Shown here one piece after another: positions 1 to 35,149 of a DNA stretch of 35,149 nucleotides (its first letter is position 1; each line of letters opens with the position of its first letter). The notes below the pieces were generated by a model that saw only the letters and a list, made by a program, of their open reading frames with translations, was not told the origin of the DNA and made no database searches. This DNA comes from a virus: IMG/VR virus record IMGVR_UViG_3300046525_000153, positions 1-35,149 of that record; one strand, 5' to 3'. The position numbers and the translations under genes were made by a program.

Positions 1-261
1 TCATGCTTCGGCTCCTGCGGCCCGATACAGGCCAGTCGCGATATCGAGAAGAAAATCCATTGTCACGACCTCGTCGTATCCGAAAGAGACGTCCTTACCA
101 GCTGCATCTCGCATGCCTTGCCAGAGCAGAGCTTGCACGTGATCGGTGAGAAGCCTGGCCTTGCTCAGTGCGACGTCCAGATCCTGCCCGGATACCACGA
201 CAAGCGGCGATCCGGGGATTGCGATTTCCTTGGTCTTTTCCAGGTTGGCCGATTGGCTCAT
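1..261 (-). CDS. Small early phage protein, DUF3077-like, unknown function
   Basis: The 86-residue protein has no recognised function. I chose the ATG at 261 because it overlaps the stop of the upstream gene in an ATGA arrangement; a longer reading would extend into that gene. It is predicted mostly helical. The pattern of a short beta segment, SGQDLDVAL, then two helices resembles the small DUF3077-type proteins of Pseudomonas and Xanthomonas phages, and it resembles the next gene upstream (258-509). It is the last gene of the leftward early operon that fits in the window. The function is unknown and the family link is a recollection, not a search result. Confidence 0.7.
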   Translation of the reverse strand: MSQSANLEKTKEIAIPGSPLVVVSGQDLDVALSKARLLTDHVQALLWQGMRDAAGKDVSFGYDEVVTMDFLLDIATGLYRAAGAEA

Positions 262-509
262 CGGGCATCTCCGGCGTAACGTAGCGCTCTGCACATTTCG
301 AGAAGGTCAGCGAAGACGAACAAGTCGTCATCGGTGATCCTGTCGCTGTCCATGTTGCTCAACTGCCGCTGGACGTATTCGAAGTAGATGTTGGCTTTCA
401 GGTCGCTGTGCATGGTGTCGATCCCGGCGCAGACCTTGAACAGCGGGGCATTGTCCTGCACTGGGATCAGGCTGAACGGCTCTTCTTTGGTGAGGGGAGT
501 ATCAGACAC
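258..509 (-). CDS. Small early phage protein, paralogue-like to its neighbour
   Basis: The 83-residue acidic protein shares its plan with the 86-residue protein downstream: a hydrophobic strand (LFKVCAGID), a helix with a VQRQL segment, then a final FADLLEMCRALRYAG helix that matches MDFLLDIATGLYRAAG in the neighbour. This suggests duplication of one small family (DUF3077-like). It overlaps the upstream gene by 8 bases and the downstream gene by 4, so translation is probably coupled along the operon. No catalytic motif or membrane segment is seen. The function is unknown. Confidence 0.72.
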   Translation of the reverse strand: MSDTPLTKEEPFSLIPVQDNAPLFKVCAGIDTMHSDLKANIYFEYVQRQLSNMDSDRITDDDLFVFADLLEMCRALRYAGDAR

Positions 510-885
510 GGACGGCCTCCTTCAGCGGCTGGCGGCAGACGTCCCGCTCGTTGTCGCGCAGGTAGGTAAGCAGGTCCTCCGACTCGGATAGGAGGCTTTC
601 CATACCCAGCATGAGGCAGTCCACGGCATGCTCAGTGAGGGGGACATACAGCACGCGCTCGTCCTCCTCGCAGGTATCCCGCAGATCTTGCTTGGACGTG
701 AAATCGCGACGGATGACGTCCAGGATGGCGATGGCCGCCTTCGTGTTCTGGTCGACCCGGACCAAGCGGTTGGTCAGGCACTCGGAAAGAGGATTGTCCT
801 TCCACATGGAGGCCAGGTAGTGCTCGCCGTTCGCGAGCCTACTTGCATCAGCGGGAGGGGAGGGGGGTACACTGTGCTTCGCCAT
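502..885 (-). CDS. Early phage protein of unknown function
   Basis: This 127-residue protein has an AAGGAAG ribosome-binding site just before its ATG at 885, which supports the start. The N-terminus is proline-rich and probably disordered. The remainder is helical and acidic, with two cysteines. Its last 50 residues (VPLTEHAVDCLMLGMESLLSE...) loosely follow the pattern of the two smaller proteins downstream, so it may be a third, longer member of the same group. It lies in the leftward early operon, 72 bases after the CsrA-like gene. No function can be assigned. Confidence 0.75.
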   Translation of the reverse strand: MAKHSVPPSPPADASRLANGEHYLASMWKDNPLSECLTNRLVRVDQNTKAAIAILDVIRRDFTSKQDLRDTCEEDERVLYVPLTEHAVDCLMLGMESLLSESEDLLTYLRDNERDVCRQPLKEAVRV

Positions 886-957
886 AGTGGCTTCCTTGAT
901 CTTCGCGGAGATGGGTACGACTTGGCAGACGGCTCGAGCGTTGGCGCGCTCGGGCCG

Positions 958-1155
958 TCACTGTTTTGGGGCAGAGATTTCCAGGCTGCGCGGCGCCCTG
1001 ATTGCAATGCGAGCCTTCCCTTCGCGCGCTGCGAGGACGACCAGCTGGATGTTGTCCCCGATATGGATCTGGCCTTCTTCGAACTGCTTGATGACGCGGC
1101 AGCCAGCCAGCGGGTGATCGCTGCTGTGCGCCGGTGTAGGGCTTTCCTTACTCAT
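958..1155 (-). CDS. CsrA-like RNA-binding protein, divergent and lacking the C-terminal signature
   Basis: The 65-residue protein carries a CsrA/RsmA-type fold from about residue 20 to 58. IHIGDNIQLVVL matches the MIGDEVTVTVL strand-turn-strand of CsrA, and KARIAIRAP matches QVRIGVNAP. CsrA is a dimeric post-transcriptional regulator that binds GGA motifs in mRNA leaders. Here about 20 extra residues precede the domain, and the chain ends in LEISAPKQ, without the VHREEI segment that holds the key RNA-binding arginine (R44 in E. coli CsrA). The gene has an AAGGA site before its ATG and overlaps the previous gene by 8 bases. It may bind RNA differently, or titrate host CsrA by mixed dimers; both are inference. 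Confidence 0.7.
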   Translation of the reverse strand: MSKESPTPAHSSDHPLAGCRVIKQFEEGQIHIGDNIQLVVLAAREGKARIAIRAPRSLEISAPKQ

Positions 1156-1402
1156 CTTTCAGGTTTCCTTGGTTCAGGTACGCGTGCGAAAATGCAAAAG
1201 TCGGGGGATGTGCGTCACTCGCCGCAGCAACGCAAAGAACGACATTCGGGTTGTGGGCGACTGCGATCTCAATCATTCGTAGTGGAACCAGCACGATCGC
1301 TGCGCTGCCTATGGCCACCCAGACCGCACGAAGAAGCCTAGATGAAGATAGACTCGGCGGCGTGCCGTAACCGCCTCTCTGACAAGGGGGGTTAGGATTC
1401 AT
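1148..1402 (-). CDS. Small predicted single-pass membrane protein
   Basis: The 84-residue reading frame starts by an ATGA overlap with the antirepressor stop and ends 8 bases inside the CsrA-like gene, so it fits tightly into the operon. That fit is the main argument that it is real. Residues about 24-50 (RAVWVAIGSAAIVLVPLRMIEIAVA) form one plausible membrane helix, and a second hydrophobic run (NVVLCVAAA) follows. The N-terminus is short and proline-rich. No family is recognised. It could instead be a chance open frame in a translated spacer. Confidence 0.45.
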   Translation of the reverse strand: MNPNPPCQRGGYGTPPSLSSSRLLRAVWVAIGSAAIVLVPLRMIEIAVAHNPNVVLCVAAASDAHPPTFAFSHAYLNQGNLKDE

Positions 1403-2106
1403 GCCGCTGCCTTTGCCAGTTCGGCGCCAATGCGAGCAATGCCCTTTGGCGTGATCCTGGCTTGCTCAACGACCTTGTCGGTTCCGTCTTCGCGTTGGAC
1501 AGTTGTGACTTTGTGGCACATGACTCCCTGTTGGATCCGGTCCTGATAGGCGAGCCAGCCGCTGTGGCCCGGGCGTTGGTAGACCCACCCCTGAGCCACC
1601 AGCCAGCGCCGAAGATCTACCGGGCGGACCTGCAGAACTTTGGCCGCGTCTCGCATGCACAGTGAGCCATCGGCAGCAGCTATCCGATGCAGCGTGGCCA
1701 CCTGCGGGGCCTGTTCTGCGACCGTTTGCTCCAAGCTGATCACTTTCTCGGTGTAGGTCAGGAGCAGGCCGCGCATCGCAGCAGGGTCGGTAAGGATCAC
1801 CATTGGATCGGGCTGAGCGACATTCGCTTCCAACTCCTGCCAGCGGTCCACCAAACGGGCGGTGAAGGCTGGAGACAGCTGGGCTACGACGATGATGCTG
1901 TCTCGCTTGCCCTGGCCGCCCGAGAAAACGTATTCGACGACCGGACGGCCAGCAGTGGGCTTCTCCTCAGCTTGAGGACAAGCAACCACTCCTTGTCCCA
2001 CAAGGGTTTCAATGGTTCGCTTCACGTTGTCGTGGCGCAGACCGACCAGCCGGGCAATCTCCCGGCTCGTAATTGCGGGCTGCGCATTCAGGATTAGGCC
2101 TTTCAT
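1399..2106 (-). CDS. Phage antirepressor with C-terminal KilAC (ANT) domain
   Basis: The 235-residue protein has an N-terminal winged-helix segment (about residues 10-45, ITSREIARLVGLRHDNVKRT) of the Rha/phage-regulator type. A linker follows (KPTAGRPVVEYVF), then a C-terminal KilAC/ANT domain (about 140-225) with the usual MRDAAKVL ... GWVYQ ... ITPKGIARI pattern. Antirepressors of this class bind or displace prophage repressors and so promote induction. The gene starts in a 4-base overlap with the Arc-like gene, so the two are co-expressed from the divergent promoter near 2341. The repressor in this prophage appears to lack the self-cleavage lysine, so an antirepressor route to induction is attractive; that link is inference. 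Confidence 0.85.
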   Translation of the reverse strand: MKGLILNAQPAITSREIARLVGLRHDNVKRTIETLVGQGVVACPQAEEKPTAGRPVVEYVFSGGQGKRDSIIVVAQLSPAFTARLVDRWQELEANVAQPDPMVILTDPAAMRGLLLTYTEKVISLEQTVAEQAPQVATLHRIAAADGSLCMRDAAKVLQVRPVDLRRWLVAQGWVYQRPGHSGWLAYQDRIQQGVMCHKVTTVQREDGTDKVVEQARITPKGIARIGAELAKAAA

Positions 2107-2264
2107 GCTGCGGCCTGCTCTTGCGAGTCCATGCCTTGATCGATGATCCGACGACAGACGTAATTCACGCTTCGCTCCTGCGTCCTAGCCTGTTGCTGGA
2201 GCCAAGCCTTCTGAGACTTGGGAACCCGCAATACAACAATCACGAAATCGTTGTCCGTAGTCAT
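2103..2264 (-). CDS. Arc-like ribbon-helix-helix DNA-binding protein
   Basis: The ATG at 2264 is preceded by AGGAGG at a 4-base spacing, a strong site, so a longer reading that starts at 2327 is rejected. The 53-residue product has a beta strand (FVIVVLRVPKSQKAWL) and two helices (QQQARTQERSVNYVCRRII), the arrangement of Arc/MetJ-type repressors that bind DNA as dimers through the strand. It is the first gene of the leftward operon, next to an inverted repeat that covers both divergent -35 boxes. It probably represses its own operon and perhaps the divergent gene. Confidence 0.82.
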   Translation of the reverse strand: MTTDNDFVIVVLRVPKSQKAWLQQQARTQERSVNYVCRRIIDQGMDSQEQAAA

Positions 2265-2315
2265 AAGGCCTCCTGTGTGCCCTGGGCTACAGCAGCACCG
2301 CGCCGCTGATGTGTA

Positions 2316-2346
2316 AGTATTTTGCATACGAAATCATGCTTGTCAA
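2316..2346 (-). promoter_or_regulatory. Leftward early promoter
   Basis: On the minus strand a perfect TTGACA lies at 2346-2341 and a weaker -10 (AATACT) at 2321-2316, separated by 19 bases. It sits about 50 bases upstream of the Arc-like gene, the first gene of the leftward operon. The spacing is longer than ideal, so activity would be weak or factor-dependent. Confidence 0.4.
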
Positions 2347-2359
2347 TACGTGATGACAA
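2340..2359. promoter_or_regulatory. Inverted repeat, candidate operator between divergent promoters
   Basis: TTGTCA (2340-2345) and TGACAA (2354-2359) form 6-base arms around an 8-base centre. The repeat overlaps the -35 boxes of both divergent promoters, so one bound dimer pair could control both directions. The two RHH proteins flanking it (2103-2264 and 2410-3006) are the obvious candidates to bind; this is inference. Confidence 0.4.
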
Positions 2360-2381
2360 ATTTCCGGTCCGCGTGTATAAG
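2353..2381 (+). promoter_or_regulatory. Rightward promoter for the RHH/SSB-tail gene
   Basis: ATGACA (2353-2358) and TATAAG (2376-2381) are separated by exactly 17 bases. Both boxes match the sigma-70 consensus at five of six positions. Transcription would start near 2388, about 20 bases before the chosen ATG. Confidence 0.55.
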
Positions 2382-2409
2382 TCATGCCACACTCAGCGCC
2401 GGAATGCCC

Positions 2410-3006
2410 ATGGCCATCAAGAAGCCAGCCCAGCCGAAGAAGGCTCCAGACCGCAAAACGGAGGTCCTATCCATCAGGATTGATCCGCGGACTCGTTACG
2501 GCTTGGAGTTGCTCTCGCGCCTGCAGCGCCGCTCTGCCACCGGGGTTGTGGAGTGGGCGGTTCAAGAGGCTTTTGCGAAAGAGGATTTCGAGTCCTACGA
2601 CCACGGATCGTTCTCAGTGGCCGACGTGATGGACGACCTGTGGCACATCAATGAGATTGAGCGTCTTGTAGCCCTCGCGCTGCGCAAGCCACAGCTGCTC
2701 ACCTTCGAAGAATCCCGTAAATGGGCTGTTCTAAAGGGAACAAAGGCGTTGTGGAAGGTTGAACCTTCAACGAGGCACGTTGATTTCAAGGCATTTAATT
2801 GGGATCTAGTGCTTCCCTTGTGGGAACGCATTGAGCCCCTGGTGGATGAGGCTGCAGAAAGATCTGTCATCCGAGGCCTGAGCCAAGAAGAGCTTTTGCA
2901 GGTCGGTATCGCAACGGTCGCGTCCCCCAAGCGCGTCGCAAGCGGCGTGACGACCGCCCCGCAATTGATGGATGACTTCGACGATGATGCCGACATACCC
3001 TTCTGA
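2410..3006 (+). CDS. Ribbon-helix-helix protein with an SSB-type acidic C-terminal tail
   Basis: The protein has 198 residues from the ATG at 2410; an in-frame ATG at 2404 would add two. A lysine/proline-rich N-terminus leads into a likely RHH segment (about residues 15-50, TEVLSIRIDPRTRYGLELL ... VVEWAVQEAF). The middle, about 60-160, is helical, tryptophan-rich and unrecognised. The last 11 residues are DDFDDDADIPF, almost the same as the end of E. coli SSB (DFDDDIPF). In SSB that tail recruits repair and replication proteins such as RecQ, PriA, ExoI, RecO and the Pol III chi subunit. No OB fold is visible, so this is not a normal SSB. It may dock on host SSB partners or mimic SSB. The role is inference; the tail is seen directly. 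Confidence 0.78.
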   Translation: MAIKKPAQPKKAPDRKTEVLSIRIDPRTRYGLELLSRLQRRSATGVVEWAVQEAFAKEDFESYDHGSFSVADVMDDLWHINEIERLVALALRKPQLLTFEESRKWAVLKGTKALWKVEPSTRHVDFKAFNWDLVLPLWERIEPLVDEAAERSVIRGLSQEELLQVGIATVASPKRVASGVTTAPQLMDDFDDDADIPF

Positions 3007-3149
3007 GGATAGCCGTCGCGGTCGCGGCATAAGGCTCCACCTGTCATGTCTGACTGCCATGGTTGAGGAAACGAGTGCCATCGTCATCCCCACCTACTGG
3101 CAGGTTGACGCGAGTTCCCAACCGAAGCGATCTACAGGAGAGTTAAGGG

Positions 3150-3428
3150 ATGGCCTACAACCTCTTCATCGCCTATGACCTCGTGCGGCCTGGTCAAAGC
3201 TACGACGCAGTTCGCGACGCAATCAAATCACTCGGACGTTGGCATCAGTTCCAGTACTCACTCTTCTACGTGAGCACTGAGCACAGCCCTGAAATGGCGT
3301 ATGCCCTGGTGCAAGCAAAGATGGATGCGAACGATAGGCTCGCCGTCATCGATGCGCAGGCGGGCATCGTCAGTGATTGGGATCGGCCGCCGATCAACGC
3401 GATCAATGCCATCTGGTTCCAACCATAG
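3150..3428 (+). CDS. Orphan Cas2-like/VapD-like small protein
   Basis: A good site (AGGAG, then AAGGG directly before the start) supports the ATG at 3150. The 92-residue protein opens with YNLFIAYDL, matching the first strand and conserved aspartate (D10) of the Cas2/VapD ferredoxin-fold group. An amphipathic helix (SYDAVRDAIKSLGRW), a second strand (FQYSLFYVST) and a final strand (RLAVIDAQA) follow. Homologues are usually annotated as SinR-family or Cas2-like proteins. No cas1 or CRISPR array is visible nearby, so a CRISPR adaptation role is unlikely. Cas2 and VapD relatives can be ribonucleases. It lies 143 bases after the SSB-tail gene and may share its transcript. Confidence 0.65.
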   Translation: MAYNLFIAYDLVRPGQSYDAVRDAIKSLGRWHQFQYSLFYVSTEHSPEMAYALVQAKMDANDRLAVIDAQAGIVSDWDRPPINAINAIWFQP

Positions 3429-3436
3429 TGGACCGG

Positions 3437-3454
3437 GTGCCAGTCAACTGGCAC
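3437..3454. repeat. Short inverted repeat after the Cas2-like gene
   Basis: GTGCCAGT and ACTGGCAC form 8-base arms around CA, and GACC/GGTC outside them can extend the stem with a small bulge. It begins 8 bases after the stop of the rightward gene. No T-run follows, so it is either a weak terminator or an mRNA 3'-end stabilising hairpin. Confidence 0.4.
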
Positions 3455-3477
3455 GGTCCTCTATCCGATCAATGGCA

Positions 3478-3502
3478 CGAAAAACCCCGCCGGAGCGGGG
3501 TT
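3478..3502 (-). terminator. Rho-independent terminator of the repressor/BstA-like operon
   Basis: AACCCCGC (3483-3490), loop CGGA, GCGGGGTT (3495-3502) form an 8-bp GC stem. On the minus strand it is followed by a run of T (the AAAAA at 3479-3484 of the plus strand). It begins 8 bases beyond the stop of the leftward gene ending at 3510 and also separates that gene from the convergent rightward pair. Confidence 0.85.
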
Positions 3503-3509
3503 CTAGGTA

Positions 3510-4439
3510 TCAGGGTGTAGTTGGGGCAGGGAGGCCCTTGAATTTGTACAGAGCTCCGATTCGTTCCGCTTCCTGCTTCCCGCCAGGCAGGACCTTGGCC
3601 TTAGTCAATATGTACTTGGGGAATCGCGTAAGCAGATAGTCTTGCTTAAACCACTTCCTGAATTCCGGAAGTGCGGCGTCTGGATAGGCGGCCGGTTTTT
3701 GCGGGTTGCTTATCGCCTGGGGATAGTAGTCAGGGTAGTTGTGTTCGTACTGAATACGTTTCCCGAATGACTGCTCAAGGTTGTTATCGGCCCAGTATTT
3801 CCCCCAGGCGATTCCAACACTGATGTCAGGGATGGTCTTGTCGTTGACAGTCACGTCAGCGCTGATCAAGTCAACAATGAGGCCAGTGACTTCGCTGAAG
3901 ATCGTGAAATGCCCGTCTGGAGTGCTGTCTTTAAGGAGCGAGACCCGATCGTGGTGATACTTCCACTTATCGACCGGCGTGTACTGCAGTGAGTCGTAGA
4001 TGAACTTACGAAGCCCGAGAGCAGCGAACTGCCGAAAGTGGTTCAACGCCGTGTCGTTCTCTGCCTTAGACTCGAACGCATAGTATTCCAAGAACGCCAT
4101 GCAAACGACGTCAGGGTACGCGTAGTGGGTCGTGCCGTCTTGTATGGTCTCCAAGTGGAGCTTCTCCTCAAAGAAGCCCTTCTCGAACAAGTAGGCCTTG
4201 AAGAAGGAGATTCGGTCCTTGCCCAAAACGTTGTCTGCGTAATGGTCCTCCCATTCCTTGGTGATAGTTTGGATCACGCTTCGGGCGACGCCAGTTGCTT
4301 GGGCGAGGCCTCGCTGGGTCAGATAGGGAATTCCATTCTCCAGAATGCCCATCTCAATACCATTCACGTCCTTCTGAACCTCGATTCCGAGATCTAGACG
4401 GAGTTGCGTTGGGGCGGCCTGTTGAGGGGTGATATTCAT
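3510..4439 (-). CDS. BstA-like prophage abortive-infection protein (candidate)
   Basis: The 309-residue protein has an N-terminal part (about residues 25-150) that reads like a KilA-N-type or phage regulatory domain: GIPYLTQRGLAQATGVARSVIQ looks like a helix-turn-helix, then YAYPDVVCMAFLEYYAF. The C-terminal half is lysine- and aromatic-rich. Three things suggest the BstA family known from Salmonella prophage BTP1: a length close to BstA (~307 residues), a KilA-N-like N-terminus, and a position directly downstream of the CI-type repressor in the same operon. BstA is made in lysogens and aborts growth of infecting phages, while the prophage protects itself by an aba DNA element in or near its gene. 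Other possibilities are a Rha/KilA-N regulator. The codon use is less GC-rich than the structural genes. Confidence 0.55.
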   Translation of the reverse strand: MNITPQQAAPTQLRLDLGIEVQKDVNGIEMGILENGIPYLTQRGLAQATGVARSVIQTITKEWEDHYADNVLGKDRISFFKAYLFEKGFFEEKLHLETIQDGTTHYAYPDVVCMAFLEYYAFESKAENDTALNHFRQFAALGLRKFIYDSLQYTPVDKWKYHHDRVSLLKDSTPDGHFTIFSEVTGLIVDLISADVTVNDKTIPDISVGIAWGKYWADNNLEQSFGKRIQYEHNYPDYYPQAISNPQKPAAYPDAALPEFRKWFKQDYLLTRFPKYILTKAKVLPGGKQEAERIGALYKFKGLPAPTTP

Positions 4440-4486
4440 CCTTAAGTCGTTCCTTCCAAAGGGTTTTTAGGTGGCCTGTTGGGTCT

Positions 4487-5209
4487 CTAATCAGCCCATC
4501 CGCCAATCCAGTGAACGCGGCCCGCGACCGCGATAGGCTCCTGCTTCGATTCCATCCGCCGTGGCTTCTGCCAGCTACCGCTAACCGTCGGGTTGTCGCT
4601 TGCGAAGAATACCTCGCCCTCGAGCGTCATAGCACGCCTCACCCCGTACGCCTGATGTCTATCGTCTAGCCAGCTGACCACGTATATGCCGCCGTCGACG
4701 GCCGCAGTATCTGAGGTATCCAGCAAGACAGAGTCCCCATTCGAAATGAATGGCTCCATCGAGCCATCTCGGGCGTAGAAGATCGCAAGTGGCTTGGCCA
4801 GTATCCCTTTCCGCCGGAGTGCAGACTTCCGGAACTTCATCGCGTTTGCCTGAGCGTACTCGTCCGCCTGCGGGCCAGTTGGCAAACCGACAGCTTCGGA
4901 CAGAGCCAAGACCTCCGCGTACTCGTCGCTCGGCGGCGAGGGGGTATTGAATTGCTGCTCGGGCAGATCGCTCCTGATGTCCGTGTCCTCAACTCCCAAG
5001 GCGAGGCAGAAGGTCTTCAGCGTCCGATAGTTCATGGGGATGCGGCCGTTGAGGTACTGGCTCACTGCACCCTGTGTGATGCCGAGCTCCTCAGCCATCT
5101 TGGTTTGCGTTAGGCCTAGACCAGATGCACGGTGCTTCCATAGCTCCTTAAGCCGCATGGCGGCTGCTACGTCTTCAGGAGTCGGCTTGGCGCTTCGAGT
5201 GGTTTTCAT
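4487..5209 (-). CDS. CI-type phage repressor (XRE helix-turn-helix plus S24 peptidase-like domain)
   Basis: From the ATG at 5209 the protein has 240 residues; a GTG at 5218 would add three. An XRE helix-turn-helix lies at about residues 30-58 (LTQTKMAEELGITQGAVSQYLNGR). A LexA/CI-like S24 domain covers the C-terminal half, with the nucleophile serine at S150 in DGSMEP followed by NGDSVLLD. The usual catalytic lysine (VKRL in LexA/CI relatives) is replaced: the aligned segment reads GVRRAM, with R191. RecA-stimulated self-cleavage may therefore be lost. The gene is divergent from the Cro-like gene across a palindromic operator and is followed, 47 bases on, by the BstA-like gene. Confidence 0.9.
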   Translation of the reverse strand: MKTTRSAKPTPEDVAAAMRLKELWKHRASGLGLTQTKMAEELGITQGAVSQYLNGRIPMNYRTLKTFCLALGVEDTDIRSDLPEQQFNTPSPPSDEYAEVLALSEAVGLPTGPQADEYAQANAMKFRKSALRRKGILAKPLAIFYARDGSMEPFISNGDSVLLDTSDTAAVDGGIYVVSWLDDRHQAYGVRRAMTLEGEVFFASDNPTVSGSWQKPRRMESKQEPIAVAGRVHWIGGWAD

Positions 5210-5221
5210 ATGAGTCACGCT

Positions 5222-5247
5222 ACTTTATAGTCAATAGACTATCAAGT
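5222..5247. promoter_or_regulatory. Palindromic operator in the CI/Cro intergenic region
   Basis: ACTT-T-ATAGTC (5222-5232), AATA, GACTAT-C-AAGT (5237-5247) form a 26-base near-perfect palindrome with one mismatched pair. It lies 13 bases upstream of the repressor ATG, so repressor or Cro binding here would directly control the repressor gene. A second, shorter imperfect palindrome (TTAG...CTAA, 5271-5283) overlaps the Cro -10 region, and GGCGCTA occurs twice (5251, 5276). Confidence 0.65.
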
Positions 5248-5257
5248 AGGGGCGCTA

Positions 5258-5286
5258 TTGCCCATTTGCGTTAGTGGCGCTAATAT
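5258..5286 (+). promoter_or_regulatory. Candidate promoter of the Cro-like gene (pR-like)
   Basis: TTGCCC (5258-5263) and TAATAT (5281-5286) are exactly 17 bases apart. Each box matches consensus at four of six positions. The predicted transcription start falls at about 5293, the first base of the Cro ATG, so the transcript may be leaderless. The boxes overlap the shorter operator-like repeat. Confidence 0.4.
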
Positions 5287-5292
5287 TTGGCC

Positions 5293-5508
5293 ATGGACAT
5301 CGCTACCTATCGTCAATCCAAAGGCTTGACCCAAGCAGGCCTTGCGAGGCTGTTAACCGAGTCGGGGTCGCCCGCTACCCAGGCGCTGATCTCCAAGTGG
5401 GAGACCGGTGAGGTGACCGTCCCGCCAGCGAGATGGCGGGCGATCGAGCAACTGACCGTGGGAGAGGTGACACGCCAAGATCTACGACCGGACCTCTTCT
5501 TGAGCTAA
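5293..5508 (+). CDS. Cro/YdaS-like transcriptional regulator
   Basis: The 71-residue protein begins at the ATG at 5293; a TTG two codons earlier is possible but has no better site. A single XRE-type helix-turn-helix is visible (DIATYRQSKGLTQAGLARLL ... ALISKWETGE), then WRAIEQLTVGEVTRQDLRPDLF, a C-terminal pattern typical of the YdaS/Cro group in prophages. It is transcribed divergently from the CI-type repressor across shared operators. By position it is the lytic-side repressor that shuts off CI. Confidence 0.88.
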   Translation: MDIATYRQSKGLTQAGLARLLTESGSPATQALISKWETGEVTVPPARWRAIEQLTVGEVTRQDLRPDLFLS

Positions 5509-5655
5509 GGCAGCTAGCCGCACAACGCGGAAAACGAACCGGCAGGAGGCCGGGCGAACGGGCAGGGAGCAGGCGTACATCCATCGCGAGGTAGTGGCCG
5601 CGGTGGTGTCTGGCGCAATCAGCGGATGCCCTGTGGCGTCCATCGTCCAGATACG

Positions 5656-5697
5656 ACGAAGCCCCCGCTGTCGGGCAGACAGATGCGGAGGCTTCGT
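5656..5697 (+). promoter_or_regulatory. Long interrupted stem-loop in the leader of the early rightward genes
   Basis: ACGAAGCC pairs with GGCTTCGT (5656-5663/5690-5697), CCGC with GCGG (5665-5668/5685-5688) and TGTC with GACA (5669-5672/5678-5681), leaving a 5-base loop and small bulges. The structure lies 16 bases before the ATG at 5714. No T-run follows, so it is not a simple terminator. The rest of the 205-base interval after Cro (5509-5713) shows no convincing gene. Confidence 0.4.
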
Positions 5698-5713
5698 TCA
5701 GAGCGAGGCCACT

Positions 5714-6052
5714 ATGCCACACCACGAATCTCTTGCAACCCTGAGCGCGCAGGGGCCACGGCACTATGGCGAAGTCATGCAGGACGCCCTGGCGCGTATC
5801 CAAGACCGCCATGCTCGGCCTCTTGTCCGTCTGCAGGAGCGCCTGCCCGACGGCCGGATCGCCGTCGAGATCTACGATCGCACGCGCCCAGATGACGAGC
5901 CGACCTACGATTTCTACTGCTCCGGCCCGCAGCAGGCGCTGGAGTGGATCCAGCAGATGGCTAGCAAGCGCTGGATCACGACGGAGCACTTAGAGGCCTT
6001 CGCGACGTTGATGCTGACTGCCTTCCCGGAAGTGACGGGGGCGTCGGCATGA
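5714..6052 (+). CDS. Early phage protein of unknown function, upstream of the replication genes
   Basis: I start the gene at 5714 (MPHHESLATL), with GAGG 8 bases before it; the open frame extends further left to 5594 but that part reads like arginine/cysteine-rich non-coding sequence. The 112-residue product is alpha/beta, with a strand pattern RIAVEIYDRTRPDDEPTYDFYCSG in the middle and a helical C-terminus. It overlaps the replication initiator gene by 4 bases (ATGA), so it belongs to the replication operon. The position matches that of lambda cII or small early regulators, but no helix-turn-helix is clear. Function unknown. Confidence 0.68.
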   Translation: MPHHESLATLSAQGPRHYGEVMQDALARIQDRHARPLVRLQERLPDGRIAVEIYDRTRPDDEPTYDFYCSGPQQALEWIQQMASKRWITTEHLEAFATLMLTAFPEVTGASA

Positions 6053-6792
6053 GCTTTGAGGCGATGGCTTGGGCCGTGAAATGGAAGTTGCCTGCCCAAC
6101 AGAAGTTGGTTCTGATCATGCTGGCCAACCGCACCAATGCGGACACAGGGCGCTGTGATCCTTCCCACAAAAAGCTTTCCCGCGACTGCGGGATGAGTGC
6201 CGATTCTGTGAAGCGAGCGATCGCGAACCTGGAGGTTGGCGGGTTGCTGAGCATCGTTCGACGGACGCACGAGGGTGTGAATTTGCCCAATCATTACACC
6301 CTTCATCTGGGGGTGGTGGGTGCTGACAGCACTGACGGGTGGGTGCACACAGCACCCAAGGTGGGTGCTGACAGCACTACAAAACAGGAATCTAAACAGG
6401 AAGTAGAAACAGCTACGTCGCCTGACGGCGACATGGTTGCCGATGAGGGAGGAGAAGATCAGAAGGATCTGCTAGGCGCCAAGCTGGTGAGTGGCTGTCC
6501 ACATGAAGCAATCATCGCTGCCTACCACACGGAACTGCCGAACTGCCCCGAGGTGCGAGGATGGAGCAAGAAGCGGCAAGACCACCTGCGCGCGCGCTGG
6601 AAGGATGATCCGGACCGGCAAACCGTGGAATGGTGGCGCGGATTGTTCGCCTGGATGAAGGAGAGCGACTGGCTAATGGGAAAATCAGGTAGCTTCCTGG
6701 TCTCCCTGCCGTGGCTGATCAAGTCGGAAGAGAACCTGCTGAAGGTCATCGAAGGGACCTACCACAGCAACCGCAAAGGGGGGCAGGGCTGA
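6049..6792 (+). CDS. Phage replication initiator (lambda O-like, helix-turn-helix)
   Basis: The 247-residue protein starts with an N-terminal winged-helix domain (about residues 1-90): AMAWAVKWKLPAQQKLVLIMLA, then PSHKKLSRDCGMSADSVKRAIANLEVGGLL. This is the pattern of phage O-like and RepA/DnaD-like initiators. A flexible, polar linker (about 88-145) follows, and its coding DNA carries iteron-like repeats. The C-terminal part (about 150-247), with WWRGLFAWMKESDWLMG, is the type that often contacts the helicase or loader. The stop overlaps the start of the DnaB gene (TGATG). The protein would bind the origin and recruit DnaB. Confidence 0.85.
   Translation: MSFEAMAWAVKWKLPAQQKLVLIMLANRTNADTGRCDPSHKKLSRDCGMSADSVKRAIANLEVGGLLSIVRRTHEGVNLPNHYTLHLGVVGADSTDGWVHTAPKVGADSTTKQESKQEVETATSPDGDMVADEGGEDQKDLLGAKLVSGCPHEAIIAAYHTELPNCPEVRGWSKKRQDHLRARWKDDPDRQTVEWWRGLFAWMKESDWLMGKSGSFLVSLPWLIKSEENLLKVIEGTYHSNRKGGQG
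6315..6378 (+). other. Putative replication origin: iterons inside the initiator gene
   Basis: GGTGGGTGC occurs three times, at 6315, 6338 and 6360, spaced 23 and 22 bases, about two DNA turns. The first and third copies are identical over 19 bases (GGTGGGTGCTGACAGCACT) and the middle one is GGTGGGTGC-ACAC-AGCACCC. Each copy contains an inverted repeat (GTGCT/AGCAC or GGGTGC/GCACCC). An A-rich stretch follows (about 6379-6415), a possible unwinding element. In lambda, the origin iterons also lie in the middle of gene O, between its two domains. Confidence 0.65.
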
Positions 6793-8228
6793 TGCGCTTT
6801 GACCCCAATCTTCCGCCGCACAGCGTCGAGGCGGAGCAGGCGGTACTGGGCGGATTGATGCTGTCCCCCGAGGCGTGGCCGCTCGTATCGGACACCCTGT
6901 CTGCTGAAGACTTCTATCGCCACGACCACCGGCTGATCTTCGAATCGATCCGCACCTTGGCGGAGAAACAGCGCCCCTTCGATGCCGTCACCATCGGTGA
7001 GTGGTTCGAGTCGCGCGGAAAACTGGAATTGGTTGGTGACGGCGCCTACATCACCGAGCTTGCCAGCACGACGCCGTCAGCGGCAAACGTAGCTGCCTAT
7101 GCAGAAATCGTCGTCCAGTACGCCGGCCGCCGCCGCTTGGCTGACGTGGGCCGCAGGGCGGTGGAGTCCGCCCATGAGCAGGACGGCCGCGAGTTCCCCG
7201 AGATCCTGGCGGAGTTGACGCAGGACATTGCAGGCCTGCAGCCCTCGCAGCGCGGCGGCCTTCGACTGGCAGGCGAGACCATGTACGGGTGGTACAAGCG
7301 GTGGGAAGACCGCTATCACTCCGGCGGAGGCCTAACGGGCCTGGAAACGCCCTGGGCTGAGTTCAACCGGGTAACGCATGGTCTGCAGCCGTCCACGGCC
7401 TACCTCATCGCAGGCCGGCCCAGCATGGGAAAGAGCATCGCGGCGCTGAACGTTGCCGTGTTCTGTGCGCTACACGGGATCACGGTCGGGCTTTTCAGCC
7501 TTGAGATGAGCATCGATGACTGCCACGACCGCAATGTCGCCTGCGTCGGTCAGATTCCTCACGAATGGGTCACGAGGCCAAGGCACTCCGGCGAGGACAG
7601 CGAGATCTACCAAAGCCGGATGACCCCGGCGATTCGCGACCTCAAAGCGGCGCCCCTGTACATCGATGACACCGCCTCCCTGAACGTCCGCCAGTTCGAG
7701 GCCCGTGCCAGGCGCATGCACCAGCGCAAACCGCTGCAGCTGCTGGTGATCGATCACATCCACGACTTCGACGTGGATCCGCGGATGGCCCGATTCGAGT
7801 ACGGCCGCATTCTGCAGAAAGGCAAAGACCTGGCAAAGGAATGGAAGATTCCGCTCGTGGCTCTGGCGCAGCTGAATCGAAGCGTCACCGGCCGGACCGA
7901 CAGGCGCCCAACCTTGTCTGACCTCCGCGAATCCGGGGAACTGGAGCAGAAGGCCGACGTGGTGGTGCTCCTGCACCGAGAGGACTACTACGACACACCC
8001 GAGCACCAGACCCACCTGCAGGGCGTAGTGGAAATGCACTTTGCGAAGGGCAGAAACATCCGCGCTGGCGAGCGAATCAGCCTGCAAAATCGTTTCGACC
8101 AGATGCGCATCGACAACTGGGACGGTCCGCTCCCGCGCAAGCCAGAGGCCGCGAACGATGACCAGCCGCGCCGGATGAGCTACGGATATGGCGCAGGCCG
8201 CAAGGTGCATGGGGGGCTTGGGCGATGA
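6792..8228 (+). CDS. dnaB: Replicative DNA helicase, DnaB family
   Basis: The product has 478 residues from the ATG at 6792, overlapping the initiator stop by one base. The N-terminal domain (about 1-105) shows the standard DnaB opening: PPHSVEAEQAVLGGLML, then FYRHDHRLIFESI. The RecA-like motor domain carries Walker A at A207-S215 (AGRPSMGKS), Walker B near D321 (LLVIDHIHDF) and the late motif LRESGELEQKADVVVLLHRE. It unwinds the fork as a hexamer. A phage-encoded helicase next to its own initiator means the phage need not capture host DnaB in the lambda P manner. The start at 6711 is rejected because that extension lies inside the upstream gene in another frame. Confidence 0.97.
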   Translation: MRFDPNLPPHSVEAEQAVLGGLMLSPEAWPLVSDTLSAEDFYRHDHRLIFESIRTLAEKQRPFDAVTIGEWFESRGKLELVGDGAYITELASTTPSAANVAAYAEIVVQYAGRRRLADVGRRAVESAHEQDGREFPEILAELTQDIAGLQPSQRGGLRLAGETMYGWYKRWEDRYHSGGGLTGLETPWAEFNRVTHGLQPSTAYLIAGRPSMGKSIAALNVAVFCALHGITVGLFSLEMSIDDCHDRNVACVGQIPHEWVTRPRHSGEDSEIYQSRMTPAIRDLKAAPLYIDDTASLNVRQFEARARRMHQRKPLQLLVIDHIHDFDVDPRMARFEYGRILQKGKDLAKEWKIPLVALAQLNRSVTGRTDRRPTLSDLRESGELEQKADVVVLLHREDYYDTPEHQTHLQGVVEMHFAKGRNIRAGERISLQNRFDQMRIDNWDGPLPRKPEAANDDQPRRMSYGYGAGRKVHGGLGR

Positions 8229-8443
8229 GCATCCTGCCGACTGGATCCCAGGCGCTCAGGCATTTGGCGGACACGCTCGAGCGCCAAGCGGAGAGGCTGG
8301 ACCGGCTGCTGTGGCGAGACCGCGGCCAGCGATCAACCACCGCCGAGGCCTACCGCCTGGCGGCATCGCTTGCTCGCCAGCAGGCCCACAAGTTGGACCA
8401 ACTGGAAAGGCAAATTGCGGCGCGCGCTGGGGGTGGGCAGTGA
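8225..8443 (+). CDS. Small helical early protein, unknown
   Basis: The 72-residue protein is arginine- and leucine-rich and predicted to be almost wholly helical, probably a short coiled coil (LADTLERQAERLDRLL ... LARQQAHKLDQLERQIAAR). It overlaps DnaB by 4 bases (ATGA) and the next gene by 4 (GTGA), so it is translated within a coupled series. No family is recognised. Small helical proteins at this position sometimes act with the helicase or loader, but nothing in the sequence proves that. Confidence 0.65.
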   Translation: MSILPTGSQALRHLADTLERQAERLDRLLWRDRGQRSTTAEAYRLAASLARQQAHKLDQLERQIAARAGGGQ

Positions 8444-8985
8444 GACCGTCGATCAAAGAGCAGCTGAAACACTGGGGCCACTACCAAGAACACCGGTTCT
8501 GTGCCCCTTTGGATCCCAGGGACGTGCCGAGCAAGGCAGAGCACCCTCTGGCCCGCGCGCAGCAGTTTGCGCCGGGGGCGAAGAGGGAGTGGGCGCCGCT
8601 ACTGCGTGATGGCCATGAGCGGCGAATGCTTATGGGGGCAGCTGCCGGCCGTGTGAGTCGGAATGGCGTCGTGCTGCCCGTGGCCCAGTGGGCAGTAGAC
8701 CCGATCCCGTGTTCTGAAACTCGGGCGATTGTTTCGCGGTCGCCCACCGCCGCAGTCATGGTCGGTTCGCCGGAGGAGTACCGGTGGGTTGATCGCGCGC
8801 TGTCTGACCTCTACCGCCAGAACATCGTGCGCGCGCTGGTCGTGCTTGAGGAGTTCACTGGACGAGGTAGCCAGGCCAAGCGGGCGGAGGTGGTGGCAAA
8901 GAAGCTGGGAGGAGCGTTCACAAAGTGGCAGTACCGGAAGGAGCTGGACAAGGGCATAGCGTTCATGGAGGCGCGGCGCGCATGA
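8440..8985 (+). CDS. Candidate late-gene regulator (antiterminator Q-like/DUF1133-like)
   Basis: I start at the GTG at 8440, which overlaps the previous stop (GTGA); the open frame continues upstream to 8188 but in DnaB-coding DNA. The 181-residue basic protein ends in a helical section (EEYRWVDRALSDLYRQNIVRALVVLEEF ... FTKWQYRKELDKGIAFMEARRA), the type of C-terminus seen in DUF1133 and other small late regulators encoded just before phage late promoters. It is near the end of the early operon, and about 800 bases downstream lies a promoter closely followed by a terminator. By that context I propose a Q-type antitermination role. The family link is tentative. Confidence 0.5.
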   Translation: MRPSIKEQLKHWGHYQEHRFCAPLDPRDVPSKAEHPLARAQQFAPGAKREWAPLLRDGHERRMLMGAAAGRVSRNGVVLPVAQWAVDPIPCSETRAIVSRSPTAAVMVGSPEEYRWVDRALSDLYRQNIVRALVVLEEFTGRGSQAKRAEVVAKKLGGAFTKWQYRKELDKGIAFMEARRA

Positions 8986-9389
8986 GGAATCTGACATTGG
9001 CACAGGCCGCTCGCGATGCGGTGTACTTGTACGCAGCCTGCAGCGCCAACGGGATTGTCCGAATCAGCGTCACCCGAAACCCCGAGAGCAGCATCCGCCG
9101 GCAGCCGAACGTAGTTGCCGCACAGTGGGCGTGGGTCGGTAGCGAGTCGAGGGCAAAGCTGCTCGTGAGACGGCTCCGCCGCCAGTGGGCAGCCCGCTAC
9201 GTCGTCGGGGAAGGCTACCGCTTCGACTACGGTGCCGAGGGAGCCGAGTTTCGGGACGGACTCGCCCAGGCCTTTCTCGAAGTCGTCCGGGGCGCGGCCA
9301 GATGGGAGAAGATGGGGCCAGAGGCCATGCGCGTGTTCAAGATGCACAGTGGGCGGCATAACGGTGAGTTGGTGCCCGAGGCCCGGTGA
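8982..9389 (+). CDS. Unknown early protein, possibly a degenerate GIY-YIG-like fold
   Basis: The ATG at 8982 overlaps the previous stop (ATGA). The 135-residue basic protein opens with AVYLYAACSANGIVRISVTRNPESSIRR, which resembles the strand-turn-strand of GIY-YIG or T5orf172-type domains (…YL…GxVKIGxSxNPxxR). The first tyrosine of the GIY motif and a clear catalytic glutamate are not obvious, so nuclease activity is doubtful. A helical C-terminus with tryptophans (LVRRLRRQWAARYVV, AARWEKMGPEAM) follows. It is the last gene of the early rightward operon. Confidence 0.6.
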   Translation: MRNLTLAQAARDAVYLYAACSANGIVRISVTRNPESSIRRQPNVVAAQWAWVGSESRAKLLVRRLRRQWAARYVVGEGYRFDYGAEGAEFRDGLAQAFLEVVRGAARWEKMGPEAMRVFKMHSGRHNGELVPEAR

Positions 9390-9391
9390 TT

Positions 9392-9437
9392 GGGGGTATC
9401 CAAGTTTGGACACCCCTTTGTGCATCAGAGGGGTGTC
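9392..9437 (+). promoter_or_regulatory. Two mutually exclusive hairpins after the early operon
   Basis: GGGGTATCCAA pairs with TTGGACACCCC (stem within 9392-9416, one A-C mismatch). The 3' arm of that hairpin can instead pair downstream: GACACCCCT (9409-9417) with AGGGGTGTC (9429-9437), a perfect 9-bp stem with an 11-base loop, followed by TCTTTA. Only one can form at a time. The arrangement looks like a terminator with an alternative fold, at the end of the early rightward genes. Confidence 0.45.
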
Positions 9438-9440
9438 TCT

Positions 9441-9707
9441 TTAGGGGCCATCGGCCACCTGTCTCAGCGAGTCAGTGCCAGCCTTCGCAAATTCGTGCTC
9501 AGCTTCTGGCAGGAAGTCGTTGTTCATACCGTAAAGGAGAAGCAGCTCAGGGAGGCTCTTCTTTGCCTCTGCGAAATCGGAACGAAGAAGTTCCTGCATT
9601 TTCCCCTTGTCTACCGCAGGGTGGCGGCAATGAGTTCGTATCGCAGTGTTCGTGGCATGCTGTTGGCCAAGCAGACTTGCGAGATGCGTGAGATCGGTTG
9701 TCGACAT
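9441..9707 (-). CDS. Small leftward ORF, hypothetical
   Basis: I choose the ATG at 9707 (MSTTDLTHLASLLGQQ), with AAGGA about 10 bases upstream on the minus strand. The 88-residue product is acidic and helical, with an LPELLLLYGM segment and no recognised domain. It is read against the surrounding phage genes and its base composition is less GC-rich. A rightward open frame covers the same DNA (9390-9731) but starts within the hairpins and reads poorly. The reading is plausible rather than proven. Confidence 0.45.
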   Translation of the reverse strand: MSTTDLTHLASLLGQQHATNTAIRTHCRHPAVDKGKMQELLRSDFAEAKKSLPELLLLYGMNNDFLPEAEHEFAKAGTDSLRQVADGP

Positions 9708-9792
9708 GTATTGGCGTTCCTTGCGGATTAGAGGGCGACCAAGGATACACGTCGAGGGATCCACTGTAGTTCGGCAGGATTGCCATCAGCCC

Positions 9793-9820
9793 TTGACGGT
9801 TGCCAACGAACTGGTACAGT
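9793..9820 (+). promoter_or_regulatory. Candidate late promoter (pR'-like)
   Basis: TTGACG (9793-9798) and TACAGT (9815-9820) are separated by 16 bases, with TGG just before the -10. The predicted start is near 9827. A strong hairpin begins only about 24 bases further on. In lambdoid phages the late promoter is followed by a leader terminator that is passed only when Q has loaded. All lysis and structural genes lie downstream on the same strand. Confidence 0.55.
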
Positions 9821-9850
9821 TCTCGGCAAGGTGGGGAGATTCCCATCCAA

Positions 9851-9877
9851 AACGGCTCACCAATCGGTGGGCCGTTT
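9851..9877 (+). terminator. Leader terminator directly after the late promoter (tR'-like)
   Basis: AACGGCTCACC (9851-9861) and GGTGGGCCGTT (9866-9876) form an 11-bp stem including one T-G pair, with an AATC loop. A short T-run follows on the plus strand, and AAAA precedes it so the hairpin could also work leftward. It would end a transcript of about 50 bases from the 9793-9820 promoter. The remaining interval to 9998 has no supported gene. Confidence 0.65.
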
Positions 9878-9998
9878 GCGTATCTGGTACGCCGTTTGAT
9901 TCCTGCCGGCCCCGTTTCCGGTTTGGCAGTATCGCCGGGTGTTCCAGCGCGGGGGTAGACTAGGCGGGCGGCAGGACTGCCGCTTAGGCGGCGTAGCG

Positions 9999-10625
9999 AT
10001 GGCTAAGAAAATGCATGTGGCGGATCAAGTCAGTGAGATCTGTCAGGAGATACGCTCTGCGGTAGAGAGCTATTGGGTTTTCACGGGAATTAGCGAGTAC
10101 GTCGACAATCCGCAAAACCTGAAGGCGAAGGACAGGTTCTGGGCGATCTACATCGTTTTAGTGAATAACGCTTTCGACTGCATGATTGTCTCGGTTTTCA
10201 ATCTGCTCGACCGGTCTAGCCGTGGGCTTACGCTTGCAAGCATTGCGGCTTCCTTGGAGGACGATGGAGCAGATGGGGCAGTCGTGCGGCAGCTGCGGCA
10301 GGTTTACGCTCACCATGAAGTGCTCTGGAAAGCAATCTGCCACGTGCGCAACAATGGCGTTGCTCATCTGAACGATAAGAGGAGTAGCAGCTCGAATCTT
10401 TCCCTGGCCATGCTTGGGACGAAGGAGATCAGGTCGTTCCTGCAGGACGCAATTCTGATCTTCGACTCGTTGGAGGGCTACTGCTCATGGAAGGTCGGCC
10501 CACCGAACCGCGTTGTGGAAAGCCAAGCGGCACAGATTTTTCACCTCGCCAGCTCCATGTCTGACCAGCTGATTGCCGAATGTATTCAAGATGCGGTTGA
10601 GAAAGTGAACAAGGGAGTGCGCTGA
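9999..10625 (+). CDS. Cargo protein with HEPN-like RxxxxxH motif (AbiU2-like candidate)
   Basis: The 208-residue protein from the ATG at 9999 is mostly helical. An N-terminal helical block (VSEICQEIRSAVESYWVFTGI ... FWAIYIVLVNNAFDCMIVSVFNLLDR) is followed by ICHVRNNGVAHLNDK, which contains R117-x5-H123. That is the spacing of the HEPN ribonuclease signature and fits AbiU2-type proteins. HEPN proteins are common toxins and phage-defence effectors that cut RNA. The gene is AT-richer than its neighbours and lies just after the late promoter, between regulation and lysis modules. This suggests acquired cargo. A clear Shine-Dalgarno is absent. Function is inference. Confidence 0.6.
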   Translation: MAKKMHVADQVSEICQEIRSAVESYWVFTGISEYVDNPQNLKAKDRFWAIYIVLVNNAFDCMIVSVFNLLDRSSRGLTLASIAASLEDDGADGAVVRQLRQVYAHHEVLWKAICHVRNNGVAHLNDKRSSSSNLSLAMLGTKEIRSFLQDAILIFDSLEGYCSWKVGPPNRVVESQAAQIFHLASSMSDQLIAECIQDAVEKVNKGVR

Positions 10626-10717
10626 TTCCGCAGCCGAGGGAACGAGAGCCAAAGGCGCGGCTCAGACGGGACTTGTTGCCTTAGAATTAGTGCAATTCAA
10701 TAGCCGGATATGGCGCC

Positions 10718-11386
10718 ATGAAGCTCGGGAAGGATCTCGTTGCATCGGTAGAAGCGAAGGCCTTGACCCCAGTCGCTGAAGGGACAATTGAAGCTCTTAT
10801 TGACGGCGTTATTGAGGACGGATTGCTCAAAGATCTGCCTGTTGTGTCCACCCTCGTTGCTTTGGGTAAGGTTGGTCTTTCGATCCGGGACCGGTTGTTG
10901 ACACAAAAGATTGAAAGATTCCTTTCTGAGGTCGCGACACTCAGTTGGGCTGAGCGTGCAAGGGCTGTGGAAGAGCTTGCAGGCAACCAGGGAAAGCAAG
11001 AAAAAGTAGGTTCATTACTGTTGGACTTGCTTGATAAGGCAGACATGGAAGAGAAGCCCCGCCTGCTGGGTAAGCTCTTTGTGGCCATGGGCCGCGGTGA
11101 CATCCCGAGCGATGACTATTTGCGCTTGGCTACCATGATTAACGGCGTCTACATTGGTGATCTTCAAGCGCTCGCGATATCCAACGATGCCGAAGCACTC
11201 CCTCCAAGTCGACGCTTTTCGCTCCAAGCCAATGGGTTCTTGGAGTACTCCATCAAGAATCCGCCGAACATGGCCGGCACTGGGATGAGCTTGAACGACA
11301 TAGGTGAAGCTATCTATAACCGACCGTTCGAGCTTAGCTGGAATATCACTGTCGACGGCAAGACGATCTTGAAGTGCTGCTTCTAG
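10718..11386 (+). CDS. Accessory protein of unknown function, low-GC cargo
   Basis: The 222-residue protein starts at the ATG at 10718. Residues 25-60 contain a hydrophobic run (LLKDLPVVSTLVALGKVGLSIRDRLLTQKIERFL) that is amphipathic rather than a clean membrane segment. Next comes a helical region (KVGSLLLDLLDKADMEEKPRLLGKLFVAMGRGDI) that resembles the helical, TerB-like repeats seen in several defence-associated proteins. The C-terminus is beta-rich. A weak promoter (TTGTTG-17-TTCAAT at 10673-10701) may give it its own transcription. It follows the HEPN-like gene by 92 bases and shares its lower GC, so the two probably arrived together. A terminator follows. Confidence 0.6.
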   Translation: MKLGKDLVASVEAKALTPVAEGTIEALIDGVIEDGLLKDLPVVSTLVALGKVGLSIRDRLLTQKIERFLSEVATLSWAERARAVEELAGNQGKQEKVGSLLLDLLDKADMEEKPRLLGKLFVAMGRGDIPSDDYLRLATMINGVYIGDLQALAISNDAEALPPSRRFSLQANGFLEYSIKNPPNMAGTGMSLNDIGEAIYNRPFELSWNITVDGKTILKCCF

Positions 11387-11436
11387 AATCCCCTTTTGAA
11401 TCGGCCAATCCCGGCCGAACAAGCTGCATTGCCTCG

Positions 11437-11464
11437 AGCCCCTGAGTTTTCTCAGGGGCTTTTT
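11437..11464 (+). terminator. Strong terminator closing the cargo genes
   Basis: AGCCCCTGAG (11437-11446), loop TTTT, CTCAGGGGCT (11451-11460) form a perfect 10-bp stem, followed by TTTT. It stops just 4 bases before the GGAG site of the endolysin gene. Late transcription must read through it, so it both insulates the cargo genes and requires antitermination for late expression. Confidence 0.92.
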
Positions 11465-11476
11465 CGTGGAGACGCC

Positions 11477-11965
11477 ATGACGCAAATCACTCCCCAACAG
11501 GCTGGCGGCGTGAACGTCGTGGCCTTCCTCGATATGCTGGCGTGGTCCGAAGGGACCGACAACGGCAGGCAGCCGACCAATGATCGCGGCTATGACGTGA
11601 TCGTCGGTGGCCAACTGTTCAAGGACTACGCCGATCACCCGCGTGTCCTAGTGGATCTACCCAAGCTGGGTATCCAGTCCACCGCCGCCGGGCGCTACCA
11701 GCTGCTGCGCCGCTACTACGACTCGTACAAGAAGACGCTGGGCCTGAAGGATTTCTCGCCGCTGAGCCAAGACCTGATCGCACTCCAGCAGATCCGCGAG
11801 CGCCGCGCGCTGTCGCTGATCCAGGCGGGCAAGATCCCAGAGGCCATCAAGGCGGTGCGCAACATCTGGGCGAGCCTGCCCGGTGCGGGCTATGGCCAGC
11901 ACGAGCACAAGCTGGCAGACCTGCTGGCCATGTACCGCAAGGCCGGCGGTGGGGGGACTCCCTGA
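11477..11965 (+). CDS. R: Endolysin, lambda R-type lytic transglycosylase
   Basis: The 162-residue enzyme begins at the ATG at 11477, with GGAG 5 bases upstream. It matches lambda endolysin R almost along its length: AFLDMLAWSEGTDNGRQ, GYDVIVGG, AGRYQLL, GLKDFSP.SQD and NIWASLPGAGYGQ.EHK. The catalytic glutamate is E25 (E19 in lambda R). It cuts the MurNAc-GlcNAc bond of peptidoglycan, leaving an anhydro end. No signal peptide or SAR anchor is visible, so a holin must release it. It is the first gene of the lysis group and overlaps the next by one base (TGATG). Confidence 0.96.
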   Translation: MTQITPQQAGGVNVVAFLDMLAWSEGTDNGRQPTNDRGYDVIVGGQLFKDYADHPRVLVDLPKLGIQSTAAGRYQLLRRYYDSYKKTLGLKDFSPLSQDLIALQQIRERRALSLIQAGKIPEAIKAVRNIWASLPGAGYGQHEHKLADLLAMYRKAGGGGTP

Positions 11966-12312
11966 TGGACGGCGATCCGAATACCGCTCCCTGGTGGGCC
12001 GCTGGTGGTGCTTTCGCGCTGTGGGCCGTGAGAGAAATCTGGGGTGTCATTGCTAGCCGGAAGAAGGATCGGACAGAGACCGACGCGAACATCGACTTGC
12101 TGAACCAACTGCGCGAGGGACTGGCCTCCATGGGTGAGCGGCTGAAAGCGATGGAGGACGGTCATTCGCAGTTGCGCGGGCGCTTGGAGGAGGAGATCAA
12201 CCTGCGCATGCGCGCACAGGAGGAGGCCCACCGGCTTCGGCTGCGGGTCCAGACACTGGAGTCGGCAATGCGCTCCGTTGGCGCAGTAATTCCCCCGGAG
12301 GCGCTGCAATGA
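11965..12312 (+). CDS. Membrane-anchored coiled-coil protein in the lysis cassette (holin candidate)
   Basis: The 115-residue protein has one N-terminal hydrophobic segment (about residues 9-30, WWAAGGAFALWAVREIWGVIA), then a long charged coiled coil (DANIDLLNQLREGLASMGERLKAMEDGHSQLRGRLEEEINLRMR). It lies between endolysin and Rz, overlapping both. The endolysin has no export signal, so a holin is expected nearby, and no other small membrane protein is seen in the cassette. However, the long coiled coil is unusual for a holin and is similar to DUF2730-type proteins of Mu-like phages. Holin is therefore only the best guess. Confidence 0.6.
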   Translation: MDGDPNTAPWWAAGGAFALWAVREIWGVIASRKKDRTETDANIDLLNQLREGLASMGERLKAMEDGHSQLRGRLEEEINLRMRAQEEAHRLRLRVQTLESAMRSVGAVIPPEALQ

Positions 12313-12785
12313 GCCGCACGGTCGTCACCCTTACCGTCTTCGCACTGTGGTCCGCTGGGATGTTCTGCGCTGGCTGGGCGTGGCGCGGCGATCGCGCGGA
12401 GGGCAGGGACGCCATCCAGCGCGTTGCCGGCGCCGAAGCAGTCACGGCCCAGGTGAACCAGACCCGCGCCACCGAGCAGAGCAAAGCCCTGCAGCTGGCT
12501 GACATTGGAGCCAAGCATGAAGAAGACCGGACTGCGGCCGAGGCCGTCCCTGCTGCTGTTGTGGCTGGCTTGCGCAGCGGCAATCTCCGCCTGCGCGACG
12601 ACCTCGCCACCTGCCACACCGCTCGCCTGTCCGAAGCCGCCGCCGGCGCCGTCGAACGTGATGCGCGCGCCGAACTACGTCCAGAGGTTGTCGGAGCTGC
12701 TGTTCGAATCGTCACGGACGCCGAAGACCACATCCGGGCCTGCCAGGCAGTGATCGCTGCTGACCGGCAGCCGGTGACGCAATGA
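12309..12785 (+). CDS. Rz: Rz-like inner-membrane spanin
   Basis: The 158-residue protein begins with a short cytosolic end and one membrane helix (VTLTVFALWSAGMFCAGWAW, about residues 5-24), then a long periplasmic helical region ending in VTDAEDHIRACQAVIAADR, the usual Rz plan. Rz is the inner-membrane half of the spanin complex that fuses inner and outer membranes in the last step of lysis. The outer-membrane partner Rz1 is encoded inside it in the +1 frame. It overlaps its neighbours by 4 bases on both sides. Confidence 0.88.
   Translation: MSRTVVTLTVFALWSAGMFCAGWAWRGDRAEGRDAIQRVAGAEAVTAQVNQTRATEQSKALQLADIGAKHEEDRTAAEAVPAAVVAGLRSGNLRLRDDLATCHTARLSEAAAGAVERDARAELRPEVVGAAVRIVTDAEDHIRACQAVIAADRQPVTQ
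12517..12753 (+). CDS. Rz1: Rz1-like outer-membrane spanin lipoprotein, nested in Rz
   Basis: The gene lies wholly inside Rz, in another frame, as in lambda. The 78-residue product has a basic start (MKKTGLRPRP), a hydrophobic signal segment (SLLLLWLACAAA) and a lipobox ISAC with the lipidated cysteine at C26. A proline-rich stretch follows (TTSPPATPLACPKPPPAPS), a hallmark of Rz1. The mature lipoprotein would sit in the outer membrane and bind the C-terminus of Rz. The start at 12517 is preferred to 12505 because it gives a normal signal peptide. Confidence 0.88.
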   Translation: MKKTGLRPRPSLLLLWLACAAAISACATTSPPATPLACPKPPPAPSNVMRAPNYVQRLSELLFESSRTPKTTSGPARQ

Positions 12786-13126
12786 ACCGCCGGATGCTGG
12801 CCCTGGGCCGGCTGAAGGTCGGCGACATGAACAAGACCGAGACCGCCTATGCGGAACGGCTGCGCGCGCAGCAGGCTGCCGGCGAGATTCAGTGGCACCG
12901 GTTCGAGGGACTGAAGCTGCGGCTGGCGGACAACACGTTCTACACGCCGGACTTCGCCGTCCTGGCGGCCGATGGCGTCATGGAGTGCCACGAGGTGAAG
13001 GGCCATTGGCAGGACGACGCAAGGGCCAAGATCAAGATTGCCGCCGCCATGTACCCGTTCCGCTTCATTGCGGTGAAGGTCAAGCCCAAGCGCGACGGCG
13101 GTGGCTGGGAAGCGGAGGAATTCTGA
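12782..13126 (+). CDS. Small phage nuclease-like protein (DUF1064/PD-(D/E)xK type)
   Basis: The 114-residue protein overlaps Rz by 4 bases. It carries the core of a PD-(D/E)xK nuclease: YTPDF with D57, then CHEVKG with E71 and K73, and a helix with NKTETAYAERL in front. DUF1064-type proteins of this size are common in phages near packaging or replication genes and are probably endonucleases. Here it is the last gene before the presumed cos region and the terminase. A role in DNA processing during packaging or recombination is possible; the substrate is unknown. Confidence 0.8.
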   Translation: MNRRMLALGRLKVGDMNKTETAYAERLRAQQAAGEIQWHRFEGLKLRLADNTFYTPDFAVLAADGVMECHEVKGHWQDDARAKIKIAAAMYPFRFIAVKVKPKRDGGGWEAEEF

Positions 13127-13371
13127 TGGAAGGCACCCATGCAAAGGCGCAGACCCAAGCGCGGACTGCAGGAAGAACGCTCGACGTGGAACGTAGCGTG
13201 GAACAAGACGGGGTCCCTGGCGGTTATCCACAGCAACCGGGGGGGATTCGGACCCCGGTAATTGCCAGTTTTTCGGCCTCCAGGGTGCTCCACCACAGGC
13301 CACACTTTTGGCGGTTTTTTACGGGAGAAACCGCATTTTCATGCCTGGACAGGCTGCGCATTGGGTAGGAC
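13127..13371. other. Lysis-terminase gap: probable cos region
   Basis: This 245-base interval sits where lambda has its cos site, between the lysis genes and the terminase small subunit. It contains CCGGGG (13237-13242) and CCCCGG (13253-13258) around a 10-base centre, a symmetric element suitable as a cosN candidate, and a hairpin GCGGTTT/AAACCGC (13311-13317/13328-13334). An 80-codon open frame (13126-13368) overlaps the nuclease stop, but its product resembles no protein and I do not call it. The cohesive-end cut itself cannot be placed from sequence alone. Confidence 0.5.
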
Positions 13372-13875
13372 ATGGCTGACATCCACGAATTCACCAAAGG
13401 CTGGTCCGTGGCCAGGCTGGCGGATGAGTTCGGAATGGACCGCCGAACGGCCAGCAAGCGTCTGAAGGAGGCCGGCGTCCCGCCGCTGACCAAGCGTGCC
13501 GGGTACGACGTCTATCGCCTGGCCGACGCAGCCCCGGCGCTGGTGAATCCGGGTGCCGCAGCCTTCGGCGCTGAGGGCGTGGTCGACCCACGCGACCTGC
13601 CGCCGATGGAGCGGCGCGCCTACTACCAGTCGGAGAACGAGCGCCTGAAGGCCGAGTCGACCGTCGGGCAGCTGGTGCCGGCGGCTGAGGTCGAGGCCGA
13701 CTACGCCGAGCTGGTGAAGAAGGTCGTGCAGTTCTTCGACACGCTGCCTGATGTGCTCGAGCGAAAAGCAGGGCTCACGCCAGAGCAGGTGGTGAAGGTC
13801 CAGGACGAGTGCGATCGCGTCCGGCAATCCATGTACGAGGGCATCACCGATGACGACGTACGCGACAGCGCGTAG
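13372..13875 (+). CDS. Terminase small subunit (Nu1-like)
   Basis: An AGGA site lies 4 bases before the ATG. The 167-residue protein begins with a winged helix-turn-helix (about residues 11-38, WSVARLADEFGMDRRTASKRLKEAGVPP) followed by YDVYRLADA, the pattern of the Nu1/DUF1441 terminase small subunits. The rest is helical and likely carries dimerisation and large-subunit contacts (NERLKAEST ... VVKVQDECDRVRQSM). It would bind the cos region just upstream and load the large subunit. It overlaps the large subunit gene by 26 bases. Confidence 0.88.
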   Translation: MADIHEFTKGWSVARLADEFGMDRRTASKRLKEAGVPPLTKRAGYDVYRLADAAPALVNPGAAAFGAEGVVDPRDLPPMERRAYYQSENERLKAESTVGQLVPAAEVEADYAELVKKVVQFFDTLPDVLERKAGLTPEQVVKVQDECDRVRQSMYEGITDDDVRDSA

Positions 13876-15937
13876 AGTGCGCCTCGGCGTTGCCGAGATG
13901 ATCCGGCCGCCGCGCCGAATCCGGGTAAGCGAAGGTGCGCGTGTGCTGCAGGTGGCCAATGCCGCTGGCGCCGCCGGCGGCTGGGATCCGGACACCACGC
14001 CATACATGGTCGAGCCGCTGGATACGACCGGCAGCCGCCATTACGAGGCAGTGGTGTTCGTAGGGCCGGCGCGGTCGGGCAAGACCATCTCGCTGATCGA
14101 TGCACGGCTCGCGTACCTGATCACCAGCAACCCGGCTGACGCCATGGTTGTGCAGATGTCCAAGGATGCTGCCGAGGACTACAGCAAGACCCGTATCGCC
14201 CGCAGCATCGCCGCCAGTCCGGAACTACGCTCCCGGCTGAGCCCGCGTGCCCACGACGACAACATCCTGCTGAAGTTCTTCCGCTCGGGAATGTCGCTGC
14301 GCATGGGCTGGCCGTCGGTGTCGGTGCTGTCGGGCAAGGACATCCACGACGTCCTGATGACGGACGTGGACAACTACACCGGCGACCTGACCATCGATGA
14401 ATGCTTCGGCCTGGGCCTGAAGCGCACGCAGACCTACATGTCGGCCGGCATGGTGGTGGCCGAGTCGAGCCCGGCAACGGACTACGCCGACGGTGCCTGG
14501 AAGCCGCTGCACCCGCACCAAGGCCCACCGGCAGCCGGTATCGCCGCGCTGTATGCGCGTGGCGACCGGCGCCGCTGGTACTGGCCGTGCCCGGAGTGCG
14601 GGGAGCGGTTTCAAGCAGCGCCGGGCTATGACGGTTTCGCGTTGCCGCCGATGGAGGAATTGCTCGAGCGGGTGGTGCTGGACGACGTGCAGAAGATGGC
14701 GCGGCACTACTCGCTGCTGCACTGCCCGCACTGTGGGGTAGGTCTGCAGCACCGGTGGAAGGATGGGATGAATCGCGCTGGCGTCTGGGCTGCAGAGGGC
14801 CAGGTCGTGCATGCCGATGGAACGGTCACCGGTGAGAGACCGGAGGCGCGCATCGCCAGCTACTGGCTGGGCGGCGTTGCTGCGGCCTACCAGTCGTGGG
14901 AATCGCTGATCGAGCGCTACCTCCAGGCGCTGCTCACCTTCGCCACTACCGGTGAAGAGCGGCCTCTCAAGACCACCCACAACGTGGATGGCGCGATCAA
15001 CTACGTGCCGATGGCAGCGCGCTCGGCCAGCGATCCTGGCGAGATGCAGGAGCGTGCAGAAGTCTGGACAAAGGGCGCTGTGCCTGCGGGCGTCCGATTC
15101 CTCCTTGGTGAGGTCGACGTCCAGGCAAACCGCTTCGTCATCCTGGTGTTGGGGTTCGGAATCAACGAGTTCGGCCAATTGGAACGCTGGGTGGTGGATT
15201 CCTTCACCCTCCGCACGTCGAAGCGCGACGACGGCTCAGGCGGCTTCCTGCCGCTGGACCCGCCGAAGTACCTGGAAGATTGGGAACGGCTGGTGGAGAA
15301 GGTAATCAGCCGCCGCTACCCATTGGACGACGCCACCGGCCGCAGCATGCCCGTGCACGCTGTGGGCATCGACTGGGGTGGCAAGTCGGGCACTTCGGTG
15401 CGCGCGCTGGAGTTCTGGCGTTCGCTCAAGGCCCGGAAGCTGCACGCCAGGGTCAGGCTGATCAAGGGCGATGCGCGCCGCGAGGGCGGACTGTTCCGCG
15501 AGACCTTCCCTGACAGCAGTAAGCGCCGGGATCGCAAATCAGGGTCGAAGGGCGATGTGCCGCAGCTGCTGCTCAACGTGGACAGGCTGAAGGACACGGT
15601 AGACGCCAACGTGAAGCGGGCCGAGCCCGGTCCGGGCTACTACCACTTCCCCGACTGGCTGCCAGAGGCGTTCTACGCCGAGCTGACAGCCGAATCGCGG
15701 ACGGCAAAGGGCTGGGAGAACTTGGCGAAGCGACGCAACGAGGCGTTCGACCTGTGCGGCTATGCAGAGGGCATGGCGCTGTGGCTGAAGGTTCCGGCCA
15801 TCAACTGGACCGCGCCGCCGGCATGGGCTGCGGCGTGGGACGACAACCCTGACGTGAGGGCAGACGACGCCGCGCCGGCGCCAATGCCGCGTGCGCGTAC
15901 CCGCCGCGTCATCCGAAGCAAGTACCTGGGACGCTGA
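13850..15937 (+). CDS. Terminase large subunit, lambda gpA family
   Basis: The 695-residue protein is of the size and design of gpA-type terminases. Walker A is G72-T79 (GPARSGKT), and VLMTDVDNY near residue 170 is the likely Walker B. Two CPxCG knuckles at C247/C250 and C292/C295 can bind zinc, as in this family. The C-terminal half, with GEVDVQANRFVILVLGFG and VGIDWGGKSG, fits the RNase H-like nuclease domain. It cuts concatemers at cos and drives DNA into the prohead by ATP hydrolysis. The gpA type, rather than the headful type, is why a cos site is expected upstream. Confidence 0.96.
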   Translation: MTTYATARRVRLGVAEMIRPPRRIRVSEGARVLQVANAAGAAGGWDPDTTPYMVEPLDTTGSRHYEAVVFVGPARSGKTISLIDARLAYLITSNPADAMVVQMSKDAAEDYSKTRIARSIAASPELRSRLSPRAHDDNILLKFFRSGMSLRMGWPSVSVLSGKDIHDVLMTDVDNYTGDLTIDECFGLGLKRTQTYMSAGMVVAESSPATDYADGAWKPLHPHQGPPAAGIAALYARGDRRRWYWPCPECGERFQAAPGYDGFALPPMEELLERVVLDDVQKMARHYSLLHCPHCGVGLQHRWKDGMNRAGVWAAEGQVVHADGTVTGERPEARIASYWLGGVAAAYQSWESLIERYLQALLTFATTGEERPLKTTHNVDGAINYVPMAARSASDPGEMQERAEVWTKGAVPAGVRFLLGEVDVQANRFVILVLGFGINEFGQLERWVVDSFTLRTSKRDDGSGGFLPLDPPKYLEDWERLVEKVISRRYPLDDATGRSMPVHAVGIDWGGKSGTSVRALEFWRSLKARKLHARVRLIKGDARREGGLFRETFPDSSKRRDRKSGSKGDVPQLLLNVDRLKDTVDANVKRAEPGPGYYHFPDWLPEAFYAELTAESRTAKGWENLAKRRNEAFDLCGYAEGMALWLKVPAINWTAPPAWAAAWDDNPDVRADDAAPAPMPRARTRRVIRSKYLGR

Positions 15938-15938
15938 G

Positions 15939-16154
15939 ATGGCATTCACCAACAAGCAAGTTGAGCAACTGGAGGCCGCGATCGGGGCCGGCGTGCTGAG
16001 CGTCCGATATGCCGACCGTACGGTGACCTACCAGAGCCTGGTGGAGATGCGCCGTCTGCTGAAGCAGATGCGCGACGAACTGGGCCAGGCCGCAGGTGCA
16101 CCGCGGCGTCGACGCATCGTGCGCCTCTACCAATCGGGGACGGGCAATGTCTGA
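15939..16154 (+). CDS. Head-tail connector gpW-like
   Basis: The ATG at 15939 follows the terminase stop directly. The 71-residue protein (QVEQLEAAIGAGVLSVRYADRTVTYQSLVEMRRLLKQM) matches the gpW family in length and motif: a helix, a short hairpin with VRYADRTVTY, then a second helix. In lambda, W joins the filled head to stabilise DNA before tail attachment. It overlaps the portal gene by 8 bases. The earlier start at 15891 is rejected because it lies inside the terminase. Confidence 0.9.
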   Translation: MAFTNKQVEQLEAAIGAGVLSVRYADRTVTYQSLVEMRRLLKQMRDELGQAAGAPRRRRIVRLYQSGTGNV

Positions 16155-17628
16155 TATCGCCGAAAGCAGTTACCGCGCCGCCGGCAACGGCCGCCGCCTG
16201 CGCACCTTCCGGCCGACGTCGCTCGGGCCCAACGCGTCACTGCTGGGTCTGCCGACGCTGCTGGCGCGTGCCCGGCACCTGGCCCGGAATGACCCGTGGA
16301 TGGTCAGCGCGCTCAACAAGAGTGTGTCCAATGGCATCGCCACGGGCATCCAGGCAAAGCCAGTCTGGGGCTCGAAGGATCACAAGAAGAAGCTCACCAA
16401 GCTGTGGACCCGCTGGGGCAAGTACGCTGATGCAGACGGCGTGCTGGGCTGGGAGGGCCTGCAGGCGCTTGCCTGGCGCGAGTGGAAGGAGGCAGGCGAG
16501 GTATTTGCCCGCATCCGGTATCGGCGGCCCGAGGACGGCTTGCCTGTGCCGCTGCAGGTGCAGCTGATCGAATCGGAGCAGTGCCCGCAGCACTACAACG
16601 GCGTGGCCAGCAACGGCAACGTGATCCGGCAGGGTATCGAGGTCGATAGCATCGGCCGCCGCGTGGCCTACTGGATGTACCGGGAGCACCCCGGCGACCT
16701 GCAGCTGACCGTCAACGGCAACGAGCTGGTGCGCGTGCCGGCGGAGCAGGTGCTTCACCTGTTCCGGCCGAACCGTGCGGGTGCGATGCGGGGTGTGCCG
16801 GGCTCGGCTCCCGCCCTGCTGCGGATGTTCAACCTGGACCGCCTCGATGATGCGGTTCTGGAACGGCAGGCGCTGGCCAACCTGTTCGCAGGCTTCATCA
16901 CCACCGATGCCAACGCGGATGGGGAAGATGGAGAAGCCATCGGCGACCTGATCACCGGTGAGGATGCAGACGGTACGGCCCTCGGTGGCCTTGAGCCCGG
17001 GACACTGCAGGAGCTGCCACCGGGCCGCAAGGTCACCTTTGCCGCACCGCCCAGCGCCGGCTCGGACTATGCCGAGTTTCTGCGTGGGCACCTGCTGGCG
17101 ATCTGTGCCAGCCAGGACGTGCCCTACGAGGTGCTCACCGGCGACCTGCGCAACGTCTCCGACCGCGCGCTGCGCCTGATCCTCAACGAATTCCGCCGGG
17201 TGATCGAGCAGGACCAGTGGCTCTTCATGATCCCCATGTTCTGCCAGCGGGTCCGCGACGCCTTCATGGACCAGGCCGTGCTGTCGGGTCTTCTGAAGGT
17301 GCCGCGCTATGCAGCCCTGCGTGACGACGTGACGGAAACCCTGTGGGTGCCTGAGGGCTGGCCCTGGAGCCACCCGGTGCAGGACGTGACCTCCGAAATC
17401 AAGGCGGTGCGGGCGGGCTTAAAGTCGCGCAGCAAGGTGGTGCTGAGCGCCGGCGAGGATCCCGAACAGGTCGACGCCGAGCAGGCGCAGGACAACGCGC
17501 GTGCAGATGCGGCCGGGCTTCGCTACGACAGCGACCCGAGGCGAACGAACGCCTCTGGTGCCCGGCAGGACGACGAACCCGGCGCCCCTGGCGCCAACGA
17601 CGATGAAAGGAATGACGATGACGAGTAA
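16147..17628 (+). CDS. Portal protein, lambda gpB family
   Basis: The 493-residue protein from the ATG at 16147 (MSDIAESSYRAAGNGRRL) has the family pattern: LARARHLARNDPWMVSALNKSVSNGIATGI, KEAGEVFARIRYR, VQLIESEQCP, GIEVDSIGRRVAYWMY and VLHLFRPNRAGAMRGVPGSAP. The C-terminal part (about 350-440) has LTGDLRNVSDRALRLILNEFRRV. The portal ring forms the vertex for DNA entry and head-tail attachment. The tail end is acidic and disordered. It overlaps the protease gene by 11 bases. Confidence 0.96.
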   Translation: MSDIAESSYRAAGNGRRLRTFRPTSLGPNASLLGLPTLLARARHLARNDPWMVSALNKSVSNGIATGIQAKPVWGSKDHKKKLTKLWTRWGKYADADGVLGWEGLQALAWREWKEAGEVFARIRYRRPEDGLPVPLQVQLIESEQCPQHYNGVASNGNVIRQGIEVDSIGRRVAYWMYREHPGDLQLTVNGNELVRVPAEQVLHLFRPNRAGAMRGVPGSAPALLRMFNLDRLDDAVLERQALANLFAGFITTDANADGEDGEAIGDLITGEDADGTALGGLEPGTLQELPPGRKVTFAAPPSAGSDYAEFLRGHLLAICASQDVPYEVLTGDLRNVSDRALRLILNEFRRVIEQDQWLFMIPMFCQRVRDAFMDQAVLSGLLKVPRYAALRDDVTETLWVPEGWPWSHPVQDVTSEIKAVRAGLKSRSKVVLSAGEDPEQVDAEQAQDNARADAAGLRYDSDPRRTNASGARQDDEPGAPGANDDERNDDDE

Positions 17629-18979
17629 GCCTGGCCTGTTGGCCCGAATGCTGGGTCGCGGCAGCCGTGCGCCCGTGGTGGCCTCGCTCGCTGCCGCGGT
17701 CCTCAATCAGCCGTTGCTGGTACAGCCGACCATCGGCGAGGCACTGGTGGGCGGCTATCTCGAAGGGAAGGTCACCAGCGACGACAGCGTGCTGAAGGCC
17801 GACCGCTTCGAGCTGTCGGGCCCTGACAGCCAGGCGTCGGGTGTCGCGCAGAACGTAATCGGCGTGATCAACCTGTCAGGCGCAATGGTGAACCGGCCGA
17901 TGCCCGGTACCAGCGGCCCCGGGCCCGTGAGCTATGCAGCGGTGCGCGACACCTTCGATGAACTGCTCAACGACGAAGCGGTGACGTCCATCATTCTCCG
18001 GCTGGACACGCCCGGCGGTATGGCCTCTGGCTGCTTCGATTTGGTCGACCACATCTTCGAGGCGCGTGGACGAAAGCCGTTGTATGCGCTGGTCGATGAC
18101 CATGCGTACTCCGCCGGCTTCGCCCTCGCTTCGGCGTGCGACGAGATCTGGATCAGCCGTACCGGCGGCGTCGGATCGGTTGGCGTGGTGCGCTTCCACC
18201 AGGACTGGAGTGGCAACAACGCTCAGATCGGACTGAAGGTCACCCCGTTGTTCGCCGGTGCTCGCAAGGTCGACTTCAATCCGAACTTCCCGCTCAGCGA
18301 AGAAGCGCATGCCGAGGCAATGGCGGATCTGGAGGACATGCGCACGATGTTCGTCGACACCGTCGCGCGCAACCTCGGCATGGATGCTGAGGCCGTGCGC
18401 GCAACCGAGGCGGCCTGCTACCGCGGCCAGGCCGCCGTGGCGGTTGGCTTTGCAACCCGGCTCGGCACCTGGCACGACCTGATCGTCCACCTGGGCGCGG
18501 CTGAATCGGCACCTCCGCCCGCGCCGGGCAACCCTGATCCGGACGAAGAGCCGGAGGCGGCGGCAGCGCCACCGGTGCCCGAGGCCGCAGCCGCACCGCC
18601 TGCAGCCGTGGTGGAGAACCCGGCCGCTGCGTTGGCAGCTGCGGTTGCAACCAGTGAGCTGCCGCCGGCGCTCGCGGTGGCCCTGCTGCGCCGCCCCCTG
18701 CATGAGGGCGAACCGGCGGCCAGCGCCATCGAGTACGCGACCGCAGTGCAGGACGCCTGTGCTGCGGCGCTGCGTGGCGATGACACCCTCGCCGCCAGCT
18801 TCATTGAGAAGAGCACCGACCTCGACACGGTGCGTGCACAGCTGCTGTCGATGAAGGCGGAGGAAGGCCGCAGCACCCAGGTCGTCACCGCACACCCGGC
18901 TTCCATGGCCGACCAACGCGCCGCCGACAACAAGGCGAAGCTGAATCCCAATCACATCTACAAGCAACGAGGTAACTGA
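17618..18979 (+). CDS. Prohead protease, S49 family (gpC-like)
   Basis: I choose the ATG at 17618 because AAAGGA sits 6 bases before it; in-frame ATGs at 17603 and 17612 are less well spaced. The 453-residue protein carries an SppA-like S49 domain (about residues 70-290): LRLDTPGGMASGCFDLVDHI, the nucleophile S165 in AYSAGFALAS, GSVGVV, and the likely base K217 in GARKVDFNP. An alanine/proline-rich linker (about 300-345) leads to a helical C-terminus, the place where lambda C encodes the Nu3 scaffold. No internal start for a separate scaffold is convincing. The enzyme matures the prohead. Confidence 0.94.
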   Translation: MTSKPGLLARMLGRGSRAPVVASLAAAVLNQPLLVQPTIGEALVGGYLEGKVTSDDSVLKADRFELSGPDSQASGVAQNVIGVINLSGAMVNRPMPGTSGPGPVSYAAVRDTFDELLNDEAVTSIILRLDTPGGMASGCFDLVDHIFEARGRKPLYALVDDHAYSAGFALASACDEIWISRTGGVGSVGVVRFHQDWSGNNAQIGLKVTPLFAGARKVDFNPNFPLSEEAHAEAMADLEDMRTMFVDTVARNLGMDAEAVRATEAACYRGQAAVAVGFATRLGTWHDLIVHLGAAESAPPPAPGNPDPDEEPEAAAAPPVPEAAAAPPAAVVENPAAALAAAVATSELPPALAVALLRRPLHEGEPAASAIEYATAVQDACAAALRGDDTLAASFIEKSTDLDTVRAQLLSMKAEEGRSTQVVTAHPASMADQRAADNKAKLNPNHIYKQRGN

Positions 18980-18981
18980 CG

Positions 18982-19668
18982 ATGGAAATCTCCCTGGCCG
19001 GCACCCGTACCGGCGAATTCCTGCTGTCCGAAGCGGGCGGCGAGCGCAGCCGCGAACTGATCCGTCTGCCGGCCGGGCAGGGCATGCTGTCCGCCGGCAC
19101 CCTGCTCAAGGCAGACAACACCGTCGCTGCCAACGGCACCGACGCGGTCAAGGTGCTGTATGGCCCGATCGACACCGGCACTGATTCCGCGGCGCTGGCC
19201 GTCAAGGGCGCGGCGATCGCGCGCGATGCCGAAGTGTTCGGCGAAAAGCTGGGCTGGGCCGGCGGCGTCACCGCAGACCAGAAGCTGCTTGCCGCGCTGA
19301 GCCTGGCCGAGTCCGGCATCATCACCCGCTGGACGCAGCAGCCGATCGCGTCGAACGCTGCCCATCACCTGGTGTTCGTGTCGGCACCGCTGACCGGCAC
19401 CGCCGGCGTGGCGCTGGGCCCGATAGTGGCGCACGTCAAGGACGTCTTCGGCGCCCTGGTCACCGGCAGCACCGTCAGCGCCACCCTGGCCAAGGCCACC
19501 GGCACCGGCAACCTGACTGGCGGCGGTGCGAAGGCCGCTGTGGGCGGCGTCATCACCTGGGATGCCGCGACGCTGAGCGCCGCCGGCGACTACACCCTCA
19601 AGGTGACCGCCACCGACCTGGACGAAGCCGTCAGCGACACCATCACGATCGAAGCTGCCGGCGGCTGA
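18982..19668 (+). CDS. Head decoration protein (gpD-like) with C-terminal Ig-like domain
   Basis: The 228-residue protein is twice the size of lambda gpD (110 residues). Residues 1-115 follow the D plan: EFLLSEAGGERSRELIRLPAGQGMLSAGTLLK, VLYGPIDTG, KGAAIARDAEVFGEKL. From about 130 to 228 an Ig-like/BIG-type segment follows (HHLVFVSAPLTGTAGVALGPIVAHVKDVFGALVTGSTVSATL ... AGDYTLKVTATDLDEAVSDT), exposed on the capsid surface. Such domains can bind sugars on cells. It lies 2 bases after the protease gene and is followed by a terminator. Confidence 0.92.
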   Translation: MEISLAGTRTGEFLLSEAGGERSRELIRLPAGQGMLSAGTLLKADNTVAANGTDAVKVLYGPIDTGTDSAALAVKGAAIARDAEVFGEKLGWAGGVTADQKLLAALSLAESGIITRWTQQPIASNAAHHLVFVSAPLTGTAGVALGPIVAHVKDVFGALVTGSTVSATLAKATGTGNLTGGGAKAAVGGVITWDAATLSAAGDYTLKVTATDLDEAVSDTITIEAAGG

Positions 19669-19703
19669 CCGCCGAGCAGCGCCCCTTTCACCCGTTGACC
19701 CTT

Positions 19704-19727
19704 GGCCCCGCTTCGGCGGGGCCTTTT
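19704..19727 (+). terminator. Terminator between decoration and capsid genes
   Basis: GGCCCCGC (19704-19711), loop TTCG, GCGGGGCC (19716-19723) then TTTT. This is a textbook rho-independent terminator inside the late operon, so late transcription must be antiterminated or partial; it may set the ratio of upstream to downstream messages. Confidence 0.85.
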
Positions 19728-19755
19728 CGTATCCCCTTTCGAGAGAGACAACACC

Positions 19756-20757
19756 ATGGATCTGCAGACCCTCTTGGCGCTGGGCGTGCTCAGCTTTGAC
19801 GCGCTGAACGCGCACATCAACAACCTGCCGCGTATCAACACGCGCATTTCTGACATGGGCCTGTTCCAGGAGGATGGCCTGGTAGGAACCACCATCGTCA
19901 AGATCGGCATCAAGGACAACAAGCTGGTCCTGGTGCCCAATGTTGCCCGCGGTGCACCGGGTCAGCCCAAGGGCCTCGACCGCGGCAAGGTCAAGCTGCT
20001 GGAAACCACCCACCTGCCGCAGCGCTCTACGGTCATGGCCGATCAGCTTCTGGGTGTGTGGGATCCGACCGATCCGGAAGGCAGCAATGTCGCCGCGCTG
20101 GTCAACGGACTGCAGGCCATCCACAAGCGTGACCTGGACTACACCATCGAGTATCACCGCATGGGCGCCCTGCGCGGCAAACTGCTGGATGCCGATGGGT
20201 CGGTCATCGTGGACTTCTACGATGAATTCGACGTCCAGCAGGCCACCATCGGCATGGAGCTGAACAAGCCGGACACGAAGGTCCGCTCGAAAGTGGTGTC
20301 CATCAAGCGCGCGATCGAGGGCAAGCTGGAGGGTGTTCCTTACACCGGTATCCACGTGTTCTGCAGCGCCGGATTCTTCGACGCGCTGATCGACCACCCG
20401 GACGTCGAGGAAGCCTACAAGCGCTGGCAGGACGGTGCAGCACTGCGCGGCGACCTGCGTAAGGGCTTCGTCTTCGGCGACATCATCTTCGAAGAGCTGC
20501 AGGGCAGCACCGGTGGAAAGCTGGCGATCGCGGACGGGGAGGCAATTGCGTTCCCTCTCGGCGTCCCGGACATGTTCCTCACCCGCTTTGCACCGGGCGA
20601 CTACCTGGAAACGGTACGCACCAAGGGTCTGCCGTACTACACCAAGATCGCCAAGATGCGCATGGACAAGGGCATCGAGCTTGAAAGCCAGTCCAACCCG
20701 CTGAACATCAACACCCGACCGGATGCGGTGATCCGCCTGAAGGCCGGCGCGAAGTAA
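19756..20757 (+). CDS. Major capsid protein (gpE-like)
   Basis: The ATG at 19756 follows GAGAGAG; the open frame to the left crosses the terminator and is rejected. The 333-residue protein has the length of lambda gpE (341) and typical family sequence: FDALNAHINNLPRINTRI, LPQRSTVMADQLLGVWDP, KRDLDYTIEYHRMGALRGKLLDADG and PDMFLTRFAPGDYLETVRTKGLPYYTKI. It forms the HK97-fold icosahedral shell that carries the decoration protein encoded before it. Confidence 0.96.
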   Translation: MDLQTLLALGVLSFDALNAHINNLPRINTRISDMGLFQEDGLVGTTIVKIGIKDNKLVLVPNVARGAPGQPKGLDRGKVKLLETTHLPQRSTVMADQLLGVWDPTDPEGSNVAALVNGLQAIHKRDLDYTIEYHRMGALRGKLLDADGSVIVDFYDEFDVQQATIGMELNKPDTKVRSKVVSIKRAIEGKLEGVPYTGIHVFCSAGFFDALIDHPDVEEAYKRWQDGAALRGDLRKGFVFGDIIFEELQGSTGGKLAIADGEAIAFPLGVPDMFLTRFAPGDYLETVRTKGLPYYTKIAKMRMDKGIELESQSNPLNINTRPDAVIRLKAGAK

Positions 20758-20770
20758 TCCAGCAGTGCCT

Positions 20771-20788
20771 GGCCCGCTTCGGCGGGCC
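20771..20788. repeat. GC hairpin after the capsid gene
   Basis: GGCCCGC, loop TTCG, GCGGGCC lies 14 bases after the capsid stop, without a T-run. It probably stabilises the abundant capsid mRNA or gives weak termination. Confidence 0.45.
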
Positions 20789-20802
20789 GGGCTGGAGGTT
20801 AT

Positions 20803-21561
20803 ATGGCCCAGATCAGGATCGGGGTCGACCCCGACAACGTATTCGGGCGGCAGCTCACGGACCTGGAGCAATCACAGCTGCCGTTCGCCGCCTCGCAGGC
20901 CGCCAACAAGGTGGCCTATGAGATCCGCGAGCGCTGGAAGCGCCAGGCACCGAAGGTGTTCGACCGCCCGACACCGCTCACGGTCAATGCGGCTATGTAT
21001 CGCAAGGCCACCAAGGCCCAGCCGTACGCAGAGATCTTCATCCGTGACGAAGCTTTCAAGGGCACGCCGCCGGCGAAGTATCTGCTGGCGGAAGTCGAGG
21101 GCGGCCAACGCCGTCGGAAGGGTTTCGAGCGGCTGCTGCAGAGCCGCGGTCTGCTGTCGCCGACGCAGTTTGCGGTGATGGGGCGCGGCGCCCAGGCGAA
21201 CCAGTTCGGCAACGTGCCGGCCGGGCAGGTGACCAAGATCCTGTCCCAGCTGGGTGCCCAGCGGGACCGGTATCAGAACCAGACCAGCGTCAGCCGGAAG
21301 CGGCGACGGGGCAAAGGCAACAACCGTGATGGCGAGTACTTCGTGATCACCAAGCGCCGCGGAGTGCTGCGTCCGGGCATCTATGAGCGAATCGGGCGTG
21401 GATCCGGCGTCCGCTCGATCTTCATCTTCACCAACACCGCCGCCTACACGCCACGCTACGACATCTTCGGCATGGCCGAGGACACCTGGAAGCGGCTGAT
21501 GCCGTTCTTCCTGAAGCGCGAGCTGGAGAAGGCGATGGAAACTGCGAGGCCGCTGCCTTGA
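20803..21561 (+). CDS. Minor tail/head-tail completion protein, gpZ-like
   Basis: TGGAGG lies upstream of the ATG at 20803. The 252-residue basic protein begins with FAASQAANKVAYEIRERWKRQAPKVFDRPTPLTVNAA, the kind of N-terminal segment seen in gpZ and other tail-connector proteins. An arginine-rich stretch (VSRKRRRGKGNN) and AAYTPRYDIFGMAEDTWKRLMPFFLKRELEKAME follow. By position between capsid and tail terminator, it works at the head-tail joint. The family match is approximate. It overlaps the next gene by 4 bases. Confidence 0.7.
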   Translation: MAQIRIGVDPDNVFGRQLTDLEQSQLPFAASQAANKVAYEIRERWKRQAPKVFDRPTPLTVNAAMYRKATKAQPYAEIFIRDEAFKGTPPAKYLLAEVEGGQRRRKGFERLLQSRGLLSPTQFAVMGRGAQANQFGNVPAGQVTKILSQLGAQRDRYQNQTSVSRKRRRGKGNNRDGEYFVITKRRGVLRPGIYERIGRGSGVRSIFIFTNTAAYTPRYDIFGMAEDTWKRLMPFFLKRELEKAMETARPLP

Positions 21562-21890
21562 ACCAGAAAGCTTTCATGCAGGCCTTCGACGCAATCGCGT
21601 TCGGCGCCTTCCGCGCAGCCGGTGTCGCCGATGCTGCCCACTACATGGAACCGAGCGGCACGGCAGAGGTGCCGTGCACGGTGCTGCTGGACGAGGCGGT
21701 TGAGCAGTTCACGCCGGACGACGTGGCGCCCATCGCGACCACCACGGATCGGGTGACGCTGCAGCTGGCCGAGATCACCCCTCGTACGGGGGGCGTCGTG
21801 CGCATCGACGGCACTGGTCGCCGGCTGAAGCTGGTGCAGAAGATCCGCGCCGACGAATCGACGGCAGTGTGGGAGGTGGCCAATGTCTGA
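21558..21890 (+). CDS. Head-tail joining protein, gpFII-like
   Basis: The 110-residue protein most likely starts at a TTG at 21558 that overlaps the previous stop (TTGA), with GAGG 9 bases upstream; an ATG at 21576 is the alternative. Its length and beta-rich content (VPCTVLLDEAVEQF ... DRVTLQLAEITPRTGGVVRIDGTGRRLKLVQKIRADESTAVWEVANV) match the gpFII group, which completes the head and forms the tail docking site. It overlaps the next gene by 8 bases. Confidence 0.78.
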   Translation: MNQKAFMQAFDAIAFGAFRAAGVADAAHYMEPSGTAEVPCTVLLDEAVEQFTPDDVAPIATTTDRVTLQLAEITPRTGGVVRIDGTGRRLKLVQKIRADESTAVWEVANV

Positions 21891-22338
21891 TCCCGTCCCC
21901 AGCCCACGGCGCCAGCTGCTGCTGGCCATGGGCAAGACGCTGCAGCTGATCAGCACCACGAACGGCTACCTGACCGACGCCGGGACGGGGTGGACGCTGG
22001 AACCGAAACCCGGTGACCAGGACACCCAGGCCGTGCTGACGGCCGTGATCGAGAAGCAGCAGCGGCCGGAGAGCCCGTCGAAGGCCGGAACGCACCGCCT
22101 GACCACGGTCAGCGTCATCGCCAAGGTTCCCGCCGACACGGAGGGATACCAGCAGGCGCTGGACGACCTGGTGACCGACATCGAGACGGCCATGGACAGC
22201 CGCGAGGTGGCCCGGAACTTCCCCGACGGCATCCAGGTGCCGGTGTACGTCGGCATGGAGCCGCTGATGCCGGAGAGGGCCAGCGCCGGCTGGGTCGGCG
22301 TGCTGATCACCTACCAGTCCCACATCCCCAAGAAATAA
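21883..22338 (+). CDS. Tail terminator protein, gpU-like
   Basis: The 151-residue protein lies between the joining protein and the major tail protein, the place of gpU in lambda-like phages. The sequence fits a small alpha/beta domain (HRLTTVSVIAKVPADTEGYQQALDDLVTDIETAMD ... GWVGVLITYQSHI), the usual pattern in tail terminators. gpU caps the growing tail tube. Identification relies partly on gene order. Confidence 0.75.
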   Translation: MSDPVPSPRRQLLLAMGKTLQLISTTNGYLTDAGTGWTLEPKPGDQDTQAVLTAVIEKQQRPESPSKAGTHRLTTVSVIAKVPADTEGYQQALDDLVTDIETAMDSREVARNFPDGIQVPVYVGMEPLMPERASAGWVGVLITYQSHIPKK

Positions 22339-22374
22339 CCCGCCGCACAGCGGCAACCCAACTGGAGAGCCACC

Positions 22375-23130
22375 ATGGCCGAAGATTACAGCTACCTGGG
22401 CAGCGGCATCGTCCTGATCCGCCTGTGGAACAGCAGCGACCCCTTCCTCGAAGTCGGCAACGTTTCCGCCTATACCGTCGCGCCCCAGACCACCACCCTC
22501 GAGCTGGCCGACAGCCAGAACCCGGGCGGCGGCACGGCCAACAGCGTCGATCGTGTCACCGGCTACAACCTCAACTACACCTTCCATGACTTCAACGCCG
22601 AGAACTTCGCTCGCGCCACCCGTGGCAAGGTCAGCAGCATCGCCGCCGGCATCGTAGCCGACGAGCTGGTGGTGGCGACGCCCGAACGCTTCTCCCCGCT
22701 GTCGCGCCTGGCCAGTGAGATCACCTCGGTGAAGCCGGTCATTGGCACCGACACCTACGTGGCGGGCAAGGACTACCGTTTCGAGCGCGGCATGCTGTTC
22801 ATCCAGGCAGGCTCGGCCATCGTGGCGCCGACGACTGCGGGCACGCCCAACGTCAAGGTCACCTACAAGAACCCGGACCTCGGCCACGTCGAGGCCGCTG
22901 TCACCGCGCAGCAGTACTACGAGATGCAGTTCTACGGTGCCAACGAAGCCCGTGGCGGCAAGCTGGTTCGCATGGTGGCGCACAAGGTGTCCGGCGGCGT
23001 CATCGAGAGCATGGGACTGATCGGAAACGAGTACGGCGCCGGCAGCGTGCCGGGCAAGCTCGTGAAGGACGCCTCCAAGGCGACCGGCTCGGACAAGTCG
23101 GCCTACTTCTACTGGCAGCAGGAGAAGTAA
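22375..23130 (+). CDS. Major tail tube protein (gpV-like)
   Basis: GGAG lies upstream of the ATG. The 251-residue protein is beta-rich, with TTTLELADSQNPGGGTANSVD, TGYNLNYTFHDFNAENFARATRG and a C-terminal QFYGANEARGGKLVRMVAHKVSGGVIESMGLIGNEYG, a form common in major tail proteins of siphoviruses. It makes the tail tube. It lies directly before the two overlapping chaperone frames, exactly as in lambda. Confidence 0.9.
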   Translation: MAEDYSYLGSGIVLIRLWNSSDPFLEVGNVSAYTVAPQTTTLELADSQNPGGGTANSVDRVTGYNLNYTFHDFNAENFARATRGKVSSIAAGIVADELVVATPERFSPLSRLASEITSVKPVIGTDTYVAGKDYRFERGMLFIQAGSAIVAPTTAGTPNVKVTYKNPDLGHVEAAVTAQQYYEMQFYGANEARGGKLVRMVAHKVSGGVIESMGLIGNEYGAGSVPGKLVKDASKATGSDKSAYFYWQQEK

Positions 23131-23133
23131 GCC

Positions 23134-23604
23134 ATGGCGGATCTGGACGTGATCACCCCGCCATCTCGCACGGTCCCTTTCCGTGGCCGGGCGCTCTCGG
23201 TGACGCCCCTCCGCTTGCAGCAGATCGGTCCCTTCATCACGGCCAGCCGCACCATCATCGCCCGCGTGGCGATGATGGTCGGCGCGGTCGAAGGTGCGCC
23301 GGCCGCTGCAACGGGCGCCATTCTGCTGGACCTGCTCGAGCAGGACAGTGGCGATCTTGCCGCCGCACTGGCAGTTGCATCTTGCCCCGAAGCTGACTGG
23401 ACCTCCGGCGCGGAGCTGGATGAAGCGCTACGCGACCGATCGGCGTGGATTGCCGGGGGCACCTTGGACGAAATCGCGGGCCTGCTCGAGGCCGTGGTGG
23501 GGCTGAACCGGGATTTTTTCGCCCGTCGCCTGCGGAGCCTGCTGCTGCAGGCCAAGCCGCCGGCGGACGAGAGCTTGGATTCGCCGACCTTGCCCAGTAC
23601 CTGA
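23134..23604 (+). CDS. Tail assembly chaperone, gpG-like (zero-frame product)
   Basis: The 156-residue acidic, helical protein (SVTPLRLQQIGPFITASRTIIARVAMMVG ...) starts three bases after the tail tube gene. It has the position of lambda gpG and contains a T TTT TTC slippery site (23514-23520) in the zero frame, followed by about 80 more bases before its stop. gpG coats the tape measure during tail assembly. Confidence 0.88.
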   Translation: MADLDVITPPSRTVPFRGRALSVTPLRLQQIGPFITASRTIIARVAMMVGAVEGAPAAATGAILLDLLEQDSGDLAAALAVASCPEADWTSGAELDEALRDRSAWIAGGTLDEIAGLLEAVVGLNRDFFARRLRSLLLQAKPPADESLDSPTLPST

Positions 23605-23840
23605 TCGCGCGCGGCCATAGCCGGGCCGAGGTGATGACGTACACCCTGGCGCAGATCAGCGGCTTCACCGCCGCCGCAGCTCATGACGAGCGTGAGCGCG
23701 AGCGGACGCGAGCCATCCACCTTGCCGACGCCATGCGCACGGCGATGTGGGCAGATCAGGGCGACTGGAAGAACTACCTGGATGCGCTGAGCGGCAAGGC
23801 CCCTGTGCAACTGAAACAAGGAACCACGACCCATGGCTGA
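23134..23840 (+). CDS. Tail assembly chaperone gpGT-like, -1 frameshift product
   Basis: If ribosomes slip -1 at 23514-23520 the first 129 residues of the G-like protein join a second open frame running to 23840, giving about 235 residues. The T-like part (FADLAQYLIARGHSRAEVMTYTLAQISGF ... DQGDWKNYLDALSG) has no good start of its own and is helical and charged, as T domains are. In lambda the GT fusion, made at a few percent, bridges tape measure and tail tube. The second frame ends 8 bases inside the tape measure gene. Confidence 0.85.
23514..23520 (+). promoter_or_regulatory. Programmed -1 frameshift slippery site
   Basis: The heptamer T TTT TTC, read in the zero frame as gaT TTT TTC, fits the X XXY YYZ rule and allows re-pairing of both tRNAs one base back. 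It lies in the overlap of the G-like and T-like frames. Confidence 0.85.
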
Positions 23841-26622
23841 GCCTTCAGCGAATCTGCGCGTTCGTATCAGTGCCGACCTGGCCGACATCCGGCAGGGCCT
23901 GGGCGTGCTCACCCGGCAGCTGCGCGAGGTGCGCACAGAGGCTGCTCGCCCGCTGCCGGCGAAGAACAACATCAGTGATCTGGGCGTTTCTGCCGGCCAG
24001 ACCGCGCAGGCGATGCGACAGCTGCCGGCGCAGTTCACCGACATCTTCACCAGCCTGCAGGGTGGTATGCCCTTTTTCACCGTGCTGGTGCAGCAGGGTG
24101 GCCAAATCAAGGACAGCTTCGGAGGTGTCGAGCCGGCTCTGAAGGGCGTCTCGTCTGCACTGCTGGGCATGGTCAATCCTTTCACCGTAGCTGCGGCCGC
24201 CGTGGGTCTGGTGGTGTTCGCGTGGTATGACGCAGAGAAACAGGCGCAGGCTTACACCAAGGCGCTGGTGCTGTCGCGTAACGAGGCGGCCGCGACAACG
24301 CTGACGCTGGTCGATATGGCCAAGAAGACCAGTGATGCGCTGCAGGTGTCCGCCGGCGCCGGCGCGGAAGCGGCGCAGGCCGTTGGTTCGAACGGAAAGA
24401 TCGCCGCGCAGAACCTGCAGGCCGTAGCCAACGCGGCTGTGGCCATGAAGGAGGTCAGCGGGCAGGCGCTGGAGGAAACCATCGCCCTCTACGCCAAGCT
24501 GGGGGAAGACCCGGTCAAGGGAGCGCAGAAGCTCAACGAGCAGGTCAACTTCATGACCGTGGCTCTGTACGAGCAGGTCAAGGCGTTGCAGGAGCAGGGG
24601 CGCAACCAGGATGCGGTGACGGTGATCACCCGTGCTGCTGCCGATGAGACGGTGATGGCCCTGGCCAAGGTTCGTGCCAGCCAGAATCCGGTGATCAGTG
24701 GATTCAAGAGCCTGTGGGTGGAAGCTACCCGTGCTTGGTCCGCCATGCAGTCGAGCGTTGGCCTCGGGCCGGCCGCGGCGCAGATGCAGCACCTTCTTGC
24801 GGAGAATCAACGCGAACTGGCGAAGCTGAATGCACTCGCCTCTGGTGATCAGAGGGGCCTGCCGCTGGCGAGGAACCCTATCGCCCTCGCGGCGATGGAG
24901 AAGTCGATCAAGGATCGATCGGACAAGATCAAGGCGCTGGCCACCGACCTGATCAAGGAGCGTAAGGATGCCGAGGTCAAGGCCGCACAGGACGCAAGCG
25001 CCGAGTACGTGCAGCAGCAGGACACGATCATTGCTTCCCAGGCATCAAAGGAGCAAAAGAAGAAGGACGAGATCGCGCGTATCAATGGGCAAGCAGACGT
25101 CGTTCGACGCAAAGCTGCAGCGGCGGGCCTCGTGGACGAAGTGCGGGTTATCGAAGAGCGCAGAGCCGCCGCCGTCGCAGCTATTGAGAAGAAGTATCGG
25201 GAGAAGCCAACAGCTGGTACGGGATCCGCTTCGCGTACGGCTGGGCTGCAGGGCTACAAGGACGACCTGATCGCCGAGCAGGCGCAGATCACAGCCGGCA
25301 CCCAGATGCTGCGCGCTCAGTACTCGGCAAGGGAGATTACGGCCAGCGAGTACTACAGCCGCATGAGGGATCTGGTGCAGCAAGGCACTGACGCCCAGGC
25401 GAAGTCCTTGGAGGGGCAGATTGCCTTCCTTCAGAGGCAGGTGGTCGCGGGCAAGGACGCAATCAGCGTGAACCGGCAGATCGGTGACCTTGAAGCGCGG
25501 CTCACCAAGGTCCGCACCGAGGGCGCCGGCGCCCTCCAAGTACTGACGACCGAAGAGACGGCCGCGACCAAGGCGCGGATCAACGTCATTGCGGCCTATG
25601 CCAACGCGCTGGACGCGAGCAACCAGGCGCTGGAGCGGCAGCTCTCGACGCAGGCCCAGCGTGTCGGTATGGGTGATCGCGAGTACGAGATTCAGCAGCG
25701 CATCAACGACGCCTACGCTGACCAAGCGGACAAACTACGCGAACTGCAGTTGCAGATGAACGCGGGGCAGATCGATCAGGAGACGTTCGAGGCCGAAAGG
25801 GCGGAGCTGCTATCCAAGACGCTCGACCGCCTCCAACTGATCCGGGATGGCTATGAAGAATTGCGGCTGGCGGAGGGCAACTGGTTGGCCGGTGCCGGCG
25901 CGGCATGGTCCAACTACCAGCAGGAAGCAGGGAACTACGCCCGGCAGATGGGCGACACGGTCACCACCGTCATCGGTGGGTTTGAGGATGCCTGGGTACG
26001 GTTCACCACGACCGGCAAGCTGAGCTTCTCGGACCTGACGAAGTCGGTGCTGGCCGACTTGGCCCGGATCCAGATCAAGCAGGCCATCGTCGGCATCGGC
26101 AACTGGATCAGCGGCGCCTTCGCGGCGCAGTCCGGCTCCATTAACACCGCGGGCAACACCGCTGTCACCCAGGGCACGTCGACCATCAACGACGAGCTGT
26201 TCCAGCGACTGATGCGGAACGGAAAGGCCGATGGCGGCTACACCGGAGACGGTGCCAAGCATGATCCGCGCGGCATCGTGCATGCGGGCGAGATGGTCTG
26301 GTCACAGGCCGATATCGCCCGCGCGGGTGGCGTGGGGATCGTGGAGGCGATGCGCCTGGGCCTGCGCGGATATGCGAATGGTGGCGTGGTTGGCGCTCCG
26401 CGCGCAGCAGCCGCGGGAATGGCACGCGGGGGCGTCAACGTCTACATCGATGGCGTGAAGAGTGACACCGGCGCCGCACAGGCCGAGGTTGGTCCTTCCG
26501 GCGATCTCGATATCAGCGTCTCCCTCCGCGAGTTGATGCGTAGCCAGATCCGCGGCGGAGCGTTCGACAACGACTTCCGCAGCCGATACGGACTCACCTA
26601 CAAGGGGAATCGAGGTGGTTGA
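23833..26622 (+). CDS. Tail tape measure protein (gpH-like)
   Basis: The 929-residue protein is the longest tail core gene. Residues 1-100 have the N-terminal tape-measure pattern (RISADLADIRQGLGVLTRQLREV), and residues about 107-130 are hydrophobic (NPFTVAAAAVGLVVFAW). Long alpha-helical, alanine- and glutamine-rich segments follow (about 140-700). A glycine-rich end carries GGYTGDGAKHDPRGIVHAGEMVWSQADIARAGGVG, common in lambda-type tape measures. It sets tail length and may enter the cell with DNA. It overlaps the chaperone frame by 8 bases and the next gene by 8. Confidence 0.95.
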   Translation: MAEPSANLRVRISADLADIRQGLGVLTRQLREVRTEAARPLPAKNNISDLGVSAGQTAQAMRQLPAQFTDIFTSLQGGMPFFTVLVQQGGQIKDSFGGVEPALKGVSSALLGMVNPFTVAAAAVGLVVFAWYDAEKQAQAYTKALVLSRNEAAATTLTLVDMAKKTSDALQVSAGAGAEAAQAVGSNGKIAAQNLQAVANAAVAMKEVSGQALEETIALYAKLGEDPVKGAQKLNEQVNFMTVALYEQVKALQEQGRNQDAVTVITRAAADETVMALAKVRASQNPVISGFKSLWVEATRAWSAMQSSVGLGPAAAQMQHLLAENQRELAKLNALASGDQRGLPLARNPIALAAMEKSIKDRSDKIKALATDLIKERKDAEVKAAQDASAEYVQQQDTIIASQASKEQKKKDEIARINGQADVVRRKAAAAGLVDEVRVIEERRAAAVAAIEKKYREKPTAGTGSASRTAGLQGYKDDLIAEQAQITAGTQMLRAQYSAREITASEYYSRMRDLVQQGTDAQAKSLEGQIAFLQRQVVAGKDAISVNRQIGDLEARLTKVRTEGAGALQVLTTEETAATKARINVIAAYANALDASNQALERQLSTQAQRVGMGDREYEIQQRINDAYADQADKLRELQLQMNAGQIDQETFEAERAELLSKTLDRLQLIRDGYEELRLAEGNWLAGAGAAWSNYQQEAGNYARQMGDTVTTVIGGFEDAWVRFTTTGKLSFSDLTKSVLADLARIQIKQAIVGIGNWISGAFAAQSGSINTAGNTAVTQGTSTINDELFQRLMRNGKADGGYTGDGAKHDPRGIVHAGEMVWSQADIARAGGVGIVEAMRLGLRGYANGGVVGAPRAAAAGMARGGVNVYIDGVKSDTGAAQAEVGPSGDLDISVSLRELMRSQIRGGAFDNDFRSRYGLTYKGNRGG

Positions 26623-27031
26623 TCTCTACATGCCATCGAGTATTCCCGACCCGGAAAACGAAAGCCTGGAGTTCGCGCCGCATGGTGAGGACGTCATGCG
26701 ATCAACCATGGGGGCGGGGACGAAAACGCGCCCGGTTCGGACCAGTTCCCTCGAGACGTTCAAGTGCCGGCTGTACCTGAGCCCGGCCCAGCTGAAGACG
26801 CTGATGGACTTCTACAACATCAGCACCCGGCGAGTACTCCCGTTCTACTGGTGGGATTGGCGTTGGTCCGGCGCCGGTCAGAGCCAGGCCACCTACAAGT
26901 TCATGGCGCGACCGAGCTACGTCAAATGGCAGGACATGTGGCGGGCGGATCTGAGCCTGCTGATCGTTGCCAGCCATGAGGGGCAGTTCCTGCTCGACAT
27001 CCACGACACCAACAACTGGCCGACAACCTGA
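26615..27031 (+). CDS. Minor tail protein (gpM-like)
   Basis: The 138-residue protein starts at a GTG at 26615 with AAGGGG 7 bases upstream; an ATG at 26630 is possible. PFYWWDWRW and YKFMARPSYVKWQDMWRADLSLLI are typical of the small beta-rich tail-tip proteins between tape measure and tip. Gene order suggests the gpM role at the distal tail. It overlaps both neighbours. Confidence 0.8.
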   Translation: MVDLYMPSSIPDPENESLEFAPHGEDVMRSTMGAGTKTRPVRTSSLETFKCRLYLSPAQLKTLMDFYNISTRRVLPFYWWDWRWSGAGQSQATYKFMARPSYVKWQDMWRADLSLLIVASHEGQFLLDIHDTNNWPTT

Positions 27032-27510
27032 TGCCACGCGTCCTTTCTGCCGCTGCCGCCAGATCGATTCTGGCGGAGGACACCGCCGAGACCTGGCTGT
27101 GCCTGCTCACCATCACCCACCCAGATCTGCAGACGATCCGAATCGTCAACAACACCGAGCCCGTCGCGCGGGGAAGTACCGTCTGGCAGCCGTACCCCTT
27201 CGAAGCGTCGTTCCCCGACGACACCGACGATGCCACCCCGAATGTCTCCCTGCGCATCGACAACGTCGACCGCGACATCACCAGGAAGATCAAGGAGCTG
27301 CAGGGTCAGCGCCCACAGGTGCGACTGGAAGCCGTGCTGGCGAGCCAGCCCAGCGTGGTGGAGATGGGGCCGTTCAGCTTCTCCGTGCTTCAGGTGGACT
27401 TCGACATCATGGAACTGGGCGTGCAGATCGGCTACCAGGAAGACTTCCTCAACCAGGGCGTGCCCGCCCAGACCTACACGCCGTCCAATTCGCCCGGGCT
27501 GTTCGTATGA
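27031..27510 (+). CDS. Minor tail protein, DUF1833/gpL-like
   Basis: The 159-residue protein begins one base before the end of the previous stop (TGATG). ETWLCLLTITHPDLQTIRIVNNTEPVARG and YPFEASFPDDTDDATPNVSLRIDNVDRDI match the DUF1833 family of tail proteins, which takes the gpL position. It forms part of the tail tip baseplate. It overlaps the NlpC/P60 gene by 4 bases. Confidence 0.85.
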   Translation: MPRVLSAAAARSILAEDTAETWLCLLTITHPDLQTIRIVNNTEPVARGSTVWQPYPFEASFPDDTDDATPNVSLRIDNVDRDITRKIKELQGQRPQVRLEAVLASQPSVVEMGPFSFSVLQVDFDIMELGVQIGYQEDFLNQGVPAQTYTPSNSPGLFV

Positions 27511-27836
27511 GGAAATGGATCGGCATCCCGTACCAAGGCGACAAGTTCTGCCGGGAGTTCGCCAGCATGGTTCTGGCGGAGCAGGGCATCCCCATGCCTG
27601 ACGTGGCGGCACCGGCTGATGCAACTGGATGGACCGAGGTCGAGATCCCTGAGCGTTTCGACGTGGTTGTTTTCAACAGCGCCGGCAGGCCGTGGCACGT
27701 AGGTGTGTGCATGGGCAGCGGCGATTTTTTGCACGTGGAGCTGGGACGCACCAGCCGCATTGAGCGGCTCGGTTCGCCCATGTGGGAGGCGCGCATAGCG
27801 GGCTTCTATCGATACATGGGGAAGAGAGATGAATGA
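27507..27836 (+). CDS. Tail-tip NlpC/P60-type peptidase (gpK-like, short)
   Basis: The 109-residue protein starts at the ATG at 27507 (ATGA overlap); the longer open frame to 26967 is rejected. A cysteine C15 in GDKFCREFA and a histidine H64 in RPWHVGVCMG fit the Cys-His core of NlpC/P60 endopeptidases, which cut peptidoglycan stem peptides. The usual third residue is not clear. The protein lacks the JAB/Mov34 domain of lambda gpK. It lies between gpL-like and gpJ-like proteins and probably helps DNA entry through the cell wall. Confidence 0.82.
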   Translation: MRKWIGIPYQGDKFCREFASMVLAEQGIPMPDVAAPADATGWTEVEIPERFDVVVFNSAGRPWHVGVCMGSGDFLHVELGRTSRIERLGSPMWEARIAGFYRYMGKRDE

Positions 27837-30351
27837 GGTTCCGCTGCACCTGCGCGGCCATGAATTCGATGCACCCGGCGTGGTGTACGCCAGCCCGGGC
27901 CAGACGCTTCAGAGGATGCTGCAGGAGGCCGCCGGCGGCGCGGAGATCTCCGCCGACGTTGTGGTTCGGGTCGGAGGCTACGCGGTGCCGCGTGAGGCAT
28001 GGGGCCGTCTGAGGCCCAAGGCCGGCGTGCGTGTCGATGTTCTGCGGCAGGGCCTGGCCAAGGGCGGCGCGCGCCAGATCCTGGCTACGGTGGCCATGAT
28101 CGTGGTGGCCTACTACGCACCGGGGTGGGGCGCTTCGCTGGCCAAGGGTGCAGGTTGGAGCGCTGCTGCAGGTAATGCGATCGCCTCGGGAATCACTCTG
28201 GCCGCTTCGCTGGCAGTCAATGCACTGGTGTCGGTGCCGATGGCCAGCGGTGGCGGATCCGAGGCCCAGCGTTCATGGAATGCACTGACGGGGAGTTCCA
28301 ATCAGATTAATCCCTATGGCGTGATCCCGCTGATCTTGGGTGAGCAGCGGTACTTCCCGCCGCATGCTGCCATCCCCTATACGGATGTACTGGGGTATGA
28401 CGCCTATCAGTGCTGCATGTTCGACCTTGGGTTCGGCGCGCTGAACGTCTCCGAATTGCGCATTGGCGACACGCCTGCGCAGAGCTTCAATGACTTTCAA
28501 TGGGAGCTGTCATGGCCAGGTGGGGCGGCGCCCAAGCTCTATACCAATGACATTGATGAGCAGGCCGTCAACGCGACGATGAATTCCGAGGGCGACCAGG
28601 TGCTGCGCACGACCGCGCCTGGTGTAGACGCAATCAGTTTGGATCTGCTGTTCTCCAATGGATTGAAGGTGTTCGGCGACTCGCTCAACAAGGGCTGGCC
28701 GATGTGGGTGCTGTGGCGCGTCGAGTACCGCCCGGTCGGCTCGCCGACTTGGCTCACTCCGCCCAGTCCGCGCTTGTCGAAGCTGCTTGGCACTTGGATC
28801 GCCGGAGCCGACGAGTACCCAACGACCTCTCCGGCACCTGGGTTGTACCTGAGCTGGGACCAGACCCGTGACCCGTTTGCCTCCGGCATCGCCTGGGACG
28901 TGGATGGCGGTCAGTACGAGGTGAGGGTCACGCGGGTGGCGCGCAAGGATCAAACGAACAGGACATGGGCCGACGGCGCTATCTGGACCTCCTTCCGCAG
29001 CATCCGCTACACCTCGCCCAGCACCACCGGCACTTCCAAGCTCAACGTGCGCGTCAAGGGCACGGATCAGTTGTCGGGAACCCTGCAGACGTTCAGTGTG
29101 CTTGCGAGATCGATCGTTCCCGTTTACAACCGCACCACCAACACGTGGAGCAACCAGTTCACCCGCAATCCAGCGTGGATTGCCTACTGGCTGATGACGC
29201 GCTGCCAAGCCCTGGTCGAGCATGTGCCGGCCTCTCGCATCGATCTCGATTCGTTCGCCGACTTTGCCGGATACTGCACCGTTCACAGCCTGGAATGCCG
29301 GATGGTCGTGGATGCCCCGATCACCGCCCGCGACCTGCTCAACAAGGTTCTCGCGTGTGGGCTGGGTGATATCGGCAATCGGGATGGGCGCTACTGTGTC
29401 GTGTTCGACCGCAACATTTCCGCAGCATCGGCGGAGCTGTCGCCGCTGGATATCAAGGAGTTCAGCGCCAGCCGGCAGTTCATCAAGCTGCCCCACGCGC
29501 TGCGGGTGCAGTTCAAGAACCCCCAGGCCGATTGGCAGGATGACGAGATCATCGTGGTCCAGGATGGTTACAGCTACCGCGGCATGGACGCACGCGGGAA
29601 TCCGTCCGGCGACCCGTCTGCCACGTTGTTCGAAACCCTGCGGCTGGAGTGGGCAATGCTGCCCAAACAGGCGTGGCGCATCGCTCGCTACCATCTGGCG
29701 CAGGGCTTGTTCCGCAGCACCATCTACAGCTTTACCACCGACATTTCAGGCCTCGGTATTGTCCGCGGCGATGTGATCGATGTGGCTCATGATGTGGCCG
29801 AGTGGGGCACCGGTTGGGGGCGTGTGGTGGCGCTGACCAATGGAACGCCCGATGGCGACGGCGGGGCAACCCTGAAGCTGGACACGGAGATCTTCACCGA
29901 TCCTCTCAAGCTCTACGGCATTCAGACGCGAACGGCAGGCGGCGCCAAGCGCAAGGTGAATTGCCACCCGCATAGTCCATACAGCGACACGTTCTACCTG
30001 GACACCCGCCCCGCCGGCACGGTGGTCGGTGATCGCGTGGTCGTGGGTGAACGCGGTATCGAAATGACCACGTTGATCATCACCGGTGTGCGCTATTCCG
30101 AAGATCTGTCATCTTCCTTCACCGCAGTGGCCTATGACGCGCGGGTGGATCCGTATTGGAAGAACCCGCCGGAGTCGATCATCAGCGAGATCAGTGGACG
30201 GAGCTACGGGGTTCCTGCTGCGCCCAAGGTGACGGTTGCAGTCTCTGATCCAGTGAATGATGAGGTAGACGATGCCGGCATCCCGACAGCGGTAGTACGC
30301 ATCGGCACGGCCCCGCGCCATGGCTTCATGACGTTGGAGATGCAGCGGTGA
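27829..30351 (+). CDS. Tail tip attachment protein, gpJ/TipJ-like
   Basis: The 840-residue protein begins with a small beta domain (about residues 1-85), then a hydrophobic stretch (about 88-140, ILATVAMIVVAYYAPGW ... GITLAASLAVNALV) like gpI, and then the TipJ body: NPYGVIPLILGEQRYFPPHAAIPYTDVLGYDAYQCCMFDLGFGAL, LRIGDTPAQSF, and phage-tail domains to about 800. It forms the tail tip and is the likely receptor-contact protein. It ends where a fibronectin-type repeat would be expected to continue, and the next gene starts with one in the -1 frame. It might therefore be shortened relative to relatives. It overlaps the preceding gene by 8 bases. Confidence 0.92.
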   Translation: MNEVPLHLRGHEFDAPGVVYASPGQTLQRMLQEAAGGAEISADVVVRVGGYAVPREAWGRLRPKAGVRVDVLRQGLAKGGARQILATVAMIVVAYYAPGWGASLAKGAGWSAAAGNAIASGITLAASLAVNALVSVPMASGGGSEAQRSWNALTGSSNQINPYGVIPLILGEQRYFPPHAAIPYTDVLGYDAYQCCMFDLGFGALNVSELRIGDTPAQSFNDFQWELSWPGGAAPKLYTNDIDEQAVNATMNSEGDQVLRTTAPGVDAISLDLLFSNGLKVFGDSLNKGWPMWVLWRVEYRPVGSPTWLTPPSPRLSKLLGTWIAGADEYPTTSPAPGLYLSWDQTRDPFASGIAWDVDGGQYEVRVTRVARKDQTNRTWADGAIWTSFRSIRYTSPSTTGTSKLNVRVKGTDQLSGTLQTFSVLARSIVPVYNRTTNTWSNQFTRNPAWIAYWLMTRCQALVEHVPASRIDLDSFADFAGYCTVHSLECRMVVDAPITARDLLNKVLACGLGDIGNRDGRYCVVFDRNISAASAELSPLDIKEFSASRQFIKLPHALRVQFKNPQADWQDDEIIVVQDGYSYRGMDARGNPSGDPSATLFETLRLEWAMLPKQAWRIARYHLAQGLFRSTIYSFTTDISGLGIVRGDVIDVAHDVAEWGTGWGRVVALTNGTPDGDGGATLKLDTEIFTDPLKLYGIQTRTAGGAKRKVNCHPHSPYSDTFYLDTRPAGTVVGDRVVVGERGIEMTTLIITGVRYSEDLSSSFTAVAYDARVDPYWKNPPESIISEISGRSYGVPAAPKVTVAVSDPVNDEVDDAGIPTAVVRIGTAPRHGFMTLEMQR

Positions 30352-31000
30352 CGATGCCTATTGCCTCTTATGAGCTTCGCTTCCGGGCAGTGGGCGCACC
30401 GGACGCTGCATGGCAGTACCGCAGCCAGGTGGCCGGACAGGTGTTTGTCGTTCGTGAGCTGCAGCGGGGCACCCCCTATGACTTGCAGATGCGCTCCATC
30501 GGCGTCAACGGGCGTGCCTCGGAATGGGTAGGCGTGGCGGTCAACGTACCTGACACCAACCGCGTGGGCGCGGCGGCTCTGCCGAACATCGGCAATCAAC
30601 AGTCCATGTGGGATATGACCACGTCGGTGACGTTTGCCGCGTCCAGCGACGCCGAGGGCGCCTCGGTGGCCACCATCAGCGTCACCGCGGGCAACCTGAT
30701 CATCGGATCGATACAGTCGCCTATGCGGCCAGCAGCGCGAGCCTGACTGGCACGGCCGGGCAGAAAGTCACCGTGTACCTCTACTACTACGACCCGCAGC
30801 TTCAGGGTGGCAGCCGGCAGTTGCGGGTGACCTCCAACGTGGTCGAGACGGCCAGCGCAAACGGCAACGTGGCAATCAGTGCCCTGCAGATCACCTTCCC
30901 CGCTGCCGGCGCCAGCGGCAGCGGCGGAGGGAGCATTGGTGGCGGCGGAGGGAGCGGTGGTTCGCGGAACCCTGTAAATCAGGAGCAGATGATCGAATGA
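30348..31000 (+). pseudogene. Fibronectin III-like tail protein, broken by a 1-base frameshift
   Basis: The first frame (30348-30746, GTG start overlapping the J-like stop) encodes an fn3-like domain (YELRFRAVGAPDAAWQYRSQVAG ... GTPYDLQMRSIGVNGRASEW), then a beta region up to GNLIIGS at about 30709. There it runs into IQSPMRPAARA and stops. The -1 frame continues the same kind of sequence (DTVAYAASSASLTGTAGQKVTVYLYYYDP), with a glycine-rich end, to 31000. One missing base near 30705-30712 explains this. No slippery site is present. The gene would code about 217 residues if intact. Confidence 0.75.
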
Positions 31001-31383
31001 GCTACGTTAAGAAAGAGGGAGTCTCCGTTGACCCCGGACAGACCGTGGTCGAGCTGGACACCGGTGACCTGGTGGCGGTGGTGTGCACCCGCACCTTGCA
31101 GGGTGGCCAGATCCTGTTTCGAGGGCAGGCGCGGGCCGTCACCCAGGCCGGCCTGCCGCTGGTCGGCACTGACGGCAAGGCCATCGAACGCGAGTTCCAG
31201 CACAGCGATCCCCGGCCCGCAAAGGCCGACGAGGTCGCCAGAGACGTGCTGCTCGCCCTGCTGGGCGAGGCCCCGCAGCTGGTCGTGTGGTCCGATCAGG
31301 TGCTGTTGGACGTGAGCATTCGCCAGGCCTTGGCGCTGGCGTCCATCGATACTGGGGCGGTGGACGCCTCGGCCGTTCTGTAG
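30997..31383 (+). CDS. Small tail-associated protein, unknown
   Basis: The 128-residue acidic protein begins by an ATGA overlap with the broken fn3-like gene and ends 8 bases before the fibre gene. The N-terminal half is beta-rich (VELDTGDLVAVVCTRTLQGGQILFRGQA), the C-terminal half helical. No family is recognised. Its location suggests a part of the tip or a fibre chaperone. A stable frame, matching codon use and overlapped start make it a real gene. Confidence 0.72.
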   Translation: MSYVKKEGVSVDPGQTVVELDTGDLVAVVCTRTLQGGQILFRGQARAVTQAGLPLVGTDGKAIEREFQHSDPRPAKADEVARDVLLALLGEAPQLVVWSDQVLLDVSIRQALALASIDTGAVDASAVL

Positions 31384-31390
31384 GAGAGAG

Positions 31391-34285
31391 ATGATGACGA
31401 TGATTGATGGGCGCCAGGTCATTCCTGCAGCCGATCTTCCTCAGAGGGGCGCGGGCAGGTACGACGCGTTGGTCGGCGTGGTGCGCTCCTCGGATTCCTT
31501 GGCGACCTTCCCTGTGTTGGATCTGCCGACGCCGAAGACCGCCCAGGTCGAGATTGACGCCTTGAAGGCCGGCCAGTCGACCAGTGCCATCTACAAGGCG
31601 ACCCTTGCCGAGCTGGAAGCCACGCCAGGCACCTATGTGGGGCAGGGCGGCTTTGTTCCGCTCGTAGGTCAGTACAGCTGGGATGGTGCGCAGTGGGTCA
31701 AGATTGCCGATGACCTGCTGGTCAACAAGGCCGATAGGATTCCCACCCGTTACGGCATCGCCAATGCGGCTCGTGACGCCGACGATGCTTTGACCCAGGT
31801 GGCCGTCACTGAGCGCTCGGTGACTCGTGTGCTGCCCAATGCAGAGTTCGTGGCCGTTTCCAATCGAGCGGTGTACTCGGCATCGGAGGCTGCAGCCGGA
31901 CTGCCGGTCAACGCGTATCGCTTCTGGATGCAGAACGTTCCGCTTTTGGGCGATATCACCCTGGAGGTCTACCGCCGTGTGCAGGGCGGCACGTCTGCCT
32001 ACCCGCCGACCGCGAGTGACACGCTACTTGCCTCGGCGACGGTCAACGGTGCGGATCTTGCCGACAGCAATGCATGGCAGTACGTCGAGATCCGCCTCCC
32101 GCACGCCGTGACTGTCACCGGACTGGATTTGCTTGTCTGGAAGCTGAGCACCGCCGGCGGCCTGTCGATGGGCATGCGCAACGACGCCAGCAGCGTCACA
32201 CAGTTCCGCCGGGGCTGGTTCGGCAATGCGGGCGGCACAAGCCAGCTGATCGGCGCTCCCAATCAGCTGGCTTTTGAGGCGTACTTCCGCGAGGTGGCAA
32301 GCGCGCTGGCGCCGCAGATCAACGCCTTGGAGAGCCAGGCCAGCGTCCTGGCCCGCAGCTTCAGTCGTGGGTTCGTCGCGTCGGCAGCCCGTGAGCCCAA
32401 CGAGCAGACCTATCCGCAGAGCGGTGGACATTACGCTTGGACGTTTGGTGCACAGGCTGGCGCGGGCCAGGACGTCGCCGCTGGCGCGTCCATCGACACC
32501 TTGGCGCTGATGGTAGAGCTGCCCAATGACGTCGCAAGCATGCGCCTGCGAGTGTGGTCTCGCCCCACAGATTCGGTTACCGCCGGGATCTACCCGACGA
32601 GCGATGGCACGGCGACGCTGCTCTATAGCGGCATCATGACCGTGGCTGAGCTTGGCTTGGAGGCGGTGTCCGGCACGTGGCAGGACCTTCGTTTCCCATT
32701 TCCGGCCATTCAGACGGTCGCCGGGCAGACGTACCTGTTCGAACTCTGGGGTTACACCAATGCGTCTACCCCGGTGGGTGTCGGTATCACACGTGCAGCG
32801 GACAACGGCTACAACCAGCAGCAGCGTGGGTGGTATCGAGGTTCGTCAGCCATCGCCGCTGGTTCGGCGCTTGCCTGGAGGCTGGGTGGGGATGTCTACA
32901 GGGTCGCGTCCGATGACAGCGACGACGGCAGCATGTATTTGCTGGAGGCATACGACGTTGAGATCGTGACCGCTGGGCTGTCTGTCTTCGTGTCAGGGTC
33001 TGCCTACGGTGATGGCCGTAGGGTCGAGGTCAATGCGGCCCTGTCGGTCGCTGCTGCAACGTCGGGGGCCGAAACAAAGGTGGGCTACAACCTCATCTAT
33101 GACACCGACACGGTGTTCCCGAGCATCGCCGGGGCGTGGCTGGGCCGCCGGCACATCAGCGGGGTTTCCGCTGCGCGCAGCGATACCGGTGCCGCACTGA
33201 CCGCGGGGACTGACTTCGCGTACCACGTCAACGGCAAGCTCCGTGGCCTGCTGAACGTCGCCGCGTACGATGTGGACGTGACCTATAGCTACAAGCGGGA
33301 GCGCTACGACCTGATCCAGATCGACCCGCAGACGCAAGTCGTGACGATCAAGGCCGGGCCGGAGCGCGACTTTGATGCGGTGGAGTATCGGCCTGTGCCC
33401 GATGAGGGGCGGGTGGTAATCGGCTACCTGCACGTGGTGGGCAGTACGGTCAGCGCGTTCAACGGCTCAAAGTACCTGGGCGGGGTGGTTCGGCAGGGTG
33501 GCGAAGATGACTGGCAAAAGCTGCTCATGCACAACCGCGCATGCTTGCGCCGGCTGCTGGCCAAGGCGGCGCACGGGGAGCCTGTGACCGTCGCCAGCTA
33601 CGGCGATTCCATCGTCGCGGTGCAGCTGGGTGATCCACCGTACACAGCCAACAGCGCAGCGCGTGATCGACCAGAGAACTACCTGATCAACATGCCGACG
33701 GACACGGTTGCCGCACTGCCCAGGCACGACTTTGGCGACGGCGCAGGGCAGGTCCACGTCAAGATCAGCGCCATGTGGTCGCTGATCGCAGCACTGGAAC
33801 AGATGATCGGCAAGCCGGTGGTCTATCTGAACTTCGGCCGCGGTGGGTCGACCACGGCCAACACCCAACACAATGGCCTGTGGCCTGCTCGCCTCCAGCC
33901 GGTATTGGAATCTGGGGCGGACGTGTTGCTGCTGCACTTCGGCATGAACGAGCTGGGGCAGGCCACTACCCTGGCCAACATCAAGAACATTGCCGGCCAG
34001 GCGAAGGCGGCCGGTATGGAAGTGGTCATCATGTCCGTGCCGCGCCGCAACGTGGTGGATGGATCGGCCCTGTCCGGCTGGAACTACACCAACAGGGCGC
34101 TGTGGCGCGCTGCAGTCGAGGCGGGAGCCGCGTTTGCTCCGCAGCACTGGATCGTCATGGACGAGCAGCTGGGTGGCATGGGCGCCAGTCCAGACTCGCT
34201 GGGGGCTGCCGCGCTGTTCAATCACCCCGGTCCGGCGGAGTTCGAGCGCTATGGCCAGGTGTTGGTGCAGTCGGTGCTGGGGTGA
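31391..34285 (+). CDS. Tail fibre with repeated beta domains and a C-terminal SGNH hydrolase
   Basis: The 964-residue protein follows AGGAGAGAG; ATGs at 31394 and 31400 are alternative starts. About residues 150-300 and 340-510 are two related beta-sandwich segments, each ending in a similar pattern (FRRGWFGNAGG ... QLAFEAYFREV; QQRGWYRGSSA ... ALAWRLGG), likely glycan-binding. A charged middle follows. From about 725 to 960 there is an SGNH/GDSL esterase: block I ASYGDS with S740, block II FGRGGS, block III FGMNE with N853, block V FNHPG with H945. The aspartate usually three residues before the histidine is a leucine here. The enzyme may deacetylate surface polysaccharide during adsorption. 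Confidence 0.88.
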   Translation: MMTMIDGRQVIPAADLPQRGAGRYDALVGVVRSSDSLATFPVLDLPTPKTAQVEIDALKAGQSTSAIYKATLAELEATPGTYVGQGGFVPLVGQYSWDGAQWVKIADDLLVNKADRIPTRYGIANAARDADDALTQVAVTERSVTRVLPNAEFVAVSNRAVYSASEAAAGLPVNAYRFWMQNVPLLGDITLEVYRRVQGGTSAYPPTASDTLLASATVNGADLADSNAWQYVEIRLPHAVTVTGLDLLVWKLSTAGGLSMGMRNDASSVTQFRRGWFGNAGGTSQLIGAPNQLAFEAYFREVASALAPQINALESQASVLARSFSRGFVASAAREPNEQTYPQSGGHYAWTFGAQAGAGQDVAAGASIDTLALMVELPNDVASMRLRVWSRPTDSVTAGIYPTSDGTATLLYSGIMTVAELGLEAVSGTWQDLRFPFPAIQTVAGQTYLFELWGYTNASTPVGVGITRAADNGYNQQQRGWYRGSSAIAAGSALAWRLGGDVYRVASDDSDDGSMYLLEAYDVEIVTAGLSVFVSGSAYGDGRRVEVNAALSVAAATSGAETKVGYNLIYDTDTVFPSIAGAWLGRRHISGVSAARSDTGAALTAGTDFAYHVNGKLRGLLNVAAYDVDVTYSYKRERYDLIQIDPQTQVVTIKAGPERDFDAVEYRPVPDEGRVVIGYLHVVGSTVSAFNGSKYLGGVVRQGGEDDWQKLLMHNRACLRRLLAKAAHGEPVTVASYGDSIVAVQLGDPPYTANSAARDRPENYLINMPTDTVAALPRHDFGDGAGQVHVKISAMWSLIAALEQMIGKPVVYLNFGRGGSTTANTQHNGLWPARLQPVLESGADVLLLHFGMNELGQATTLANIKNIAGQAKAAGMEVVIMSVPRRNVVDGSALSGWNYTNRALWRAAVEAGAAFAPQHWIVMDEQLGGMGASPDSLGAAALFNHPGPAEFERYGQVLVQSVLG

Positions 34286-34290
34286 CTGAT

Positions 34291-34322
34291 CCTCACGCGG
34301 CAGCAACGCCGCGTGAGGCTTC
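34291..34322 (+). terminator. Terminator of the late operon
   Basis: CCTCACGCGGC (34291-34301), loop AGCAAC, GCCGCGTGAGG (34308-34318) form a perfect 11-bp stem, followed by CTTCATTTTC. It begins 6 bases after the fibre gene and ends the rightward late transcript. Confidence 0.9.
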
Positions 34323-34331
34323 ATTTTCGCC

Positions 34332-34436
34332 ATGTGCTATTTCGCCCAGATCGAAGCCGCCTACCAGAAGCTGGTCCGCATGACCGGCGCCACCGTGTCG
34401 CTGCAAGAGATAGGTCATGCGTGCAGCCGCTGCTAA
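34332..34436 (+). pseudogene. Truncated SRAP (YedK/HMCES-like) gene fragment
   Basis: The frame encodes 34 residues, MCYFAQIEAAYQKLVRMTG then about 15 more, then stops. The opening resembles the start of SOS-response-associated peptidase (SRAP) proteins, in which Cys2 becomes the nucleophile that links to abasic sites in single-stranded DNA; those proteins are normally over 200 residues. The match breaks off at about 34415. The gene is therefore probably cut short at a recombination or deletion point close to the right end. It overlaps the 3' end of the leftward lipoprotein gene. Confidence 0.5.
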
Positions 34437-34663
34437 CGGTCCTTCTTCCCACCGAAGTCGATCGGTTGCTCGTTCCGGTGCCGATCCGATGACCAGACTT
34501 CTGTGCTCCGGCACTTGCTTTCCCTGGCTGCGACTTGAGCGGGGAGATCCTTCACGAGAGCTGAGTCACGGCAGGTTTGGTGAAGCGCCGAGTCATCGTA
34601 GGTAGCGCAAGCTGTGAGGGTAGTGCCAAGGATGAGTGCGGCAGCAGGGATGGCAAGTCTCAT
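34433..34663 (-). CDS. Small lipoprotein at the prophage right end (exclusion candidate)
   Basis: The 76-residue protein starts at the ATG at 34663. A signal peptide (MRLAIPAAALILGTTL) ends in the lipobox LTAC with the lipidated cysteine at C19. The mature part is short, charged and has two more cysteines (in HQTCRD and ESKCRS), which may form a disulfide. It is read opposite to the late genes, has its own promoter and stands next to the host junction. Such genes often serve lysogenic conversion, for example blocking receptors against superinfection (as T5 Llp or phi80 Cor). That role is inference; no homologue is named. Confidence 0.7.
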   Translation of the reverse strand: MRLAIPAAALILGTTLTACATYDDSALHQTCRDSALVKDLPAQVAARESKCRSTEVWSSDRHRNEQPIDFGGKKDR

Positions 34664-34694
34664 TTCATCTCTCGCTTCTTCTTTAGTTGATCGT

Positions 34695-34723
34695 GTTCTA
34701 CGGTTTCTAGCGCCATTTTTCAA
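34695..34723 (-). promoter_or_regulatory. Promoter of the end lipoprotein gene
   Basis: On the minus strand TTGAAA (34723-34718) and TAGAAC (34700-34695) are 17 bases apart. The start would be near 34688, about 25 bases before the ATG. The gene can therefore be expressed in the lysogen, independent of the late operon. Confidence 0.5.
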
Positions 34724-34749
34724 GCATCGACGTGCTATTTAGGAGTCTC

Positions 34750-34782
34750 CAAACAACGTCGTCGTTACACGACTGTTGTTTG
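34750..34782. repeat. Large inverted repeat next to the host gene
   Basis: CAAACAAC (34750-34757) pairs with GTTGTTTG (34775-34782) and GTCGT (34758-34762) with ACGAC (34769-34773), with one bulged T and a 6-base loop. It lies 13 bases past the stop of the leftward peptidase gene. It may be that gene's terminator, or part of the attachment region; the sequence alone does not decide. Confidence 0.55.
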
Positions 34783-34795
34783 CGCAAAAATTTGC

Positions 34796-35149
34796 CTAGG
34801 CGCCGCCCAGCCGTTCCCACAGGAAGCTGTAGGCCAGTGCGGACATGTGCGCGGCCTGCGCGTTGTTGGCCGCACCGCCATGACCGCCTTCGATGTTCTC
34901 ATAGTACGTCACGTCCTTACCGGCATCGATCATCTTCGCGGCCATCTTGCGGGCGTGGCCCGGATGTACGCGGTCATCGCGAGTGGAGGTGGTGAACAGC
35001 ACCGGCGGGTAGCTCTTCTTCGCGTCGAACAGGTGGTACGGCGAGAAGGTCTTGATGAACGCCCAGTCGGCCGTGTCCGGATTGCCGTACTCGGCCATCC
35101 AGGATGCGCCGGCCAACAGGTGGCTGTAACGCTTCATGTCCAGCAGCGG
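34796..35149 (-). CDS. Prolyl oligopeptidase family (S9) serine peptidase, C-terminal part
   Basis: Only the last 117 codons are in the window; the frame is open to the right edge. The sequence MKRYSHLLAGASWMAEYGNP is typical of the C-terminal hydrolase domain of prolyl oligopeptidases. The catalytic aspartate lies in TSTRDDRVHPGHARKM and the histidine in EGGHGGAANN; the serine lies outside. The enzyme cuts short peptides after proline, usually in the periplasm or cytosol. Base composition and content differ from the phage genes, so it marks the chromosome beyond the right end of the prophage. An inverted repeat follows its stop. Confidence 0.93.
   Translation of the reverse strand, partial: PLLDMKRYSHLLAGASWMAEYGNPDTADWAFIKTFSPYHLFDAKKSYPPVLFTTSTRDDRVHPGHARKMAAKMIDAGKDVTYYENIEGGHGGAANNAQAAHMSALAYSFLWERLGGA

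Follow-up and report, generated by a model that had tools for sequence, protein, structure and literature searches.

An SSB-tailed protein of ribbon-helix-helix type as a probable divergent repressor in phages and Pseudomonas satellites

Bacterial SSB offers a short tail as the docking site for repair enzymes, and the locus described here raises the question of why a protein built otherwise should end in nearly the same way. The window, which is the whole 35,149-nucleotide stretch of viral DNA that was analysed (IMGVR_UViG_3300046525_000153), contains at 2410..3006 on the + strand a gene for 198 amino acids plus the stop codon, whose product, to judge by the ORF, an AlphaFold2 model and its relatives, is a protein of ribbon-helix-helix (RHH) type with an SSB-like tail. 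Its C-terminus reads ...QLMDDFDDDADIPF, the 198 residues of the ORF terminating in MDDFDDDADIPF, and the SSB-like tip DDFDDDADIPF to which the initial annotation had drawn attention is indeed found at residues 188-198 (2971..3003, +). The tip was compared with the SSB tails of eight genomes that harbour family members. The SSBs of the seven Pseudomonas genomes end DFDSFDDDIPF, and that of the one Aeromonas genome ends PPMDFDDDIPF.

The fold of the protein was assessed with an AlphaFold2 model built on 21 family sequences, which reached a mean pLDDT of 76.6 and was usable; an earlier model built on nine sequences was too poor, and fold searches with it were empty. In the model, the N-terminus forms an extended stretch followed by helices at residues 26-38 and 43-57, with a pLDDT of roughly 90 or higher for residues 21-50. 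A helical part spans residues 70-165, and residues 171-197 are disordered, with a pLDDT below 50. The top Foldseek match in the PDB by target TM-score was the CopG-DNA structure 1ea4 (0.80, rmsd 0.9 Å, 36 columns), P22 Arc (1b28) was matched with a target TM-score of 0.66 and 2.3 Å over 43 columns, and VapB- and ParD-type antitoxins came next after these two. The Foldseek E-values against the PDB were not significant for this protein, those of the RHH matches included, as is usual for a 40-residue domain. The model gives moderate evidence for the strand-helix-helix fold of the MetJ/Arc type, and the predicted RHH domain, delimited by the model and by the matches to CopG and Arc, comprises residues 16-57 (2455..2580, +). 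Sequence searches returned no significant match in Pfam, NCBIfam or PHROG, to a curated RHH family or to any other, and nothing significant in the PDB. The RHH domain is followed by a predicted helical domain that is conserved in the family and for which Foldseek gave no known fold (residues 70-165; 2617..2904, +), and then by a disordered linker and tail (residues 170-198; 2917..3003, +). An OB fold is absent from the model, which is helical, and the profile search gave no match to SSB. An RHH-like N-terminus and the lack of an OB fold had both been read from the sequence beforehand, and the nearness of the model to CopG and Arc together with these two results bears them out. The window protein resembles bacterial SSB in its flexible acidic tail ending in IPF, the tips of SSBs being disordered as well, but differs from it in having an RHH and a helical domain and no OB fold.

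Relatives were sought in IMG/VR, among plasmids, in GTDB contigs and in three sets of genomes sampled around Pseudomonas (299, 369 and 398), and 56 distinct family sequences, that of the window included, were collected in addition to L117-L119. No relative turned up when 50,697 phage records were searched with tblastn, and the evidence therefore comes from contigs in IMG/VR, from plasmids and from GTDB genomes. When the structural region of the window was used for a DNA search, the only matches were a faecal fragment that has no annotation and a weak one to a terminase.

An acidic C-terminal tip ending in Pro-Phe is strongly developed in the window protein and in L002, and variably so across the family. 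L002 is a 96% relative with an identical tail; the two genes differ at 48 codons, stop included, and the changes in the last 11 residues are synonymous only, with two amino-acid changes in the linker just ahead of them. In the 59-61% relatives L007/L008 the C-terminus is different and shorter and still ends TTMDIPF, and in L008 the linker ahead of the tip is largely gone, with the tip retained. The strong acidic stretch is limited to the window protein and L002. Most other tip-bearing members have an [I/V]PF tip preceded by 0-3 acidic residues (RDDDCIPF, TADDLMPDIPF, DDADIIPF, VDFDTIPF, EFSDVPF and YYPEVPF), and some PF tips are less like SSB (LQPIPF, NAKPPF and FEPPF). Three members carry one to three residues beyond PF (IIPFG, IIPFPLK and YVPFK), which argues against a strict family-wide need for a free terminal Phe. 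The SSB-like tip is missing in the Aeromonas plasmid, Alcaligenes, coiled-coil and other distant members. The initial annotation had asked whether the DIPF end is conserved and had held that homologues without the acidic tail would speak against its reading; the Aeromonas plasmid, Alcaligenes and coiled-coil members are such homologues, and the full acidic tail does not extend beyond the window protein and L002, whereas the hydrophobic tip recurs in many relatives. Judging by these endings, the conserved feature is the tip and not a full copy of the SSB tail. A satellite RHH protein in L085 (reverse strand near 1209-1730) ends SPFDDDIDF, in which the acidic part is very SSB-like and Asp replaces the penultimate Pro.

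An exact terminal PF was found in 16 of 35 distinct family tails, against none of the 473 other proteins of these loci, a descriptive count over related rows and not a p-value. Because the L008-type relative still ends DIPF, and because of this count, the tip of the window protein is, as far as such comparisons reach, not a chance ending. That the tip arose by chance, or as a by-product of overlap with the integrase gene, is accordingly given very little credence. The RHH and integrase stop codons do overlap by 4 bases in several satellites, but of the final codon just the last base lies in the overlap, which does not occur in L049 and could not operate in the window, L008 or L117, where the integrase gene is not adjacent. 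A PF ending forced by the overlap was rejected on the extent of the overlap, on L049 and on the count. On the gene tree, an exact terminal PF takes no fewer than 8 changes, and a PF anywhere in the last six residues no fewer than 6; long branches leave the deep order of this tree unsure, and the tip is called neither ancestral nor repeatedly gained.

The surroundings of the gene were then compared among loci. In the window, the RHH gene is divergent from a small Arc-like RHH gene oriented away from it (2103..2264, -, coordinates taken from the MTTDNDF start; phrog_3431 Arc-like repressor, E 0.001) and from the antirepressor gene ant, whose product has a KilAC domain (1399..2106, -; PF03374, E 2e-26; phrog_63, E 1.5e-56). 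Small regulator and antirepressor-type genes lie opposite the RHH gene in five phage-type loci and likewise in L117. In the window, L002 and L008 these are an antirepressor gene and a small Arc-like one, in L009 and L054 genes of Rha and Ant type together with a small regulator, and in L117 Arc-like and Ant genes. In the immI region of P22, mnt is divergent from arc and ant, and this layout, with the RHH gene in the place of mnt, recurs in the window, L002, L008 and L117. P22 Mnt, a protein of about 82 amino acids, has no SSB-like tail, whereas the window protein adds a helical domain and a tail; the Mnt models in Pfam or PHROGs gave no sequence match to it. No integrase was recognised in the window.

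Downstream of the RHH gene, a 92-amino-acid protein is encoded at 3150-3428 (+) and kept in L002 (phrog_1090, function unknown, E 7e-15); a resemblance to small Cas2/SinR-like proteins was noted, and a PDB sequence search gave no match. The gene at 3510-4439 (-) strongly matches BstA, a prophage-encoded abortive infection protein (phrog_6287, E 7e-108). Since an unrelated phrog_11791 gene occupies its place in L002 (3236-3763), the RHH gene seems to have an exchangeable slot for accessory genes at its side.

In the Pseudomonas satellites, alpA is opposite the RHH gene at all 25 loci tabulated, and int is convergent with it at 24 of the 25. A position of the PICI type, adjoining int and divergent from regulatory and replication genes, was found in these Pseudomonas relatives only and not in the window phage. 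The relatives in PICI-like elements resemble Stl/Rpr in this respect, the layout around rpr in PICIs being as in the Pseudomonas satellites (PMC6092414). They differ in that the window family is RHH, unlike the known Stl structures, and in that the RHH gene runs towards int, whereas rpr has the same direction as int. Pseudomonas islands of the AH14b and IntY-AlpA types likewise combine a tyrosine integrase with AlpA; in the portions available of the two sources, no RHH gene is described opposite alpA, and in AH14b a 318-amino-acid HflK/C-type gene sits between int and alpA (PMC4936722, PMC12595487).

Capsid and packaging genes are present in some of the satellite elements. A partial scan of L081 found terminase large subunit, portal, protease, major head protein and head closure genes, together with an O-like replication gene, an AlpA-type gene and an integrase; no tail gene was among the proteins scanned or listed for this 10.5-kb, possibly incomplete contig. 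Such a gene content fits a capsid-gene-bearing PICI. In L110 and L119 (MARPKK type), a long extension that is helix-like by eye replaces the PF tip, and the adjoining AlpA is identical to that of tip-bearing satellites, which offers a natural comparison of putative repressors with and without the tip.

Candidate regulatory sites were found between the divergent genes. In the window, the inverted repeat TTGTCAATACGTGATGACAA (2340..2359) is a candidate operator or two back-to-back -35 boxes, and is retained in L002 except for its first base. A promoter-like site for the arc-ant operon (TTGACA-16-CAAAAT; 2319..2346, -) came from a consensus scan, such a site being no commoner than in shuffles and weak on its own. 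One for the RHH gene (ATGACA-17-TATAAG; 2353..2381, +) was read by eye and scored below the threshold of that scan; L008 has a layout similar to this rightward site. Since the left arm of the repeat coincides with the -35 of the leftward site and the right arm with that of the rightward site, the repeat could simply consist of two -35 boxes. In the satellites, CAAGCAWWTGC lies between the divergent genes in 15 of 16 MATK-type loci and in the MARPKK-type L110, and ACGTCAACTG in 7 of 7 MAKNKP/MTKNKP-type loci. No locus has the motif of the other clade, and each motif occurs once, at most twice, per 10-17 kb. L082 and L109 share an identical 62-amino-acid AlpA stretch, yet their RHH proteins are only 38% identical and their motifs differ; on this comparison, the satellite motif follows the RHH protein. 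The motif as an AlpA site was set aside, since identical AlpA proteins accompany different motifs.

From the RHH fold, the divergent layout and the clade-specific motifs we infer, with good support, a repressor role, and the protein is probably a divergent repressor or autoregulator. The tail is, to judge from the loci compared, dispensable for this basic role, because the tail-less relatives L009, L054 and L110 keep the same divergent position. A decoy had also been proposed at the outset, in which the protein titrates SSB-tail-binding host enzymes from SSB or takes them to a chosen DNA site; transcription control would then be secondary. Likeness of the tail to SSB and a DNA-binding domain are what such a decoy would be expected to combine, but the constant position of a divergent regulator and the clade-specific motifs point to regulation, that position is held without a tail in the relatives just named, and repressors are usually made in small amounts and hence would be poor decoys. 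We consider the decoy unlikely and favour a regulatory role, because the gene, in phages as in satellites, has the surroundings of a divergent repressor.

For the protein as a whole, the reading that we prefer, with a probability of roughly 40%, is a repressor of the Mnt/Stl type with an SSB-tail-like docking peptide, which perhaps senses replication or recombination proteins that bind SSB tails. The RHH domain, in dimeric or higher oligomeric form, would bind DNA between the two divergent promoters of an immunity-type switch. Bound there, the protein would keep the opposite operon down, which consists of the arc-like gene and ant in the window phage and of alpA together with genes for replication in the Pseudomonas satellites. 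The flexible tip, with acidic residues followed by IPF, would serve as a docking peptide of the SSB-tail type. It could be held by SSB-tail binders, be they repair and replication enzymes of the host or proteins for replication and recombination from a phage. Such binding could alter the hold of the repressor on DNA and would couple the switch to replication of DNA or to another phage, whether helper or rival. A precedent for a recombinase-sensing repressor is SaPI2 Stl, whose repression is relieved by the phage recombinases Sak, Sak4, Erf and Redbeta (PMC5779228), and Sak cooperates with SSB via the acidic tail of SSB (PMC11846896).

The docking role of the tip is put forward tentatively. The retention of the tip in L008 despite loss of the linker and its disorder in the model speak for it; the few acidic residues in LQPIPF, NAKPPF and FEPPF count against it, and weaker docking of the SSB type would be expected where residues follow PF. 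Sensing by derepression through the tip seems doubtful, and that RHH master repressors of Gram-negative satellites and temperate phages use an SSB-tail mimic as a sensor is likewise rather improbable. In that reading, any replication or recombination protein that binds SSB tails would grip the repressor and thereby turn the element on, and a phage could not readily change such a protein without loss of its hold on SSB. Nearly as probable as the preferred reading is a divergent repressor in which the PF tip does another job, such as contacting a neighbouring subunit or an unrelated partner, the resemblance to SSB being a matter of convergence without functional relevance. In favour of this, PF is more strongly conserved than the acidic residues and is not always terminal, and in the Pseudomonas clade the tip lies close behind the last helix with a conserved [S/P]xxIVP stretch ahead of it. 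The strongest tips (DDFDDDADIPF, RDDDCIPF, DDADIIPF and VDFDTIPF) nevertheless read as SSB tails, and in the model the window tip comes after a disordered stretch of about 30 residues, clear of any folded surface.

If the tip of the preferred docking-peptide repressor binds SSB-tail receptors, this would account for the recognition of many unrelated phage proteins by a single repressor. For Gram-negative PICIs, a 2018 survey reported the master repressor as unclear, did not identify the trigger from the helper phage, and described AlpA as an activator (PMC6092414). As a concrete candidate for the master repressor of Pseudomonas satellites, the present family comes with a putative operator in each clade, and naturally exchanged pairs such as L082 versus L109 separate the role of the RHH protein from that of AlpA. 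A search of open papers found no description of an RHH regulator with an SSB-like tail, in agreement with the initial annotation, which knew of no system of this form. Should the tip bind SSB-tail receptors, we know of no earlier transcription regulator that carries a mimic of the SSB tail.

Shorter relatives were also seen. In large Aeromonas plasmids, tail-less relatives of 147 amino acids (L003 and L005) are encoded directly 3' of the conjugation gene traC, a context that differs from that of the phages and satellites. Relatives of about 97 amino acids (L060, L061, L062 and the genomes G893 and G938) reach no further than the first part of the helical domain, and occur on viral contigs and in Pseudomonas-group genomes.
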